Below are positions 1 to 64,000 of a DNA stretch of 64,000 bases, piece by piece. Location of the stretch: the NCBI RefSeq assembly GCF_000213975.1, contig NZ_GL892076.1, positions 1,200,748 through 1,264,747 of the forward strand, read 5' to 3'. The first letter of the stretch is position 1, and the number at the start of each line of letters is the position of its first letter. This stretch comes from Centipeda periodontii DSM 2778. Lineage in GTDB: Bacteria > Bacillota > Negativicutes > Selenomonadales > Selenomonadaceae. Under the pieces are notes generated by a model. That model was not told where the DNA came from. It did no database searches and saw only the letters and a program-made list of their open reading frames with translations. The position numbers and the translations under genes are program-made.

Positions 1-26
1 TAACTTAATCAATTCGATTGAAATAT

Positions 27-65
27 AAAACAATAAGATAAATAATAAAAGAACGATATTGTTTT
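27..65. other. AT-rich inverted repeat upstream of the fumarase operon
   Basis: Nine-base arms AAAACAATA (27-35) and TATTGTTTT (57-65) are perfect complements separated by 21 bases. It could be the end of an upstream gene's terminator or an operator about 70 bases before the promoter. Nothing else is recognisable in the first 130 bases, which carry no gene. Confidence 0.35.
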
Positions 66-136
66 AATTTGCGAGTGCGTTCCTGAAATTGAATGAGATT
101 CACTTTTTTCAAGGCTTTGGGGCGAATTTGAAAGAC

Positions 137-165
137 TTGAAAGCAAGAAAAAAATATGATATAGT
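137..165 (+). promoter_or_regulatory. Promoter of the fumarase/fumarate reductase operon
   Basis: TTGAAA (137-142), a 17-base spacer and TATAGT (160-165), with an extended -10 TG at 157-158. Transcription should begin near 172, leaving a short leader to the TTG start at 209. Confidence 0.65.
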
Positions 166-208
166 CTAATTAACCTGTGTATAAGTTATATTTATAGGAG
201 GGATTATT

Positions 209-1051
209 TTGCGAGAGCTAAACGCAAAAGAAATCACGGAGAACGTCGCCGAGATGTGCAAAGAAGCGGCGTATTATCTCCCCAATGATGTCTACGAGGG
301 ACTCAAAAAGGGGCGAGAGACGGAGGAGTCACCCGTAGGAAGAGTCGTATTGGATCAGATCATTCGCAATGCTGAGATCGCGCGTGAAGAGGATCGTCCG
401 TATTGCCAGGATACGGGCATGACGATTGTGTTCGTAGAGGTCGGGCAGGATCTCCACATCACAGACGGACTCCTTGAGGACGCGATCAACGAAGGCATTG
501 CGAAGGGCTACACGGAAGGGTACCTGCGCAAGTCGGTCGTTGCGGAACCCCTCTTCAACCGTAAGAATACGCAGAACAACACGCCGGGCGTCATCTATAC
601 GAAGGTCGTTGCCGGCGATGCACTCAGCATCACGATTGCACCGAAGGGCTTTGGTTCGGAAAACAAGTCCGGTGTCAAGATGCTTGTTCCTGCGGACGGT
701 GTCGAGGGCGTGAAGAAGGCTGTCATGGAGATCGTTCAGCATGCAGGTCCGAATCCGTGCCCGCCCGAGGTGGTCGGTGTCGGCATCGGTGGAACGATGG
801 ATCAGGCGGCGCTCCTCTCGAAGAAGGCGCTCACGCGTCCCATCGACCAGCGCCATCCGATGCCCGAGTACGCAAAGCTTGAGGGTGAGCTCCTCGAGAT
901 GATCAACAAGACGGGCATCGGACCGCAGCTGGGCGGAACGACGACCGCACTTGCCGTCAACATTGAGTGGGGTGCGACGCACATCGCGGGCCTCCCGGTT
1001 GCGGTGACGATCTGCTGCCATGCCCTCAGGCATGCGCATCGCGTCCTGTAA
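209..1051 (+). CDS. Class I fumarate hydratase, alpha subunit
   Basis: Alpha chain of the two-subunit, oxygen-sensitive [4Fe-4S] fumarase that interconverts fumarate and malate in the cytoplasm. The 280-residue protein has the full family length and its characteristic stretches: an early YCQDTG segment, a GSENKS segment, the NPCPPEVVGVGIGG run and a C-terminal CHALRHAH. Conserved Cys residues in these stretches would ligate the cluster. Translation starts at TTG (209) behind AGGAGGG at 196-202. The beta subunit follows after 38 bases and the fumarate reductase genes come next, so it probably feeds fumarate to the reductase in the succinate/propionate branch. Confidence 0.93.
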   Translation: MRELNAKEITENVAEMCKEAAYYLPNDVYEGLKKGRETEESPVGRVVLDQIIRNAEIAREEDRPYCQDTGMTIVFVEVGQDLHITDGLLEDAINEGIAKGYTEGYLRKSVVAEPLFNRKNTQNNTPGVIYTKVVAGDALSITIAPKGFGSENKSGVKMLVPADGVEGVKKAVMEIVQHAGPNPCPPEVVGVGIGGTMDQAALLSKKALTRPIDQRHPMPEYAKLEGELLEMINKTGIGPQLGGTTTALAVNIEWGATHIAGLPVAVTICCHALRHAHRVL

Positions 1052-1089
1052 TTGCCTTTACTGTGTATTATCGTTAGGGAGGAATACTC

Positions 1090-1647
1090 ATGGCGGAAAG
1101 CATCCGTATTACGACTCCGTTCACGGAGGAAATGTCACGCAAGCTCAAGGCGGGCGACAGTGTTCTCATCACGGGCACGATCATCAGCGCACGCGATGCG
1201 GCGCACAAGGCAATGACGGAGGCGCTTGCAAAGGGCGAGTCGCTGCCCGTTGACTGGCACGATCAGATTGTCTACTACCTCGGTCCCACGCCGGCGAAGC
1301 CGGGTGACCCGATCGGCTCGGCAGGTCCCACGACTTCCGGTCGTATGGATGCCTACACGCCGACGATGCTTGAGCAGGGCATCAAGGGCATGGTGGGCAA
1401 GGGGTCGCGCTCGGCTGCCGTTGTGGAGTCGATGAAGAAGAACGGCGTTACCTATTTTGCCGCAGTCGGCGGTGCCGCAGCGCTCATCGCGAAGTCTGTG
1501 AAGAAGTACGAAGTCGTGGGCTATCCCGAACTCGGTCCTGAGGCGGTTGCAAAGCTGACGGTCGAGGACTTCCCGTGCATCGTCGTGATTGACTCCGAGG
1601 GCAACAACTTCTACGAGATGGGGCAGAAACCCTATCGGAAAATCTAA
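1090..1647 (+). CDS. Class I fumarate hydratase, beta subunit
   Basis: Partner of the preceding alpha subunit. The 185-residue chain matches the usual beta-subunit length and shows the GPTTSGRMD segment, GKGS and the AVGGAAALIAKSVK run typical of the C-terminal half of class I fumarases and of tartrate dehydratase beta chains. The ATG at 1090 follows AGGGAGG (1076-1082). The alpha/beta pair could in principle act on L-tartrate, but its place just before the fumarate reductase genes favours fumarase. Confidence 0.92.
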   Translation: MAESIRITTPFTEEMSRKLKAGDSVLITGTIISARDAAHKAMTEALAKGESLPVDWHDQIVYYLGPTPAKPGDPIGSAGPTTSGRMDAYTPTMLEQGIKGMVGKGSRSAAVVESMKKNGVTYFAAVGGAAALIAKSVKKYEVVGYPELGPEAVAKLTVEDFPCIVVIDSEGNNFYEMGQKPYRKI

Positions 1648-1726
1648 GGCGGCTCGCATTCCGCCTCGCACATCCTCATTAGAGTGTTCATGCCGATGGT
1701 TTGGCGCATGACAAATCATTCGGGGG

Positions 1727-1755
1727 CGCTGCCTCGGATATGCTTCGAGGCAGCG
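1727..1755 (+). other. Stem-loop between fumarase and fumarate reductase genes
   Basis: A 10-base perfect stem (1727-1736 with 1746-1755) encloses a 9-base loop in the 142-base gap before sdhC. No T-run follows, so it is more likely an mRNA processing or stability element, or a leaky pause site, than a complete terminator. Confidence 0.45.
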
Positions 1756-1789
1756 GCTCCAAAGGTCTACATATTTCAGGAGGTATGAA

Positions 1790-2422
1790 ATGTTCCACAC
1801 AACCTTTTACATGCGGCGGCTGCATTCATTGGTCGGACTTGTCATCATCGGAGTGTTCCTCTTCGAGCACGTCTTCACGAACTCAACCGTGCTGGGCGGG
1901 GCGAAGGCGTTCAATGACTCGCTTGCCATGATGGATCTCATTCCGCGTCCCGTGTTCTACGGGCTTGAGGTCTTTGCCATCGCCGTACCGATTCTTTTCC
2001 ACGCGATCTACGGCATCTATATCGCGGCGCAGGCGAAGAACAACCCGAGCAATTATGGCTACGTCCGCAACTGGCAGTTCGCCGTGCAGCGTTATACGGC
2101 ATGGCTGCTCATCCCGTTTCTCATCTGGCACGTCGGCTATATGCGCGTATGGGAAAAGGGCGTCATGGGAACGCATATCAACTATGACCTGCTCTACACC
2201 TACTTTGTGACGGGAGACTATGCGATCCTTCATACGGTGCTGTATACGATCGGTATGCTCGCAGCAATTTTCCATTTCTGCAACGGCATCTCGACGTTCT
2301 GCATGACGTGGGGCATTGCCAAGGGGCCACGTGCACAGTCCGTCATCAACGCACTGTCGATGGGCCTCTGCACACTGATGAGCCTCATTACACTCGCCTT
2401 CATGGCAAGCTATTTCATGTAA
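1790..2422 (+). CDS. sdhC: Fumarate reductase/succinate dehydrogenase cytochrome b subunit
   Basis: Membrane anchor of the quinone-linked complex, 210 residues with about five hydrophobic helices. It resembles the single-subunit dihaem cytochrome b of Bacillus SdhC and Wolinella FrdC. His residues near 27, 71, 114 and 162 lie in or next to helices and are candidates for the haem ligands; the fourth could instead be His148. AGGAGGT lies just before the ATG. The gene order C-A-B is that of the Bacillus/Wolinella type. In an anaerobic fermenter the complex probably runs as menaquinol:fumarate reductase, which is an inference from the likely host rather than from sequence. Confidence 0.92.
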   Translation: MFHTTFYMRRLHSLVGLVIIGVFLFEHVFTNSTVLGGAKAFNDSLAMMDLIPRPVFYGLEVFAIAVPILFHAIYGIYIAAQAKNNPSNYGYVRNWQFAVQRYTAWLLIPFLIWHVGYMRVWEKGVMGTHINYDLLYTYFVTGDYAILHTVLYTIGMLAAIFHFCNGISTFCMTWGIAKGPRAQSVINALSMGLCTLMSLITLAFMASYFM

Positions 2423-2446
2423 GAACCGCAGCAAAGGAGAGTCAGA

Positions 2447-4258
2447 ATGGCTAAGCTACCAGAAAATAACATTGCGATCATCGGCGGCGGTCTTGCGGGA
2501 CTTCTCGCAGCGCTGAAGATCTGCGAGGGCGGCGGTAAGGTCGACCTCTTTTCCTATTGCCCGGTGAAGCGTTCGCACTCGCTCTGCGCACAGGGCGGCA
2601 TGAATGCCTGCATGGATACGAAGGGCGAGCACGACAGTGTCTACGAGCATTTCGACGACACCGTTTACGGCGGCGACTTCCTCGCCGACCAGCTTGCCGT
2701 CAAGGGCATGGTTGAGGCAGCACCGAAGCTCGTCAAGATGTTCGACCGCATGGGCGTTCCGTTCAACCGTACGCCCGAGGGTGTGCTGGATCTGCGCAAC
2801 TTCGGCGGACAGAAGAACAAGCGTACCGTCTTTGCCGGCTCCACGACCGGGCAGCAGCTGCTCTATGCACTTGATGAGCAGGTGCGCCGCTGGGAGGTCA
2901 AGGGCAAGGTCACCAAGTACGAGTTCTGGGAATACATCCGCGCGATTAAGAACAAGGACGGCATCGTTCGCGGCCTGGTCGCACAGAACATGAACTCGAA
3001 CGAGATCAAGGCATTCCCCGCGGATGTCGTCATTCTCGCAACGGGCGGTCCCGGCCAGGTGTTTGGACGCTGCACAGCATCCACGATCTGCAACGGCTCG
3101 GCGGTTTCCTCCGCGTACCAGCAGGGGGCGCACATCGGCAACCCCGAGTTCATTCAGATCCACCCGACCGCGATCCCGGGCTCGGACAAGAATCGCCTCA
3201 TGTCCGAGGCGTGCCGCGGTGAGGGCGGCCGCGTCTGGACGTACAAGGACGGCAAGCCGTGGTACTTCCTCGAAGAGATGTACCCCGCATATGGCAACCT
3301 CGTTCCGCGTGACGTTGCTTCGCGTGCGATCTTCAAGGTCTGCGTGCACATGGGGCTCGGTGTCAACAACGACCGCCGCGTCTACTTGGATCTCTCGCAC
3401 ATCCCTGCGGACTATCTTGAGCACAAGCTCGGCGGCATTCTTGAGATGTACTCTGAGTTCGTCGGTCAGGATCCGCGCAAGGTGCCGATGGAGATCTTCC
3501 CGTCCGTCCACTACTCGATGGGCGGCATCTGGGTTGACCGCATGCACCACACGAACATCCCCGGTCTCATGGCGGCAGGGGAGTGCGATCACCAGTACCA
3601 CGGCGCGAACCGTCTCGGTGCGAACTCGCTTCTCTCGGCGAGCTACTCCGGCTACGTTGCGGGTCCTGAGGCTCTGCGCTGGGCACGCAGCGGCGAGCTC
3701 GGCACGGCACTCACGGAGGAAGAACTCGAGATGGCACGCAAGGAGTGTGTCGCGGAGTTTGATAAGATCCGCAATATGACGGGTTCCGAGAACGCGCACA
3801 AACTCCATCAGGAGATGGGCGAGATCATGTACGATTACGTCTCCATTGAGCGTGACAACAAGGGCCTCGATATCTGCCTCGAAAAGCTCAAGGGCATCCT
3901 CAAGCGTTGGGATGACATCGGCGTGACCGATCATGGCACATGGGCAAATCAGGAAGCCATGTTCGTCCGTCAGCTGCGCAACATGATTCTCTACGCGATG
4001 GCGGTCACGAAGGCTGCGCGCTGCCGCGATGAGAGCCGCGGTGCACACGCGAAGATTCTGCTTGACGACAAGGGTGAGCGCATGACGGATGCCGATGGTG
4101 AGCTCATGTTCTACGGCCGTGATGACGAGCGCTTCATGAAGACCTCCATCGTGGACTACGATCCGCAGACCGAGGAGCCTCAGGTCAGCTACATGGATTT
4201 CGAGCATTCACTCATCAAGGCGCGTGCGCGTAACTACGCCGTCGCCAAGAAGGAGTAA
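2447..4258 (+). CDS. sdhA: Fumarate reductase/succinate dehydrogenase flavoprotein subunit
   Basis: Catalytic subunit of 603 residues. The N-terminal FAD-binding GGGLAGL (about residues 13-19) is followed by RSHSLCAQGG, whose His44 is the expected site of covalent FAD attachment. The substrate and active-site stretches include HPTAIPG and the SEACRGEGG segment with its catalytic Arg, and a later HYSMGGIWVD run. Length and motif order match FrdA/SdhA of the Bacillus/Wolinella type. It sits between the cytochrome and iron-sulfur genes with gaps of 24 and 15 bases, so all three are surely co-transcribed. Confidence 0.96.
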   Translation: MAKLPENNIAIIGGGLAGLLAALKICEGGGKVDLFSYCPVKRSHSLCAQGGMNACMDTKGEHDSVYEHFDDTVYGGDFLADQLAVKGMVEAAPKLVKMFDRMGVPFNRTPEGVLDLRNFGGQKNKRTVFAGSTTGQQLLYALDEQVRRWEVKGKVTKYEFWEYIRAIKNKDGIVRGLVAQNMNSNEIKAFPADVVILATGGPGQVFGRCTASTICNGSAVSSAYQQGAHIGNPEFIQIHPTAIPGSDKNRLMSEACRGEGGRVWTYKDGKPWYFLEEMYPAYGNLVPRDVASRAIFKVCVHMGLGVNNDRRVYLDLSHIPADYLEHKLGGILEMYSEFVGQDPRKVPMEIFPSVHYSMGGIWVDRMHHTNIPGLMAAGECDHQYHGANRLGANSLLSASYSGYVAGPEALRWARSGELGTALTEEELEMARKECVAEFDKIRNMTGSENAHKLHQEMGEIMYDYVSIERDNKGLDICLEKLKGILKRWDDIGVTDHGTWANQEAMFVRQLRNMILYAMAVTKAARCRDESRGAHAKILLDDKGERMTDADGELMFYGRDDERFMKTSIVDYDPQTEEPQVSYMDFEHSLIKARARNYAVAKKE

Positions 4259-4273
4259 GGGAGGATAGAAGTC

Positions 4274-5026
4274 ATGGCAGAACAGAAAAAAGTTCGTTTT
4301 ATCATCGAGCGTCAGGATGGACCGAACGAGAACCCCTATACGCAGGAGTTCGAGGTTGACTATCGTCCCGGTCTCAACGTCGTCGCATCCCTCATGGAGA
4401 TTCAGAAGAACCCCGTGACGGTGGACGGCAAGCGCGTTCCGCCTCCGGTCTGGGAGTGCAACTGCCTTGAGAAGGTCTGCGGCGCGTGCATGATGGTCAT
4501 CAACGGTCGTGCACAGCAGGCGTGCTGTGCGCTGATCGACAATCTTACGCAGCCGATCCGTGTCCAACCGGCGCGTACGTTCCCGGTCATCCGCGACCTC
4601 CTCATCGATCGCTCCGTCATGTTTGAGAGCCTCAAGCGCATTCATGGCTGGGTCGAGGTGGACGGCACATGGGACAACAAGGATGCCCCCATTCAGAATC
4701 CGTATACGGCGGAGACGTGCTATGAGCTGTCGCACTGCATGACGTGCGGTTGCTGCCTCGAGGCGTGCCCGAACGTCGGCCCGCAGTCCGACTTCATCGG
4801 TCCTGCGCCGACGGCACAGACACTGCTCTTTAACCTCCATCCGCTCGGAAAGTTCGATGCGCCGAAGCGTCTCAATGCGCTGATGGAGAAGGGCGGCATC
4901 ACGAGCTGCGGCAACAGCCAGAACTGTGAACGCGTCTGCCCGAAGAGCATCAAGCTCACGCAGCATCTCGCACAGCTGAACCGCGAGGTCAACAAGCAGG
5001 CACTGCGCAATATGTTCAACCACTAA
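4274..5026 (+). CDS. sdhB: Fumarate reductase/succinate dehydrogenase iron-sulfur subunit
   Basis: Electron-transfer subunit of 250 residues linking flavin to the haem anchor. The N-terminal ferredoxin-like half has the [2Fe-2S] cysteines in CNCLEKVCGAC plus a downstream Cys. The C-terminal half carries the ferredoxin motifs CMTCGCCLEACP and CGNSQNCERVCP, which hold the [4Fe-4S] and [3Fe-4S] clusters. It is the last gene of the operon; an intrinsic terminator follows 33 bases downstream. Confidence 0.95.
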   Translation: MAEQKKVRFIIERQDGPNENPYTQEFEVDYRPGLNVVASLMEIQKNPVTVDGKRVPPPVWECNCLEKVCGACMMVINGRAQQACCALIDNLTQPIRVQPARTFPVIRDLLIDRSVMFESLKRIHGWVEVDGTWDNKDAPIQNPYTAETCYELSHCMTCGCCLEACPNVGPQSDFIGPAPTAQTLLFNLHPLGKFDAPKRLNALMEKGGITSCGNSQNCERVCPKSIKLTQHLAQLNREVNKQALRNMFNH

Positions 5027-5059
5027 TCTGTTTCCCGCATGGGAATCGGAACATAACAG

Positions 5060-5090
5060 GGGCTGACCCATTGGGTCAGCTCTTTTTTTT
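5060..5090 (+). terminator. Intrinsic terminator of the fumarase/fumarate reductase operon
   Basis: A 10-base stem (5060-5069 with 5073-5082, one G-T pair) with a 3-base loop is followed directly by eight T residues (5083-5090). Confidence 0.92.
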
Positions 5091-5097
5091 CGATTTA

Positions 5098-5122
5098 TTT
5101 GATAATTATTTTTTTTATCAAA
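5098..5122. promoter_or_regulatory. Fur-box-like palindrome, upstream copy
   Basis: TTTGATAA (5098-5105) is mirrored by TTATCAAA (5115-5122). The 19 bases 5101-5119 match the classical Fur consensus at 14 positions by my count, although the middle is a poly-T run. It lies about 30 bases before the -10 of the TonB-dependent receptor gene. Confidence 0.45.
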
Positions 5123-5147
5123 CACCTCTAGAAATATGAAAAATCTA

Positions 5148-5156
5148 TGATATAAT
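5148..5156 (+). promoter_or_regulatory. Extended -10 promoter of the TonB-dependent receptor gene
   Basis: TGATATAAT (5148-5156) is a perfect extended -10 element. I see no convincing -35 at the right distance, as is common with extended -10 promoters. It lies between two Fur-like palindromes. Confidence 0.6.
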
Positions 5157-5168
5157 ATCAATATTAAA

Positions 5169-5193
5169 TTGATAGATGGAATCATTCTATCAA
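5169..5193. promoter_or_regulatory. Fur-box-like palindrome, downstream copy
   Basis: TTGATAGA (5169-5176) is mirrored by TCTATCAA (5186-5193). The centre AATCATT resembles the Fur half-site. It covers the expected transcription start of the receptor gene, a position suited to repression. Confidence 0.45.
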
Positions 5194-5239
5194 ATTGTGC
5201 TTTATTAACCGTATTTCAAAGGATAGAAAGGTGTTTTCT

Positions 5240-8200
5240 ATGAAAACGAGAGCAAGGACAGCACTCACATGCGTGATACTCCTTCACATCGCGGCTTCTT
5301 CCTCTCTTGTGTTTGCGAACGAAAGTTCGGAACGAGGGGGTGACTACTCCACCGCAGATGTTCAGGTAGAGGCAGACGCGGCGAAGGAAGAGGCGAAGTA
5401 CGAGTCGCAGTCGACGACGATCATTACGGCGGAGGACATTGCGAAGAAACAGGCGAAGTCTGTCGAGGACATCATCTTTGACGAGACGGGTATGACGCGA
5501 AATATCGACGCGATGGGGCGTGTAACGGTCTCTATTCGCGGCGCAGAACCGCGTCATACACTCATCCTGATCGACGGTCAGCCCGTCATGGGTGACCTCT
5601 CAAAATACTCTGGTGCGGGCGATGAGCTGCAGCGACTTGGGACGGAGAACGTCGCACGCATCGAGATCATTCGCGGAGCGGCGAGTGCAAAGTACGGCGC
5701 GGACGCGATTGGCGGCGTCGTCAACGTCATTACGAAGGAGGCGGCGAAGAAGGCGGGACTGCAGCTGAACCTTGAGGGACGGCGCACGAAGGGCGACAGC
5801 GACGTATTCCCCTATACGAACTTCTTCCTGCGTGCGGACTCGGGGCAGGTCGGAAAGTTTCGTGTCGCGGCGTACGGCGGTAAGCGCGACATTATGCCGA
5901 TCTATGGTGAGAGGACCTTTGAGGTTGGCGAGAACGAAACGGTTCGAAATTCCCTGCGATACTACGGCGACATCAAGAACATCGGCATGACAGCCGCCTA
6001 TGACATCTCGAAGGATCACAGCCTCTCATTCAGTCTCGATCATGTGAACGAGGATATGAAGCGATATGTCAAGCGTTCCAACTCGTTTATGGAACCGGTT
6101 CAAAATTTCAAGCGGGAGATTGACCGTGACAATTATCGCCTCTCCTATGCGGGGCGCAGCGGCGCTTCGGATTGGAAGGTCGATCTCGACTACACAAAGA
6201 TGAATGAGGATGACATTACGCTCACTTCGTACTATAACAACCCAACTTATCAGGGGAAGAACTGGCTCAACTATGTTGACGACGTTATGCATAGGCAGTG
6301 GAGCATCAAGGCGTCGGCAAATACGCAGGTGAGTGACAATCATCTGCTCTCCTACGGTGTTGGTTTCACGCAGGAAAAGGGGGAGGGCAGCCGCCTCAAA
6401 AATTCGCCCAACACCTACACGCGTACCATCAATCCGTGGGACTACGACAAGAATCTTTGGACAAAACCCGGTGAAAAAGCGCCCATGTCTCTTGTCCATG
6501 ACTATGCGATGACACGCAATTCAGCAGGCATTCCGAAGTATGACAGTGATTATGAACGATATGGATATAAGAATGAAAACGGCAAAGTAGTTCTGCCCCC
6601 GTTTACCTATGAGGATTTTCAAAAATACCCGGATATTGTTGTTCCCCCGGAGATTGAGGCGAAACGCGAGGCGTTTGCCGAACAGCTTAAGGCAGACCCA
6701 CGAAACCTAGAATATCTCGTAGATCCGGATGCAAGCGCGCGCTCAATTATGAGATTCTATTATGAAGAGTGGTTGGGGCGCCACTTACGCTGGCACGGAA
6801 AACATTCATGGAGGAATTTGCAAATCGGCAGAATCAGCAGACCATCGGCACGGCAGAGATCAAGAAGCAGTATGTCTTTGTGCAGGATACATGGCAGGTC
6901 AACAAGGATACGATTCTCTCTCCGATCCTGCGCGTGGATAACAGCAATCTTTTCGGCACGCACGCGACATTCAACATCGGCATGACGCACAACATCGGCG
7001 GGAAATCGAATTATCGCTTCAAGGCGAATCTCGGCACGGGCTATACCGAGCCGGGCATGGGCGAGCTGTACTATAATTGGGAGATGTACGCCGGTGCGCC
7101 GATGGGAATCGATCGCGCACGTCTCGGCTACTACTGGGTTGGCAACCCCGATCTGAAGCCGGAGAAGTCCGTGAATTTCGACATTGGTCTTGAGGGAGAG
7201 AGCAGGAACGGTAGGGACAGCTTCCGCATCAATGCCTTCCACAATCGTATCAAGGACTATATGACGACCTATTTCACGGGCTACCTGATGGACTTTCATC
7301 CCGAACTTTCAAGTGATGGAAAATGGTGGGCGCCTACTGATATGATCTATAGCTTTAAGAACATTGGGCGGGCGGAGATCACGGGGCTTGAGGCGGAGTA
7401 CAACCATCGCTTTGACCGTCATTGGTCGACGAAGGTCGGCTATACCTTCCTCCATGCAATCAATAAGAGCGATCCGACAATGCCGCGCCGTCTGCTCGAT
7501 CGCCCGCAGCACAAGATCGACCTCGGCGTTACATACGAAAATGCGGGTTGGCGTGCAACGCTCTGGGGCAATTACTATCTCAATATGCTCGACAGCAACA
7601 GCATTGCGAACAACGGCAACTACTATGACTGGGACGGTGAGAAGTGGCACTATAACTTCCACGAGGGCGGCACGCAGACCTACGAGAAGAAGTCGTTCGG
7701 CATCTGGAACTTTATCCTGCAAAAGGATCTCGGCAAGGATTCGAGCGCCTATATTGGCGTGGACAACATCCTGAACCACCGTGACGACGACCGCGCCTTC
7801 CAAGAGCGGATGTATCGCATCGGAGTCAATCTGAAGTTCGGCGCGGACAGCGAGACACGGGATCTGACGCCGGAGGAGCGCGCGGCGCGCACGGAGACAA
7901 ATAACGCCATCTTGGAAAAAAACGCACGCTTTATTATTCCACCGTTCGATGTGGAGAAGGAACTTGGTCTGCGCGTGATCGGCGACTACCGTTGGCGTTG
8001 GAACAGCTTTACGGGGAAGGTGAAGCCGTCCGAGATGCGCGTGACGACGACGGCGAGCGTTGGCAGCGCATATAAGAACTACCTCGAAAAGGCGGAGCAC
8101 GGCTTCGAGCAGCGCCTGCGCGCAGGCGTGGATGCGCGCCTCGACGCGAATACGAACATTACCGTCCTCGGCAGTCTCGCGAGTACGGCGGGCGTCGATA

Positions 8201-10080
8201 CGGGGACAGATGTGGCACAGTCGAAGGGGCTGAATCATGCACGCCTCGACACGGCGGATGTGACGCGCCATGCAAAGGCATGGGACTTCTCCCTCGGGCG
8301 GCTGACCGAACCGATGGGTGTCACAGGTTACTACTTCGGCAAGGAGTATGACGGCGGGCGTGCCGTCTGGACGGGCAAGAGGACGCAGGTACGCCTCGGA
8401 TACGGCGATTTCCGCCGCTCGACGGGCGTCGCGGACTCGGCATATACACACGCGACGACGCAGATCTTTCTGCGCTCCGCAACGCGGGAGGAGTGGCTTG
8501 GGTACAGGGATCTCTATCCCGGCGGAATGAGATCTGGTGATATCCCTGATGTGCCGAACTATATCTCTATGATCAAAGATACCCCCGGTTTTGAAGGCTT
8601 GTATCAGCGCCTCGTAAAGGTGGGAAGCCTCGCGGAGGAGAAGCAAATCATCGACGAATATATGGATGTGATTCGTCGGAATGATCCTGACGCCTACGAG
8701 AAACTCAATCAGCATCTTTTCTCTACCGATTGGGAGCTTTCGCATGACGATTTTGTCTGGTACCGTACGACGGTTCGAGATGAGGACGGAAATATCGTGG
8801 GGGAATATCTCACACAGCCCACAGGGGATGTTTATGAAGCCCTGCATCCGCAAACAGCAATTCCGTATGAGGATCGCTTCAATCAGGAAAAGATGGAGAG
8901 TCTTGCCCGTGCTGCATGGGATGATGCCGAGCCCCAGATGGAAACGACGAAGACAGAGACACAATATGTTCGTAGTTGGGGACTTCATGAAGAGGGAGAA
9001 TATACCTTTACGGTTGATTTTTATGGCTATGGCGTTTATAACGGCAAAGAAACCATGGTGGAGTCAGATCGATCCAGTATGTGGGGGCGCGGGTATGGCG
9101 TACCGCTGAACAGCCTGAAGCCCGGCGATTTTACCACCATGACAAAGGAGGAGGCAAAAGAGCACACCATTCAATCCGTATGGGGCAAGAGTCACTATCG
9201 AAGCGTATATGGTGTGCTGCCGCTTGGCGAGGGCTTTTACACAATCGATGATGGACTTGTTGCGGCAGGCGATAAGGGAGTGTCCGAGCTCGCCCAGAGC
9301 TTTATTGGAAGTCTGACCGGTAATGATATATGGAGCCCGGAGGAAGGGAGTACGCTGCCACTGCACCTGCTCGGAAAGGAGGGCTATATCGTCCGCCAGC
9401 TCGGCACTGTGCTCGAACAGGATCGCATTCCCGCGATCAAGCAGGCGGCATATATGCAGGTGCGCCACGAGGTTATGCCGAATCTTGGCGTTGCGGCGTT
9501 CTATCTGCGCTCGCTCGGCGGCAACTCGCATACGTTCCACGCGGCGAACGGCACGGGGAATGATGTCGATACGTTCGACACGCTCGCGAATGTCGTCGGT
9601 GTCGGTGCGCGCTACCGCCTCACGAAGAACGCCGCACTTTCGTTCGACTACGGCGCGAACTTCACGGACTTCGGACGCTATATGAACGGTCACACGCGCT
9701 ATGAGCATACGTCGGGCACATCGACGTTTGACATCAAGGGACGTGAGCGCGGCAATACGCCGACGTTCTGGGTCATGCGCCTCGATGTCGGTCAGGCGGA
9801 TATGGATGTCGCGGGCAGTTGGAACGCGTTCATTGACTACAAGCGGTTCGAGCACGGCTCGTTCTTTGGCGGCAATGGGACGGAATCTCTGCCCGACCGC
9901 TACCTCGACGGCATCAAGAGCTTTACCATCGGTGCGGGCTATGTCCCCGTGCAGAACCTCATGGTCGAGGCGTTCTACACGTTTGGTGCGAAGGGTATCA
10001 ATACGCGTGATACGCTCTATGGACCGGAGCATTTCCACCTCGGTGACTATGCGCGTCTGCAAGTGACGTATCAGTTCTGA
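5240..10080 (+). pseudogene. TonB-dependent receptor fused to a second outer-membrane barrel, interrupted by a frameshift
   Basis: Restoring one base in the G-run at 6775-6778 gives a continuous 1613-residue protein. The ATG at 5240 follows AAAGGTG and begins a signal peptide ending near residue 26. A classical plug follows (about residues 57-170, with SIRG, ILIDGQPV and the KYGADAIGGVVNVI end motif), then a receptor barrel whose last strand ends in NLKF at residue 867. Instead of stopping, the chain runs on for some 745 residues that look like a second porin-type barrel and end in VTYQF, a terminal-Phe signature. As read, the first frame runs out at 6985 after about 70 nonsense codons, and the second frame is open from 6769. 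The frameshift may be a real mutation or a sequencing error. Likely role is uptake of an iron complex or similar nutrient, inferred from the Fur-like sites; the ligand is unknown. Confidence 0.78.
6769..10080 (+). CDS. C-terminal part of the receptor: rest of first barrel plus porin-like second barrel
   Basis: This open stretch holds everything downstream of the frameshift and would be called as a separate gene by most tools, although it has no signal peptide or good ribosome site of its own. Up to about 7839 it is TonB-receptor barrel (PDLKPEKSVNFDIG is the usual late-barrel motif; the last strand reads RIGVNLKF). A charged linker rich in Glu and Arg follows (7840-7960). The remainder alternates amphipathic strands such as AWDFSLGRL and VRLGYGDFRRSTG with a long less barrel-like insert (about 8490-9330), and closes with ARLQVTYQF. 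The porin-like half resembles Negativicutes outer-membrane porins in style; I could not name a family. Confidence 0.6.
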   Translation: MVGAPLTLARKTFMEEFANRQNQQTIGTAEIKKQYVFVQDTWQVNKDTILSPILRVDNSNLFGTHATFNIGMTHNIGGKSNYRFKANLGTGYTEPGMGELYYNWEMYAGAPMGIDRARLGYYWVGNPDLKPEKSVNFDIGLEGESRNGRDSFRINAFHNRIKDYMTTYFTGYLMDFHPELSSDGKWWAPTDMIYSFKNIGRAEITGLEAEYNHRFDRHWSTKVGYTFLHAINKSDPTMPRRLLDRPQHKIDLGVTYENAGWRATLWGNYYLNMLDSNSIANNGNYYDWDGEKWHYNFHEGGTQTYEKKSFGIWNFILQKDLGKDSSAYIGVDNILNHRDDDRAFQERMYRIGVNLKFGADSETRDLTPEERAARTETNNAILEKNARFIIPPFDVEKELGLRVIGDYRWRWNSFTGKVKPSEMRVTTTASVGSAYKNYLEKAEHGFEQRLRAGVDARLDANTNITVLGSLASTAGVDTGTDVAQSKGLNHARLDTADVTRHAKAWDFSLGRLTEPMGVTGYYFGKEYDGGRAVWTGKRTQVRLGYGDFRRSTGVADSAYTHATTQIFLRSATREEWLGYRDLYPGGMRSGDIPDVPNYISMIKDTPGFEGLYQRLVKVGSLAEEKQIIDEYMDVIRRNDPDAYEKLNQHLFSTDWELSHDDFVWYRTTVRDEDGNIVGEYLTQPTGDVYEALHPQTAIPYEDRFNQEKMESLARAAWDDAEPQMETTKTETQYVRSWGLHEEGEYTFTVDFYGYGVYNGKETMVESDRSSMWGRGYGVPLNSLKPGDFTTMTKEEAKEHTIQSVWGKSHYRSVYGVLPLGEGFYTIDDGLVAAGDKGVSELAQSFIGSLTGNDIWSPEEGSTLPLHLLGKEGYIVRQLGTVLEQDRIPAIKQAAYMQVRHEVMPNLGVAAFYLRSLGGNSHTFHAANGTGNDVDTFDTLANVVGVGARYRLTKNAALSFDYGANFTDFGRYMNGHTRYEHTSGTSTFDIKGRERGNTPTFWVMRLDVGQADMDVAGSWNAFIDYKRFEHGSFFGGNGTESLPDRYLDGIKSFTIGAGYVPVQNLMVEAFYTFGAKGINTRDTLYGPEHFHLGDYARLQVTYQF

Positions 10081-10353
10081 GCAGGAGATACGTATAAGGA
10101 ACAGGCGCCCCTTTCGCCTCGCGTTGCTCGGCACTTCCCCCGTGGCGGTCAATGTCAACCAATCACACTTCACTTGTGTTCGTGTTCTTGGGACGTTTTC
10201 GCATACGACCTGTTTCCCAATCAGCTGCGTCCTACGGACTTGCTTCTTGGACAGGTCAGCAACGGGGGAAGCTAAGATACCGTACACCCAAGCCTCCTCC
10301 ATGCGGCACGGTGGAAGTGGCGCTTGCCGCGATATATCTGACATAATGACAAA
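10081..10353. repeat. Structured intergenic region with nested inverted repeats
   Basis: No gene is visible between the receptor and the chemoreceptor. The region has nested palindromes: CTTCCCCCGT (10134-10143) pairs with ACGGGGGAAG (10262-10271), inside which GACCTGT (10207-10213) pairs with ACAGGTC (10251-10257), and GTCC-TAC-GGAC forms a small inner hairpin. The segment 10164-10194 resembles part of the palindromic element at 59896-60070. It may be a dispersed non-coding repeat. Confidence 0.5.
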
Positions 10354-10396
10354 GGCTGTTGTACGAAGTTTTCTCGCTTCGTACAACAGCCCTTTT
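10354..10396. terminator. Bidirectional terminator between receptor gene and chemoreceptor
   Basis: A perfect 15-base stem (10354-10368 with 10377-10391) with an 8-base loop, flanked by T-rich sequence on the plus side (10393-10396) and AAA on the other. The core TTGTACGAAG/CTTCGTACAA recurs in the hairpin at 47284-47323. Confidence 0.8.
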
Positions 10397-10416
10397 GTGT
10401 GTTTCCAGCGTCGGTA

Positions 10417-12378
10417 TTACAAGCAGAAGCGCCCGACAAGCCTCTGCAGATCCTGAGCGAGCTGCGCCAGTGTCTGGCTCGCGGCTGCGATCTCCTGCAT
10501 GGATGCTGCCTGCTCCTCGGATACGGCGGAAACGTTCTCCGCCTCGGAACTCACGGCGTTCGAGACCTTCTGCACCGCCTCGACGGAGGTGAACATGCGT
10601 GCGCTGCCTTCCTTTATGCCCTCGGCGCTCTTCAGGATGACATCGACCTTTTCGGTGAGTTCGCTGACGACTCCGGCGATGCGATCGAACTGTTCGCCTG
10701 CCTGATTGACCTGATTGACGCCCTCGCCGACGTGTTCCTTCTGTTTCTGCATGACCTTGAACGTGTCCTCGATGCGGTTTGCGTTCTCGGTGATGAGCCC
10801 CGTAATCTCCTGTGCGGCGTTCTCGGACTGCTCAGCGAGCTTTCGAACTTCTTCGGCGACGACGGCGAAGCCGCGTCCCTGTTCGCCCGCGCGTGCCGCC
10901 TCAATGGCTGCATTGAGTGCGAGGAGGTCGGTCTGCCCCGCAATCTCGGTAATCATCTCGACGATCTCGGAGATGCGCTTGGAGCTCTCGTAGAGTGCCG
11001 TAACCGCCTCGGCGACATTCTGTGCGCTCTGATTGAGGACATCCATGCCCTTGACGGCAACACTGAGCCCCTGCTGCCCTTCCACTGTTGCTTTCTCGGC
11101 GCGATGCGTTGCAGCAGAAACAGCGGTGATGCCGTTCGTAATGTCGTTGATGGCATGGGTGATACGGTCGACGGTCTTGAAAGATTCGTCAACGGTATCG
11201 CGCTGCTCCATTGTGCTGTCCGTGATCTTGACGATTGCCTCAGCTGCGTGCTGTGCGCCCTGTGCCGACTGATCCGCCGAGGCGGTCAGCTGCTCGGAGG
11301 CGGCAGCAAGCTGCTCTGCCGTCTGTGCAGCGCTCTGAATGAGGTCGCGTAGTCCCTTGACCATGGCGAGGAAGGCATTGTGCAGCTGTCCGATTTCGTC
11401 CGTACGATCGAGATCAGGCGGGACAATGCCGAGATTTCCCTTTGCAACCTCGCTTGCTGCTGCCGCCATGTTCTCAAGCGGTCCTGCAATGGAGCGCGCA
11501 ATGCGATAGAGCAGCAGGGAGAGCAGGGAAAGTGAGAGGAGGAGTCCCGCGATCATCGCCCATTTCAGCGTTGCCACGTCGGAAAGCACTTCTTCCTTCG
11601 GCACGAAGAGGACGAGGAACCAGCCCGTATTGCCGACCGGATGGACGGCATAGTAGTAGTCGACGCCCTGATAACTGGATTCAAAGAAGAGCGGTTCCTT
11701 CGAGAGGAAGCGCTTTGCAGCCTCCTCGCCCTGTTCGTGCACATTATTGTCCATTGTCAGCGCGGAGTGGTAGATGAACCGTCCCTCGGAATCGAGCAAG
11801 AAGGCGGCGCCGTTTTCCCGAATCTTAAAGGCGGAAATCTTCTCCTCAATGATGGAGAAGGGGACATCCATTCCGAGAACGGCTTCCGTTCCATCTCTGG
11901 GCTTGAGTGCACGACTCAGTGCAACGACCTTTTTGTTGTGGAATGCGTTGACGAAAACCTTTGAGATCTGCACGCCATCATGCTGGGTTGCGATCTTGTA
12001 CCACGGACGTGTGGTCGGGTCGAACTCCTCCTTTGGCACAATGCGCTCGTGACCGTAGAGAAAATCACGACCTGGGATACCGAGGTAGATGCCATCGATA
12101 TCGCTGCGCGCGCTAAAGTCGGCTGCCGCAGAGATGAAAGATGCTGTGGATGGCAGCTCCGTTGACCACACCTGCCCCAGCCCCTCCAATATCCCACGCT
12201 GCCTTTCCACGACAGCGTTGATCTGCTCTGCGTGGTACTCAGCAAGCGCACGCATCTCGCGTTGCGTCGCCGACTCGATCATCGTGCTTGCTTCCCGGTA
12301 GGAGAATGCCGCCATCACAATGAATATGGCGATGAACGGACCTCCGATCCACAGAAGCATCCTTGACTGCAATTTCAT
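10417..12378 (-). CDS. Methyl-accepting chemotaxis protein with dCache-type sensor
   Basis: Transmembrane chemoreceptor of 653 residues. A first membrane helix (about 8-27) is followed by an extracytoplasmic dCache-like sensor (30-265) with the family's [11 protein letters not shown] motif, a second helix (272-290), a HAMP linker and a long signalling coiled coil. The highly conserved hairpin tip is present ([20 protein letters not shown] and the following [14 protein letters not shown]). AGGAG lies 11 bases before the ATG. It signals through CheA/CheW, which are not in this window, and implies a motile organism. The ligand is unknown; dCache sensors often bind amino acids or other small organic molecules. 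Confidence 0.93.
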
Positions 12379-12460
12379 AGCATCATCAACTCCTAAAGTA
12401 ATCTTACAATGTATATTCTATATGGAAATATATTTCCCTTTAATGAAGATAATGAAGAAA

Positions 12461-12510
12461 AAAATAAACTCCTTCAAAATTTCTCTAGAATTTTTGAAGG
12501 AGTTTATTTT
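12461..12510. terminator. Intrinsic terminator of the trpD-transporter operon
   Basis: A 19-base perfect stem (12461-12479 with 12492-12510) with a 12-base loop. Read on the minus strand it follows the transporter gene and is trailed by a T-rich run. It also separates that operon from the chemoreceptor promoter. Confidence 0.8.
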
Positions 12511-12523
12511 ATGAGATATTTTG

Positions 12524-13459
12524 TTATGAAATCTTTTTCATCCGACTAGATAGATAGTTTGCCGCAAGCGAGCCCGAGATGTTGTGCCAAACGCTGAAGA
12601 GCGCACCGGGGATCGCTGCCGCTGCACCGAAGTGCAGGAGGGCGAGGGAGGTCGCAAGTCCCGAGTTCTGCATGCCGACCTCGATGGAGACGGCTTTGAC
12701 CTTTGCCATGTTCATGCCGAGCACCTTGGCGACGAGAAAACCGAGCGCATAGCCGAGGAGGTTGTGACACATGACGACGACCATGATGAGTGCGCCCGTC
12801 TCGATGATGCGGCCTGCATTCGCCGAAACGACGCCGCCGACGATGAGGACGATGGCGACAACGGAGATCAGAGGGAGCACTTTGACGACCTTTTGTACGG
12901 GACGTTCAAAGAAGTGATTGATGAGGATGCCGAGGAGGATCGGTGCAATCACGACCTGCGCGATCGAGATCATCATTTTCTCTGCCGGGATGTCAATCCA
13001 CTGGCCCGCCAGCCAGAGCGTGAGGAGCGGTGTCATGATCGGCGCAAGGATGGTGGATGCCATCGTCATGGAGACGGAGAGCGCCACATCGCCGCGCGCG
13101 AGGTAGGTCATGACGTTCGACGAGGTGCCGCCGGGGCAGGTGCCGACGAGGATGACGCCCGCCGCAAGCTCGGGCGGGAGGGAGAAAAGATGGGCAAGTC
13201 CCCATGCGAGCAGCGGCATGATGCCGAACTGCGCGACCGTACCGATGAAGACATCGCGCGGGCGTTGCAGGACGAGCTTGAAGTCCTCAAAGCGCAGTGT
13301 CATCCCCATGCCGAACATGACGATGCCGAGCAGAATCGTAATCCATGGAACGGTCCAAATAAAAGTCCAAGGCTGAAAGAGGGAGACGCCTGCGATCAGA
13401 ATGACGAATAATGCCATATAACGTGAGACGAAGTTACTGAGTTGTTCGAGTGCCTGCAT
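12524..13459 (-). CDS. BASS-family (bile acid:sodium symporter-like) transporter
   Basis: Inner-membrane protein of 311 residues with nine or ten hydrophobic helices. Family features are FGMGMTLR in the second helix region, the GTCPGGTSSNVMTYLARGD motif near residues 105-125 and EVGMQNSGLA in the second half; these unwound segments form the sodium and substrate sites. The start at 13459 is chosen because AAAGGAG precedes it; upstream codons overlap trpD and look non-coding. It lies 19 bases after trpD, so both are co-transcribed. BASS proteins carry organic anions such as pantoate, keto acids or pyruvate; the substrate here is unknown. Confidence 0.88.
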   Translation of the reverse strand: MQALEQLSNFVSRYMALFVILIAGVSLFQPWTFIWTVPWITILLGIVMFGMGMTLRFEDFKLVLQRPRDVFIGTVAQFGIMPLLAWGLAHLFSLPPELAAGVILVGTCPGGTSSNVMTYLARGDVALSVSMTMASTILAPIMTPLLTLWLAGQWIDIPAEKMMISIAQVVIAPILLGILINHFFERPVQKVVKVLPLISVVAIVLIVGGVVSANAGRIIETGALIMVVVMCHNLLGYALGFLVAKVLGMNMAKVKAVSIEVGMQNSGLATSLALLHFGAAAAIPGALFSVWHNISGSLAANYLSSRMKKIS

Positions 13460-13478
13460 ATATGCAAACTCCTTTCGT

Positions 13479-14495
13479 TTACTGGGAGATCTTGATGAAG
13501 TCCTCGAGTTTCTTGAGCGCCGAGCCGTCCGCGATGGTCTGACGTGCCTTTGCAATGCCGTCGGCAATGGAGGACGCAGCACCGCCGATGTAGATGGCAG
13601 CGCCCGCGTTCAGGAGGCAGACATCCGCGCGCGCATCTGTGATCTCGCCGCTGAGAATGCCGCGCGTGACGGCAGCGTTCTCATCCGGCTTGCCGCCGCG
13701 AATGGATTCCTTCGATGCGGGCGTGATGCCGAAGTCTTCGGGACGGATCTCATATGCACTTTCCGTGCCGTCTGTAATCTCGCGAATGAGGGTCGGTGCG
13801 CCAATGGAGATCTCGTCCATGCCATCTGTTCCGTGGACGATGAGCGCACGCTTCACGCCGAGCCCCGGCAGTACTTTTGCGAGCGGGCGCATGAGATGCC
13901 CGCCGTAGACGCCGAGCAGCATGCAGGAGGGACGGGAGGGATTCGTTAAGGGGCCGAGGATGTTGAACACCGTACGGATGCCGAGTTCGCGGCGGATCGC
14001 GCCGACATGCTTCATCGACTGATGATAGCGCTGGGCGAAGAGGAATGCCATGCCGATGGCATCGAGTTCCTCGCGCACCTTTGCAGGCGGCTGGTCGATG
14101 TTGACACCGAGCGCCTCGAGGCAGTCCGCCGTGCCGCTCCACGAGGATGCCGCGCGGTTGCCGTGCTTGCAGACCTTGAGTCCCGCCGCCGCCGCAAGGA
14201 ACGAGGCAGTCGTCGAAACGTTGATGCTGCCCGAGTGGTCGCCGCCCGTGCCGACGATATCAATGACATCCATATCGTGCTCAACGCGCTCCGCGTGTTC
14301 GCGCATCGCTGCTGCAGATCCCGAGATCTCGTCGATCGTCTCCATACCACTGCTCTTTGTGGAGAGTGCGGCAAGGTAGGCTGCGTTCTCGACCGCCGAG
14401 GTCTCGCCCGACATGATCTCGTTCATAACGGCATATGCTTCGTCGTAGGTAAGATCCTCCTTGCCTACGACTTTTTTGATCGCCTCTTTGATCAT
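13479..14495 (-). CDS. trpD: Anthranilate phosphoribosyltransferase
   Basis: Second step of tryptophan synthesis: anthranilate plus PRPP gives phosphoribosylanthranilate. The 338-residue protein has the PRPP-binding [14 protein letters not shown] (near residue 80), the [21 protein letters not shown] segment region and the ILGPLTNPS motif. The ATG at 14495 follows AAGGGGG; longer forms would start in AT-rich leader. Unusually it stands alone, about 6 kb from trpFCBA and on the opposite strand, and is paired with a BASS transporter. A good promoter lies about 55 bases upstream. Confidence 0.95.
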
Positions 14496-14549
14496 TCCGA
14501 TTCCCCCTTGAAAAAATTTTGCAATATACAATATAAAAGATAGTGCAGT

Positions 14550-14578
14550 ATTATAGCACACATATCATGACATGACAA
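14550..14578 (-). promoter_or_regulatory. Promoter of trpD-transporter operon
   Basis: On the minus strand TTGTCA (14573-14578), 17-base spacer, TATAAT (14550-14555) with extended TG. The divergent metH-side promoter starts only 8 bases beyond its -35 box, so the two promoters sit back to back. I see no attenuator or T-box in the short leader. Confidence 0.7.
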
Positions 14579-14586
14579 AAGTATAT

Positions 14587-14615
14587 TTGTGAGGAGTGTC
14601 CGAATGTGATATAAT
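14587..14615 (+). promoter_or_regulatory. Promoter of the methionine synthase operon
   Basis: TTGTGA (14587-14592), 17-base spacer and TATAAT (14610-14615) with extended TG at 14607-14608. The leader of about 45 bases shows no SAM or cobalamin riboswitch. Confidence 0.65.
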
Positions 14616-14666
14616 CTCTTATCTTGTGTACTATATTGTAACGTCATTACGGAAATGGGAGAGGCT

Positions 14667-15347
14667 ATGTTTGAACCGCGTTTTACAACGCTGAATATGA
14701 ACGAAATCCTAAAGTATCTCGGGTTTCGCGGGCAGGAGCTGACGGAGGAGATCGCGGCGCAGATTCGGCGCTGCACGGATGAGGTGCTCGCGGCAGCGAC
14801 GCCGCGCCTGACGTATCGTCATGCTCCGCTTGAGGATGGCGCCGTGCTCGGCGTCACATTTGCAGGGAATGACATTCCGCGGATGCTCGAGCCCTGTGAG
14901 GAGGTCGTGCTCTTCGGTGCGACGCTCGGCCCCGGTGTCGAGCGATTGATGATGCGTTATGAGGTCGTGAATGCGGCGGACTCCGTCATCATGGACGCCT
15001 GCGCGAGTACGGCGATCGAGAATATCTGCAATAACTTTGAGAGCGACATGCGCCGCACCGTCGAGGCGGAGGGGCGCTATCTGACGGATCGCTTCAGCCC
15101 CGGCTACGGCGATCTGCCGATCTCGGAGCAGCCGAAGTTCTTTGCGCTGCTCGATATGACGCGCCGCATCGGCGTGTCGCTGACACCGACGACGATCATG
15201 GTTCCGCGCAAATCCGTGACGGCGATCATGGGTATCGCACGCACGCCGCAGCCGCACCGACCGCCGGACTGCGAGCACTGTCTGATGTTCCGCACCTGTC
15301 CGTTCCGCAAGGCGGGGCGCAGATGCCGGGAAGGGGCAAGAACCTAA
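14667..15347 (+). CDS. Stand-alone methionine synthase reactivation (AdoMet-binding) domain protein
   Basis: The 226 residues correspond to the C-terminal activation domain of cobalamin-dependent methionine synthase, which binds S-adenosylmethionine and helps re-methylate cob(II)alamin that has been oxidised. The conserved RFSPGYGDLP motif, the LTPTTIMVPRKSVTAI run and a Cys-rich tail (CEHCLMFRTCPF) are visible. The adjoining MetH ends after its B12 domain and lacks this part, so the two proteins probably act together. ATG at 14667 is preferred over 14655 because GGGAGAGG lies between them. The four-cysteine tail could bind metal, which is not known for the fused form. Confidence 0.88.
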   Translation: MFEPRFTTLNMNEILKYLGFRGQELTEEIAAQIRRCTDEVLAAATPRLTYRHAPLEDGAVLGVTFAGNDIPRMLEPCEEVVLFGATLGPGVERLMMRYEVVNAADSVIMDACASTAIENICNNFESDMRRTVEAEGRYLTDRFSPGYGDLPISEQPKFFALLDMTRRIGVSLTPTTIMVPRKSVTAIMGIARTPQPHRPPDCEHCLMFRTCPFRKAGRRCREGART

Positions 15348-15370
15348 AGACATTAAATAGGAGATATGAA

Positions 15371-17779
15371 ATGAGCGATATTATTATATTAGACGGAGGC
15401 ATGGGCACACAGCTGCAGGCGCGCGGACTCGCGCCGGGCGAGCGCCCCGAGCTCTTCGGCTTGGATCATCCCGAGGTGATCGAGGAGATCCATCGGAACT
15501 ATATTGCGGCGGGCAGCCGCGTCATCTACAGCAATACCTTCGGTGCGAACGGACACAAGCTCGAGGGGACGGGCAAGTCCGTCGCCGAGGTCATCGAAGA
15601 GAATGTGCGCACGGCACGCCGTGCGGGGGAGAACTCCGGTGTTTCGGGCGTGCGCGTTGCGCTCGACATCGGTCCGATCGGCGAGCTCGTTGAGCCGCTC
15701 GGCACGCTCTCGTTCGAGGACGCCTATGAGCTCTTCCGTGAGATGGTGGTCGCGGGCGCGGAGGCGGGTGCCGATCTCGTGATCTTCGAGACGCTGACCG
15801 ATCTCTATGAGGTCAAGGCAGCGGTGCTCGCGGCGAAGGAGCATACGCAGCTGCCGATCTGGGTGACGATGACCTTCGAGCAGAACGGGCGCACCTTTCT
15901 TGGCGCAGCCGTTCCGTCCGTCGCGGTTACGCTCGATGCGCTCGGCGTCGCGGCGCTCGGTGTCAACTGCTCGCTCGGACCCGTGGAGCTCCTGCCGATC
16001 GTCGACGCGTTGATGGAGTGGACCGATCTGCCGATCATCGTCAAGCCGAACGCAGGGCTCCCCGATCCGCGCACGGGAGCCTATGAGATGACGGCGGAGG
16101 ATTTTGGGCGCGAGATGGCGGAATTTGCACGGCGCGGTGCCGTCATCATGGGCGGCTGCTGCGGCACGACGCCCGACTTTATCCGCGCACTCTCGGCATC
16201 CGTGGCAGCCGGCGCGGCAGAGCGTCCCGTGCGGAAAAAGCGCAAGGGGATCGCGTCGCCCGCACGCGTTGCCGAATACGGCAAGCTCAACGTCATCGGC
16301 GAGCGCATCAATCCGACGGGGAAGAAGCGCCTCCAACAGGCGCTTCTCGAGGAGGACTACGGCTACATTAAGAAGCTCGCGATCTCCCAGCAGGAGGCGG
16401 GTGCGCAAGTGCTCGACATCAACGTCGGTGCGCAGGGTGTGGACGAAGAAAAGATCATTCCGTACGTTGTCAAGGCGGTGCAGAGCGTCGTTGACCTGCC
16501 GCTGCAGATCGACTCGGCAAATCCGCGGGTGATCGAGGCGGCGCTGCGCGTGACGAACGGGCGCGTCATCATCAACTCGGTGAGCGGTGAGCGCGAGCGC
16601 ATGGATGCCATTTTCCCGCTCGCAAAGCACTACGGCGCGGCGGTGCTCGGTCTTGCGATGGACGAGAAGGGGCTGCCCGAAACGGCAGCGGAGCGTGTCG
16701 CCATCGCCGAGCGCATCGTTGCCGAGGCGGAGAAGTACGGACTTGATCGCGAGGATATCATCATCGACTGTCTGACACTCACGGTCTCGGCGCAGCAGGA
16801 GCAGGCGATGGAGACACTGCGTGCCGTGCGCGAGGTGCATGAGCGTCTTGGACTCCACTGTGCGCTCGGTGTCAGCAACATCTCGTTCGGACTGCCCGCA
16901 CGCGGACACATGACGGAGAACTTCCTCATCCAGGCGATGCACGTCGGACTGGATTTCCCGATCATCAATCCGAATACGAAGGGCGTGATGGATGCCGTCG
17001 TCTCCTTCCGTGCCGTTTCGGGCGAGGACGTGGACTGCGCTGCGTACATCGAGCGCTTTGCGCCAGAGCAGGCGGAGATGCGCCGCCGCAAGGAGCTCGG
17101 CATCACGGGCGATGAGTCGGCGGGCGCTGTGCAGACGGTGGCGGCAGAGAGTGCAGACGCGGTTGATCCGCTGATGGACGCCATTATCCGAGGGCTGAGC
17201 GACGATGCCGAGCGCATTACGCGCAAGCTCCTCACGGAGATGGCGCCGATGGAGATCATTCAGGAGAAGGTCATCCCCGCGCTCGACATCGTGGGTGATC
17301 GCTACGAGAAGGAGATCATTTTCCTCCCGCAGCTCATCAATGCGGCAAACGCGGCGACGGCAGGCCTCGAACTCATCAAGGTGCGGCTCGCCGAGGAGGG
17401 GCAGGGGGTCTCGAAGGGAAAGATCATCCTCGCGACGGTCGAAGGCGACATCCATGACATCGGCAAGAACATCGTCAAGGTCGTCCTTGAGAACTACGGA
17501 TATCAGATCATCGACCTCGGGCGTGACGTGCCTGTCACACGCGTGGTGGAGGTTGCGATTGAAAAGAAGGTCGGGCTGATCGGGCTGTCCGCGCTGATGA
17601 CGACGACGGTCACGGCGATGAAGCGCACGATTGACGCCCTCCACGAGGCGGGGCATCCCTGCGAGACCGTGGTCGGCGGCGCCGTACTTACGGAAGACTA
17701 CGCGAAGGAGATCGGCGCAGATTATTATGCGGGCGATGCACGCAGCATTGTCGAGATCGCACGCCGCGTTCTGGGATAG
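15371..17779 (+). CDS. metH: Cobalamin-dependent methionine synthase without reactivation domain
   Basis: Transfers the methyl group of 5-methyltetrahydrofolate to homocysteine through cob(I)alamin. Domains in order over 802 residues: homocysteine-binding TIM barrel (about 1-290, starting LDGGMGTQ and with the zinc-binding GGCCGTT), pterin-binding domain (about 310-560, opening with VIGERINPTGKK), B12 cap helices (about 610-680) and the B12 Rossmann domain with GDIHDIGKNIV, whose His near 695 ligates cobalt. It stops at about 800 residues, whereas the Escherichia coli enzyme has over 1200 because it includes the reactivation domain, here encoded by the gene just upstream. AGGAGA precedes the ATG at 15371. 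Confidence 0.95.
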   Translation: MSDIIILDGGMGTQLQARGLAPGERPELFGLDHPEVIEEIHRNYIAAGSRVIYSNTFGANGHKLEGTGKSVAEVIEENVRTARRAGENSGVSGVRVALDIGPIGELVEPLGTLSFEDAYELFREMVVAGAEAGADLVIFETLTDLYEVKAAVLAAKEHTQLPIWVTMTFEQNGRTFLGAAVPSVAVTLDALGVAALGVNCSLGPVELLPIVDALMEWTDLPIIVKPNAGLPDPRTGAYEMTAEDFGREMAEFARRGAVIMGGCCGTTPDFIRALSASVAAGAAERPVRKKRKGIASPARVAEYGKLNVIGERINPTGKKRLQQALLEEDYGYIKKLAISQQEAGAQVLDINVGAQGVDEEKIIPYVVKAVQSVVDLPLQIDSANPRVIEAALRVTNGRVIINSVSGERERMDAIFPLAKHYGAAVLGLAMDEKGLPETAAERVAIAERIVAEAEKYGLDREDIIIDCLTLTVSAQQEQAMETLRAVREVHERLGLHCALGVSNISFGLPARGHMTENFLIQAMHVGLDFPIINPNTKGVMDAVVSFRAVSGEDVDCAAYIERFAPEQAEMRRRKELGITGDESAGAVQTVAAESADAVDPLMDAIIRGLSDDAERITRKLLTEMAPMEIIQEKVIPALDIVGDRYEKEIIFLPQLINAANAATAGLELIKVRLAEEGQGVSKGKIILATVEGDIHDIGKNIVKVVLENYGYQIIDLGRDVPVTRVVEVAIEKKVGLIGLSALMTTTVTAMKRTIDALHEAGHPCETVVGGAVLTEDYAKEIGADYYAGDARSIVEIARRVLG

Positions 17780-17807
17780 CAAAAGATAGGCAAGGAGGCT
17801 CATACAT

Positions 17808-19597
<1,790 letters not shown>

Positions 19598-19601
<4 letters not shown>

Positions 19602-20125
19602 ACAGCACCATCAAAGATATGATCGAACGCCGTAGCATTCGGAAATTTAGAGCCGACGAAGTGCCGCAGGCACTCATCGACGAGGTGATCGAGGCGGGGC
19701 TCTATGCCGCGAGCGGGAAGGGCAAGCAGTCACCGATCATCGTCGCCGTGACGAATCCCGATCTGCGCACACAGATCTCGCGCGACAACTGCCGCATCGG
19801 CGGCTGGCAGGAGGGACATGACCCATTCTATGGAGCGCCTGTCATCCTTATGGTACTTGCACCGAAGGTCGTTCCTACGGCGGTTGAGGACGGCAGCCTC
19901 GTCCTCGGCAACCTCATGCTCGCGGGGCATGCACTTGGGCTTGGCACGATCTGGATCAACCGCGCGAAGGAGGCGTTCGAAGAGCCTTACTACAAAGACC
20001 TGTTGAAAAAGATCGGTATTGAGGGCGAATACATCGGCGTCGGGCACTGCGCGCTCGGCTACCGCGACGGCGATTTGCCAAAGCCGCCTGCACGCCGCGC
20101 GAATCGTGTGTACTACGTCTCGTAA
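19598..20125 (+). CDS. Nitroreductase-family flavoprotein
   Basis: FMN-dependent NAD(P)H oxidoreductase of 175 residues. The N-terminal RRSIRKF motif (residues 11-17) contacts FMN phosphate, and the GLGTIWI and GHCALGY stretches belong to the same fold. The ATG overlaps the preceding stop (ATGA), showing translational coupling to the methyl-THF reductase. Such enzymes reduce nitro compounds, quinones or flavins; a supporting role in flavin or thiol redox for the methionine operon is possible but only inferred from position. Confidence 0.88.
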
Positions 20126-20132
20126 AGGATGC

Positions 20133-20159
20133 GCACTGAATTTATCAGCGATTCCCTAG
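20133..20159 (+). repeat. Short dispersed motif GCACTGA...TTATCAGCGATTCC, copy 1
   Basis: The same words occur at 26021-26062. In both places they follow a gene end and form or could form a small hairpin through CTGA/TCAG. Confidence 0.4.
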
Positions 20160-20172
20160 TTTTTTTGACCCC

Positions 20173-20207
20173 AAAACCGCCGCATCGCTCGATATACGGC
20201 GGTTTTT
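20173..20207 (+). terminator. Terminator of the methionine operon
   Basis: Ten-base stem AAAACCGCCG (20173-20182) with CGGCGGTTTT (20197-20206), 14-base loop, ending in a T-run. It directly precedes the trpF promoter. Confidence 0.85.
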
Positions 20208-20210
20208 CAT

Positions 20211-20239
20211 TTGACAAAGAAAGTTTCTTCCTTTACTAT
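20211..20239 (+). promoter_or_regulatory. Promoter of trpFCBA
   Basis: Perfect TTGACA (20211-20216), 17-base spacer, TACTAT (20234-20239). The leader to the ATG at 20265 is only about 20 bases, so there is no room for an attenuator or T-box here. Confidence 0.75.
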
Positions 20240-20264
20240 CATAAAGTATGAATGGAGGGATACG

Positions 20265-20891
20265 ATGCGTGTAAAGATGTGCGGGATGAAAACAACTACA
20301 ATGGCTCGTGCGGCAGAGGCGGCAGGTGCGGACTACGTCGGCTTTATCTTTGCAGAAAAGAGTCGGCGCTATGTCGCACCCGAGATGGCGCGCGAGATTG
20401 CGCGGCAGATCCATCGCGTGAAAAAGGTCGGCGTCTTTGTCGATGCCCCGCCGGATGAGGTGAATGCCATTGCCGCGCGCGTCGGTCTGGATTATGTGCA
20501 GCTGCATGGGCATGAGAGCGCGGAGATGGCGAAAGCATCGGCGTATCCCGTCATCAAGGCGTATCGCTACGGCGATGATTTCAGCGTGGATGCAGCGAAC
20601 GCCTATCCCGCCGAGCTCATCCTGATCGACAGCTATGTGCAGGGCGCGGCGGGCGGCACGGGAATGACATTTCGTTGGCAGGAGGCGGCGCGGGAGATCA
20701 CGCGCGTCACGAAGCCTGTCCTCATCGCGGGCGGCATTACGGCAGAGAATGTGGGCGAGGCGGCGGAGATTTTCCATCCCTTCGGTGTCGATGTTTCGGG
20801 GGGGCTTGAGGAGAATGGTGAGAAGTCCGAGGAGAAAATCAGAGCGTTTATGGAAGCGGTACAATTTGACAAATGCGCCATCCTCCACTAG
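20265..20891 (+). CDS. trpF: Phosphoribosylanthranilate isomerase
   Basis: Third step of tryptophan synthesis, an Amadori isomerisation. The 208-residue TIM barrel begins VKMCGMK, whose Cys is the usual general base, and has LILIDSY with the catalytic Asp and the phosphate-binding LIAGGIT and DVSGGLEE loops. GGAGGG precedes the ATG at 20265; a longer reading would run into the promoter. It is first in a trpF-C-B-A operon, the reverse of the common C-F order. Confidence 0.95.
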   Translation: MRVKMCGMKTTTMARAAEAAGADYVGFIFAEKSRRYVAPEMAREIARQIHRVKKVGVFVDAPPDEVNAIAARVGLDYVQLHGHESAEMAKASAYPVIKAYRYGDDFSVDAANAYPAELILIDSYVQGAAGGTGMTFRWQEAAREITRVTKPVLIAGGITAENVGEAAEIFHPFGVDVSGGLEENGEKSEEKIRAFMEAVQFDKCAILH

Positions 20892-20947
20892 AATGAAGAA
20901 ATACGTCGCTTGACGCATCCATGAAGAGAAGCCGAAGGAGGTGCAGT

Positions 20948-21733
20948 GTGCGCGATATATTAGCCGAAATTGTTGAAAAAAAGCGCGCCATTGTGGCGGA
21001 GGCGAAGAAAAACCGCCCGATCGATGAACTGAAAGAAAATCTCCCGTGCGGTACGTTTCGCATGGCGGAGCACTTTCGATGGCGGGGCTGGGAACTGATC
21101 GCAGAGTGCAAACTGCAGTCGCCGGCGAAGGGACGGCTGACGACATCGCATAGCGTTTTGGAGCTTGCCGACATTTACACGGCGGCGGGTGCGGCGGTGC
21201 TCTCCGTACACACGGACCCGCATTTCCTCGGGAGCAATGAGGATTTTGCGGCGGTACGTGCGCGCGTCGATACGCCCCTGCTACGCAAGGACTTCATCAT
21301 CGACCCCTATCAGGTGTATGAGGCGCGCGCCCTCGGTGCGGATGCCGTGTTGCTGATCGTGCGCATCCTGACGCCCGAGCAGCTGAAGGAACTGCTCTAT
21401 CTTATATGGAGTCTCGGTATGGACGCGCTCGTAGAGGTGCATGACCGCGCAGATCTTGAGATCGCACAGCAGACGCCGGCGGAGTTCATCGGCATCAACA
21501 ACCGCAATCTCGTGACCTTTGAGACGAGCGTCCAGACGACGCTTGACCTCCTGCCGTATGCAGATATGAGTCGTACGATTATCAGCGAGAGCGGCATTTT
21601 CACTTGTGATGATGCGATGTGTGTCCATAAGGCGGGCTGTAAGGGCGTGCTCGTGGGCGAGGGGCTTGTGCGTGCTGCCGATGTGGGCGCATTTGCAAAG
21701 GAACTATCCGAAGTTGGAATAAAGGAGCAATGA
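20948..21733 (+). CDS. trpC: Indole-3-glycerol-phosphate synthase
   Basis: Fourth step of the pathway, ring closure to indole glycerol phosphate. The 261-residue barrel shows the SPAKG loop with its preceding catalytic Lys, LLRKDFIID, FIGINNRNL and ISESGI, all family landmarks. The start is GTG at 20948, five bases after AGGAGG (20937-20942); an ATG at 20921 would place the ribosome site inside the gene. Ends three bases before trpB. Confidence 0.95.
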   Translation: MRDILAEIVEKKRAIVAEAKKNRPIDELKENLPCGTFRMAEHFRWRGWELIAECKLQSPAKGRLTTSHSVLELADIYTAAGAAVLSVHTDPHFLGSNEDFAAVRARVDTPLLRKDFIIDPYQVYEARALGADAVLLIVRILTPEQLKELLYLIWSLGMDALVEVHDRADLEIAQQTPAEFIGINNRNLVTFETSVQTTLDLLPYADMSRTIISESGIFTCDDAMCVHKAGCKGVLVGEGLVRAADVGAFAKELSEVGIKEQ

Positions 21734-21736
21734 TAT

Positions 21737-22924
21737 ATGAGCAAGAAGGGAAGATTCGGCGACTACGGCGGGCAGTATGTGCCCGAGATCGCGATGCCCG
21801 CACTGAACGAGCTGGAAGAGGCATATCTGAAGTACCGCGAGGATGAGGATTTCCTCACGGAGTTTCGCGGCTATCTCCGCGACTATGCAGGGCGTCCAAC
21901 GAATCTCTACTTTGCCGAGCGGCTGACGAAGCACTACGGCAAAGCGAATATCTATTTGAAACGCGAAGACCTTCTGCATACGGGTGCGCACAAAATCAAC
22001 AACGCGCTCGGGCAGGCGCTCCTCGCGAAGCGCATGGGCAAGAAGCGCATTGTTGCGGAGACGGGCGCAGGTCAGCACGGTGTCGCGACGGCGACGGTCG
22101 CGGCCCTCTTCGGCATGGAGTGTCATGTGTTCATGGGGACGGTTGACGTCGAGCGTCAGCGGCTCAACGTGTTCCGCATGCGTTTGCTCGGGGCGACAGT
22201 CATCCCCGTATCAAGCGGTACGGGGACGCTCAAGGATGCGACGAGTGAGGCGATCCGCTACTGGGCGACGAACATCACGGATACCTACTACGTGATCGGA
22301 TCTGTGGTCGGTCCGCATCCGTATCCGGAGATGGTGCGCGACTTCCAGAAGGTCATCGGTGAGGAGATCCGCATGCAGTCGGCAAAGGCGTTTGACGGAA
22401 AGCCCGACTACCTCGTCGCGTGCATTGGCGGCGGCAGCAACGCAATCGGGACAGTCTATGATTTCCGTGACGATGCAGATGTCAAGAAGTTCTGCGTCGA
22501 GGGCGGCGGACGCGGCGACGCAGACGGGGACAACGCCAAGACCCTCAGCGGCGCAGGTACGTCCGGCATCCTCCACGGCGCATACAGCTATCTCCTACAG
22601 GATGCGGACGGACAGGTTGTCGAGGCGTACAGCATCTCAGCAGGTCTGGACTACCCCGGTGTCGGTCCCGAGCATTCCTATTTCAAGGACAAGGGCATCG
22701 TTACCTACGTTTCCGTGACCGATCAGGAAGCACTCGCGGCATTTCAGCGTCTCTCGCGCATCGAGGGCATCATCCCCGCGCTCGAGAGCTCGCACGCGCT
22801 TGCCTATCTCGAAAAACTCATGCCCGAGACGAAGGCGGGCGAGAATGTCGTCGTCTGCCTCTCGGGACGCGGCGATAAGGACGTGCAGATGGTCGCAAAG
22901 GAACTGGGGGAGGAGATCGCATGA
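21737..22924 (+). CDS. trpB: Tryptophan synthase beta subunit
   Basis: PLP enzyme of 395 residues that condenses indole with serine, working as the alpha2-beta2 complex with TrpA. N-terminal [11 protein letters not shown], the PLP lysine in [13 protein letters not shown] (Lys86), [11 protein letters not shown] and the glycine-rich [10 protein letters not shown] phosphate loop are all present. Sequence and length are those of the standard TrpB1 class. Its stop overlaps the trpA start by four bases. Confidence 0.97.
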
Positions 22925-23706
22925 GTAAGCGTCTGGATGAAAAACTCGCAAAACTGCGCGCCGAGGAGCGCACGGGGCTTTATATCTACGTCACGGCGGG
23001 CTGCCCGAGTGCAGAGGCGACCGTGGACATCGTGCGCCGTGCCGAGGAGGCGGGGGCAGATGTGATCGAACTCGGACTGCCGTTCTCCGACCCAATGGCG
23101 GATGGCCCTGTCATTCAGGAGGCGAGCATTATCGCCCTCAAGAACGGCATGACGATGAGGAAAGCGCTCGAAGTCGTCAAGGAGATTCGTAGGCACTCGG
23201 AGATTCCGCTCATCGGCATGGGCTACATCAATATGGTGCATCACTACGGCTTTGAGAAATTCGTTGAGGATTTCAAGGCGGCAGGCATGGACGGCGTGAT
23301 CTTCCCCGACGTGCCGCACGAGGAGTCTGCCGATATGCGCCGCATCTGCGCTGCGCATGACTTCACCCTCACGGAGTTCATCACGCCCGGCACGACCGAG
23401 GAGCGTATGGAGAAGACGTGCAAAGACGCGCGCGGCTTTATTTACTGCATCTCGAACTACGGCGTCACGGGCGTCAAGGAGATCGACTACTCCATTATCG
23501 GCGGTGTCTGCAAGGCGGCGCGCCGCTATACGGATGTACCGCTCGCCATCGGCTTCGGCATTGGCACACCTGAGGCGGCGGCACGCGCGGGCAAGCAGGC
23601 AGACGGCGTCATCGTCGGCAGCGCCGTTGTGAAGCGTATCATTGACGGTGACATTGACGGCAGCATTCAGCTGATTGCCGATATGCGTAAAGCGTTGGAT
23701 GCGTAA
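22921..23706 (+). CDS. trpA: Tryptophan synthase alpha subunit
   Basis: Cleaves indole-3-glycerol phosphate to indole and glyceraldehyde 3-phosphate. The 261-residue barrel has the catalytic Glu in [19 protein letters not shown] and Asp in FPDVPHEES, plus the phosphate-binding [16 protein letters not shown]-like purines lie before the ATG inside trpB. It closes the operon; a hairpin follows. Confidence 0.96.
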
Positions 23707-23719
23707 CTAATGATAGAAG

Positions 23720-23752
23720 ACCCCGTTTCACAGGGATGTGGGACGGGGTTTA
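23720..23752 (+). terminator. Probable terminator of trpFCBA
   Basis: ACCCCGT (23720-23726) pairs with ACGGGGT (23743-23749); the loop can fold further through CACA/TGTG. Only three T residues follow, so it may be leaky. Confidence 0.55.
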
Positions 23753-23942
23753 CATTCAGGAAAATTCGGATGAGAATGTCATTCTTCTTGGCGGAACCTT
23801 TCAAAAACATTCACGAGCTACGGTAAGACCGATGACGAAAGAATGTGTTCGACCGTTTCGCGTGGATAAAATCTTTGTCGGCATTGACGAGCAAGCACGG
23901 GAGAGAATGCCACGTGCGGGAATTCGCGTGACCGTGGTATAA
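23736..23942 (+). pseudogene. Remnant of a DeoR-family transcriptional regulator
   Basis: About 60 residues in one frame read like the C-terminal effector domain of DeoR/FruR/GlpR regulators: VILLGGTF, then RVDKIFVGID, then a piece resembling the RAMIRAG-RVTVV end of the domain. The helix-turn-helix half and the middle of the domain are missing, so internal deletions have occurred. It sits just before an fsa-type transaldolase; DeoR regulators often control sugar-phosphate genes, so this may once have governed that gene. Family assignment is by eye. Confidence 0.5.
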
Positions 23943-23959
23943 ACGGAAAGGATAGCATT

Positions 23960-24643
23960 ATGAAATACCTGCTCGATACAGCAAATCTCGATGAGATTCG
24001 CGAACTCTGCGAATATCTGCCGGTTGCAGGCGTGACCAGCAATCCAAGCATAGTGAAGAAGGAAGGCGCAGTTCCGTTCTTCGCTCATATGCGTGAGATT
24101 CGCAGCATCATCGGCAATGTGCGCCCCCTGCATATTCAGGTAACGGCAACGGACTATGACGGCATGATGCGTGATGCAGACGCCGTGTTCCGCCATGTGG
24201 ACGAAAAGGTCTACATCAAGGTGCCGGTCGACTTTGCAGGCGTCAAGGTCATCAAGGCGCTCAAGCGGCAGGGGGCGAACGTGACGGCGACGGCGGTCTA
24301 CGGCATGGATCAGGCATTTATTGCACTCGAGGCGGGCGCGGACTGCATTGCACCGTATTTCAACCGCATGGAGGCGCTCGGCGTAGATGCTGCATCCGTT
24401 GTCGGCAACATCGCGGGCATCATCAACCACTACGGCTACGAAACGGAGATCCTCGCGGCGAGCTTCAAGCAGCCGACCCAGATCGACCGCGCCATCCTCG
24501 CAGGTGCACACTCTGTCACTGTTGCTCCGGATGTGCTGCGTGAAGTATTCGGCAAAAAAATCGTAAAGGATGCGGTGCAGGCATTCTCTGATGACTGGGC
24601 GAGCCTTTATGGCGGAAAGACGCTTGCGGAGCTTGAATCCTAA
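23960..24643 (+). CDS. fsa: Fructose-6-phosphate aldolase / transaldolase-like protein
   Basis: Class I aldolase barrel of 227 residues. The chain opens FLLDTANL-style (MKYLLDTANL), has GVTSNPS and the Schiff-base lysine in VYIKVPV (Lys87), all typical of the FSA/TalC subfamily. It either cleaves fructose 6-phosphate to dihydroxyacetone and glyceraldehyde 3-phosphate or acts as a short transaldolase; these cannot be told apart here. AAAGGATAG precedes the ATG. The gene is flanked on both sides by gene remnants, which suggests a rearranged spot. Confidence 0.88.
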   Translation: MKYLLDTANLDEIRELCEYLPVAGVTSNPSIVKKEGAVPFFAHMREIRSIIGNVRPLHIQVTATDYDGMMRDADAVFRHVDEKVYIKVPVDFAGVKVIKALKRQGANVTATAVYGMDQAFIALEAGADCIAPYFNRMEALGVDAASVVGNIAGIINHYGYETEILAASFKQPTQIDRAILAGAHSVTVAPDVLREVFGKKIVKDAVQAFSDDWASLYGGKTLAELES

Positions 24644-24669
24644 GAACGAAATATTGTTTTGCGGAAAAT

Positions 24670-24948
24670 ATGACGGGGCTGTTGCACGAAACAAACGTGG
24701 GTGCCACTGCTCTCACTCTTGACGGTAACCGTTTCCAGAATGCCACGAACACCCCGACAACGTGGGCAGCAGATGTGCATGCCGGCATCTTGACCTACGG
24801 AAATACGACGAATCACAACAAACTCAACGTCAACATGGGGTTGACCATCTACGAAGAACTCAAAAAGAACTACAGCTGGGATACGGGACGACACGCCATC
24901 TCGCCGATCCTGCTCTTTAAGCCTGCAAATAAAAAGTCAAGCCCCTAG
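24670..24948 (+). pseudogene. Gene fragment, unrecognised
   Basis: A 92-codon open stretch without a good ribosome site. Its residues look like real protein (Asn/Thr-rich, alternating hydrophobics such as LNVNMGLTIY) and would suit an outer-membrane or surface protein, but I cannot name it. The first bases include GGCTGTTGCACGAA, similar to one arm of the hairpin at 10354. Together with the next fragment it fills the 720-base gap between fsa and the HAD gene. Confidence 0.35.
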
Positions 24949-24991
24949 ACGAAAAAAACATGCGGAGTGGTGAAGTGAAGCACTATGCAGT

Positions 24992-25243
24992 ATGCCGAGC
25001 ATCCTTGAAAAACTGAATCTCCTGCGTGAAATCACCGAAGACAGCGCAGAACATCTGGCAGAGGCGAAGGACAAGGACGCACGGGGGTATCATCTCTGGG
25101 CAGCGATGGAGCAGAGCGGCATGACCGTCAAATCCGGCTCCTACAGCGACACGCAGCGACTACAGCGGCTCGCTCTATACACGGGCTGGCAGGGCAAGCG
25201 TCAGGGCTACTCCGGCGGCGCACATGTGAACTGGGCGTTCTAA
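24992..25243 (+). pseudogene. Fragment of a possible outer-membrane beta-barrel protein
   Basis: An 83-codon stretch in a different frame from the previous one. The end, GYSGGAHVNWAF, has the glycine-rich strand and terminal Phe of an outer-membrane barrel, and the part around YHLWAAMEQSGMTVKSGSY recalls the beginning of autotransporter barrels. No signal peptide or full domain is present. I read both pieces as debris of a lost outer-membrane gene. Confidence 0.35.
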
Positions 25244-25265
25244 ACAAGAGCATTTCACCAAGTAC

Positions 25266-25300
25266 AAAAGGCGCTTCTTAATGAAGCGTCTTTTCTTTTT
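25266..25300 (+). terminator. Intrinsic terminator
   Basis: Twelve-base stem (25266-25277 with 25283-25294, one G-T pair), 5-base loop, then a T-rich tail. It presumably belonged to the lost gene upstream. Confidence 0.8.
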
Positions 25301-25366
25301 TCCCATTTTGTGGTAATATCAGGCATGTAATTTTGCATGTGATAATCTGCATCTGTGGAGGGGTTC

Positions 25367-26017
25367 ATGAAACAGGGCGCGATCTTTGATATGGACGGAC
25401 TGCTCTTTGATACGGAAGTCATTTATCAGCGAGGATGGACGATCATCGCTGATGAGTTTGGTGTCGAACGAAAACCGGAACTGGGAAAGGCGTGTTGCGG
25501 AACATGCGGTGAACTGTCCGAGCAGCTTGTTCACAAGTTCCATCCAACGGTGGATGCAAAAGCTTATATTCGTCGTGTTGTTGAATATGTCCACGATGAG
25601 GCAGAAAAAAATCTGCCCGTAATGGAAGGCGTGCATGAAATCCTTCAATATTTTCATGAACATGGTGTTCGTATGGCGACGGCAAGCAGTTCGACGGTGA
25701 TGCAGATTGAAACGAATCTCAGGAAAAGTGGGCTGCGGAAGTATTTCGATGCCATTGTCGGCGGTGATCTTGTGAAGAACGGGAAGCCGGCACCGGACAT
25801 CTTTTTGCTTGCGGCAGAGCGGATCGAAATGTCGCCGACGGACTGCTATGTGTTCGAGGACGGTTATAACGGTCTGCGCGGCGCTGCTACAGCGGGCTGT
25901 GCACCTGTGATGATTCCGGATACCATGCTGCCGACAGATGAGATGCGCGATCTCTGTGTCGGTATTTATCCGTCTCTCATGGCTGCGATGGATGCCATTC
26001 AGCAGGGCGCACTATAG
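25367..26017 (+). CDS. HAD-superfamily phosphatase/phosphomutase
   Basis: Cytoplasmic haloacid-dehalogenase-like hydrolase of 216 residues, beta-phosphoglucomutase type. Motif I is FDMDGLLFDTE with the nucleophilic Asp, motif II TASSS, and motif III/IV the KPAPDIFLLA and VFEDGYNG stretches. A helical cap lies between motifs I and II (about 17-90). ATG at 25367 follows GGAGGGG; the GTG at 25355 is part of that ribosome site. Substrate is unknown, a small sugar phosphate or nucleotide by family. Confidence 0.9.
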   Translation: MKQGAIFDMDGLLFDTEVIYQRGWTIIADEFGVERKPELGKACCGTCGELSEQLVHKFHPTVDAKAYIRRVVEYVHDEAEKNLPVMEGVHEILQYFHEHGVRMATASSSTVMQIETNLRKSGLRKYFDAIVGGDLVKNGKPAPDIFLLAAERIEMSPTDCYVFEDGYNGLRGAATAGCAPVMIPDTMLPTDEMRDLCVGIYPSLMAAMDAIQQGAL

Positions 26018-26018
26018 A

Positions 26019-26062
26019 GGAAGCACTGATAACTGAAGGTCTATTTTATCAGCGATTCCTAG
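26019..26062 (+). repeat. Palindromic repeat GGAAGCACTGATAA...TTATCAGCGATTCC, copy 2
   Basis: Arms 26019-26032 and 26046-26059 pair at 12 of 14 positions. The right arm plus CTAG is shared with copy 1 at 20133-20159. There is no T-run, so it is a repeat rather than an ordinary terminator. Confidence 0.45.
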
Positions 26063-26086
26063 AATTTCCTCAGTGAGGTGAATCAA

Positions 26087-26338
26087 ATGGATGAACAGAA
26101 GACAATGATGTTCTCCTTCGGTGAAGATAAGCCAAAGGCGGATGTTGTCATACGGGAGGTCGCTGCGGCGATGCGAGAGAAGGGCTATAACCCGATCAAT
26201 CAGTTGGTCGGCTACCTGCTCTCCGGCGATCCGGCATATGTGACGAGCCACCAAGACGCGCGGAGCAAGATTCGTAGTCTCGAGCGCGACGAACTCCTCG
26301 ACGAGCTTGTGCGCTTCTATTTGGAGCATGAGAAGTGA
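26087..26338 (+). CDS. ireB: IreB-family regulatory phosphoprotein
   Basis: Small cytoplasmic protein (83 residues) of the IreB/UPF0297 family, known in Enterococcus as a substrate of the IreK kinase that influences cephalosporin resistance. The family pattern MMFSFGED near the start, GYNPINQLVGYLLSGDPAYV in the middle and the RSKIRSLERDELLDELVRFY end are present. ATG at 26087 follows GAGGTG. The stop overlaps the GTG start of ruvX, the usual Firmicutes arrangement. Confidence 0.92.
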   Translation: MDEQKTMMFSFGEDKPKADVVIREVAAAMREKGYNPINQLVGYLLSGDPAYVTSHQDARSKIRSLERDELLDELVRFYLEHEK

Positions 26339-26760
26339 GGCGCTATTTGTCGCTCGACATCGGGGATGCGACGATCGGCATTGCTGTCAGTGATCTGCTT
26401 GGACTCACGGCGCAGGGCGTTGAGACGATCCGCCGTACGGCGCTCTCTGCCGATCTCGACCGCCTCGCGGTGCTCGTGCAGGAGTATGAGCCGGCGGCGT
26501 TCGTTGCGGGGCTGCCGAAGCATATGAATGGGGATGAGGGGTCGCGTTGTGAGATTGTCCGTGCTTTTATGGCGAATGTTGCGGAGCGCTTTCCCGCGAT
26601 TGAGATACACTACTGGGATGAGCGCCTCTCGACAGTCGCCGCCTCACGTGCGCTTCTCGAGGGGGATGTTTCGCGCAGGAAGCGCCGCAAGGTCATCGAC
26701 AAGATGGCGGCAGTCTACATACTGCAGGGCTTTTTGGATCGGCAGCAGCATTTGAAATAA
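26335..26760 (+). CDS. ruvX: RuvX/YqgF family Holliday-junction resolvase-like nuclease
   Basis: RNase H-fold protein of 141 residues. LSLDIGDATIGIA carries the first catalytic Asp, FVAGLPKHMNG the middle strand and YWDERLSTVAA the later acidic residues. Related proteins process the 5' end of 16S rRNA precursor and may resolve DNA junctions. It starts at GTG within GTGA, overlapping the ireB stop. The full ireB-ruvX-DUF1292-mltG order is a standard Firmicutes cluster. Confidence 0.93.
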   Translation: MRRYLSLDIGDATIGIAVSDLLGLTAQGVETIRRTALSADLDRLAVLVQEYEPAAFVAGLPKHMNGDEGSRCEIVRAFMANVAERFPAIEIHYWDERLSTVAASRALLEGDVSRRKRRKVIDKMAAVYILQGFLDRQQHLK

Positions 26761-26793
26761 ATGTGTGCCGATATGCAGCAAAGGAGTACGAAA

Positions 26794-27096
26794 ATGGCAG
26801 AACATGAGGAACTGCACGATGAAGACGTCATTGTCGTCATGACGAATGAGGACGGCGACGAACTTTACTATCGTGAGGAGATGATTATCCCCATCGGGGA
26901 GGATCGCTTTGCCGTTCTGGTCGCACTCAATGTTTCCTCGGAGGAGGATCTTGAGAACGCCGAGGAAGGTGATGAGGCGACGATCGCGAAGATAGTCACC
27001 GACGAGGACGGTGAGGATATCTACACCGATCCGACGGATGAGGAGTTCGATGCGGTGCGCCGTGCCTATGAACTGCTGGAGGACGAGGAAGTGTGA
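26794..27096 (+). CDS. DUF1292 domain protein
   Basis: Very acidic protein of 100 residues matching the YrzB/DUF1292 family in size, composition and place directly after ruvX. It has the pattern ...VMTNEDGDELYY... followed by FAVLVAL and a Glu/Asp-rich tail. AAAGGAG precedes ATG 26794. The function of the family is not known. Confidence 0.88.
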   Translation: MAEHEELHDEDVIVVMTNEDGDELYYREEMIIPIGEDRFAVLVALNVSSEEDLENAEEGDEATIAKIVTDEDGEDIYTDPTDEEFDAVRRAYELLEDEEV

Positions 27097-27110
27097 GGAA
27101 AGAAAAGGAG

Positions 27111-27140
27111 GCTGTCATCCGAGGGAGATGACAGCTTTTT
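27111..27140 (+). terminator. Terminator after the ireB-ruvX-DUF1292 cluster
   Basis: GCTGTCATC (27111-27119) pairs with GATGACAGC (27127-27135), 7-base loop, followed by five T residues. A lone TTGTACGAAG word, as in the hairpins at 10354 and 47284, lies just downstream at 27150-27159. Confidence 0.85.
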
Positions 27141-27175
27141 CGTAGGGAGTTGTACGAAGAGAGGGAGGATTCGTT

Positions 27176-28273
27176 TTGAAGGAGTCATTGAAGGGAATAG
27201 CGGACTTCTTGAATAACGACGGATTGCGGCAGGCATTTAACGCTGTCTATCGCGGGAAGGGGACACCGCTCCAGAAAAAAATTGTATTTGGAATTCCGGC
27301 GCTGGCAATTTTATTTGTCATGGTGGTCGCGTTCGTCATCATTCCATTGGCCGGATCTTCTTCCTATACGGGGGAGCGTGGGGTTCCAGTTTACTTTACC
27401 GTTCGTCCGGGTATGAGCGTGAGTGAGATCGGGAAAGAACTGTATGAACGCGGTATTATCGACAGTGAGATGAATTTCTGGTGGACGGCGAAGCTGAACG
27501 GTTTCGAGAACAAGGTAAAGAGCGGCACGTTTGCCATGCAGACAGGGATGACGCCGCGCGATGCGCTTGAGATATTGGTCTATGGAAATACGGTCACGAT
27601 CCGCTTTACGATACCTGAGGGCTTCAGCGTGCGTGATATCGCGCAGCGACTTGATGATGAGGGACTGGTCAAGGCGGATGCGTTCATATCGCTTGCCAAG
27701 ACATACCGCCCCTATCCCTATGTCGAGGAGCACGAGAATGTGCGCTATGCGGTAGAGGGGTTTCTCTTTCCGGATACCTATGAGATCAACGGGGAATTTG
27801 ACGCTGCGCGCATCATGCAGATGATGGCAGAGAACTTCGACCGCCGTCTGACAAAGGAAATGCGTGATCGTGCGAGGGAGATGGACCTCTCGATCTATGA
27901 ACTCGTGACGCTTGCCTCGCTTGTGGAGAAGGAGGCATATCACGAGGAGGATCGTCCGATCATTGCGCAGATTTTCCTGAAGCGCCTGCGCCTTGGTATG
28001 CCGCTGCAGGCAGATCCCACGGTGCAGTATCTGCTCGATGCGCCGAAGGAGGATCTGCTCTACCGTGATACGGAGATCGAGTCGCCATACAATACCTATC
28101 AAAATGTCGGGCTGCCGCCGGGACCGATCGCAAGCCCCGGGACGGCGTCGCTGATGGCGGTGCTGCATCCGGCAGATACGAACTATCTGTACTTCGTTGC
28201 CGATCGAAACGGGAATAACTACTATGCGACGAATTATGCGGATCATCTCGCACTGGTCGATCAGGTGCGCTGA
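27176..28273 (+). CDS. mltG: Endolytic transglycosylase MltG
   Basis: Inner-membrane-anchored lytic transglycosylase that cuts nascent glycan strands and sets their length. The 365-residue protein has a cytoplasmic N-terminus, one membrane helix (about 36-60), a LysM-like region (about 70-145) and the YceG catalytic domain with EGFLFPDTY, the active-site Glu251 in LASLVEKEA, and QADPTVQY. The TTG start at 27176 follows GAGGGAGG. GLPPGPIASPG and the YYFVA-like end are typical too. The next gene follows after 18 bases. Confidence 0.95.
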   Translation: MKESLKGIADFLNNDGLRQAFNAVYRGKGTPLQKKIVFGIPALAILFVMVVAFVIIPLAGSSSYTGERGVPVYFTVRPGMSVSEIGKELYERGIIDSEMNFWWTAKLNGFENKVKSGTFAMQTGMTPRDALEILVYGNTVTIRFTIPEGFSVRDIAQRLDDEGLVKADAFISLAKTYRPYPYVEEHENVRYAVEGFLFPDTYEINGEFDAARIMQMMAENFDRRLTKEMRDRAREMDLSIYELVTLASLVEKEAYHEEDRPIIAQIFLKRLRLGMPLQADPTVQYLLDAPKEDLLYRDTEIESPYNTYQNVGLPPGPIASPGTASLMAVLHPADTNYLYFVADRNGNNYYATNYADHLALVDQVR

Positions 28274-28291
28274 GTCCTGCGGAGGTGATGA

Positions 28292-29530
28292 ATGAGAAAG
28301 AAACCTGAACTGCTGGCGCCTGCGGGGACGATGGAGAAACTGCAAATGGCACTCGCCTACGGTGCGGATGCGGCATATCTCGGCGGTGCGCAGTTTGGGC
28401 TGCGTGCGTTCGGCGGCAACTTTACGAATGAGGAGATACGCGCGGCGGTGAACCTCGCGCATGGTGTTGGGAAGAAGATCTATGTGACGGTCAATGTATT
28501 CCCGCACAACGATGATCTCGTATCTCTGCCGGACTACCTGCGCTTTCTTGCGGACGTGGAAGTGGATGCCGTACTTGTCGCCGATCTCGGTGTCTTTATG
28601 CTGGCGCGTGAGGTCGCCCCGCAGCTGCCCGTGCATATCAGTACGCAGGCGAACAATGTGAACTGGCGCACGGTGCGCGCGTGGCAGGAGCTCGGTGCGG
28701 AGCGCGTCGTGCTTGCACGCGAGCTCTCACGTGAGGAGATCCGCGAGATACGCCGTCATACGGATGTGGAGCTGGAACTCTTCGTGCACGGGGCGATGTG
28801 CATCTCCTACTCGGGACGATGCCTGCTCAGCAGCTATTTCACGGGCCGCGATGCGAACCGCGGCGGCTGTGCCCAGTCCTGTCGATGGAAATACGCGCTC
28901 GTGGAGGAGTCGCGCCCCGGTGAGTGCTATTCGATCGAGGAGGATGCGCGCGGCACCTACATCATGAACTCGAAGGATCTCTGTTTGCTGCCATATCTGG
29001 ACGAGGTCGTGGACTCCGGCATTGACAGTCTCAAGATCGAGGGACGCATGAAGAGTGTTCACTATGTCGCAAGCGTGGTCAAGGCGTATCGTATGGCACT
29101 CGATGCCTGTCTTACGGACACCTCTTATAAGGTGCGCGAGGAGTGGCTGACGGAGCTCGAAAAGGTCTCGCACCGTTCCTATACAACGGGCTTTTTCTTT
29201 GGAAAGACGACGGAGGCGGATCAGATCTACGGTTCGTCCTCCTATGAACAGACCTCGGATTTTGTCGGGCTTGTGCGCGCCTATGATGAGAAAACGAAGA
29301 TCGCAGCGGTGGAACAGCGCAATAACATGAAGTTGGGGCAGGAGATCGAGATCTTTCAGCCCGTGGGTGCGTCGTTTCGTCAGAAACTCGCGGAGATGTG
29401 GGACACAGAGGGGCAGGAGATTGCAGCAGCTCCACATCCGCAGCAGATCATCCGCATGCGGATGGCACAGCCAGTTGAGGTGAACAGTATTCTGCGCCGC
29501 GATGTGCCGATCAAGAAGGAGGAACAATGA
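28292..29530 (+). CDS. Peptidase U32-family protein, probable tRNA hydroxylation enzyme
   Basis: The 412-residue protein belongs to the U32 family: PELLAPAGTMEKL at the start, then the ELFVHGAMCISYSGRCLLS signature with further cysteines in NRGGCAQSCRW that could hold an Fe-S cluster. Members YegQ/TrhP use prephenate to hydroxylate U34 of certain tRNAs, and the Bacillus homologues lie in a similar cluster next to mltG; others have been called collagenase-like proteases. I favour the tRNA role. The stop overlaps the next start (ATGA). Confidence 0.88.
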   Translation: MRKKPELLAPAGTMEKLQMALAYGADAAYLGGAQFGLRAFGGNFTNEEIRAAVNLAHGVGKKIYVTVNVFPHNDDLVSLPDYLRFLADVEVDAVLVADLGVFMLAREVAPQLPVHISTQANNVNWRTVRAWQELGAERVVLARELSREEIREIRRHTDVELELFVHGAMCISYSGRCLLSSYFTGRDANRGGCAQSCRWKYALVEESRPGECYSIEEDARGTYIMNSKDLCLLPYLDEVVDSGIDSLKIEGRMKSVHYVASVVKAYRMALDACLTDTSYKVREEWLTELEKVSHRSYTTGFFFGKTTEADQIYGSSSYEQTSDFVGLVRAYDEKTKIAAVEQRNNMKLGQEIEIFQPVGASFRQKLAEMWDTEGQEIAAAPHPQQIIRMRMAQPVEVNSILRRDVPIKKEEQ

Positions 29531-29811
29531 TGTCTGATGTGATTCGTCGATACGCATGTGCCGCCGGGCGCGTGCAGGGCGTGGGTTTCCGTATGTTCGT
29601 TCGTCAGCAGGCGGTGATGAACGACATCACGGGCTGGGTGATGAATATGTCCGACGGCACGGTGACGATGGAACTGCAGGGGGCAGCATCTGCGGTCGAG
29701 GCGGCGTTTGCGGCAATGCGCGCGGGCAATTACTTTATCCGTGTGGAACGCCTCGATATTGAGGAACGCAAGCCTGTGGACGGCGAGCGTGATTTCTCGA
29801 TTCGCTATTAG
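29527..29811 (+). CDS. Acylphosphatase
   Basis: Small enzyme of 94 residues that hydrolyses acyl phosphates. The first motif [16 protein letters not shown] has the catalytic Arg and the phosphate loop, and [13 protein letters not shown] carries the catalytic Asn. Two ATG codons (29527, 29530) are possible; the first overlaps the preceding stop and is taken as the coupled start. Confidence 0.93.
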
Positions 29812-29819
29812 GAGCTATC

Positions 29820-30263
29820 ATGGGAAAGATATTGGTACTGAACGGGCCGAATCTCAATCTGCTTGGCATGCGGGAGCCTGAGATTTACGGCTCATTAACA
29901 CTTGCGGATATCAACAGGCGTATGCGTCACCGCGCTTCGGAAGTGGGACTGGAGATCACGTTTATGCAGTCAAATCACGAGGGCGTGCTTGTGGATGCAA
30001 TACAAGCGGCGCGTGGGACGACGGACTACATCATCCTGAACGCAGCCGCATTTACCCACTACAGCATTGCGATCCGCGACGCGATTGCGGCGGTTGATGT
30101 GCCCGTCATCGAGGTGCATCTCTCGAATATCCATAAGAGAGAGGAATTCCGTCACAAATCTGTGATCGCACCCGTTGTGCTCGGACAGATCGCAGGATTC
30201 GGTGCGGAAAGCTATCTGGCGGCACTCGAGATCATTATCTTGCGGATGGGAGACATGCGATGA
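29820..30263 (+). CDS. aroQ: Type II 3-dehydroquinate dehydratase
   Basis: Third step of the shikimate pathway. The 147-residue protein starts with [20 protein letters not shown] (signature with the lid Arg and catalytic Tyr) and has [17 protein letters not shown] and [17 protein letters not shown], all family hallmarks. It supplies chorismate precursors used by the tryptophan genes elsewhere in the window. Overlaps the next start by four bases. Confidence 0.96.
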
Positions 30264-31336
30264 ACATGGAAGCGCGTATTGCGCGTCTGCGGGCACTGCT
30301 CGCAGAAAAAGTTGTGGACGCCGTTCTCGTTACGAAGGAAGAGAATGTTCACTACTTCAGCGGTTTTCGGGGAGATTCGACCGCGCTTCTCGTGACGCCC
30401 GAGCAGCTCATTCTCGTAACAGACAGCCGCTATACGGAGCAGGCGGCAGCGGAGGCACCCGCCTATGAGATTGTGGAGCAGAGGGACGGGCTTTATAAGA
30501 AGATCGCAGAGGTTGCAATGGACTGCGGCATCATTGCGCTTGCTTTTGAGGGAGGCGTACTGAGTTACGATTCCTACACGAAAATGCAGGGGCTGCTCGG
30601 TGAGATTTCCTTTGACACCTCGCTGAATCTCGATCCTCTGCGGCAGGTGAAGGATGCTGACGAGATCGCACTCATTCGCCGTGCGTGCAAAATTGCGGAT
30701 GAGGGCTTTGCCCATATCCTTTCATACATTCAGCCCGGCATGACGGAGATGGAAGTCGCGGCAGAGCTCGAGCATCATATGCGGACGCTCGGCTCGGAGC
30801 GTCCCGCATTCCAGACGATCATCGCCTCGGGCGTGCGCGGCAGTCTGCCGCATGGTGTGGCAAGCGATAAGATGATTGTGCGCGGCGAGCTTGTAACGAT
30901 GGATTTCGGTGCGGTCTGTGCGGGCTATCACTCGGATATCACGCGGACGATCTGTGTGGGACGTGCGGACGCACGTCAACGTGAAGTCTATGACGCCGTG
31001 CTTACGGCACAGCAGTGTGCACTTGCTGCGATTCGTCCGAATGTGACAGGTGTCGAGGTCGACCGTGTGGCGCGGGATTCTCTCGCGGAGCACAATCTCA
31101 ATCAGTATTTCGGGCACGGACTCGGGCACAGTCTCGGTCTCGAGATTCATGAGGAGCCGCGCCTTTCAAAGGCAGGAGAGACGCTTTTGCAGCCGAATAT
31201 GCTGATTACGGATGAGCCGGGCGTATATATTCCCGGGTGGGGCGGCATCCGCATCGAGGATACGGTGCTCATTACCACAGACGGCGCGGAGCCGCTGACG
31301 CACGCACCAAAAGAATTTATTGAAATCTGCATATAA
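30260..31336 (+). CDS. M24-family Xaa-Pro aminopeptidase
   Basis: Metallopeptidase of 358 residues that removes residues ahead of proline. A creatinase-type N-terminal domain (about 1-130) precedes the pita-bread domain with metal ligands in [17 protein letters not shown], the [16 protein letters not shown] His/Glu region, and late Glu residues in DEPGVYIP and RIEDTV. It lies between aroQ and efp, as in many Firmicutes, and its last codons contain the efp promoter. Confidence 0.94.
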
Positions 31337-31348
31337 AACCGTTATAAT
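31320..31348 (+). promoter_or_regulatory. Promoter of efp
   Basis: TTGAAA (31320-31325), 17-base spacer, perfect TATAAT (31343-31348). The -35 box lies inside the end of the peptidase gene, giving efp and the genes after it independent expression. Confidence 0.78.
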
Positions 31349-31385
31349 ATGCAAAGATAATGTATTGTATGGAGGAACGAATGAT

Positions 31386-31943
31386 ATGATTAACAGCACC
31401 GATTTCCGCACCGGCCTTACCATTGAATACGATGGGGGCGTCTGGCAGATTGTCGATTTCCAGCACGTGAAGCCGGGGAAGGGTGCTGCGTTCGTCCGTA
31501 CAAAGATCAAGAACGTCGAGACCGGCGCCGTAATCGAGCGTACGTTCAACCCAAACGAGAAGATGCCCGCAGCGCATCTTGAGACGCACACGATGCAGTA
31601 TCTCTATGAGGCGGACGGCGTCTATACGTTCATGAACACGGAGACATACGAGCAGTCCGAGCTGACACGAGATCAGCTCGGCGATGCGCTGAACTACCTT
31701 ATGGAGAACATGGAGGTGGCGATGCAGCAGTTCAAGGGGCGGATCATCGGCATTCAGCTCCCGAACTCCGTCAGCCTCAAGGTCGTCGAGTGTGAGCCGA
31801 GTGTCAAGGGCAATACGGCGACGGGCGCGACGAAGATGGCAAAGGTTGAGACCGGCTACGAGGTTCGCGTGCCGCTCTTCATCAATGAGGGCGATGTGCT
31901 CCGCATTGATACGCGCACGGGCAACTACATCGAGCGCGGTTAA
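31386..31943 (+). CDS. efp: Translation elongation factor P
   Basis: Ribosome-binding factor that relieves stalling at polyproline. The 185-residue protein has the KOW-like N-terminal domain and two OB folds, with the modification-loop region HVKPGKGAAFVR; the residue at its tip is Lys (KPGKG). The VPLFINEGDVLRIDTRTGNY end is the C-terminal signature. GGAGG precedes ATG 31386. Confidence 0.97.
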   Translation: MINSTDFRTGLTIEYDGGVWQIVDFQHVKPGKGAAFVRTKIKNVETGAVIERTFNPNEKMPAAHLETHTMQYLYEADGVYTFMNTETYEQSELTRDQLGDALNYLMENMEVAMQQFKGRIIGIQLPNSVSLKVVECEPSVKGNTATGATKMAKVETGYEVRVPLFINEGDVLRIDTRTGNYIERG

Positions 31944-31983
31944 GCACAATTTAGGATTTTTCCTGTGAATGGAGGATATGGAA

Positions 31984-32385
31984 ATGGACAACGAGAAGAA
32001 CGCAGTAAAAAAGGAAAACGGGCTGGGCACGATCCGCGTCGCGGATGAGGTCGTCAGCATCATCGCGGGTCTTGCGACGACGGAGGTCGAGGGAATTGCG
32101 GGGATGAGTGGCGGCATTGCCGGCGGCATCGCTGAGATCCTTGGCCGCAAGAATTTCTCGAAGGGTGTCAAGGTCGAGGTGGGCGAGAAGGAGGCTGCCG
32201 TCGATCTCTATATTATCGTGAAGTACGGTATCCGCATTCCGGAAGTGGCGCTTGCCGCGCAGGAGAATGTCAAGCGTGCGATTGAAACGATGACCGGTCT
32301 CACAGTGGTTGAGGTGAATGTGCACGTGCAGGGCGTCGGCTTCCCCGAGGAGGAACCGAAGGGTGAGGAAGCGCGTGTACGCTAA
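31984..32385 (+). CDS. Asp23/Gls24-family envelope stress protein
   Basis: Cytoplasmic protein of 133 residues of the alkaline-shock (Asp23) family, which polymerises at the inner face of the membrane in staphylococci. GTIRVADEVVSIIAGLAT, GVKVEVGEKEAAVDL and VVEVNVHVQGVGF are typical. ATG 31984 is chosen because GGAGGA lies 7 bases before it; two ATGs further upstream overlap that site. The membrane anchor AmaP and a DUF2273 protein follow, completing the usual module. Confidence 0.93.
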   Translation: MDNEKNAVKKENGLGTIRVADEVVSIIAGLATTEVEGIAGMSGGIAGGIAEILGRKNFSKGVKVEVGEKEAAVDLYIIVKYGIRIPEVALAAQENVKRAIETMTGLTVVEVNVHVQGVGFPEEEPKGEEARVR

Positions 32386-32406
32386 AGAGGAGCGAGGGGC
32401 TAAGCG

Positions 32407-32985
32407 ATGGGAATCTTAAATCGTCTGCTGCTCCTGCCCTATGCGTTGTGCACGATGGCACTTGCCATTGTTGTGGCCGCCGTGGCTCTGCGGATTATAC
32501 CCGAGAACATCTGGCTGAATGAACTGCGCTATGCCCTTTCCCGTCAGGAACTGCTGGCGGTGTGCGGCGTATTCTTTTTGGTCAGCCTCAAGCTGTTCTT
32601 TGCGGTATTTTCCAGAACATCGAGCTCTGCGCGGACGCATGGCGAGTTCATGGTCGTCAACACCCCGGCAGGTGCCGTGCAGGTAGCGCTGTCTGCCGTA
32701 CGCGGCATCGTCGAGCGTGAGGTCCTTTCCATGCAGGGGGTTCGGACGGCGTCTGCCGTGATCTCTGTGCAGGACGCACCGAAGGACTCCGTGGAAACGC
32801 CCATGCAGGTGGAGCTCAAGATCACGCTCGCGGATCATATAAGTCTGACTGCGATCTCGGAGGAGTTGACGCAGCGTGTGCGCCAAAATCTCCACGATGT
32901 GCTCGGTCTTGTGGATGTCCCCGTAATGCTCCGCGTAACGGAGATAGCGAATGCCGCCGGCGGCGCCAAGCGCTCAATATCTTAG
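32407..32985 (+). CDS. amaP: Alkaline shock response membrane anchor protein AmaP
   Basis: Membrane protein of 192 residues with two N-terminal helices (about 7-31 and 49-67) and a cytoplasmic domain that binds Asp23-type proteins. Size, topology and position between asp23 and a DUF2273 gene match AmaP. It begins 21 bases after the Asp23 gene. Confidence 0.88.
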   Translation: MGILNRLLLLPYALCTMALAIVVAAVALRIIPENIWLNELRYALSRQELLAVCGVFFLVSLKLFFAVFSRTSSSARTHGEFMVVNTPAGAVQVALSAVRGIVEREVLSMQGVRTASAVISVQDAPKDSVETPMQVELKITLADHISLTAISEELTQRVRQNLHDVLGLVDVPVMLRVTEIANAAGGAKRSIS

Positions 32986-32997
32986 TGGGGGAGCGGT

Positions 32998-33243
32998 ATG
33001 AAAGAAAATCTTCTGCGCGTCCTCCAAGAGCAGTGGGAGAATCATCGCGGGCGGACGGCAGGTCTGCTGCTCGGGGCGTTGTTCGGCATATTCGTCCTGC
33101 TCTTTGGCTTTTGGAGCATGGTGTTTATCATCCTCTGTGCAGGCATCGGTATGTATATCGGTTTGCGCGTGGAGCGCGTTGGCAGTTGGTCGGAACTGAT
33201 TGATACATCAGCCTTGAGCCGATTCTTTCGGAGGATGCCATGA
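32998..33243 (+). CDS. DUF2273 small membrane protein
   Basis: Protein of 81 residues with one or two hydrophobic helices (about 20-55) and the GLLLGALFGIFVLLFGFW pattern of DUF2273, which is nearly always found next to asp23/amaP. Likely another partner of the Asp23 assembly; no biochemical role is known. Its stop overlaps the nusB ATG by four bases. Confidence 0.85.
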   Translation: MKENLLRVLQEQWENHRGRTAGLLLGALFGIFVLLFGFWSMVFIILCAGIGMYIGLRVERVGSWSELIDTSALSRFFRRMP

Positions 33244-33650
33244 GTCGAAGGCATGCGCGGGAAGCCGCGCTTCTGACTCTGTTTCAGTTGGAGTTCGGTG
33301 AAGGTGGGGCTTCGGCGGAGCGCGCGAGTGATCTTGCGATCGATGAGGTCGAGGGGATCAAGGAGAATGATCTGTCCTATGCACATGCGCTTGTTCATGG
33401 GACGTGTGCACATCTCGCGGAGATTGATGAGGAGATTGCGCGTCTCGCGAAGGAGTGGAAACTCCATCGCATGGCTGCCGTGGATCGAAATCTCATTCGC
33501 ATGGCGTACTACGAGATGCGATATCAGGAGGAGCGCATTGATCCGCCTATTGCCATCAATGAGGCGGTCGAGCTTGCAAAAAAATACGGCTCGGATGAAG
33601 CGAGCCGCTATGTAAACGGGATCCTTGCTGCAATGCAAAAGTCTGTTTGA
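33240..33650 (+). CDS. nusB: Transcription antitermination factor NusB
   Basis: RNA-binding factor of 136 residues that joins NusE and boxA RNA in rRNA antitermination. The N-terminal SRRHAREAALLTLFQLEF, the RMAAVDRNLIRMAYYEM middle and the AINEAVELAKKYGSDEASRYVNGIL end are diagnostic. Typical location between the asp23 module and xseA. Confidence 0.95.
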   Translation: MSRRHAREAALLTLFQLEFGEGGASAERASDLAIDEVEGIKENDLSYAHALVHGTCAHLAEIDEEIARLAKEWKLHRMAAVDRNLIRMAYYEMRYQEERIDPPIAINEAVELAKKYGSDEASRYVNGILAAMQKSV

Positions 33651-33669
33651 GCAATCAATGATAAAGAAA

Positions 33670-33710
33670 GAATCCGTTGCGCGAGAGTTTCGTGCAATGG
33701 TTCTTTTTTT
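33670..33710 (+). terminator. Terminator between nusB and xseA
   Basis: Imperfect stem (33670-33684 with 33690-33703, one bulged T and two G-T pairs), 5-base loop, then seven T residues. It separates the translation/stress block from the DNA-repair/isoprenoid block, though read-through is possible. Confidence 0.75.
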
Positions 33711-33731
33711 ATCAATGTGGAAAGGCATTTT

Positions 33732-34937
33732 ATGACCGTTCACTCTGTCAGCGATGTGACACGCTATATCAAGGGACTGTTCGAGGGCGAGGCGATCCTC
33801 TCGGATATTCTCATACGCGGCGAAGTTTCCAATTTCAAACGCTACCCTTCGGGGCACTGCTATTTTACGCTTAAGGACGCGGGCGCGAGCATGAAATGCG
33901 TCATGTTCAACGGCTACGCACGCAATCTTCGCTTTACCCCGGAGAATGGGATGCAGGTTATCACAGGCGGCAGCGTGTCCGTATATGAGCGCGATGGTGC
34001 CTATCAGCTCTACGTGAATTCGATGACGCCGGAGGGGGCGGGGGCACTTGCTCTTGCCTTCGAGCAGATCAAGGAGAAGCTGTATGCCGAGGGGCTTTTT
34101 GACGAAGTACATAAGCAGCCTCTTCCTCGCTTCCCGCGCCGACTCGGGATCGTCACCTCGTCTGCCGGCGCTGTGCTGCGCGATATCCACAATGTAGCGA
34201 AGCGGCGCTGGCCGAGCGTCCAGCTGATCCTCCATCCTGTCCTCGTGCAGGGGGCGGAGGCGGCGGGACAGATCGCGGCGGCGATTCGGTTCTTCAATGA
34301 GAAATATCCCGTGGATGTGCTCATCGTGGGACGCGGCGGCGGCTCGGCTGAGGATCTCTGGGCGTTTAACGAGGAGCCGGTTGTGCGCGCGATTTACGAC
34401 TCGAAGATTCCTGTGATCTCGGCTGTCGGACATGAGACGGATACGACACTTGCGGACTTTGTCAGCGATCGCCGTGCGGCAACGCCGTCACAGGCGGCAG
34501 AGTTTGCCGTACCCGATGCGGCGGAACTGCGTCAGTATGCGGCGGGTCTTCTTGTGCGCCTTCATGCGGGGCGCAGACGCCGGATGGAACAGCGCAGGGA
34601 GCAGCTCAAAGCACTTATCGATCGTCCGTGGCGCCGGAATCCGAAACTCCTGCTCGCATCCGCCATGCAGCGTACCGATCGCACTGTGGAGCGCCTGCAT
34701 CGTGCAGCGCAGACGGAACGCACGAACGCACGGCATCGTCTTGAACTCGTGCTGAAGCGGTTGGAACTCCTGAATCCTGTGCAGATGCTCTATCGTGGAT
34801 TCAGCGTAGTGGAGAAGGACGGAAAAACGATAACGCGATCAAAGGCGCTTGCGGTCGGCGATCATCTGAATATTACATTTGCGGACGGAAAAATATCTGC
34901 CGTGGTTGAGGCAAAGGAGAAGCAGCATGGCGCGTAA
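33732..34937 (+). CDS. xseA: Exodeoxyribonuclease VII large subunit
   Basis: Single-strand-specific exonuclease subunit of 401 residues. An OB-fold domain (1-100, SVSDVTRYIKGLFEG start) is followed by the catalytic region with GIVTSSAGAVLRDI, VGRGGGSAEDLWAFN and SAVGHETDTTLADFVSDRRA, then coiled coil. ATG 33732 follows GGAAAGG. Its end overlaps the small-subunit gene by 11 bases. Confidence 0.96.
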   Translation: MTVHSVSDVTRYIKGLFEGEAILSDILIRGEVSNFKRYPSGHCYFTLKDAGASMKCVMFNGYARNLRFTPENGMQVITGGSVSVYERDGAYQLYVNSMTPEGAGALALAFEQIKEKLYAEGLFDEVHKQPLPRFPRRLGIVTSSAGAVLRDIHNVAKRRWPSVQLILHPVLVQGAEAAGQIAAAIRFFNEKYPVDVLIVGRGGGSAEDLWAFNEEPVVRAIYDSKIPVISAVGHETDTTLADFVSDRRAATPSQAAEFAVPDAAELRQYAAGLLVRLHAGRRRRMEQRREQLKALIDRPWRRNPKLLLASAMQRTDRTVERLHRAAQTERTNARHRLELVLKRLELLNPVQMLYRGFSVVEKDGKTITRSKALAVGDHLNITFADGKISAVVEAKEKQHGA

Positions 34938-35163
34938 GAAAGAGATGGCGTTCGAGGAGGCACTTGGTGCATTGGAGCAGATCGTCGCGGAGATCGAGAC
35001 GGGCGAACTCTCGCTCGCGGATCTCATGGCAAAGTATTCGGAGGGTATCAAGCTGTCCGATGTTTGTATGACCTCTCTTAAACGTGCCGAGGAGACGATG
35101 GATCTCTTGGTGAAGGAGACGGCAAACGGTGTTTCGGAAGAAAAGCTGCAGATCGGAGGCTGA
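34927..35163 (+). CDS. xseB: Exodeoxyribonuclease VII small subunit
   Basis: Partner of XseA, 78 residues, with the pattern MAFEEALGALEQIVAEIETGELSL-type start (FEEAL...LE.IV..LE.GEL.L) and a following helix. AAAGGAG precedes ATG 34927, which lies within the end of xseA, showing coupling. One base separates its stop from the next start. Confidence 0.94.
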   Translation: MARKKEMAFEEALGALEQIVAEIETGELSLADLMAKYSEGIKLSDVCMTSLKRAEETMDLLVKETANGVSEEKLQIGG

Positions 35164-35164
35164 G

Positions 35165-36040
35165 ATGAAGGAACTCTGGAAGAAACGGCAGGCACTCGTC
35201 GAGCGCGCTCTAACGGAGGAGATGGCGAAGACACCTGTGCTGGACGATACGCTGCGCGCATCGATGGAGTACAGTCTGATGGCGGGCGGGAAGCGTCTGC
35301 GCCCCGTCCTCCTGATGGCGGCAGCAGATGCCGTCGGTGCGGACGGGACGAAGTTCCTGCCCGTGGCATGTGCGCTCGAGATGATTCATACCTACTCACT
35401 CATCCACGATGATCTGCCCGCGATGGACAATGACAATCTGCGGCGTGGCAAGCCGACGAACCATGTAAAGTTTAGCGAGGGGATTGCGATTCTTGCGGGG
35501 GACGCTCTTCTCACGCTTGCGTTCACGGTGATCCTGCGGCAGAAGGATGTGCCTGCCGAGGCGCTTCTGCGCGTGGTGGACGAGATCAGCCGTGCGGCAG
35601 GCGCCGAGGGCATGGTCGGCGGGCAGGTGCTCGACCTCGCGGCGGAGAACTGTCAGATTACGATGGAGGAGCTGCGCCGTGTCCATATGGGCAAGACGGG
35701 TGCGCTCTTTCATGCGGCGTTGCGCAGCGGAGCAATCCTCGCGGGGGCATCGGAGGAGCAGCTCGCGGTGCTCACGGCATATGCCGATCACTTTGGACTT
35801 GCGTTCCAGATCACGGACGATATCCTCGATGTCATCGGCAGCGCCGAGGAGCTTGGCAAGCCCGTCGGCAGTGACGAGAAGAATCACAAGTCGACCTATG
35901 TGTCGCTGACCTCGCTCGCGGAGGCACAGGAACTGGCGCGCAATACGGTTGAGGAGGCAGTCGCTGCCCTTGACGGATTCGGCACGGAGGCAGACTTCCT
36001 GCGTGCGCTTGTGACATATCTTGTGAATCGGAAGCAGTAG
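35165..36040 (+). CDS. ispA: Geranyl/farnesyl diphosphate synthase
   Basis: Prenyl transferase of 291 residues that builds farnesyl diphosphate for undecaprenyl and quinone side chains. GGKRLRPVL, the first Asp-rich motif HDDLPAMDND and the second DDILD are all present. GGAGG precedes ATG 35165. In many Firmicutes dxs follows; here a TlyA-type methyltransferase begins only 8 bases later. Confidence 0.95.
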   Translation: MKELWKKRQALVERALTEEMAKTPVLDDTLRASMEYSLMAGGKRLRPVLLMAAADAVGADGTKFLPVACALEMIHTYSLIHDDLPAMDNDNLRRGKPTNHVKFSEGIAILAGDALLTLAFTVILRQKDVPAEALLRVVDEISRAAGAEGMVGGQVLDLAAENCQITMEELRRVHMGKTGALFHAALRSGAILAGASEEQLAVLTAYADHFGLAFQITDDILDVIGSAEELGKPVGSDEKNHKSTYVSLTSLAEAQELARNTVEEAVAALDGFGTEADFLRALVTYLVNRKQ

Positions 36041-36048
36041 GGGATATC

Positions 36049-36858
36049 TTGAAGAAAGAGCGGTTGGATGTCCTGCTCATGGAGCAGGGATTTGCGCCCA
36101 GTCGGGAGCGTGCGAAGCGGCTCATCATGGCGGGACAGGTGCTGGTGGACGAGCAGCGCATCGACAAGGCGGGCACGATGGTGCCGGTGAGTGCAAAGCT
36201 GCGCGTCGTGGGCGAGGATCTTCCCTATGTCAGCCGCGGTGGTCTGAAGCTCGCGAAGGGGATGGCGGTCTTTGGCGCCGTGCTTGCGGGCAAGACGGCA
36301 GCGGACATCGGCGCCTCGACGGGCGGCTTCACGGACTGTATGCTCCAAAACGGTGCGGCAAAGGTCTATGCAATCGACGTCGGCTATGGACAGCTCGACT
36401 GGAAGCTGCGGACAGATGCACGCGTCGTCAATATGGAGCGCACGAATATCCGCAATGTGACGCCGGAGATGTTCGGCGTGCCGCTGGACTTTGCGTCGAT
36501 TGATGTGGCGTTTATCTCGCTGGACAAGGTGCTTCCCGTCGTTCGTACATTGCTTTCCGAGCGCGGAGAGGTGATTGCGCTGATCAAGCCGCAGTTCGAG
36601 GCGGGCAAGGAACGTGTCGGGAAGAACGGTGTCGTTCGCGATCCTCTGGTGCATGAGGATGTTATTCACAAGGTTCTTCGTGTGGCGGAGGAGCAGGACT
36701 TTTCCCCCGCAGGGCTGACGTTTTCACCGGTCAAGGGACCAAAGGGGAATATCGAATATCTCCTGTATCTAAGAGTACGGGGGGATGGACAGCGGCAGAT
36801 GGATGAGAAATCTGTGCACGTCATCGTGACAGAGGCGCATCGTACGCTGGATGGATGA
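36049..36858 (+). CDS. TlyA-family rRNA (cytidine-2'-O)-methyltransferase
   Basis: The 269-residue protein has an N-terminal S4 RNA-binding domain (1-60, ERLDVLLMEQGF, then AKRLIMAGQVLVD) and an FtsJ-like SAM-dependent methyltransferase domain with ADIGASTGGFTDCMLQ. TlyA of mycobacteria methylates 16S and 23S rRNA and also shows haemolysin activity. TTG start at 36049 follows GGGGAT. Gene order ispA-tlyA-nadK-argR-recN is conserved in Firmicutes. Confidence 0.93.
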   Translation: MKKERLDVLLMEQGFAPSRERAKRLIMAGQVLVDEQRIDKAGTMVPVSAKLRVVGEDLPYVSRGGLKLAKGMAVFGAVLAGKTAADIGASTGGFTDCMLQNGAAKVYAIDVGYGQLDWKLRTDARVVNMERTNIRNVTPEMFGVPLDFASIDVAFISLDKVLPVVRTLLSERGEVIALIKPQFEAGKERVGKNGVVRDPLVHEDVIHKVLRVAEEQDFSPAGLTFSPVKGPKGNIEYLLYLRVRGDGQRQMDEKSVHVIVTEAHRTLDG

Positions 36859-36872
36859 GGTGCTGACAGTTG

Positions 36873-37724
36873 ATGACGGTTGCGGTTTTTCCAAATCTGA
36901 TCAAGCCGGAAACGCGCGATATTCTATTGCGCATTCGCGCGTTCTTTGCCGCGTGTGAGGCTCGCATCCTTCTGCCGCGTATGCGAGCGGATGAGTTCGG
37001 CATGGAGGACTGCGGCGTCGATGATATTGAGCGGCAGCCCGCAGACTTTGCGCTCAGTCTCGGAGGGGACGGGACACTGCTCGGGATCTGCCGCCGCTAT
37101 GCGGAGAATCCCGTGCCCGTCTGCGGCATCAACATGGGAACGCTCGGCTTTATGGCGGATATCGAGCAGAATGAGCTCGAGGCGCGGCTCCAGCAGCTCT
37201 GCGCAGGAGACTATTGTATCGAATGGCGGCGCTTTCTCGCGGGGTATGTGACGAAACCGGATGGTACAGAGCATTTCCTCGGCTATGCCATCAATGACAT
37301 TGTCGTGATGAAGGGCGATCCGGCGCGCATCATTTCGCTCGGGCTGACGGTGAATGAAACGCCGCTCGTCGAGTGCAAGGCGGACGGCTTCATCGTCGCC
37401 ACGCCGACCGGCTCCACGGCATACTCGCTTTCGGCGGGCGGCCCTATCATGAACCCCATGGTGAAGGGACTCGTGCTCACCCCGATCTGCGCACACACGC
37501 TCAACATTCGTCCACTGATCATCCGCGTGGAGGATGTTGTACACATCCATCTCGTCGATACGCGGCAGAGTATTATCGTTACGCTGGACGGGCAGGAAAC
37601 GACGCCTGTTCATCCGGATGATATCGTCACCGTCAAATGCTCGGATGTGCGCGCGGGCATTATCAAATTCGAGGACAAGGACTACTATCAGACACTGCGT
37701 ACCAAACTTTGGAGAAACTGCTAG
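36873..37724 (+). CDS. nadK: NAD kinase
   Basis: Phosphorylates NAD to NADP. The 283-residue protein has the catalytic LGGDGTLLG (about residue 64), GINMGTLGF and the ATPTGSTAYSLSAGGPI motif. Start could be TTG 36870 (7 bases after GAGGTG) or ATG 36873; the ATG is listed. Between tlyA and argR as usual. Confidence 0.94.
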   Translation: MTVAVFPNLIKPETRDILLRIRAFFAACEARILLPRMRADEFGMEDCGVDDIERQPADFALSLGGDGTLLGICRRYAENPVPVCGINMGTLGFMADIEQNELEARLQQLCAGDYCIEWRRFLAGYVTKPDGTEHFLGYAINDIVVMKGDPARIISLGLTVNETPLVECKADGFIVATPTGSTAYSLSAGGPIMNPMVKGLVLTPICAHTLNIRPLIIRVEDVVHIHLVDTRQSIIVTLDGQETTPVHPDDIVTVKCSDVRAGIIKFEDKDYYQTLRTKLWRNC

Positions 37725-37735
37725 GAGAGAGCGGC

Positions 37736-38188
37736 ATGAAAAGTCGGCGCCACGAACTCATCAAGAAGATCATCGGTGAGGAGATCATCGAAACGCAGGA
37801 GGCACTCGCCGAGGCACTGCGCTCACGTCATATGCGCGTCACACAGGCGACCATCTCGCGGGATATCAAGGAGCTCTTTCTCATCAAGGTGCCTGCGGGC
37901 GGTGGACGCTATCGCTATGCCGTCTCCCCGCACGAGAGTGTGCGCTTCTCTGAGGGACGGATGAAGCGCCTTTTTAAGGATAATGTGACCGGCTGTGACT
38001 TCAGTGAGAATATCGTCCACGTCAAGACAATTCCAGGCGCTGCTGCGACGGTTGCTGCCGCGCTCGATGCCTCGGACTGGCAGGAGGTCATCGGGACGGT
38101 CGCGGGTGATGACAGTATTTTCGTGCTTGTCAAACCGAAGGATGCAGCAGAGGAACTTGTCACGCGTATTCAGGAATTCATTCGCTGA
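37736..38188 (+). CDS. argR: Arginine repressor ArgR
   Basis: DNA-binding regulator of arginine metabolism, 150 residues. A winged helix-turn-helix (1-70, with ETQEALAEALRSR and TQATISRDIKEL) is joined to a C-terminal oligomerisation and arginine-binding domain (PGAAATVAAALDAS, GTVAGDDSIFVLV). ATG 37736 follows AGGAGAG. Its place before recN is standard. Confidence 0.95.
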   Translation: MKSRRHELIKKIIGEEIIETQEALAEALRSRHMRVTQATISRDIKELFLIKVPAGGGRYRYAVSPHESVRFSEGRMKRLFKDNVTGCDFSENIVHVKTIPGAAATVAAALDASDWQEVIGTVAGDDSIFVLVKPKDAAEELVTRIQEFIR

Positions 38189-38202
38189 GGGGAGGGGACG
38201 TG

Positions 38203-39924
38203 ATGCTGCAAAGTCTGCGTGTATGGAATTTTGCATTGCTTGAGGAGGTCACTGTCGAGTTTGGTGGCGGACTCAACATCCTCACGGGTGAGACCGGCGC
38301 GGGCAAATCCATCCTGATCGATGCACTTGGGGCAATCCTCGGACAGCGCATCTCGAGCGATGCCATCCGCAGTGGTGCAGATGCCCTGCGTGTCGAGGCG
38401 GTATTCTCACTCGATGAAAGCGATGAGGGACTGCGCTCCCTGCTCGCGGAGCAGGAGATCGAATGCGAGGACGAGCTGATCATCCTGCGCAAGGTCGCGC
38501 GCACGGGCAAGGGCTCGATTCTCGTCAACGGCAGCCATGTCACGCTGACCTTTCTCAAAAAGCTTGCCCCGCATCTCGTGGATATTCACGGGCAGAACGA
38601 GAACCTTGCCCTCCTGCGCGAGGATGCCCAGCGAAGCCTGCTCGAGGGCGGGGACAGTGATCTGCGCGTACGTCTTACGGCATATGCTGAGGTTTATGCA
38701 GACTGGAAGGAAAAGATGCGTCTGCGTGAAGAGCGCGCCGAGGAGATCGAAGATATCGGCGAGCGGCTGGATATGCTGCGCTGGCAGGAGAAGGAGATTG
38801 CCGAGGCAGAGCTGTGTGAGGGGGAGGACGAGGAGCTTGAGGCAGAAATTCGTCGTCTTTCCCATGCGGAGCGTCTGGTTGAGAACGCTGCCGAGGCAAG
38901 CGATCTGCTGAGTGAGGATACAGAGGAGGGGCTGGCCGTCCTGTCCGCACTCGCACGCGTCACGCATGCACTTGATGAGATTGCACGCTATGACGACGGA
39001 CTCGCGAACGCGCAGACAATGATCGAGGAGGCGTATATTTCCCTGCAAGAGGCGTCCTATGAGGTGCGCGATTACCTCGACGGCATCGACGCGGATCCTG
39101 CGCGTCTGGATCGAATACAGACGCGCATGGACGTCCTCGACCACCTCAAAAAGAAGTACGGTGGGACGATTTCCGCCGTACTGGATCGTCTTTCCTCTGT
39201 CAGGCGAGAACTGGAAAGCGTCGATAGCTTCGATATGGATATGGCGCAGTTGGACAAAGACATTGCCGCGCTGTATAAACAGATGAAAGCGATGGCGCGG
39301 GCTCTGACGCAGCGCCGGCAGAAGGTCGGTATGGCGCTCTCTGAGGATATCGTGCGCGAGCTGCAGGGGCTCGGCATGGAGAAGGCGCGCTTTCGCATCG
39401 TCGTTACCCCCGAGGAGAAGTATACGAGCTGTGGTGCGGACAGCCTCGCCATGCTCTTTTCGGCAAATGTGGGGGAGGAGGAAAAACCGCTCGAGAAGAT
39501 CGCCTCGGGCGGTGAGCTCTCGCGCATTGCACTCGCGATCAAATCCATCGTCGCCGCACGGGACACGGGCGGGACGAGCATGGTGTTCGACGAGATCGAT
39601 ACCGGCATCGGTGGGCGTACCGCGCAGATGGTCGCCGAGCGCATCGCCTTCGTCGCGCACTACAAGCAGGTGCTCTGCATCACGCACTTGCCGCAGATCG
39701 CGTGCATGGCGGACGAGCATCTCTACATCGCGAAGAGCGTCAAGGGGGATGCGACCGTGACGCAGGTGGAGGCGCTTTCTGCCGACGAACGCGTGCGCGA
39801 GATCGCGCGCATGGCGTCCGGTGACGATGTCACCGAGGTGGCGCTTGCAAACGCGCGGGAAATGCTCGCGGTCGCACAGCAGAAAAAGGCGACATTTCAG
39901 AAGAACACAAAGACGAAAAAATAG
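38203..39924 (+). CDS. recN: DNA repair protein RecN
   Basis: SMC-like ATPase of 573 residues in double-strand-break repair. The N-terminal Walker A is GETGAGKSILIDAL (residues 29-42), long coiled coils fill about 150-370, and the C-terminal ATPase half has the ASGGELSRIALAIK signature, VFDEIDTGIGG Walker B and ITHLPQIA. GGAGGGG precedes ATG 38203, with GTG 38200 as an alternative. Confidence 0.96.
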   Translation: MLQSLRVWNFALLEEVTVEFGGGLNILTGETGAGKSILIDALGAILGQRISSDAIRSGADALRVEAVFSLDESDEGLRSLLAEQEIECEDELIILRKVARTGKGSILVNGSHVTLTFLKKLAPHLVDIHGQNENLALLREDAQRSLLEGGDSDLRVRLTAYAEVYADWKEKMRLREERAEEIEDIGERLDMLRWQEKEIAEAELCEGEDEELEAEIRRLSHAERLVENAAEASDLLSEDTEEGLAVLSALARVTHALDEIARYDDGLANAQTMIEEAYISLQEASYEVRDYLDGIDADPARLDRIQTRMDVLDHLKKKYGGTISAVLDRLSSVRRELESVDSFDMDMAQLDKDIAALYKQMKAMARALTQRRQKVGMALSEDIVRELQGLGMEKARFRIVVTPEEKYTSCGADSLAMLFSANVGEEEKPLEKIASGGELSRIALAIKSIVAARDTGGTSMVFDEIDTGIGGRTAQMVAERIAFVAHYKQVLCITHLPQIACMADEHLYIAKSVKGDATVTQVEALSADERVREIARMASGDDVTEVALANAREMLAVAQQKKATFQKNTKTKK

Positions 39925-39934
39925 GAGGTTTCCG

Positions 39935-40414
39935 GTGAAAACATCTGGAATGAAACATATCCTAGTTGCGGGGCTTACGGCGGTCGTGCTCCTCATCGGC
40001 GGCAATGCGCAGGCGATGCCGTCGCCTCTCGTTGAGTACACGAGCGTGCGCGATGCGTGGGCGGTCGCGGGACTGCCCGTCTACACACCGACGCTTTTGC
40101 CCGTCGGCTATGCGCAGAAGGACATCATCGTTATCGACAAGAGCCTCGCAGAGATCTTCTATCGCAATGATGCGGGCAAGGAAATTCTCTTCCGCATGGC
40201 GAGGGGCGACGCGGACATCAGCGGCGATAATACCGTTTACGAGGTCAATCAGGTGGTACAGGTCGGACGCCAGTACATTCGCGTCAAGGGCACGGAGAAG
40301 CATGTCAGCCTCGCCCTCTGGTCGCGCGGCGGCTATACCTTTTCCCTCTCGTTTGAAGAACCCGTCTCCGTTGAGGCAGTACAGGCAATCGTCAGTACGA
40401 TCCCGTGGAGCTGA
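39935..40414 (+). CDS. Secreted DUF4367-like protein
   Basis: Exported protein of 159 residues: signal peptide about 1-27 (hydrophobic core after MKTSGMK, ending AQA), then a domain with LPVYTPTLLPVGYAQKDI and a final SLSFEEPVSVEAVQAIVSTI, the pattern of DUF4367 domains that often form the outer part of anti-sigma or regulatory proteins. The start is GTG 39935 behind AGGAGG (39923-39928), which overlaps the recN stop. Function unknown; periplasmic in a diderm cell. Confidence 0.7.
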   Translation: MKTSGMKHILVAGLTAVVLLIGGNAQAMPSPLVEYTSVRDAWAVAGLPVYTPTLLPVGYAQKDIIVIDKSLAEIFYRNDAGKEILFRMARGDADISGDNTVYEVNQVVQVGRQYIRVKGTEKHVSLALWSRGGYTFSLSFEEPVSVEAVQAIVSTIPWS

Positions 40415-40434
40415 GCAGCGATTCGAAATGTAAA

Positions 40435-40476
40435 AGAGATTCCATTCGTCTTATTCGACGTTTGGAATCTCTCTTT
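40435..40476. terminator. Bidirectional terminator between recN block and crp-like gene
   Basis: AGAGATTCCA (40435-40444) pairs with TGGAATCTCT (40463-40472) around an 18-base loop, with T-rich tails on both sides. Confidence 0.7.
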
Positions 40477-40547
40477 GTTTGGGCGAGAAAGATTTGCTTT
40501 CTTCGGTTTCTGCTTCTTGTCCCATGGCTCGGTTTATCGTGGTTCTC

Positions 40548-41198
40548 TCACGTTTTTTTGCGCTCATCCATCGCCCGCACCTTGGCGCATTGCTCAGGGG
40601 TGAGGGCAATCTTGCCGCGGTCGAGGGAGAGAAGCCCCTCTGCACGGAGGCGATCAACGCTGCGGTTGACCGTCTTTAGGCTCGTGCCGATGGCATCGGC
40701 GATGTCCTGTCGACGCATGGGAAATCGCACGGCGACATCGCATGCGGGCAGATTTTTTTGCAGGTAGGCGAGGAGGCGCGATTGAACCGTCATGTATTTG
40801 ATCTGACCGTATTCGTCCGAAACAGGCCAAGATTTTCGCGCAATCATACAGGCGACGGCAAACGCTGCTCCCGCGTCGCGCTGGAGCCACGCGGCGAACG
40901 CATCGATGCTGACAGCAAGCAGATCGCACACCGTCTCCGCCTCACACGTTGCGGCATAGTACGGCGTACCTGCAAGTGCCTCGTACTCGCCGAGGAATGT
41001 GGGCGGGTCGGCGATGGCAAATACATACCGATCGCCGCTTGAGAACTCATTGATGATGCGCACGCGCCCCGCGAGGAGAATGTAGACCGTGTCGGCATGC
41101 GTCCCCTTGCATCGGATGATCTCGTCGGGCTGGAATGTGAGCGGCCGCGCAACGCGCAGCAGATGTGGCGGTATCTCTGGGAACGACGGCAAACGCAT
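40548..41198 (-). CDS. Crp/Fnr-family transcriptional regulator
   Basis: The 216-residue protein has an N-terminal cyclic-nucleotide-type beta barrel (about 20-130) and a C-terminal helix-turn-helix with MRRQDIADAIGTSLKTVNRSVDR. Cysteines are not arranged as in FNR, so an oxygen-sensing cluster is unlikely. ATG 41198 follows GAGAGGAG on the minus strand; more upstream codons overlap the divergent gene and are discarded. It is divergent from a purine permease and nucleoside-salvage operon, which it may control; that is inference from position only. Confidence 0.9.
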   Translation of the reverse strand: MRLPSFPEIPPHLLRVARPLTFQPDEIIRCKGTHADTVYILLAGRVRIINEFSSGDRYVFAIADPPTFLGEYEALAGTPYYAATCEAETVCDLLAVSIDAFAAWLQRDAGAAFAVACMIARKSWPVSDEYGQIKYMTVQSRLLAYLQKNLPACDVAVRFPMRRQDIADAIGTSLKTVNRSVDRLRAEGLLSLDRGKIALTPEQCAKVRAMDERKKT

Positions 41199-41242
41199 GG
41201 TGACTCTCCTCTCAGTACAGTTTTTTTCTATTTTAGCGAAAA

Positions 41243-41299
41243 AAACGCGCGCTGAAAAGTCATATGTCCTTTTTTTTCGTCTGGCGCGTTTGTTATAAT
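41243..41299. promoter_or_regulatory. Divergent regulatory region with permease promoter
   Basis: TATAAT (41294-41299) serves the permease; no clear -35 is visible. Eight-base arms AAACGCGC (41243-41250) and GCGCGTTT (41284-41291) form an inverted repeat just ahead of it, a candidate operator. Confidence 0.45.
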
Positions 41300-41322
41300 C
41301 AAAAAAGAAAGGGGAATGCGGT

Positions 41323-42585
41323 ATGAGTTCGGACAGCGTGCAGAGCAAACGCGTGGAAGTGATGGCAGGGCTGACATCATTCTTTGCCATCTCGTACATC
41401 ATCATCGTCAACCCGCTGATTCTCGCGGATGGCGGGATCCCGGCGGAGCTGAGCGTGTTCGCGACGATATTCGCCTCGGCGGTCGGCTGTCTGCTGATGG
41501 CACTCTGGGCGGATGCGCCGATCATCTTGACGCCCGGCATGGGGATCAATGCGTTCTTCACATATACCGTCGTGACGAACATGGGGTTCCGTTGGCAGGA
41601 GGCGCTTGCCATCTCGCTCGTCTCGGCGCTCATCTTCTTCGCGTTGGCGGTGACGCGCGCGGGCAGGGTTCTGGCGGACGCTGTGCCGAAATCGCTGAAA
41701 TACGCAGTGACGGCGGGCATCGGGTTGTTTCTCGTGGAGATTGGACTGGAGAAGGCGGAGCTGATCCGTGCCGGCGAGAACTCGATCCTCGCGCTCGGTG
41801 ATCTGCAAAATCCGTCTGCGCAGCTCGCACTCCTCGGTCTCGTGTTGAGCCTGCTGTTCTACCAGCAGCGGGTGAAGGGCGGTTTTTTCATCGCCATCCT
41901 CATTGTGACGGTCATCGCCAATGCGCTCGACCTCGTCCACGCGAATACGATTGAGATTGATATGACGCGGCTCGGCGAGTACGGTGCGCTGCTCTTTGCG
42001 GAGGATTTCTCCTCCGTGCTGACGATTTCGTTCTGGCTTGCAGTATTCTCGATGACGATGATTCTCGTCTTTGAGTCCATTGGATTGCTCGAAGGACTGC
42101 TGCCCGATACGGAGAAGTTCCGCAACGCGTTCCGCGCCTCGTCGCTGACAGCGGTGCTGTCCTCGGTGCTCGGGACGAGCCCGACGGTTGCTGCCGCAGA
42201 GAGTGCGGCGGGCATTGTAGAGGGTGGGCGGAGCGGACTGACGGCGCTCGTCGGCGGAGCACTGTTCCTGCTCACGCTCGTATTCATCCCGCTGCTCGCC
42301 TACGTTCCGCAGGCGGCTGTTGCGCCGGTCATCATCATCACAGGTGCCCTGATGATGCAGCAGCTCGAAAACATCCACTTTCAGGATTTCTCAGAGTGGT
42401 TCCCTGCGTTCCTCATCATTGTACTCATCCCGCTGACGAACAGCATCTCGACGGGATTGGCGTTCGGCTTCGCCGCGCACCCGATGATGAAGGTGTTTAC
42501 GGGCCGCCGGCGCGAGCTTGGCACGCTCTCCTACGTCCTTGGCGTGCTGTTCCTCCTGCAGCTCATCTTTGAGGCGGTGCAGTGA
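41323..42585 (+). CDS. AzgA/PbuG-type purine permease (NCS2 superfamily)
   Basis: Inner-membrane transporter of 420 residues with 12-14 hydrophobic segments. SYIIIVNPLIL, the unwound-helix motif TPGMGINAFFTYTVV and GTSPTVAAAESAAGIVEGGRSG-type substrate-site stretch identify the AzgA branch, which takes up adenine, guanine or hypoxanthine. AAAGGGG precedes the ATG. Nucleoside phosphorylase genes follow, so bases released or imported meet in one salvage route. Confidence 0.92.
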   Translation: MSSDSVQSKRVEVMAGLTSFFAISYIIIVNPLILADGGIPAELSVFATIFASAVGCLLMALWADAPIILTPGMGINAFFTYTVVTNMGFRWQEALAISLVSALIFFALAVTRAGRVLADAVPKSLKYAVTAGIGLFLVEIGLEKAELIRAGENSILALGDLQNPSAQLALLGLVLSLLFYQQRVKGGFFIAILIVTVIANALDLVHANTIEIDMTRLGEYGALLFAEDFSSVLTISFWLAVFSMTMILVFESIGLLEGLLPDTEKFRNAFRASSLTAVLSSVLGTSPTVAAAESAAGIVEGGRSGLTALVGGALFLLTLVFIPLLAYVPQAAVAPVIIITGALMMQQLENIHFQDFSEWFPAFLIIVLIPLTNSISTGLAFGFAAHPMMKVFTGRRRELGTLSYVLGVLFLLQLIFEAVQ

Positions 42586-42657
42586 GTATAGGGCATAGAC
42601 CGCTATGTCGGTTTTCGATAAATGTTCTTCACAGTTTATGAAAGAGAGGTACACATT

Positions 42658-43368
42658 ATGCCAACCCCACACATTGCAGCTGCAAAGGGCGAAGTCGCCG
42701 AGCGCATTCTCCTGCCGGGTGACCCGCTCCGCGCCAAGTACATCGCCGAGAACTTCCTCGAGGGTGCGAAAGAGTACACGAACATCCGCAACATCCTCGG
42801 CTACACCGGCACGTACAAGGGGCATCCCATCTCCGTGCAGGGAACGGGCATGGGGATGCCGTCGATCTCCATCTACGTCAACGAGCTCATCCGCGAGTAC
42901 GGCTGCAAGACGCTGATCCGCATCGGCAGCTGCGGCGCATGCCACAAGGACATCCACATCCGCGATGTTCTCATCGCGCAGGCAACGACGACCGACTCCT
43001 CCATGCCGCGCAACATCTTCGGTTCTGCGGTCAACTTTGCACCGGTTGCGAACTTTGATCTGCTGCGCTCCGCATATCAGGTTGCCGTCGACAAAGGCAT
43101 CGCCGTGCGCGTCGGAAATGTGATGTCGCAGGATCGCTTCTACGATGACGAACTCGACATTCAAAAGCTCGCAAGCTACGGCGTCCTCGGTCTGGAGATG
43201 GAGGCGGCGGCACTCTACCTCATCGCGGCGAAATTCGGCGTACGCGCGCTCGCACTCTTTACCGTCAGCGACCACCTCGTCAGCGACGAGCCGCCTTCCA
43301 CGGCAGAGGAACGTCAGACATCGTTCAGCGAGATGATCGAGATTGCACTGGAGGCGTCGATCGCCTAA
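42658..43368 (+). CDS. deoD: Purine nucleoside phosphorylase (DeoD type)
   Basis: Hexameric-type phosphorylase of 236 residues that splits purine (deoxy)nucleosides to base and (deoxy)ribose 1-phosphate. Landmarks are [18 protein letters not shown] (phosphate site), [23 protein letters not shown] and EMEAAALY; the Asp in TVSDHLVS is the catalytic acid. GAGAGGT precedes ATG 42658. First of deoD-deoB-pdp. Confidence 0.95.
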
Positions 43369-43386
43369 TCATAGGAGGAGATAGCA

Positions 43387-44571
43387 ATGGCTGGTATCAA
43401 ACGCGTATTTCTGATTGTCCTCGACAGCTTCGGCATCGGGTGTGCTCCGGACGCAGCGGACTTCGGCGACGGGCGCTGCAACACGCTCGCATCGCTGACG
43501 ACATCGCCGGAACTGCACGCGCCGAACCTCACAAAGCTCGGCCTCTTTAACATCGACGGCGTCGGCTGCGGCACGCCCGCAGACAGCCCCATCGGTACTT
43601 TTGCACGGCTGCGGGAGCTCTCGCGCGGCAAGGACACAACGATCGGACACTGGGAGATCGCAGGCATCGTATCCGAGCAGCCCATGCCGACGTATCCGAA
43701 CGGATTCCCGACGGAGATCCTCGAGCAGCTCTCGGCGGCATGCGACGGGAAGAAAATCCTCTGCAACAAGCCCTACTCCGGCACGCAGGTCATCCACGAC
43801 TACGGGCGCGAGCAGGAGGAGACGGGCGGGCTCATCGTCTACACGTCGGCAGACAGTGTGCTGCAGATCGCGGCGAACGAGGCTGACGTCCCCGTCGAGC
43901 GTCTCTATGACTACTGCCGTGCGGCACGCAAAATCATGCAGGGCGAACACGGTGTCGGACGCATCATTGCACGGCCGTACGTCGGCAGCTATCCGAACTA
44001 CGAGCGCACAGCGCATCGTCACGACTTCTCCCTCGACCCGACGGGCGATACGATGATGGACGCGCTCGTGCGGCAGGGGCATGAGGTCATCGCCGTCGGC
44101 AAGATCAGCGACATCTTCGCGGGGCGCGGCGTCACACGCAGCACGGGTGTCAACGAGAACAACGCCGACGGTATGGAAAAGACACTTCGCATTCAGCAGG
44201 AGGACTTCACGGGGCTGTGCTTCGTCAACCTCGTCGATTTCGACATGACGTATGGGCACAGGCGCGACATCGCAGGCTATGCGCGCGCGACAACGGAGTT
44301 CGACGTGCAGCTCGGAACATTTATGGAGCATATGCGCGAGGACGATGTGCTGATGATTACGGCCGACCACGGCTGCGACCCCGGCGCACCCGGCACAGAT
44401 CACACGCGTGAGTACGTGCCGTTCCTCGTCTACGGCGCACAGATCCGTCAGGGTGTCAACCTTGGGACGTACCCGACCTTCGCCATGATCGGCGCGACGG
44501 TGGCAGATATGTTCGGTACGGGGCTGACGACGAAGGGCGAGAGCCTGCTGCCGCGCATTCTTGCGCACTGA
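43387..44571 (+). CDS. deoB: Phosphopentomutase
   Basis: Converts (deoxy)ribose 1-phosphate to 5-phosphate. The 394-residue alkaline-phosphatase-fold enzyme has metal ligands in LDSFGIG, then GKDTTIGHWEIAG and the late ITADHGCDPGAPGTDHTREYVP motif. AGGAGG precedes the ATG. Uses the product of the flanking phosphorylases. Confidence 0.96.
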   Translation: MAGIKRVFLIVLDSFGIGCAPDAADFGDGRCNTLASLTTSPELHAPNLTKLGLFNIDGVGCGTPADSPIGTFARLRELSRGKDTTIGHWEIAGIVSEQPMPTYPNGFPTEILEQLSAACDGKKILCNKPYSGTQVIHDYGREQEETGGLIVYTSADSVLQIAANEADVPVERLYDYCRAARKIMQGEHGVGRIIARPYVGSYPNYERTAHRHDFSLDPTGDTMMDALVRQGHEVIAVGKISDIFAGRGVTRSTGVNENNADGMEKTLRIQQEDFTGLCFVNLVDFDMTYGHRRDIAGYARATTEFDVQLGTFMEHMREDDVLMITADHGCDPGAPGTDHTREYVPFLVYGAQIRQGVNLGTYPTFAMIGATVADMFGTGLTTKGESLLPRILAH

Positions 44572-44584
44572 GGAGGATCAACCC

Positions 44585-45907
44585 ATGCGCATGTATGACC
44601 TGATTACGAAGAAAAAGCATGGCGGCACACTCACTGCCGAGGAGCTGCGCTGGATGGTCGAAGGCTATGTAGCGGGCGAGATTCCCGACTATCAGATGTC
44701 CGCCATGCTCATGGCAATCTGGTTCAGCGGCATGACGGCGCAGGAGACGACGGAGCTGACGATTGCAATGGCGGACTCGGGTGACCGCGTCGACCTCTCG
44801 GCGATTGCCGGCAAAAAGGTGGACAAGCACTCCACCGGTGGCGTCGGCGACAAGACGACGCTCATCTGCGCCCCGATTGTCGCCGCCTGCGGTGGGTGCG
44901 TCGCGAAGATGAGCGGTCGCGGTCTTGGGCACACGGGCGGCACCGTGGACAAACTGGAGGCCATCCCCGGCTATGAGACGGCGATTTCGCGCGAAAAATT
45001 CTTCTCCATCGTGAACGAGTGCGGCGTGTCCGTCATCGGGCAGTCGGGCAACCTCGCGCCGGCGGACAAGAAACTCTACGCGCTGCGCGACGTGACGGCG
45101 ACGGTCGACGCGATCCCGCTGATCGCGTCCTCCATCATGAGCAAGAAGCTCGCCGCCGGCTCGGACTGCATTCTGCTCGATGTCAAGACGGGCTCGGGCG
45201 CATTCATGAAGACGCTCGACGATGCCATCGCGCTTGCGCAGACGATGGTCGCCATCGGCGAGGGCGCAGGGCGGCGCACCGTCGCGCTGATTACCGACAT
45301 GGACACGCCGCTCGGGCTCGGCATCGGCAACAGCATCGAGGTCGCGGAGTCGATGGACGTGCTGCGCGGCAAGGGACCGCATGACCTGACGGAGGTGTCG
45401 CTCCGGCTCGCGGAGAATATGCTCTACCTCGTCGGCAAGGGCACGATTGAGGAGTGCCGCCGCATGGCGGAGCAGTCGATTGCAGACGGGTCGGCGTTCG
45501 AGACATTCTGCATGATGGTGCGGCGACAGGGCGGTGATGATGCCGTCCTGCGCGACGCATCGAAATTCCCGCAGGCAGCCGTGCAGGTGGAGATCCGCGC
45601 GAACGCAGACGGCTACATCACGGCCATGGACGCGGAGAAAATCGGCGAGGCGAGCGTCGTGCTCGGTGCGGGGCGCGAGACGAAGGACAGTCCGATTGAT
45701 TTCGCCGCCGGTCTCATCCTGCACAAGAAATATGGCGACGCAGTGAAGGCAGACGATGTCATCGCGACGCTCTACACGGACAGCACACAGCGCGGCGACA
45801 GCGCGGCACAGCTCTACCATGAGGCAATTACCATCGGCACAGAGGAGCCGCCCGTCCGTCCGCTCGTCTATGCCCGTGTGGAGAAAGACAAGGTCGTTCG
45901 GTACTAA
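44585..45907 (+). CDS. pdp: Pyrimidine-nucleoside phosphorylase
   Basis: Phosphorolyses uridine/thymidine. The 440-residue protein shows the family signature KMSGRGLGHTGGTVDKLE region, KHSTGGVGDK, SGNLAPADKKLYALRDVT and the KTGSGAFMKT loop. GGAGG precedes ATG 44585. With deoD and deoB it completes breakdown of nucleosides to pentose 5-phosphates. Confidence 0.95.
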   Translation: MRMYDLITKKKHGGTLTAEELRWMVEGYVAGEIPDYQMSAMLMAIWFSGMTAQETTELTIAMADSGDRVDLSAIAGKKVDKHSTGGVGDKTTLICAPIVAACGGCVAKMSGRGLGHTGGTVDKLEAIPGYETAISREKFFSIVNECGVSVIGQSGNLAPADKKLYALRDVTATVDAIPLIASSIMSKKLAAGSDCILLDVKTGSGAFMKTLDDAIALAQTMVAIGEGAGRRTVALITDMDTPLGLGIGNSIEVAESMDVLRGKGPHDLTEVSLRLAENMLYLVGKGTIEECRRMAEQSIADGSAFETFCMMVRRQGGDDAVLRDASKFPQAAVQVEIRANADGYITAMDAEKIGEASVVLGAGRETKDSPIDFAAGLILHKKYGDAVKADDVIATLYTDSTQRGDSAAQLYHEAITIGTEEPPVRPLVYARVEKDKVVRY

Positions 45908-45932
45908 GCATAAATTCCGATGGGGGGTTCGT

Positions 45933-47129
45933 ATGTTTTTCTTCGTCAACTTGCTCGGCCTTGTCGTGTTCCTCGGAATCGGCGTGCTCGCCTCGCGGAA
46001 CCGCAAGGAGATCCAGTGGCGTTCGGTCGCCTCTCTGCTCACGCTGAACCTCATGCTCGCGTGGTTCCTGACCTCGTTCGAGATCGGGCGCGAGATGATT
46101 ACAGCCGCTGCGGCCGGATTCACGGAGCTGATCAACATCTCGTACGTCGGCATCGCGTTCGTGTTCCCCGACTGGGTCAACGTGCCGCAGATGAACTTCT
46201 TCGCTGCGGCACTGCTGCCGATCCTCTTCGTTGTGCCGCTTTTTGACATCCTTACGTATTTCGGCATTTTGCCGTTCGTCATTCGTTGGATTGGCAAACT
46301 GCTCACATTTCTCACGCGCGCGCCGAAGTTCGAGTCGTTCTTCGCCATCGAGATGATGTTTCTCGGCAACACGGAGGCACTCGCCGTGTCGAAACTCCAG
46401 CTCATGAAGATGAGCAAGGAACGCGTGCTGACCATCGGCCTCATGTCGATGAGCTGCGTGACGGCGGCACTCATCGCCGTCTATGTCAAGATGATGCCGG
46501 CGGAGTATGTCGTCACGGCAATCCCGCTGAATGTCATCAACGCGCTGCTCGTCTCCTCGCTCCTCCATCCCGTGAAGGTTGCACCGGAGGAGGACACGAT
46601 TGCAACAATCCACGAGGGAGGCGGACGCGAGCCGTTCTTCTCCTACCTTGCGGAGTCGATCATCGGCGCAGGGCGTCTCGTGCTCATCATCTGCGCGAAC
46701 GTCATCGCCATCGTTGCACTGCTCAAGTGCGTCGACCTCCTCCTCGGCATTCTGCACCCATCGCTCTCGCTCGAGCTCATCTTCGGTGTCGTGCTGTTTC
46801 CATTCGCGTGGCTGCTTGGGCTTGCGCCGACAGAGGCATTCCAGATTGCCCAGTACATGGGGACGAAGTTCATCACGAACGAGTTTGTCGTCATGCTGCA
46901 GATCCAGGATGTCGTCCGGACGTGGCCCGCGCATATGCAGGCTGTGATGACCGTGTTCATTACGTCATTCGCCAACCTCGGGACGATCGGCATCATCCTC
47001 GGCTGCTTTAAGGGGCTCGTTGACAGCGAGCGCAACACGATCGTCGCGCGCAACGTGTCCTACATGATACTGTCCGGACTGCTGGTCTCCCTGCTGTCTG
47101 CCGCCATCTGCGGATTGTTTGTCTGGTAA
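45933..47129 (+). CDS. Concentrative nucleoside transporter (NupC/CNT family)
   Basis: Inner-membrane protein of 398 residues with about ten helices. The gate and substrate region has MFLGNTEALAVSKLQL and the later GLAPTEAFQIAQYMGTKFITNEFV, which are CNT motifs. ATG 45933 follows GGGGGG. Brings nucleosides in by ion coupling for the three enzymes encoded just before it; likely last gene of the operon. Confidence 0.92.
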   Translation: MFFFVNLLGLVVFLGIGVLASRNRKEIQWRSVASLLTLNLMLAWFLTSFEIGREMITAAAAGFTELINISYVGIAFVFPDWVNVPQMNFFAAALLPILFVVPLFDILTYFGILPFVIRWIGKLLTFLTRAPKFESFFAIEMMFLGNTEALAVSKLQLMKMSKERVLTIGLMSMSCVTAALIAVYVKMMPAEYVVTAIPLNVINALLVSSLLHPVKVAPEEDTIATIHEGGGREPFFSYLAESIIGAGRLVLIICANVIAIVALLKCVDLLLGILHPSLSLELIFGVVLFPFAWLLGLAPTEAFQIAQYMGTKFITNEFVVMLQIQDVVRTWPAHMQAVMTVFITSFANLGTIGIILGCFKGLVDSERNTIVARNVSYMILSGLLVSLLSAAICGLFVW

Positions 47130-47140
47130 GCGGGGCTTAT

Positions 47141-47278
47141 GTGGGCACGCATGAAGTCGGGGCTCCTTTATGGACGCTTGAAGATATATCTTCCATAATG
47201 GAAGAAGATCCACCGTGGGCGACAGGATTGTCGCTCAAGGCGGACGGATACGAGTGTGAGTTCTATTGGAAAGACTGA
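47141..47278 (+). CDS. Possible small ORF or gene remnant
   Basis: A 45-codon reading frame (GTG start) with protein-like composition, ending DGYECEFYWKD. The ribosome site is weak (GCGGGG). Upstream codons in the same frame stay open into the transporter gene, so it may be the tail of a lost gene. No family recognised. Confidence 0.25.
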   Translation: MGTHEVGAPLWTLEDISSIMEEDPPWATGLSLKADGYECEFYWKD

Positions 47279-47283
47279 AAAAA

Positions 47284-47332
47284 GGGCAGTTGTACGAAGC
47301 TAGAAAACTTCGTACAACTGCCCCTGTCTTTT
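47284..47332 (+). terminator. Terminator after the nucleoside operon
   Basis: A perfect 16-base stem (47284-47299 with 47308-47323) and 8-base loop, followed by CTGTCTTTT. The core TTGTACGAAG/CTTCGTACAA is the same as in the hairpin at 10354-10391. Confidence 0.82.
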
Positions 47333-47401
47333 GATTAGATGAATCGTTACAAGCGCCCCTGTTATGTAGTGACATTTGTCAATAGCAAAAACGAAAAAAT
47401 T

Positions 47402-47513
47402 AGGGTCGTTTTATAAAATTAGAAACAAGGGAAACATGATAAACTGCATGTTTCATCCAGAACATCTCATCAACCTACTTTCTCATTCTACTTTAACTCC
47501 GTGAAACGACCCT
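47402..47513. mobile_element. MITE-like palindromic element upstream of the porin gene
   Basis: About 112 bases bounded by AGGGTCGTTT (47402-47411) and its complement AAACGACCCT (47504-47513); the next ten bases of the arms match only in part. Inside is a perfect hairpin GAAACATG/CATGTTTC (47431-47438, 47447-47454). No coding capacity and no clear target duplication. The rest of the 549-base gap before the porin contains the small ORF, terminator and promoter listed separately. Confidence 0.45.
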
Positions 47514-47533
47514 GGAATACGACATAACTCTAC

Positions 47534-47562
47534 TTTTCAAACGAAGGATATTATGCTATAAT
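47534..47562 (+). promoter_or_regulatory. Promoter of the SLH porin gene
   Basis: TTTTCA (47534-47539), 17-base spacer, TATAAT (47557-47562) with extended TG (47554-47555). The leader is about 110 bases and includes a small GCGGGA/TCCCGC hairpin just before the strong ribosome site AAAGGAGG. Confidence 0.7.
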
Positions 47563-47678
47563 GACAAACGTTGAATCTGCGTGCAGGATGCTCGTGAGGG
47601 AACATGGATACTCCGTCCTCCTATATGCAGATCAGTATTTCATTGATTGCGGGAGATTCCCGCAAAGGAGGAAACAGT

Positions 47679-48914
47679 ATGAAGAAGACAATGGTAGCTG
47701 CTCTTGCAGCAGCGCTGACGATCGGTGCTGCGTCCACGACGTTCGCGGCGGCAAATCCGTTCTCGGATGTGCCTCGTGATCATTGGGCGTACGACGCTGT
47801 AACGCAGCTCGCTGCGGATGGTGTTGTCGAGGGCTATGGCGACGGCACGTATCGTGGCGACCGCAACATCACGCGTTACGAGATGGCACAGATGGTCGGC
47901 AAGGCGATGGCAAAGGGCGATATGTCTGCATCGGACCGCGCACTCGTCGACCGCCTCGCTGCTGAGTTTGCGGATGAGCTGAACAACCTTGGCGTCCGTG
48001 TCTCGAACCTCGAGAAGAATGCGGATATGGTGAAGTGGACAGGCTATCTCCGCTATGACTACATCAGCGATCGTCATGAGAACCAGAAGAACTCCAATAC
48101 GGAGCGTCTCCGTCTCCGCCTCTTCCCGACGGCTGAGGTCAACGATCATTGGCAGGTTAAGGCTCGTTTCACGGCAGACAGCAACATGAAGACGGACTCC
48201 GGCAGCTCGGGTGAGCTGAAGCTGGACTATGCGAATGCCGAGGGCAACTATGGCAAGCTCAACGTTACGCTTGGTCGTATTGCATACACCACCGACGTGG
48301 ATGATGCGATGGTCTTCGATAACTACCTGTCCGGCGGCATGGTCAAGTTCGGCAATGTCGTTAAGGCGAAGATCGCTGCAGGCCGTATGTCCAAGTTCTC
48401 GGACAGTGATGTTGCTGCGAACTATCAGGGCATCGAGCTCTCCACGACGCTTGGCAAGCTGACGGGTGGTGTTGGCTATCATCACTTCAACAGTGAGCAT
48501 TTCAAGAGCTTGGATGGGTATACCAAGGCTGCTAAAAAGGATAATGCAAATGTCTGGATGATCGGCGGCAGCTACAAGTTCGACAAGAACATTGCGCTCA
48601 AGGGGTCCTATGCGCAGAACGCGGAGGCTGACTACTACCGCAAGGCAGGCAGCGTTGAGCTCGACTACAAGGGTGCAAAGAAGTCTGATATGGGCTCGTG
48701 GGGCGCATACGTTGCCTATCGTCACCTTGGCAAGAACGTCGCATTCGCACCGACCTACAACGTCCTTGGCTCTGACCAGAAGGGGTGGGCTGTTGGTGCA
48801 ACCTACACGCCCTTCAAGAATGTGACGACGAAGGCGGAGTACTTCAAGGGCAAGGATATCACTGTGGACAAGGACGCAAGCAAGCTCTTCGGCCGCGTTG
48901 AGTTCGCATTCTAA
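47679..48914 (+). CDS. SLH-domain outer-membrane porin (OmpM/Mep45 type)
   Basis: Abundant outer-membrane protein of 411 residues. Signal peptide 1-23, one SLH domain (about 25-80: FSDVPRDHWAYDAV, then ITRYEMAQMVGKAM), a short coiled coil (about 85-115), then a beta barrel ending LFGRVEFAF with terminal Phe. In Selenomonas ruminantium the SLH domain of Mep45 binds polyamine-modified peptidoglycan and ties the outer membrane to the wall; the barrel acts as a porin. The gene has its own promoter, a strong AAAGGAGG site and a terminator, consistent with high expression. Confidence 0.93.
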   Translation: MKKTMVAALAAALTIGAASTTFAAANPFSDVPRDHWAYDAVTQLAADGVVEGYGDGTYRGDRNITRYEMAQMVGKAMAKGDMSASDRALVDRLAAEFADELNNLGVRVSNLEKNADMVKWTGYLRYDYISDRHENQKNSNTERLRLRLFPTAEVNDHWQVKARFTADSNMKTDSGSSGELKLDYANAEGNYGKLNVTLGRIAYTTDVDDAMVFDNYLSGGMVKFGNVVKAKIAAGRMSKFSDSDVAANYQGIELSTTLGKLTGGVGYHHFNSEHFKSLDGYTKAAKKDNANVWMIGGSYKFDKNIALKGSYAQNAEADYYRKAGSVELDYKGAKKSDMGSWGAYVAYRHLGKNVAFAPTYNVLGSDQKGWAVGATYTPFKNVTTKAEYFKGKDITVDKDASKLFGRVEFAF

Positions 48915-48945
48915 TTAATGAGATTCAAGACAGCTTACTGCATAG

Positions 48946-48976
48946 AAAAGAGCGCTGCAATCGCAGCGCTCTTTTT
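48946..48976. terminator. Bidirectional terminator between porin and HAD gene
   Basis: Thirteen-base perfect stem (48946-48958 with 48963-48975), 4-base loop, T-rich on both strands. Confidence 0.9.
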
Positions 48977-48982
48977 GTATGT

Positions 48983-49795
48983 CTATAATATCTCTCTCAA
49001 TATCCACGGAATCAGCGGTTCCCGGCAGGGTGGAGCAATCCGATCTGCTGCCGCCTTTGCGTCCTCTGAGGCGTCCTCGGGGGCAATGCCGATATCTGCC
49101 ATGCGCAGAAGTTCGACGTCGTTCTCATAGTCACCGCAGGCGATGATGCGCCGTCCCGCGTAGGCAGGCATCGCTTTCAATACATCTGCCATCGCTCCCT
49201 TGCTTGTGCCGGGCGGGACGAACTCGAGGTAGTTTTCCTCGGAGTAGAACGAGGTGGAGCATTGATCGATGCCAAGTTCCTGCGCCAGACGCTCCACAAA
49301 GGAAAGATTGATGGGTGCATCACAGATAAAAAACTTCAGCCATGTCTCACGCTCGACTGTTTGCAGATTCGTGTGATTGACATTGTAGAACTCATCCGTG
49401 AGGCGCGGGTCGTCATTCGCCTCGGGGCTGAGGATATGGCAGTGCTCTTCCGTATAGACTTCGACGCAGGCGCGCGGGAACTGGTAGAGCACACGCGCAG
49501 CAAAGGTGCGCCAGAGGTCACCGACAAGCGTGCGTGTCTCGAGCACATGATTCTTCGACAGATCCTTGAGCATTGCACCGTTGAAGAAGATGCTCGGTGC
49601 ATTGACCGTGATGCCGTCGAGGTAGGGGAGGGCGGAGCCCGGTGTGCGTCCCGTTGCGGCAGCAAAGGCACCGCCTGCGGCGGTAAATGCATTGATGGCG
49701 CGCACGTTTTCCTCGGAGATCATCTCATAGCGCGGAATCAGTGTCCCATCCAGATCGCTGATCAACAAGATGTCGTCATATCGTTTTTCGCTCAT
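48983..49795 (-). CDS. Cof-type HAD-family phosphatase
   Basis: Cytoplasmic phosphatase of 270 residues, HAD subfamily IIB. Motif I ISDLDGTLIPR with the nucleophile, AATGR as motif II, a mixed cap domain in the middle and IIACGDYENDVELLRMA as motif IV. Its ATG overlaps the trpG stop by four bases, so it is translated with the tryptophan genes although no pathway link is obvious. Substrate probably a sugar phosphate or cofactor phosphate. Confidence 0.9.
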   Translation of the reverse strand: MSEKRYDDILLISDLDGTLIPRYEMISEENVRAINAFTAAGGAFAAATGRTPGSALPYLDGITVNAPSIFFNGAMLKDLSKNHVLETRTLVGDLWRTFAARVLYQFPRACVEVYTEEHCHILSPEANDDPRLTDEFYNVNHTNLQTVERETWLKFFICDAPINLSFVERLAQELGIDQCSTSFYSEENYLEFVPPGTSKGAMADVLKAMPAYAGRRIIACGDYENDVELLRMADIGIAPEDASEDAKAAADRIAPPCREPLIPWILREIL

Positions 49796-50367
49796 ATTGC
49801 CTCGATGTCTGTCAGATAGTTCTCCATCATGGTGCGCCCCTCGCGGGTCAGTATGGACTCGGGGTGAAACTGGATGCCCTCGATTGGCAGTTCCTTGTGT
49901 CGTACGCCCATGATCGTGCCGTCGCCGAGGTCACTCGTGATTTCGAGCACATCGGGCAGGCTCTCGCGCTCGATGATGAGGGAGTGATAGCGCGCAACCT
50001 GCGTACCCGCATGAATGTTTCGATAGATTCCTGTTCCATGGTGACGGATCGGGGCGGCTTTGCCGTGAACGATCTCATGTGCGCGGACAATCTTGCCGCC
50101 GAATACCTCGCCGATCGCCTGATGACCGAGGCAGATGCCGAGAATCGGTGTTTCTGTACCAAGTTCGCGGATGACATCCTCTGTAATGCCCGCGTCCTTT
50201 GGGAGTCCCGGTCCGGGGGAGATCACGATCCCCTTATACCCTTTCGCACGAATTTCATCAACGGTCATTGCATCGTTGCGAACGACTTCGACCTCTGCGC
50301 CAATATTTGTGAGAAGTTGATAGACGTTGTAGGTAAAGGAATCGTAGTTGTCAAGCAAAAGCAGCAT
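49792..50367 (-). CDS. trpG: Anthranilate synthase glutamine amidotransferase component
   Basis: Class I amidotransferase of 191 residues giving ammonia to TrpE. LLLDNYDSFTYN start, GPGLPKD, nucleophile Cys79 in GICLGHQAIGE, and the His-Glu pair in FHPESILT. Could also serve PabB for folate, but it overlaps trpE by 17 bases and so belongs to anthranilate synthesis first. Confidence 0.94.
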   Translation of the reverse strand: MLLLLDNYDSFTYNVYQLLTNIGAEVEVVRNDAMTVDEIRAKGYKGIVISPGPGLPKDAGITEDVIRELGTETPILGICLGHQAIGEVFGGKIVRAHEIVHGKAAPIRHHGTGIYRNIHAGTQVARYHSLIIERESLPDVLEITSDLGDGTIMGVRHKELPIEGIQFHPESILTREGRTMMENYLTDIEAI

Positions 50368-51853
50368 TGTTCTCCACCTCTTCTACGACCTCGAAGAGCG
50401 CCTTTGCCTTTTGCAGGATTTCGAGGTACTCTTTCTCAGGCACGGAGTCCTTGACAATGCCCGCGCCCGACTGGATGACTGCCGTGTCGTCATTTTCGAT
50501 GCACATGGTACGCAGGGTGATGCACATGTCCATATTGCCGCGAAAGTCCATATAGCCGACGGTTCCGGCGTAAAAGCCGCGGTTTTCTTTCTCCTGCTCG
50601 TGAATGATCTCCATCGCACGCAGCTTCGGGGCGCCGCTGACCGTTCCGGCAGGGAAGGTGGCGCGCAGAACATCCATCGGCGTGTAGGTGGGGGCAATCT
50701 CACCGACTACGCTGCTCACCATATGTGAGACATGGGAGAAGCGTTCGACCTCCATGAGTTTCGGCACGCGAACCGTGCCGGGAACACTGATCCGACCGAG
50801 ATCGTTGCGCGCGAGGTCGACAAGCATGGCATGCTCGGCACACTCCTTTTCGTCGGAGCGCAGGTCAGCGGCGAGGCGTGCATCTTCCTCATCGTTTTTG
50901 CCGCGTTTGCGCGTGCCCGCGATGGGGTAGGTGTAGACGGTCTTGCCGGAGACCTTAATGAGCATTTCGGGGGAGGCCCCGACGAGCTTTACCTCGCCAA
51001 AGTTGTAGTAGAACATATAGGGCGAGGGATTGACTTGCCGCAGACGGCGATAGAAGAGAAATGCAGGGCGCGTGATCTTCTCACAAAAGCGGAAGGACGG
51101 CACCGCCTGAAAAATGTCGCCCGCATAGATATGCTCCTTGATCGTGTCGATCACGTTCAGGAAATCTTTCGGTGCCGTTTTGTAACGCGCCATAAAGTCG
51201 ACTGGTGTTTTGCGTTTTGCGGGCTCTGCTGCCGGTGGTGTGAACGGTGCGGCAAGGCGTGCACGTATCATGGCAAGACGCTCCACAATGGCATCATAGA
51301 GTTCGCCTGTATCCTCACCTGTGCGGATATCGGCAAGGTAGTGGAGCTGAGCGCTGTTTTTGAGGGCATCGTAGACGACGAGATAGCGGCACATCATGAA
51401 CTGCCCAAGCAGCTGCTCATCATCGAGTTCTACGCCGCGTACGCGATCAAAGGTCGCCGCTGTCTCATAGGTGAAGTAGCCCGCAAGTCCGCCGTGGACA
51501 AGGGGGAGCACCTCTCCATCCGCAGCGGAAGGAGTGAATCGTGCGGCGTACGCCTTCATCGTCTCATGTGGGGCACCCGCAATGCTCTTCATCAGGCCGT
51601 TTTCGCTCACGAGCAGCTTATCCGCGAATACCTGCACGCGCACGAACGGCTCGCCGCCGATGAAGGAGTAGCGTCCGAACTGTTGCTGAGTCGTGTCGAC
51701 GGACTCCATGATGTAGCCTTTTTTGTCTCCGACAAGTTTGTAGTAGATGGAGACGGGCGTGTCAAGATCCATCGTCAACTCCGTAGAGATTGTGATCAGG
51801 TTCGCACTTTTTGCAGCCGCAATAAATTCGTCTTTGTTCAGAGTCAGCTTCAT
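50351..51853 (-). CDS. trpE: Anthranilate synthase component I
   Basis: Makes anthranilate from chorismate. The 500-residue protein has an N-terminal regulatory part with MESVDTTQQQFGRYSFIG (the ES and following residues form the tryptophan-feedback site) and the chorismate-binding half with DIFQAVPSFRF, PIAGTRKRG, HAMLVDLARNDLGR and GTVSGAPKLRAMEII. Feedback motif and the neighbour trpG favour TrpE over PabB. ATG overlaps the preceding small gene by four bases. Confidence 0.94.
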   Translation of the reverse strand: MKLTLNKDEFIAAAKSANLITISTELTMDLDTPVSIYYKLVGDKKGYIMESVDTTQQQFGRYSFIGGEPFVRVQVFADKLLVSENGLMKSIAGAPHETMKAYAARFTPSAADGEVLPLVHGGLAGYFTYETAATFDRVRGVELDDEQLLGQFMMCRYLVVYDALKNSAQLHYLADIRTGEDTGELYDAIVERLAMIRARLAAPFTPPAAEPAKRKTPVDFMARYKTAPKDFLNVIDTIKEHIYAGDIFQAVPSFRFCEKITRPAFLFYRRLRQVNPSPYMFYYNFGEVKLVGASPEMLIKVSGKTVYTYPIAGTRKRGKNDEEDARLAADLRSDEKECAEHAMLVDLARNDLGRISVPGTVRVPKLMEVERFSHVSHMVSSVVGEIAPTYTPMDVLRATFPAGTVSGAPKLRAMEIIHEQEKENRGFYAGTVGYMDFRGNMDMCITLRTMCIENDDTAVIQSGAGIVKDSVPEKEYLEILQKAKALFEVVEEVENNAAFA

Positions 51854-52155
51854 TTATTGATCTCCATGACGACATCGCGTTCCTTGCGGCCGAGCACCCA
51901 GCCGAGCGCCTTGAGTTCTGCGTAGAGCATCTGCTGCTGTTCACGGTTGTTCTCACGGCTGAATTTCAGCTGCTTGTACTGCTGGCGCCCGAGGTTGTAG
52001 CGCGCGAGGATCTCTGCCTCACTGCGCATCCTGTGTCGACCGCCCGCGTGCATGCGCACGAGCTCTTCCACCTCTGCCTCCCCGTAGGTGGGGGGCTTCG
52101 GCGGTGCCGCCATCTGTCGTACGAGATCGGTGATCTCGCGATCACTCATGGTCAT
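51850..52155 (-). CDS. Uncharacterised small protein coupled to trpE
   Basis: Soluble, charged protein of 101 residues that I do not recognise. It is mostly helical in appearance, with a run of charged residues, RSEAEILARYNLGRQQYKQL, that might be a helix-turn-helix but is not clear. The start at 52155 follows AAGGAG by six bases; an ATG at 52149 is also possible. Its stop overlaps the trpE ATG (ATGA), so its translation is tied to trpE. It could regulate or support anthranilate synthase, which is only a guess from position. Confidence 0.75.
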   Translation of the reverse strand: MTMSDREITDLVRQMAAPPKPPTYGEAEVEELVRMHAGGRHRMRSEAEILARYNLGRQQYKQLKFSRENNREQQQMLYAELKALGWVLGRKERDVVMEINK

Positions 52156-52194
52156 AACTGTCTCCTTATCTTGTGTCGGCAAAGCCCGACGATG

Positions 52195-53424
52195 TCAGGA
52201 CTTTGCGCTGTGTTCCTCCATATAGCGAATCATTGCCTCGGCGACGTGTTTTGCATCCCTGACGGCATGGACGACAGTCCACGGTCCCTGCACGACGTCA
52301 CCCGCCGAGAATACGCCGTCGCGTCCCGTCATGCCGTTCTCATCGACGATGACAAGCCCCTTTTTGTTCAGTGTGATGCCCGTTGTGGAGCGGACGATCT
52401 TGTCCTTTGCCGCCTGGCTCGCCGCGATGACAGTGCTGTCGGCGGGAACAAGATAGGGGGCACCCTCGCTGATCAGATTTTGATCCTCATCAAAAACGCG
52501 GTCATAAAGCATTGGCCCCTCGGGCGTGACGGAGTGGATGCCCTTGCCATACTGGATCTCGCAGCCATCCATCAGTGCATACTCAAGCTCGCGCTCGCTC
52601 GCTGAGATGCCGTTGCGCCGTGCGTAGATCGTGACGTAGCGGCTGCCCTTGCGAATTGCTGTACGTGCTACGTCCATTGCGGAGTTGCCCGAGCCGATGA
52701 CGGCGACGCGGTCACCGAGACGGTAGACATCCGGGTTCTGGAGGTAGTTGACGGCATAGTGGCAGTTGCCAAGTGTCTCGCCGTGGATGCCGAGGCTCTT
52801 CGCACGCCATGCGCCCGTGCCCATGAAGATCGTCTCGTAGCCGTCGCGGAAGAGATCGTCCACCGTGAGTGCGCCGCCGATCGTCGTGTTTGGGCGGATG
52901 TGGATGCCGAGGGTGTAGAGCTTCTCCTCATAGCGGTCGAGCGTCGAGGGCGGCAGACGGAAATCCGGAATGCCGTAGCGCAGCATTCCGCCAATGCGCT
53001 GCATCCGCTCGAAGATCGTGACGCCGTAGCCCTCCTGTGCGAGTTTGACTGCAACGACAATACCTGCGGGTCCCGCGCCAATCACGGCGACATTGTGTCC
53101 GTTGTATGACTTGCGTGAGAGGACGAGTTTGTCGAGATAGGTGTCCGATATGTAGTGCTCAATGCTCGAAATCTGGATCGGTGCACCGCGCCGCCCTTGA
53201 ATGCAGTTGCCCTCGCACTGTGCGTCATGATCGCAGACGAGCGAACAGAAAACGCTCATCGGGTTGTTGTCGTAGAGCATTGCGCCCGCCTCGTTGATCT
53301 TGCCGTCGAGGAAGAGGCGGATCATCTCCGGCACATTGGTCTGCACGGGGCAGCCCTTGATACGGCAGAGCGGCTTCTTGCACTGGAGGCAGCGGCGCGA
53401 CTCGTTGATGACGTGAACAGCCAT
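52195..53424 (-). CDS. GltD-like FAD/NAD(P)-dependent oxidoreductase
   Basis: The 409 residues match the small-subunit family of glutamate synthase: an N-terminal Cys-rich domain (CLQCKKPLCRIKGCP, then CSLVCDHDAQCEGNC) for two Fe-S clusters, an FAD Rossmann motif IGAGPAG near 115, a second nucleotide fold with IGSGNSAMDVA, and the late GVFSAGDVV. There is no glutamate-synthase large subunit nearby. Stand-alone members transfer electrons for varied partners (NADPH:ferredoxin, sulfide or glutamate reactions). It is first in the operon leading to trpE-trpG. Confidence 0.9.
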   Translation of the reverse strand: MAVHVINESRRCLQCKKPLCRIKGCPVQTNVPEMIRLFLDGKINEAGAMLYDNNPMSVFCSLVCDHDAQCEGNCIQGRRGAPIQISSIEHYISDTYLDKLVLSRKSYNGHNVAVIGAGPAGIVVAVKLAQEGYGVTIFERMQRIGGMLRYGIPDFRLPPSTLDRYEEKLYTLGIHIRPNTTIGGALTVDDLFRDGYETIFMGTGAWRAKSLGIHGETLGNCHYAVNYLQNPDVYRLGDRVAVIGSGNSAMDVARTAIRKGSRYVTIYARRNGISASERELEYALMDGCEIQYGKGIHSVTPEGPMLYDRVFDEDQNLISEGAPYLVPADSTVIAASQAAKDKIVRSTTGITLNKKGLVIVDENGMTGRDGVFSAGDVVQGPWTVVHAVRDAKHVAEAMIRYMEEHSAKS

Positions 53425-53484
53425 GGTTGATGGTTCCTTTCGTTATATTGCAGAGCTTCCTAAATTATTGTATACACAGGAATT

Positions 53485-53513
53485 ATTATAGCACAATTCG
53501 ATCGCTCTGTCAT
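53485..53513 (-). promoter_or_regulatory. Promoter of the GltD-like/trpEG operon
   Basis: Minus strand: ATGACA (53508-53513), 17-base spacer, TATAAT (53485-53490) with extended TG. The leader of about 55 bases shows no attenuator or T-box. Confidence 0.7.
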
Positions 53514-53572
53514 AGAATGTAACAAAAGAAAAGACGATATATGCGGAAGGATTATTTCAGAGGTGATATTTC

Positions 53573-53601
53573 TTGCAGTGCCCCCCGTCCTGTTGTATGA
53601 T
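53573..53601 (+). promoter_or_regulatory. Promoter of the polyamine operon
   Basis: TTGCAG (53573-53578), 17-base spacer, TATGAT (53596-53601). The gene start at 53628 follows AAGGAGG. Confidence 0.6.
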
Positions 53602-53627
53602 AGGAGTATCTATAAGGAGGCGTTGTT

Positions 53628-54827
53628 ATGGGAAAAGCGATGATTATTGGTGCGGGCGGCGTTGCGAGCGTTGCCGTGCATAAATGCTGTCAGAATCCGG
53701 AGGTGTTCGAGGAGATCCTCATTGCCTCGCGCACAAAGTCAAAATGCGATGCGCTCAAGGCGAAGCTGGACGGCGGAAAGACGAAGATTCAGACCGCTGC
53801 GGTGGATGCGGACGATGTGCCCGCACTCACGGCACTCATCCGTGAGTTTCGGCCGGAGGTCGTGCTCAACCTCGCCCTCCCGTATCAGGATCTGCACATC
53901 ATGGATGCGTGCCTTGCGGCGGGCGTGCACTATGTCGATACGGCGAACTATGAGCCGGAGGACACGGCGAAGTTCGAGTACAGCTGGCAGTGGGCGTATG
54001 CCGATCGCTTCCGTGAGGCAGGGCTGACGGCACTCCTCGGCTCGGGCTTCGATCCCGGCGTAACGGGTGTGTTCAGCGCGTACGCGATGAAGCACGAGTT
54101 TGACGAGATCAACTACATCGACATCCTCGACTGCAACGGCGGCGACCACGGCTATCCCTTTGCGACAAACTTCAACCCCGAGATCAACATCCGTGAAGTT
54201 TCGGCGAAGGGCAGCTATTGGGAGAATGGTGCGTGGGTCGAGACGGAGCCGATGGAGATCAAACGCGTCTATGACTTTGCCGAGGTCGGGCAGAAGGATA
54301 TGTACCTCCTGCACCACGAGGAACTCGAATCCCTTGCAAAAAATATCAAGGGCATCAAACGCATCCGCTTCTTTATGACGTTTGGCGAGAGCTATCTGAC
54401 GCATCTGCGCTGTCTTGAGAACGTCGGCATGACCTCGATCGAGCCGATCGACTTCGAGGGGCACAAGATCATCCCCCTGCAGTTCCTCAAGGCAGTGCTG
54501 CCCGATCCCGCGAGCCTCGGTCCGCGGACGAAGGGCAAGACGAACATCGGCTGCATCTTCCGCGGGAAGAAGGACGGCAAGGAGAAGAATTACTACCTCT
54601 ACAATGTCTGCGACCATGAGAAATGCTACGCCGAGGTCGGCTCGCAGGCGGTCGCCTACACGACGGGCGTGCCCGCGATGATCGGCGCGATGATGGTGAT
54701 GACGGGCAAGTGGCGCCGTCCCGGTGTGTTCAACGTCGAGGAGTTCGATCCCGATCCGTTCATGGACGCGCTGAACGTCTGGGGGCTGCCGTGGCAGGAG
54801 AGTCATAACCCGGTGCTGGTGGACTGA
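53628..54827 (+). CDS. Carboxynorspermidine/carboxyspermidine dehydrogenase (saccharopine dehydrogenase family)
   Basis: NADPH-dependent enzyme of 399 residues that joins aspartate semialdehyde to a diamine (diaminopropane or putrescine). The Rossmann start MIIGAGGVASVAVHKC, then NLALPYQD and HYVDTANYEPED, and the GSGFDPGVTGVFSAYA stretch fit this group rather than lysine-forming saccharopine dehydrogenases. Its stop overlaps the start of the matching decarboxylase by one base, which fixes the pathway. The product is spermidine or norspermidine, made without S-adenosylmethionine decarboxylase. Confidence 0.92.
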   Translation: MGKAMIIGAGGVASVAVHKCCQNPEVFEEILIASRTKSKCDALKAKLDGGKTKIQTAAVDADDVPALTALIREFRPEVVLNLALPYQDLHIMDACLAAGVHYVDTANYEPEDTAKFEYSWQWAYADRFREAGLTALLGSGFDPGVTGVFSAYAMKHEFDEINYIDILDCNGGDHGYPFATNFNPEINIREVSAKGSYWENGAWVETEPMEIKRVYDFAEVGQKDMYLLHHEELESLAKNIKGIKRIRFFMTFGESYLTHLRCLENVGMTSIEPIDFEGHKIIPLQFLKAVLPDPASLGPRTKGKTNIGCIFRGKKDGKEKNYYLYNVCDHEKCYAEVGSQAVAYTTGVPAMIGAMMVMTGKWRRPGVFNVEEFDPDPFMDALNVWGLPWQESHNPVLVD

Positions 54828-55966
54828 TGGGGACGTTTGTGCAGTGGCGCGCGGAGTGGAACGCGGTACCGACGCCCTCCTATCTCGTCTATGAGGAGCT
54901 GCTTGAGAAAAATCTGCGTATTCTTGCCGAAGTTGCGGAGGACACGGGCGCAAAGGTGCTGCTTGCGCAGAAATGCTTTTCCATGTATCACTACTATCCG
55001 CTGATCGGGCGCTATCTCGCGGGAACGACGGCGAGCGGCATCTATGAGGCACGCCTCTCGCAGGAGGAAATGGGCAAGGAGAATCACGTCTTCAAGCCAG
55101 CCTATGAGGAAGACGAGCTGCATCGCCTCGCCGCGATCTGCGATCACATCATCTTCAACTCGTTCGCCCAGTGGGAGCGTTTCGGCGCGCAGGCACGGGC
55201 GGCAGGTGTGTCCTGCGGCATCCGCATCAACCCCGAGCGCTCGACGCAGGAGCATGCGATCTACGATCCCTGCGCGCCGGGGTCGCGTCTCGGTGTGAAG
55301 ATTGCGGATTTTCGCGAGGATTTGCTTGATGGGCTGGATGGCCTGCACTTTCATACACTCTGCGAGCAGGGCGCAGACGCGCTTGCTCTGACGCTCGAAG
55401 CCGTGGAGGAGAAATTTGGCAAATACCTCCACGGCATGAAGTGGCTGAACTTCGGCGGAGGGCACCACATCACACGCGAGGGCTATGACATCGCACTGCT
55501 CAAAAAATTGATTCGCCATGTGCAGGAGAAATATGACGTGGCGGTCTATCTCGAACCGGGCGAGGCGGTTGCGCTGAATGCAGGCTTCCTCGTTGCCGAG
55601 GTGCTCGAAGTACAGGCGGGCGGGAATGTAATCCTCAATACGTCGGCTACCTGCCACATGCCCGATGTGATCGAGATGCCCTACCGTCCGCCCGTCATCG
55701 GTGCGGGCGAAGCGGGGGAGAAGGCGCATACGTATACGCTCACGGGACCGACCTGCCTCGCGGGCGATACGATCGGCACTTACTCGTTTGACGCGCCGCT
55801 TATTGTTGGGTCTCGTGTCATCTTTGGTGATATGGCGATCTATACGATGGTCAAGAACAACACGTTCAACGGCATGCCGCTACCGAACATTATCGCTGTT
55901 CCTCCGAGTGGAGATTGGGAGATTGTACGCGCATTCGGTTACGATGATTTCAAGATGAGGCTTTGA
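54827..55966 (+). CDS. nspC: Carboxynorspermidine/carboxyspermidine decarboxylase
   Basis: PLP-dependent fold-III decarboxylase of 379 residues. The PLP lysine lies in LLAQKCFSM (near 48), with GLHFHTLCEQ, the glycine-rich NFGGGHHITREGYD and the GPTCLAGDTIG motif with the active-site Cys. It removes CO2 from carboxyspermidine made by the preceding enzyme. A terminator follows at once. Confidence 0.94.
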   Translation: MGTFVQWRAEWNAVPTPSYLVYEELLEKNLRILAEVAEDTGAKVLLAQKCFSMYHYYPLIGRYLAGTTASGIYEARLSQEEMGKENHVFKPAYEEDELHRLAAICDHIIFNSFAQWERFGAQARAAGVSCGIRINPERSTQEHAIYDPCAPGSRLGVKIADFREDLLDGLDGLHFHTLCEQGADALALTLEAVEEKFGKYLHGMKWLNFGGGHHITREGYDIALLKKLIRHVQEKYDVAVYLEPGEAVALNAGFLVAEVLEVQAGGNVILNTSATCHMPDVIEMPYRPPVIGAGEAGEKAHTYTLTGPTCLAGDTIGTYSFDAPLIVGSRVIFGDMAIYTMVKNNTFNGMPLPNIIAVPPSGDWEIVRAFGYDDFKMRL

Positions 55967-55968
55967 GA

Positions 55969-56000
55969 TGAGAGGAACTGCTGTGATGGTGGTTCCTCTT
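55969..56000 (+). terminator. Terminator of the polyamine operon
   Basis: AGAGGAAC (55969-55976) pairs with GTTCCTCT (55990-55997), 13-base loop, then TTT. Confidence 0.7.
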
Positions 56001-56043
56001 TTGTGTTTCGTTGGATACGCATACGGGATTTTTTGACATATCA

Positions 56044-56064
56044 AACTATTAAACAAAAATAGTT
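56044..56064. promoter_or_regulatory. Inverted repeat upstream of ahpC promoter
   Basis: AACTATT (56044-56050) and AATAGTT (56058-56064), 7 bases apart, end 21 bases before the -35 box. A candidate site for a peroxide-responsive activator or repressor; it does not fit the PerR consensus well. Confidence 0.35.
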
Positions 56065-56085
56065 ATTAAAAAGTATAAATTTCTG

Positions 56086-56114
56086 TTGACAAGTAAAATC
56101 CCCTGTGCTATGAT
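56086..56114 (+). promoter_or_regulatory. Promoter of ahpC
   Basis: Perfect TTGACA (56086-56091), 17-base spacer, TATGAT (56109-56114) with extended TG. The leader contains a 9-base hairpin (56137-56145 with 56153-56161) before the ribosome site AAAGGAGG. Confidence 0.8.
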
Positions 56115-56185
56115 TAACCCATCATAAGGACATACGCAATCGCTTGAAACGAAAGCGATTGGTTTTATCAAAAGGAGGATATTCA

Positions 56186-56764
56186 ATGTCACTCATCAAC
56201 AAGGAAATCAGCGATTTTAAGGTAGACGCATTCCAGAAGAAGGAAGGCGGTCAGGGCGAGTTCGTTCAGTACACAAAGGCGGATCTCAAGGGCAAGTGGA
56301 GCGTGTTCTTCTTCTATCCGGCGGACTTCACGTTTGTCTGCCCGACGGAGCTGGCGGATCTCCAGGATCAGTATGCGGAGTTCCAGAAGCTCGGCTGCGA
56401 GATCTTCGGCGTTTCCTGCGACTCCCACTTCGTACATAAGGCGTGGCACGAGAGCTCTGAGCTTGTCGGCAAGCTCACCTATCCGATGCTCGCAGACCCG
56501 ACGGCAAAGCTCGCACGCGACTTCGATGTTTACATCGAGGAGGACGGACGCTCCGAGCGCGGTACATTCGTCGTGAATCCCGAGGGCAAGATTGTTTCCT
56601 ATGAGGTGAGTGCAGGCAACGTCGGTCGCAATGCACAGGAGCTTCTCCGCAAGGTGCAGGCGCTCCAGTTCGTCGCGAAGCACGGCGATGAGGTTTGCCC
56701 CGCACGTTGGAAGCCGGGTGAAAAGACGCTGAAGCCGAGCTTCGATCTCGTCGGCAAACTCTAA
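56186..56764 (+). CDS. ahpC: Alkyl hydroperoxide peroxidase (2-Cys peroxiredoxin)
   Basis: Reduces peroxides with thiol electrons. The 192-residue AhpC-class protein has the peroxidatic Cys in DFTFVCPTELADL (Cys52) and the resolving Cys171 in EVCPARW, followed by the usual C-terminal tail. Strong promoter and ribosome site point to high expression. The reductase that regenerates it follows, separated by a hairpin that may tune the ratio. Confidence 0.96.
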   Translation: MSLINKEISDFKVDAFQKKEGGQGEFVQYTKADLKGKWSVFFFYPADFTFVCPTELADLQDQYAEFQKLGCEIFGVSCDSHFVHKAWHESSELVGKLTYPMLADPTAKLARDFDVYIEEDGRSERGTFVVNPEGKIVSYEVSAGNVGRNAQELLRKVQALQFVAKHGDEVCPARWKPGEKTLKPSFDLVGKL

Positions 56765-56776
56765 GAAATTGAACCG

Positions 56777-56809
56777 GCACTTCGCGAGGCAGCTTGCGGA
56801 GTGCTTTTT
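56777..56809 (+). terminator. Terminator or attenuator between ahpC and its reductase
   Basis: Twelve-base stem (56777-56788 with 56793-56804, two G-T pairs), 4-base loop, five T residues. Partial termination would give more AhpC than reductase. Confidence 0.75.
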
Positions 56810-56866
56810 CCTATGGAGCACGGATTGATTCAGAGAATCCATATCAGGAGAAGAAGAGGTGCTTTG

Positions 56867-58504
56867 GTGGACAAAATGTATGATGCCGTCATCGTCGGCG
56901 GCGGTCCTGCAGGGCTTTCCGCCGCCATCTATCTGGCGCGTGCGAAATGCAAGGTGCTGGTCATCGAGAAGGAGAAGATCGGTGGACAGATCACGATTAC
57001 TGCCGATGTTGTGAACTACCCCGGCACGGGGAAGGTCAGCGGCTCCGAGCTTGCGGCACAGATGGAGGAGCAGGCGCGTGGATTTGGTGCGGAGTTCGTC
57101 ACGGCAGAGGTCATCGGTCTCAAGCTCGATCAGGATATTAAGGAACTTGAGACGACGGCGGGCACGGTGGAGGCGCTCAGTGTTATCCTCGCGACGGGGG
57201 CAAATCCGCGCAAGGTGGGGTTCTACGGTGAGAAGAAGTTCCAAGGGCGTGGTGTTGCCTACTGCGCAACCTGTGATGCCGAGTTCTTCACGGGCATGGA
57301 CATTTTCGTCATCGGCGGCGGTCTTGCGGCGGTGGAGGAGAGTATGTTCCTCTCGCGCTATGGCAAATCCGTCACGATCCTCGTGCGCAGTGACAAGTTC
57401 CGTGCGCCGCAGACAGCAGTGGACGCACTTGCGAACTACCCGAATATCAGCGTGCGCTTCAATACGGTGGTGGAGCGTGTCGGCGGTGAGACGATGATTT
57501 CCTATGCTGATTTTCGCGACGAGAAGACGGGCAAGATTGAGCACTATATGGCGAAGGACGGGGAGACGTTCGGCGTCTTTGTCTTTGCCGGCTATATCCC
57601 GAACACGGGGCTCTTCCGTGAGCACGTCGCGCTCAACGAGCAGGGCTACGTCATCACGAACGAGGAGAAGGAAACGAATGTCAAGGGGGTCTTTGCGGCA
57701 GGCGATGTCTGCATCAAGACGCTGCGTCAGGTGGTGACGGCGGTTTCCGACGGTGCTGTCTCTGCGGTTGCGGCAGAGCGTCATGCGGCGGCACTGCATG
57801 ACCGACTGAAGCTGCCCGCCTTTGCCCGCGCCGAGGTGGATGCAAAGCGCTTTGAGCAGCGCAAGTCCTCCATTGAGAAGGAAGCGGCAGAGGGGAATGA
57901 AACGAACTTTATCTCTGCCGAGATCCGCGCGCAGCTGGCGGCGGTCTTCGAAAAGCTCGAGCGTCCGGTCAAAATTGTCGGACACTATGATGACGGCGAT
58001 CTCTCACGCGAACTGCGCGGCTTTATGGATGAATTTGCAGGTCTCACGGACAAGATCAGCTACGAGGAGAGCGAGGCGGCAGGCGGCGAACCGGGCGTCG
58101 AGGTCCTGCGTGCTGACGGCACGTCAAGCGGCATTACGTTCCACGCTGTTCCGGGCGGACATGAGTTCAACTCGTTTATCCTAGCTCTCTACAATGTGGC
58201 AGGCCCCGGTCAGGAACTGCGCGACGAGACGCGCGCGAAAATTGAGCAGATTTCCGCGCCCTCCGATGTCAAAGTTCTCATGTCCCTCTCCTGCACGATG
58301 TGCCCCGATGTTGTTGCAGCCGTGCAGCGCATTGCGGCAGAGCGGGAGAATGTGCGTGCTGACATCTACGACATTCGCTACTTCCCTGAGATGAAAGAGA
58401 AGTATAGCGTGATGAGCGTTCCCTGCATGATTGTAGGGGAAGACCTTTTCTTCGGCAAGAAGAACATCGACGAGGTCGCAGATATATTGGTCAATCGAGG
58501 CTGA
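56867..58504 (+). CDS. AhpF-like peroxiredoxin reductase with permuted domain order
   Basis: Flavoprotein of 545 residues. Residues 1-310 are a thioredoxin-reductase-type domain: FAD motif VGGGPAGLSAA, redox pair C133-ATC-C136 in AYCATCDAEFF, NAD(P) motif IGGGLAAVEES and the GVFAAGDV end. Residues about 330-545 correspond to the N-terminal tandem thioredoxin-fold domain of classical AhpF, with redox CTMC in SLSCTMCPDVV (about 477-480) and cis-Pro in SVPCMIV. In enteric AhpF this domain comes first; here it is last. The GTG start at 56867 follows AGAGGTG. It surely passes electrons from NAD(P)H to the AhpC encoded just upstream. Confidence 0.9.
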   Translation: MDKMYDAVIVGGGPAGLSAAIYLARAKCKVLVIEKEKIGGQITITADVVNYPGTGKVSGSELAAQMEEQARGFGAEFVTAEVIGLKLDQDIKELETTAGTVEALSVILATGANPRKVGFYGEKKFQGRGVAYCATCDAEFFTGMDIFVIGGGLAAVEESMFLSRYGKSVTILVRSDKFRAPQTAVDALANYPNISVRFNTVVERVGGETMISYADFRDEKTGKIEHYMAKDGETFGVFVFAGYIPNTGLFREHVALNEQGYVITNEEKETNVKGVFAAGDVCIKTLRQVVTAVSDGAVSAVAAERHAAALHDRLKLPAFARAEVDAKRFEQRKSSIEKEAAEGNETNFISAEIRAQLAAVFEKLERPVKIVGHYDDGDLSRELRGFMDEFAGLTDKISYEESEAAGGEPGVEVLRADGTSSGITFHAVPGGHEFNSFILALYNVAGPGQELRDETRAKIEQISAPSDVKVLMSLSCTMCPDVVAAVQRIAAERENVRADIYDIRYFPEMKEKYSVMSVPCMIVGEDLFFGKKNIDEVADILVNRG

Positions 58505-58607
58505 GTGTTTTGTTGCCCGCGCCCCTGAGCAAGGCGCCTATGGGGAATAGAAACGCTCTGTCGATTGATATAGTTGCTGTGTATTATTTTTAGAAAAGGA
58601 GAGCATC

Positions 58608-59141
58608 ATGGAACTCAAGGGATCACAGACCGAGAAGAATCTCTGGGCGGCATTTGCCGGCGAATCGCAGGCGCATACGAAGTATCTCTACTATGCGTCG
58701 CAGGCGAAGAAGGATGGCTACGTCCAGATCTCGAACATCTTCAACGAGACGGCAGTCAACGAGAAGGCACACGCAAAGATCTGGTTCAAACTCGTGCATG
58801 GTGTCGGCGACACGAAGGCGAACCTCGCCGATGCCGCCTCCGGGGAGAATGAGGAGTGGACGAGCATGTACCCCGAGTTCGCACGCGTCGCGCGCGAGGA
58901 GGGATTCGACAAGATTGCGCGTCTCTTCGACGCCGTCGGCAAGATCGAGAAGGAGCACGACGCCCGCTACAAGCTGCTGCTGCAGAAGGTGGATGAGGGC
59001 ACGGTGTTCGCACGCGATGAGAAGATCATCTGGCAGTGCCTCAACTGCGGCTATGTCTGCGAGAGTCCGAAGGCACCGATGAAGTGTCCGGTCTGTGAGC
59101 ATCCGCAGTCCTTCTTCCAGCAGGTTGTGCAGAATTACTAA
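58608..59141 (+). CDS. Rubrerythrin
   Basis: Non-haem diiron peroxidase of anaerobes, 177 residues. The ferritin-like four-helix part carries the Glu/His iron ligands (AGESQAHTKYLYYA, NETAVNEKAHAKIW, KIEKEHDARYK), and the C-terminal rubredoxin domain has WQCLNCGYVC and CPVCEHPQSFF. AAAGGAG precedes the ATG. With AhpC and its reductase it forms a peroxide-defence block. Confidence 0.95.
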   Translation: MELKGSQTEKNLWAAFAGESQAHTKYLYYASQAKKDGYVQISNIFNETAVNEKAHAKIWFKLVHGVGDTKANLADAASGENEEWTSMYPEFARVAREEGFDKIARLFDAVGKIEKEHDARYKLLLQKVDEGTVFARDEKIIWQCLNCGYVCESPKAPMKCPVCEHPQSFFQQVVQNY

Positions 59142-59160
59142 GCCGTTGATACGGCTATGA

Positions 59161-59190
59161 AAAATCCCCGCCGTTTGGCGGGGATTTTTT
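59161..59190 (+). terminator. Terminator of rubrerythrin
   Basis: Twelve-base perfect stem (59161-59172 with 59177-59188), 4-base GTTT loop and T-run. The thiE ribosome site AGGAGG begins right after it. Confidence 0.92.
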
Positions 59191-59203
59191 AGGAGGATAT
59201 CAT

Positions 59204-59890
59204 ATGCGAAACAAATTCGATTTATCCGCGTATCTCGTGATTGGTCCCGAGAATACGAATGGGCGTCCCATTGCACGTGTGATCGCGGAGGCGGTTTGTG
59301 CGGGGTTTACATTTGTTCAGATTCGAGCAAAGCATACGGATGCACGCGAGATTATCGATCTCACGCGTGCAGCGGCAGATGTGATCGCCGCGCAGGAGAA
59401 GTCGGCTGTTGTGACACTCGTTGTAAACGACCGTCTAGATGTCGTGCTCGCTGCGCGGGAACAGGGCGTCAAGGTGGACGGCGTGCACGTCGGACAGACG
59501 GATATCCCGCCCGATGTATGCCGCAAGCACCTCGGCGCGGACGCGATTATCGGACTCTCCGCACGTACATCGGAACTCCTTGACTACGTGTCGCACTGCG
59601 ATACCTCGTGCATCGACTACTTCGGTGCAGGACCGTTGCACGCGACGCCAACAAAGCCCGAGGCAGGGCGTACTGCCTCGGGCGAAATTGTGACGCGCAG
59701 CCTCGAAGAACTCACGCAGCTACACCGTATCAGCCCCGTGCCCGTGGTCGTAGGCGGCGGTGTCAAGGCGGCGGATTTACCTGCCCTCAAAGCGACAGGC
59801 GTTGAGGGCTTCTTCGTCGTGAGCGCGGTGGCGGGCGCGATGCATCCGTATGCTGCAGCGGAGGAGTTGGTGCGGATTTGGCATGAGTAA
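59204..59890 (+). CDS. thiE: Thiamine-phosphate synthase
   Basis: Joins the pyrimidine and thiazole parts of thiamine. The 228-residue barrel starts AYLVIGPE, has FVQIRAKHTD, VVNDRLDVVLA, GVHVGQTDIP, IGLSARTSEL, FGAGPLHATPTKP and PVVVGGGVK, all family landmarks. AGGAGG at 59191-59196 precedes the ATG. No TPP riboswitch is visible in the short gap, and no other thiamine gene is near. Confidence 0.95.
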   Translation: MRNKFDLSAYLVIGPENTNGRPIARVIAEAVCAGFTFVQIRAKHTDAREIIDLTRAAADVIAAQEKSAVVTLVVNDRLDVVLAAREQGVKVDGVHVGQTDIPPDVCRKHLGADAIIGLSARTSELLDYVSHCDTSCIDYFGAGPLHATPTKPEAGRTASGEIVTRSLEELTQLHRISPVPVVVGGGVKAADLPALKATGVEGFFVVSAVAGAMHPYAAAEELVRIWHE

Positions 59891-59895
59891 AACGA

Positions 59896-60070
59896 TGTGG
59901 CGCGAATCCCGCGCGAACGCTTAGTTGCACAAGTGATCGCGTGCTCGTTCGCCGAAATACCGACGCACTTCTTAAACGCGCTGCGCTTGAACGAAAGAAG
60001 CACGCCGGGGGCGAGTCGCACACTTTACTCACTTGTTCCACTAGGGTTCACTTTGGGACATCGCGCCACA
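59896..60070. repeat. Palindrome-bounded non-coding element
   Basis: About 175 bases bounded by TGTGGCGCGA (59896-59905) and TCGCGCCACA (60061-60070), perfect ten-base inverted repeats. The interior is GC-rich, with no credible gene, and the stretch 60019-60059 resembles 10164-10194. Lies between the convergent ends of thiE and the dehydrogenase gene. Likely a dispersed repeat or MITE-like unit. Confidence 0.5.
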
Positions 60071-60084
60071 AAACCGTAGAATTT

Positions 60085-60945
60085 TCACTCATAATATTTC
60101 AACAAGCTCTGCGTTCCATCTGTGCCGCCGCCGCGCTCCTCAATTGCGCGCGCCTCACGCAGTACCTGTTCGAGGACAGGAAGGTCGACGCCATACTCCT
60201 TGCTCGTCTCGGCACCGATCGTCATATCCTTGACGAAGTGCTTAATCATAAAGCCGGGATCGAAGTTGCCGTTGAGCGCCATGCGCAGCATGTTGCTCAT
60301 CTGGAAGCTCGCCGCCGCACCGCCCGAGATGGAGGTGTAGACCTTCTCGACATCCAGCCCCGCCGCGCGTGCATAGGCGAATGCCTCGCACGCGCCCGCG
60401 AGTGCCCCTGCGATTGCGATCTGGTTTGCCGCTTTGGTTTTTTGCCCTGCACCCGCGCTGCCCTCATAGACGATGTTCTTACCCATTGCGGCAAAGATGG
60501 GCCGCATGGCGTTGAACGCATCCTCATCGCCGCCGACGAGGATGTTCAGCGTGGCGTTCCGTGCGCCCATATCTCCACCTGTGACAGGTGCGTCGAGTGC
60601 ATGAATGCCGCGCTTCTTTGCCTCTGCATAAATGCGTTCGGCAAGAGCGGGGGAGGAGGTCGTCATATCGGCGGTGTAGGCACCCACATCGAGATTTGCG
60701 AGAATCCCATCCGCGCTGAGGTAGATTTCCTCCACATCCTTCGGATAGCCGACGATCGTGATGACAGCGTCCTGCCCACGTGCACATAAACCGGGACTCT
60801 CACAGTATTTCGCGCCACGCGTAACGAGTGCGTCCGCCTTCGACCTCGTACGGTTGTAGACGCTGAGCTCATAGCCCGCATCCATGAGGTGATCTGCCAT
60901 CGCGGCGCCCATGATGCCAAGTCCGATAAATCCAATTTTTTTCAT
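60085..60945 (-). CDS. 3-hydroxyisobutyrate dehydrogenase-family NAD(P)-dependent reductase
   Basis: Beta-hydroxyacid dehydrogenase of 286 residues. NAD(P) motif GFIGLGIMGAAMA at the start, DAPVTGGDMGA substrate loop, and the catalytic Lys in GAGQKTKAANQI (about 170). Resembles tartronate-semialdehyde (2-hydroxy-3-oxopropionate) and 3-hydroxyisobutyrate reductases; the exact substrate cannot be told. GGGAGG precedes the ATG on the minus strand. Confidence 0.9.
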   Translation of the reverse strand: MKKIGFIGLGIMGAAMADHLMDAGYELSVYNRTRSKADALVTRGAKYCESPGLCARGQDAVITIVGYPKDVEEIYLSADGILANLDVGAYTADMTTSSPALAERIYAEAKKRGIHALDAPVTGGDMGARNATLNILVGGDEDAFNAMRPIFAAMGKNIVYEGSAGAGQKTKAANQIAIAGALAGACEAFAYARAAGLDVEKVYTSISGGAAASFQMSNMLRMALNGNFDPGFMIKHFVKDMTIGAETSKEYGVDLPVLEQVLREARAIEERGGGTDGTQSLLKYYE

Positions 60946-60987
60946 AGAGTTTCCTCCCTTTCATTCTCTATGTGTTCAGTGTAGCAT

Positions 60988-61015
60988 AAAATCCTGCAAA
61001 AAGCAGGATTTTTTT
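60988..61015. other. Terminator-like hairpin between divergent genes
   Basis: AAAATCCTGC (60988-60997) pairs with GCAGGATTTT (61003-61012) around five A residues, then T-run to 61015. It looks like an intrinsic terminator on the plus strand, but both flanking genes point away from it, so its purpose is unclear. It may block upstream transcription into the nuclease gene. Confidence 0.6.
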
Positions 61016-61043
61016 GATGGATTCCGAATTTTATAGATATAAG
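61014..61043 (+). promoter_or_regulatory. Possible promoter of the beta-CASP nuclease gene
   Basis: TTGATG (61014-61019), 18-base spacer, TATAAG (61038-61043). Moderate match only. Confidence 0.4.
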
Positions 61044-61073
61044 AAATCGTTGAATCCGAAGGGAGGCTGTCTT

Positions 61074-62684
61074 ATGCGGCTCGAATTTTTGGGCGCTGCG
61101 CACGTCGTCACAGGCTCGTGCTATCTGCTCCATGTGGGGGATCACAGCTATCTGGTGGACTGCGGCATGTATCAGGGAACGCGCCGTCTGCGCGAGATGA
61201 ACTATGAGGACTTTCCGTTCAATCCCGCCGAGATCGAGGCGGTTTTTTTGACGCATGCGCACATCGACCACTGTGGACGCATTCCGCGCCTCGTGCGTGA
61301 AGGTTTTCGCGGAAAAATCTACGCGACGCGTTCCACCTGCGACCTCGTGCGCATCATGCTGCCGGACTCCGCGCACATCCAAGAGAGCGATGCAGAGCTC
61401 TTTAATCGGAAGAACGCCCGCCGCAGTGAGGCGCCGATTACGCCGCTCTATACGCAGGCGGATGCCTTTGCCGCACTTGAGCTGTTTGAGCCGGTCGCCT
61501 ATCAGTCACCTTTGCAGGTGGATGCTCTGCAACTGACCTTCCGCGACGCGGGGCACATTCTCGGATCGGCAATCATCGAGATGGTGGTGGAGGAGAACGG
61601 GCAGGAGACGAAGCTTGTCTTCTCGGGCGACCTCGGTCAGCCGAATCAGCCCATCCTGCGTGATCCGGAACGAATTGCGGGAACGGATTTCCTGCTTGTC
61701 GAGTCCACGTACGGCGACCGTGTTCACCGTGATTATGACAAGGAGACGGCGCTCCTTGAGGTTATCCGCGATACGATGGATCGCGGTGGCAACGTCATTA
61801 TCCCGTCCTTTGCCGTCGGCAGAACACAGACGCTGCTCTATTACTTTTACAATCTGTGGAAGGCGGGACGGCTTGACGGTGATATCCCGATCATCATCGA
61901 CAGTCCGCTTGCAATTCAGGCGACGCGTGTCTTCCTCAAGAACTATGAGGACTTTGATGAGGAGACCATTGCGTTCTTTGGGGAGCAGGGGACGATTCCT
62001 TCGTTCCCGCAGGTGCGCATTGCAGAGACGGCGGCGGAGTCACGTGCACTGAACTCTGCCGAGGGCTCGGCGATCATCCTGTCTGCCTCGGGCATGGCAG
62101 ATGCAGGACGTGTACTGCACCACCTCAAGCACAACCTCTGGCGTCCGGAGTCCACGGTGCTCTTTGTTGGTTATCAGGCGGAGGGAAGCCTTGGGCGGCG
62201 ACTCGTCGACGGCATTAAACGCGTGCGTGTGCTCGGTGAGGAGATTGCGGTCAAGGCTCAGATTCAGGTGCTTGAGGGCTTTTCGGCGCATGCGGATGCA
62301 GAGCAGATCGTCGACTGGATGCGTTCGATTACCGCCCCACGCCCTGCAAAGGTGTTTCTCGTCCACGGCGAGGGACAGGCACAGGAGGCGCTCAAGGAAC
62401 GGATTCAGGAAGAACTTGGGCTCGAAGTCTATGCACCTTTCCTCGGTGATACTGTTACAATTCAGGGACGGAGCGCCAATCTCATCCCGTCGAACATCCC
62501 CTCCGTCTCGGTCGAGGCGGAGATGGAGGATGTCATGCGCGATTTCGACGCGGAGTATCGGCAGCTGCGTAAGGCGGTTATCCGCACGGTCGTGCGCCAG
62601 CCAAAGCTCATGGAGCCAATCATCCGGACGATGCAGAAAGCGCGCAACTACTTCAAGAAACTCGCTGCACCGTATAATATTTGA
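61074..62684 (+). CDS. Metallo-beta-lactamase/beta-CASP RNA-processing exonuclease-like protein
   Basis: The 536-residue protein has the zinc-binding THAHIDHCGRIPRL (about 60-73), the SGDLGQPNQPIL region, then the beta-CASP insert with VESTYGDR, SFAVGRTQ and ILSASGMADAGRVLHHL, and the C-terminal GFSAHADAEQ and LVHGE motifs. This is the CPSF/Ysh1-like branch (as in YsH1-type bacterial proteins) acting on RNA, distinct from RNase J. GGGAGG precedes ATG 61074. Confidence 0.92.
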   Translation: MRLEFLGAAHVVTGSCYLLHVGDHSYLVDCGMYQGTRRLREMNYEDFPFNPAEIEAVFLTHAHIDHCGRIPRLVREGFRGKIYATRSTCDLVRIMLPDSAHIQESDAELFNRKNARRSEAPITPLYTQADAFAALELFEPVAYQSPLQVDALQLTFRDAGHILGSAIIEMVVEENGQETKLVFSGDLGQPNQPILRDPERIAGTDFLLVESTYGDRVHRDYDKETALLEVIRDTMDRGGNVIIPSFAVGRTQTLLYYFYNLWKAGRLDGDIPIIIDSPLAIQATRVFLKNYEDFDEETIAFFGEQGTIPSFPQVRIAETAAESRALNSAEGSAIILSASGMADAGRVLHHLKHNLWRPESTVLFVGYQAEGSLGRRLVDGIKRVRVLGEEIAVKAQIQVLEGFSAHADAEQIVDWMRSITAPRPAKVFLVHGEGQAQEALKERIQEELGLEVYAPFLGDTVTIQGRSANLIPSNIPSVSVEAEMEDVMRDFDAEYRQLRKAVIRTVVRQPKLMEPIIRTMQKARNYFKKLAAPYNI

Positions 62685-62781
62685 GGTCTGTTTCTTTCTA
62701 TAAAATGAAGAACCATTATTTGAAAATTGGATATCGCGGAACTGTGCGCCATACACTTGCATAGTCCTGTGAAATACGTTA

Positions 62782-62814
62782 AAATAGGGAAGCCTTAAAG
62801 AGGCTTTCCTATTT
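62782..62814 (+). terminator. Probable terminator of the nuclease gene
   Basis: Thirteen-base stem (62782-62794 with 62802-62814, one G-T pair) with a 7-base loop; only a short T-run follows. Confidence 0.6.
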
Positions 62815-62834
62815 AATATGGGTTAATTGAATAA

Positions 62835-62858
62835 AATCCATATTCTTTTATATGGATT
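62835..62858 (+). other. Hairpin just before the activase ribosome site
   Basis: AATCCATAT-like nine-base stem (62835-62843 with 62850-62858) and 6-base loop end six bases before the ribosome site AGGTGG (62864-62869). It may influence translation or mark the transcription start region. Confidence 0.4.
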
Positions 62859-62876
62859 CGGATAGGTGGTGTTACT

Positions 62877-64000
62877 TTGGAATCCCCATTTCGTGTCGGT
62901 GTGGACGTCGGTTCGACGACGATCAAGCTGGTCGTTCTCGGGGAGGAGCATGAGATCCTCTACAAGAATTATGCACGGCATTTTTCTGAGATCGGCAAGG
63001 CGCTGCAGGAGAATCTGGAGCAGCTGAAAGAGGTGGTCGGTGAGGCAAAATTCTCGTTTGCACTCACGGGGTCGGCGGGCATGGGTATTGCCCAGCGCAT
63101 CGGACTTCCGTTCGTACAGGAGGTTATCGCCTGTGCCTCGGCGGTGCGTCGTCTTATTCCGGAGACAACGACGGCGGTCGAGCTTGGCGGCGAGGACGCC
63201 AAGATCACGTATTTCGGTGATGCACCCGAGCAGCGCATGAACGGTGTCTGTGCAGGCGGTACCGGCTCGTTCATTGACCATATGGCATCCCTGCTCTCGA
63301 CGGATCCCATCGGACTCAATACGCTCGCAGAAAAGGGCAAGCGTGTCTACGCGATTGCCTCGCGCTGCGGCGTGTTCGCCAAGACGGATATTCAGGCGCT
63401 CATGAACGACGGTGCGGAGAAGGCGGACATTGCACTCTCCGTTTTTCAGGCGGTCGTCAATCAGACCATCGGCAACCTCGCGCAGGGGCGCCCGATCGGC
63501 GGCAATGTCGCATTCCTCGGTGGACCTCTGCACTTTCTCCCGGAACTGAAAAAACGCTTTATCGAAACATTGAAGCTCGACGATGAACACGTTGTCGATG
63601 TGGATTACGGCAATTATTTCGTCGCGGTCGGCGCGGCGCTCTCAGATGAGGCCAAAGCAATCGATATGGGGGAGATGGAGTCGTGTATTGCACGTGCGGA
63701 GAGGGCTGCGGCGGCAGAGACACGTACGGCCGATTTCACACTCTTTAAGAGAGCAGAGGACTATGCGGCGTTCCGTGCACGGCATGATCGTGACCGTGTA
63801 AAGCGCGGAATTCTTGCGGACTATTGCGGTCCGATCTACATCGGCATCGACGCAGGCTCGACAACGACAAAGATTGTCGCCATCGGCAGTGACAAAGAGC
63901 TGCTGCATACGTCCTACGGCAGTAATCATGGCTCGCCCTTGCAATCCGTCATCGACGCGCTGAAAGAGTTCTATGCCGTGATGCCCGAGGACGCATACAT
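62877..64000 (+). CDS. 2-hydroxyacyl-CoA dehydratase activase (BadF/HgdC family), 5' part
   Basis: Reading frame open from TTG 62877 (AGGTGG seven bases upstream) to the window end, 374 codons so far. Two ASKHA ATPase modules are visible: GVDVGSTTIKLVVLG at the start, with GGEDAKI and GVCAGGTGSFIDHMASLL, and a second one beginning IGIDAGSTTTKIVAIG near residue 322. This doubled arrangement is typical of very large activase proteins (often over 1000 residues) that also contain dehydratase-like parts. They use ATP to push low-potential electrons into 2-hydroxyacyl-CoA dehydratases or related reductases. The Cys that holds the bridging Fe-S cluster may be in SRCGVFAKTD. Partner genes lie beyond the window. 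Confidence 0.88.
   Translation, partial: MESPFRVGVDVGSTTIKLVVLGEEHEILYKNYARHFSEIGKALQENLEQLKEVVGEAKFSFALTGSAGMGIAQRIGLPFVQEVIACASAVRRLIPETTTAVELGGEDAKITYFGDAPEQRMNGVCAGGTGSFIDHMASLLSTDPIGLNTLAEKGKRVYAIASRCGVFAKTDIQALMNDGAEKADIALSVFQAVVNQTIGNLAQGRPIGGNVAFLGGPLHFLPELKKRFIETLKLDDEHVVDVDYGNYFVAVGAALSDEAKAIDMGEMESCIARAERAAAAETRTADFTLFKRAEDYAAFRARHDRDRVKRGILADYCGPIYIGIDAGSTTTKIVAIGSDKELLHTSYGSNHGSPLQSVIDALKEFYAVMPEDAY

Follow-up and report, generated by a model that had tools for sequence, protein, structure and literature searches.

In Centipeda periodontii DSM 2778 and other Negativicutes a TonB-dependent receptor (TBDR) and an OmpM-like porin are encoded in one polypeptide. Judged from the sequences this fusion is real, because two paralogues in the same genome each form one open frame, and structure prediction supports two complete outer-membrane barrels in one chain, a reading that rests on the single long frames and on models made separately for the two halves. 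To our knowledge, almost all outer-membrane barrels of solved structure come one per chain. In the present case, an energised receptor of 22 strands and a porin of 16 stay fused across several Negativicutes families; many of the host bacteria are human oral, vaginal or gut residents, and environmental bacteria are represented as well. The arrangement raises the question of how some 38 strands of a single chain are folded by the BAM machine, and it would place a receptor, a presumed co-receptor, a phase switch and antigenic exchange all on one gene.

Multibarrel proteins of the outer membrane have already been described as a class (Solan et al. 2021, as cited in PMC11494523). One of them, GfcD, likewise has two complete barrels in one chain, but these have 12 and 13 strands and serve polysaccharide export, whereas a TonB-gated 22-strand receptor and a 16-strand porin are joined here (PMC11494523). 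The published outer-membrane proteome of Veillonella parvula lists TonB family proteins, and the word 'fusion' is absent from its main text (PMC5491611). A literature search, in which subscription papers were thinly covered, found no report of a TBDR–porin pairing, which suggests that, while multibarrel proteins are already known, this particular combination may be without a description.

Gene layout and conservation of the fusion

The features of the gene are given below by their positions in the window, i.e., the whole 64-kb stretch of DNA that was analysed.

5101..5119, + strand: Fur-box-like site 5' of the window gene (15 of 19 positions against the consensus; suggestive only)
5240..5317, + strand: signal peptide (MKTRARTALTCVILLHIAASSSLVFA), read from the sequence with the cleavage site placed by eye; gene start ATG at 5240
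5336..5340, + strand: G5, read from the sequence, where some relatives have G8-G13 (paralogue L039: G7)
5351..5374, + strand: Ton-box-like segment TADVQVEA, conserved in the alignment; named as a Ton box by eye
5405..5719, + strand: TBDR plug domain PF07715 (E 3.1e-22)
5720..6800, + strand: TBDR barrel part 1, first frame; aligns with long-frame relatives to about nt 6802
6799..7839, + strand: TBDR barrel part 2, second frame, with the end VNLKF (PF00593, E 3.7e-37)
7840..7965, + strand: charged linker of about 40 residues, a helix in the predicted model
7966..8409, + strand: porin barrel strands 1-7, from model and alignment; loop 3 at 8311-8346 highly conserved
8410..9441, + strand: porin loop 4 with an extracellular hypervariable insert of about 300 residues, core 8479-9387, from model and alignment
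9442..10077, + strand: porin barrel strands 8-16 with a terminal Phe, from model and alignment; loop 7 at 9850-9912 highly conserved
10078-10080, + strand: stop codon of the window gene

The initial annotation had described a complete receptor whose chain runs on into a second domain, and both points stand: signal peptide, plug (PF07715) and barrel (PF00593) are followed by the VNLKF end at nt 7839, and beyond it lie the linker and about 745 further residues, with a terminal Phe at 10077. That all of this is a single chain holds for the two paralogues, each of them one open frame, but not for the window copy as it reads. The latter is spread over two frames, 5195-6985 and 6769-10080, with a single slip between them near nt 6,800 that falls within a variable loop of the receptor. 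Long-frame relatives align with the upstream frame as far as nt 6802 and with the downstream one from nt 6799, no further stops being present; the 1,613-residue chain of the initial annotation is a repaired reading across the two. Because its reading frame breaks at this point, the window copy would be either an inactive copy or the product of a sequencing error near nt 6,800. A programmed frameshift was rejected: whole relatives are in frame there, and no classic slippery heptamer was seen by eye.

The two whole paralogues of C. periodontii have 1,653 codons (L039) and 1,658 codons (L040). The genome holds 18 plug domains, three of them in the double-barrel family (including the window copy), while the remaining 15 belong to frames of 635-842 codons. 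The same fusion was looked for in other Negativicutes, and it was found there, kept across several families. The porin half has matches in 12 of the 14 genomes of the genus (own included) and in 77 of the 380 genomes of the class. Close relatives (E <= 1e-50; hand count) occur in 42 of the 380, and as at most two candidates were scored per genome, copies are under-counted. The frames that hold these close matches span 1,104 codons or more, with the exception of three places, with 811 codons (G332), 797 codons (G334) and a 103-codon fragment (G359); two rows contain one internal stop each (G332:C129 and G339:C1). The 811- and 797-codon frames, equated by equal frame length with loci L084 and L124, appear to be frame-broken genes with plug DNA upstream. 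Weak matches in the class (E about 1e-16 to 1e-3) are mostly stand-alone frames of 400-600 codons, and we take these for ordinary porins.

In named genomes, a scan identified 71 loci, including some from oral Selenomonas, Veillonella, Megasphaera, Anaeroglobus, Colibacter and a Sporomusaceae MAG. In 45 of the 71 a single frame of 1,400 codons or more extends to the end of the match, the other 26 being broken, contig-cut or fragments, and plug DNA is present in 63. The alignment comprised 54 distinct frames of no fewer than 1,400 codons, 52 from 46 named loci and two from the own genome; two of these begin at a contig edge (L067, L098), one breaks before its end (L110), and four are out of frame with their own signal peptide (L066, L085, L118, L125). 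Divergence of the receptor half parallels that of the porin half among the 54 proteins (Spearman 0.82; the 1,431 pairs are not mutually independent). Trees of the halves, compared by eye and with long branches flagged as unsafe, are broadly similar, with Selenomonadaceae and Veillonellaceae intermixed. Both observations are as expected if one fusion has been inherited and exchanged as a unit.

Had the two halves always been separate genes in homologues, the notion of a fused protein would have fallen, and no close homologues in the form of separate receptor and porin genes were seen among the class genomes or the named loci. This possibility was rejected. In nine weak stand-alone loci (L021-L029, 2.3-3.5 kb each) the family profile found no receptor at E <= 1. 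Eight of the 71 named loci have no plug match that passed the filter: three are internally deleted copies keeping pieces of both ends (L082, L095, L131), one has receptor DNA that begins at a contig edge (L093), and four show a C-terminal piece only (L096, L119, L120, L132), L096 and L119 lying near a contig edge.

One draft genome, Megasphaera cerevisiae (LEKT contigs), accounts for 16 of the 71 loci, and many of its copies are broken, internally deleted (L082, L095, L131) or contig-cut near the conserved 5' part; they may form a reservoir of silent sequences on which recombination could draw. Two species-level genomes carry 1,589-codon fused genes of equal length and with equal upstream DNA as far as shown (L041 5833-10602 and L044 4627-9396), which suggests recent exchange or close kinship.

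Predicted structure of the two halves

The porin half of the window copy (745 aa, alignment of 21) was modelled with a mean pLDDT of 77.4 and a pTM of 0.65. Its best match among solved structures is OmpM1 (8bym_A, Z 26.9, rmsd 2.7, 285 aligned, model 41-745), other porins reaching about Z 19-21. Counted by hand, the half has 16 strands, two further strands being taken as a loop-4 hairpin, and in the model long extracellular loops alternate with short periplasmic turns. It is thus predicted to form a complete, closed 16-strand porin barrel. Porin_5 (PF16930) scores 20.1 bits on the window half against a Pfam cut-off of 22, and E <= 0.1 is reached by 20 of the 21 members (best 5.3e-8); a PDB sequence search with the profile of this half gave a best match of E 0.12. 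Within this half, conservation is among the highest in loops 3 and 7, whose positions correspond to the eyelet loops of OmpM1.

The receptor half was predicted from the paralogue L039 (865 aa, alignment of 20) with a pLDDT of 62.6 and a pTM of 0.61, the plug being poorly modelled. The model has 22 strands by hand count, and BtuB (2guf) aligns with it over 464 residues (Z 22.5, model 45-865), up to the last residue; Cir was the best match in both Foldseek and sequence searches. In addition to the plug domain and TBDR barrel, a segment resembling TADVQVEA before the plug, named as a Ton box by eye, is conserved among relatives. A hypervariable receptor loop, loop A, lies at about residues 470-577 of L039, with a mean identity of 20% in a dereplicated set of 35. 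Substrate profiles do not place the receptor in one class: TIGR01786 (hemoglobin/transferrin/lactoferrin) gives 131.2 and 122.4 bits for the receptor halves of the two whole paralogues against a cut-off of 323.75, and other substrate-class profiles score similarly.

The initial annotation had proposed two outer-membrane barrels per chain, or a barrel plus a large surface assembly. The first is borne out in prediction, in which both halves are complete, and by a fusion conserved across several families. The second holds in part, since loop 4 does contain a variable extracellular domain of about 300 residues, in addition to the predicted second barrel. The idea that residues 868-1613 complete the first barrel was rejected on the models, as the TBDR half has 22 strands of its own and the C-terminal half closes alone. 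A linker of about 40 residues can join the halves, because the receptor C-terminus and the first porin strand should both be periplasmic.

These features set the protein beside several known systems. It shares the plug, 22-strand barrel, Ton-box-like segment and aromatic C-terminus with Cir, FepA/PfeA and BtuB (PDB 9nn6, 2hdf, 5nc3, 2guf), but those receptors stop at the barrel whereas the double-barrel receptors run on into a second. With OmpM1 of V. parvula, whose host belongs to the same bacterial class, it shares the 16-strand porin fold and the conserved places of the inward loops 3 and 7 (PDB 8bym; PMC10628300). In contrast to OmpM1, loop 4 here has the insert of about 300 residues, and the linker has about 40 residues. 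In OmpM an N-terminal SLH domain on a periplasmic coiled-coil stalk tethers the outer membrane, and here a complete TBDR stands in that place; no SLH match was obtained in 21 C-terminal halves or in the window receptor pieces.

Loop 4, poly-G tracts and neighbouring genes

The insert between porin strands 7 and 8 forms extracellular loop 4, which is 240 to 417 residues long across the 54 proteins. Its mean pairwise identity is 25%, whereas the barrel parts on either side reach 43% and 57% and the receptor 54%. In six of the 1,431 pairs the flanks exceed 75% identity and loop 4 falls below 45%, the change being abrupt; L039 and L062, for example, share 89% of one flank, 25% of loop 4 and 93% of the other flank. 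This suggests that loop 4 is swapped like a cassette between near-identical barrels.

In the dereplicated set of 35, loop-4 identity tracks that of receptor loop A once the cores are controlled for (partial r 0.24, a value equalled or exceeded in about 2 of 999 permutations), although relatedness can inflate such partial Mantel-type correlations. Over 12 TBDR windows the partial r with loop 4 ranged from -0.02 to 0.36, five windows giving 0.24-0.36, compared with -0.12 to 0.06 over five linker and porin windows. Because several receptor windows correlate, loop 4 is linked more broadly to the receptor half and not to loop A alone, which fits a loop 4 that would work together with the receptor.

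Poly-G tracts are the second variable element. In 74 loci (1.05 Mb) there are 15 G/C runs of at least 8, and 13 of them lie in the signal-peptide or leader part of the fused gene. Twelve are situated in the stretch from signal peptide to plug, 62-71 nt ahead of the plug anchor, and the thirteenth in the first codons of the signal peptide (L110); the other two lie inside the gene of L091 and outside the gene in L126. The former, a G9 at L091 6671 (Colibacter massiliensis), sits well 3' of the usual place. The tract is in frame with the signal peptide in three of the twelve (L071, L081, L107) and out of frame in eight (L066, L068, L069, L085, L092, L118, L124, L125), one being undecidable at a contig edge (L065); additional downstream frame breaks occur in five (L068, L069, L081, L092, L124), and draft assemblies can miscount poly-G tracts. 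Among closely similar leaders, the tract region has 10 bases in the in-frame alleles L127, L060, L058 and L107, and 11 bases in the out-of-frame S. infelix allele L125 (the same gene fetched as L053). A 5' coding poly-G tract of in-frame and out-of-frame lengths occurs in some relatives and not in the window copy, which has G5, and most of the 73 copies have no G run of at least 8. The sole G/C run of at least 7 in the window is a G7 at 20798-20804.

Slipped-strand phase variation is described for meningococcal hmbR and hpuA (PMC3786947), and the tract lengths here have the pattern of such a mechanism, from which we infer switching in the cell. A literature search on phase variation in these bacteria found nothing.

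The genetic neighbourhood differs between lineages. Genes for fumarate hydratase and succinate dehydrogenase/fumarate reductase, named by eye from their translations, precede the window copy, and no adjoining transport partner was seen by eye. Behind L039, overlapping its end, lie a CbiQ-like frame, a double ABC ATPase and a Trep_Strep/MptD S-component (L039 3690-6603, i.e., about 1.592-1.595 Mb on C1 of the own genome); the S-component scores 116.8 bits against 76.45 for TIGR02185. This ECF module adjoins one subgroup of copies only, the trio being present also beside L063, L075 and L076 and its cut start beside L062. S-components of the Trep_Strep type are, we presume, linked to heme; a literature search for Trep_Strep together with heme gave no result. 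An ECF transporter importing heme is known (PMC7299338).

In eight Veillonella loci an AraC-type regulator lies upstream and ExbB and ExbD downstream, followed by a third gene that has no Pfam match and is TonB-like by eye. L109 adjoins a PBP2-FecCD transporter and another TBDR, and other copies adjoin unrelated genes, e.g., glycyl-tRNA synthetase. Fur-like boxes, scored against a 19-nt consensus, reach at least 14 of 19 positions in 32 of 65 upstream regions, compared with 13 of 183 controls and 9 of 78 low-GC controls. Neighbours and Fur-like boxes together would fit iron or heme uptake.

Proposed function and alternatives

We give an even chance to the reading that the protein is a TonB-gated importer carrying its own membrane-anchored capture arm, phase-variable in some members and with its exposed domains swapped. 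The N-terminal 22-strand TBDR would bind a scarce, probably iron-containing ligand, i.e., heme, a hemoprotein or an iron chelate. Loop 4 would capture a host or community carrier of iron or heme and pass the ligand to the receptor mouth, from where TonB energy would drive its import through the TBDR. The 16-strand OmpM-like barrel would mainly be a second membrane anchor and spacer, holding loop 4 beside the receptor mouth. In some members the poly-G tract after the signal peptide would switch expression, and exposed domains would be exchanged between gene copies, fitting surface structures under immune or phage pressure. Ligand class, capture role and actual switching are all inferred. Several findings count against this reading: the conserved loops at the eyelet place, which an anchor alone would not need; TIGR01786 scores far below cut-off; a window copy that is broken and has G5; the lack of a G run of at least 8 in most copies; the modest confidence of the TBDR model; the possible inflation by relatedness of the loop-4 correlations, which extend to several receptor windows; and an ECF module that adjoins a single subgroup of copies. 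As a general design, a two-barrel receptor with a porin co-receptor on the chain, loop-4 cassette exchange and poly-G switching is put forward tentatively.

The loop-4 domain would thus be a built-in co-receptor, doing a job done elsewhere by separate lipoproteins such as HpuA or the co-receptor TbpB. HmbR and HpuAB of Neisseria meningitidis resemble the double-barrel receptor in TonB-dependent uptake and in poly-G tracts within the reading frame (PMC3786947). HpuAB also pairs a TBDR with a surface co-receptor, but HpuA is a separate lipoprotein, whereas the putative co-receptor here is a porin barrel on the same chain (PMC3786947). HmbR and HpuAB are hemoglobin receptors, whereas for the double-barrel receptor hemoglobin binding and actual switching are putative. 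Should the porin part form trimers like OmpM1, a six-barrel uptake platform would result, with three receptors round one porin trimer.

It is possible, though rather unlikely, that the OmpM-like barrel is a working diffusion pore, admitting small companion solutes or releasing a by-product, e.g., an iron-free chelator, beside the receptor. Such a pore is favoured by the conservation of loops 3 and 7, the eyelet-forming loops of OmpM1 (PMC10628300), and by the match of this half to the OmpM1 barrel, a proven channel. However, a hypervariable, swapped loop 4 would be superfluous for a pore, and the conservation of the two loops may only mirror the fold. General porins are present in Selenomonas. 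V. parvula, too, already has general porins (PMC10628300). The leaky porin suggested by the initial annotation is not favoured, because the surface domain varies most and because loop 4 tracks the receptor over its own barrel.

An improbable alternative puts surface variation first, the second barrel displaying a variable decoy or adhesin domain with transport secondary. Poly-G tracts, a cassette-like loop 4, tandem copies and the many copies in Megasphaera cerevisiae and Anaeroglobus geminatus would suit it. However, the plug, the Ton-box-like segment and the barrel have all kept their conservation, and several lineages have ExbB/ExbD or transporter genes alongside; transport is for these reasons probably under selection. 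We hold it very improbable that cleavage of the folded chain yields two separate proteins: the linker between the halves is charged and variable, but no conserved cleavage motif was seen in its alignment by eye, and the halves are kept in one long frame in 54 copies. An annotation or assembly artefact, in which two neighbouring genes are read as one, or a chance joining, is refuted in spite of the frame change that the window copy itself requires, given the open frames of two paralogues, the many independent assemblies with one open frame, the 42 of 380 genomes and the 54 long frames.

The importer with a capture arm can be approached in V. parvula SKV38, whose outer membrane has already been studied (PMC10628300). 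Its locus (L087 2965-16166) comprises an AraC-type regulator, two tandem full-length fused genes, ExbB, ExbD and a TonB-like gene, and because the two tandem copies lie beside ExbB and ExbD, the function is directly testable there.
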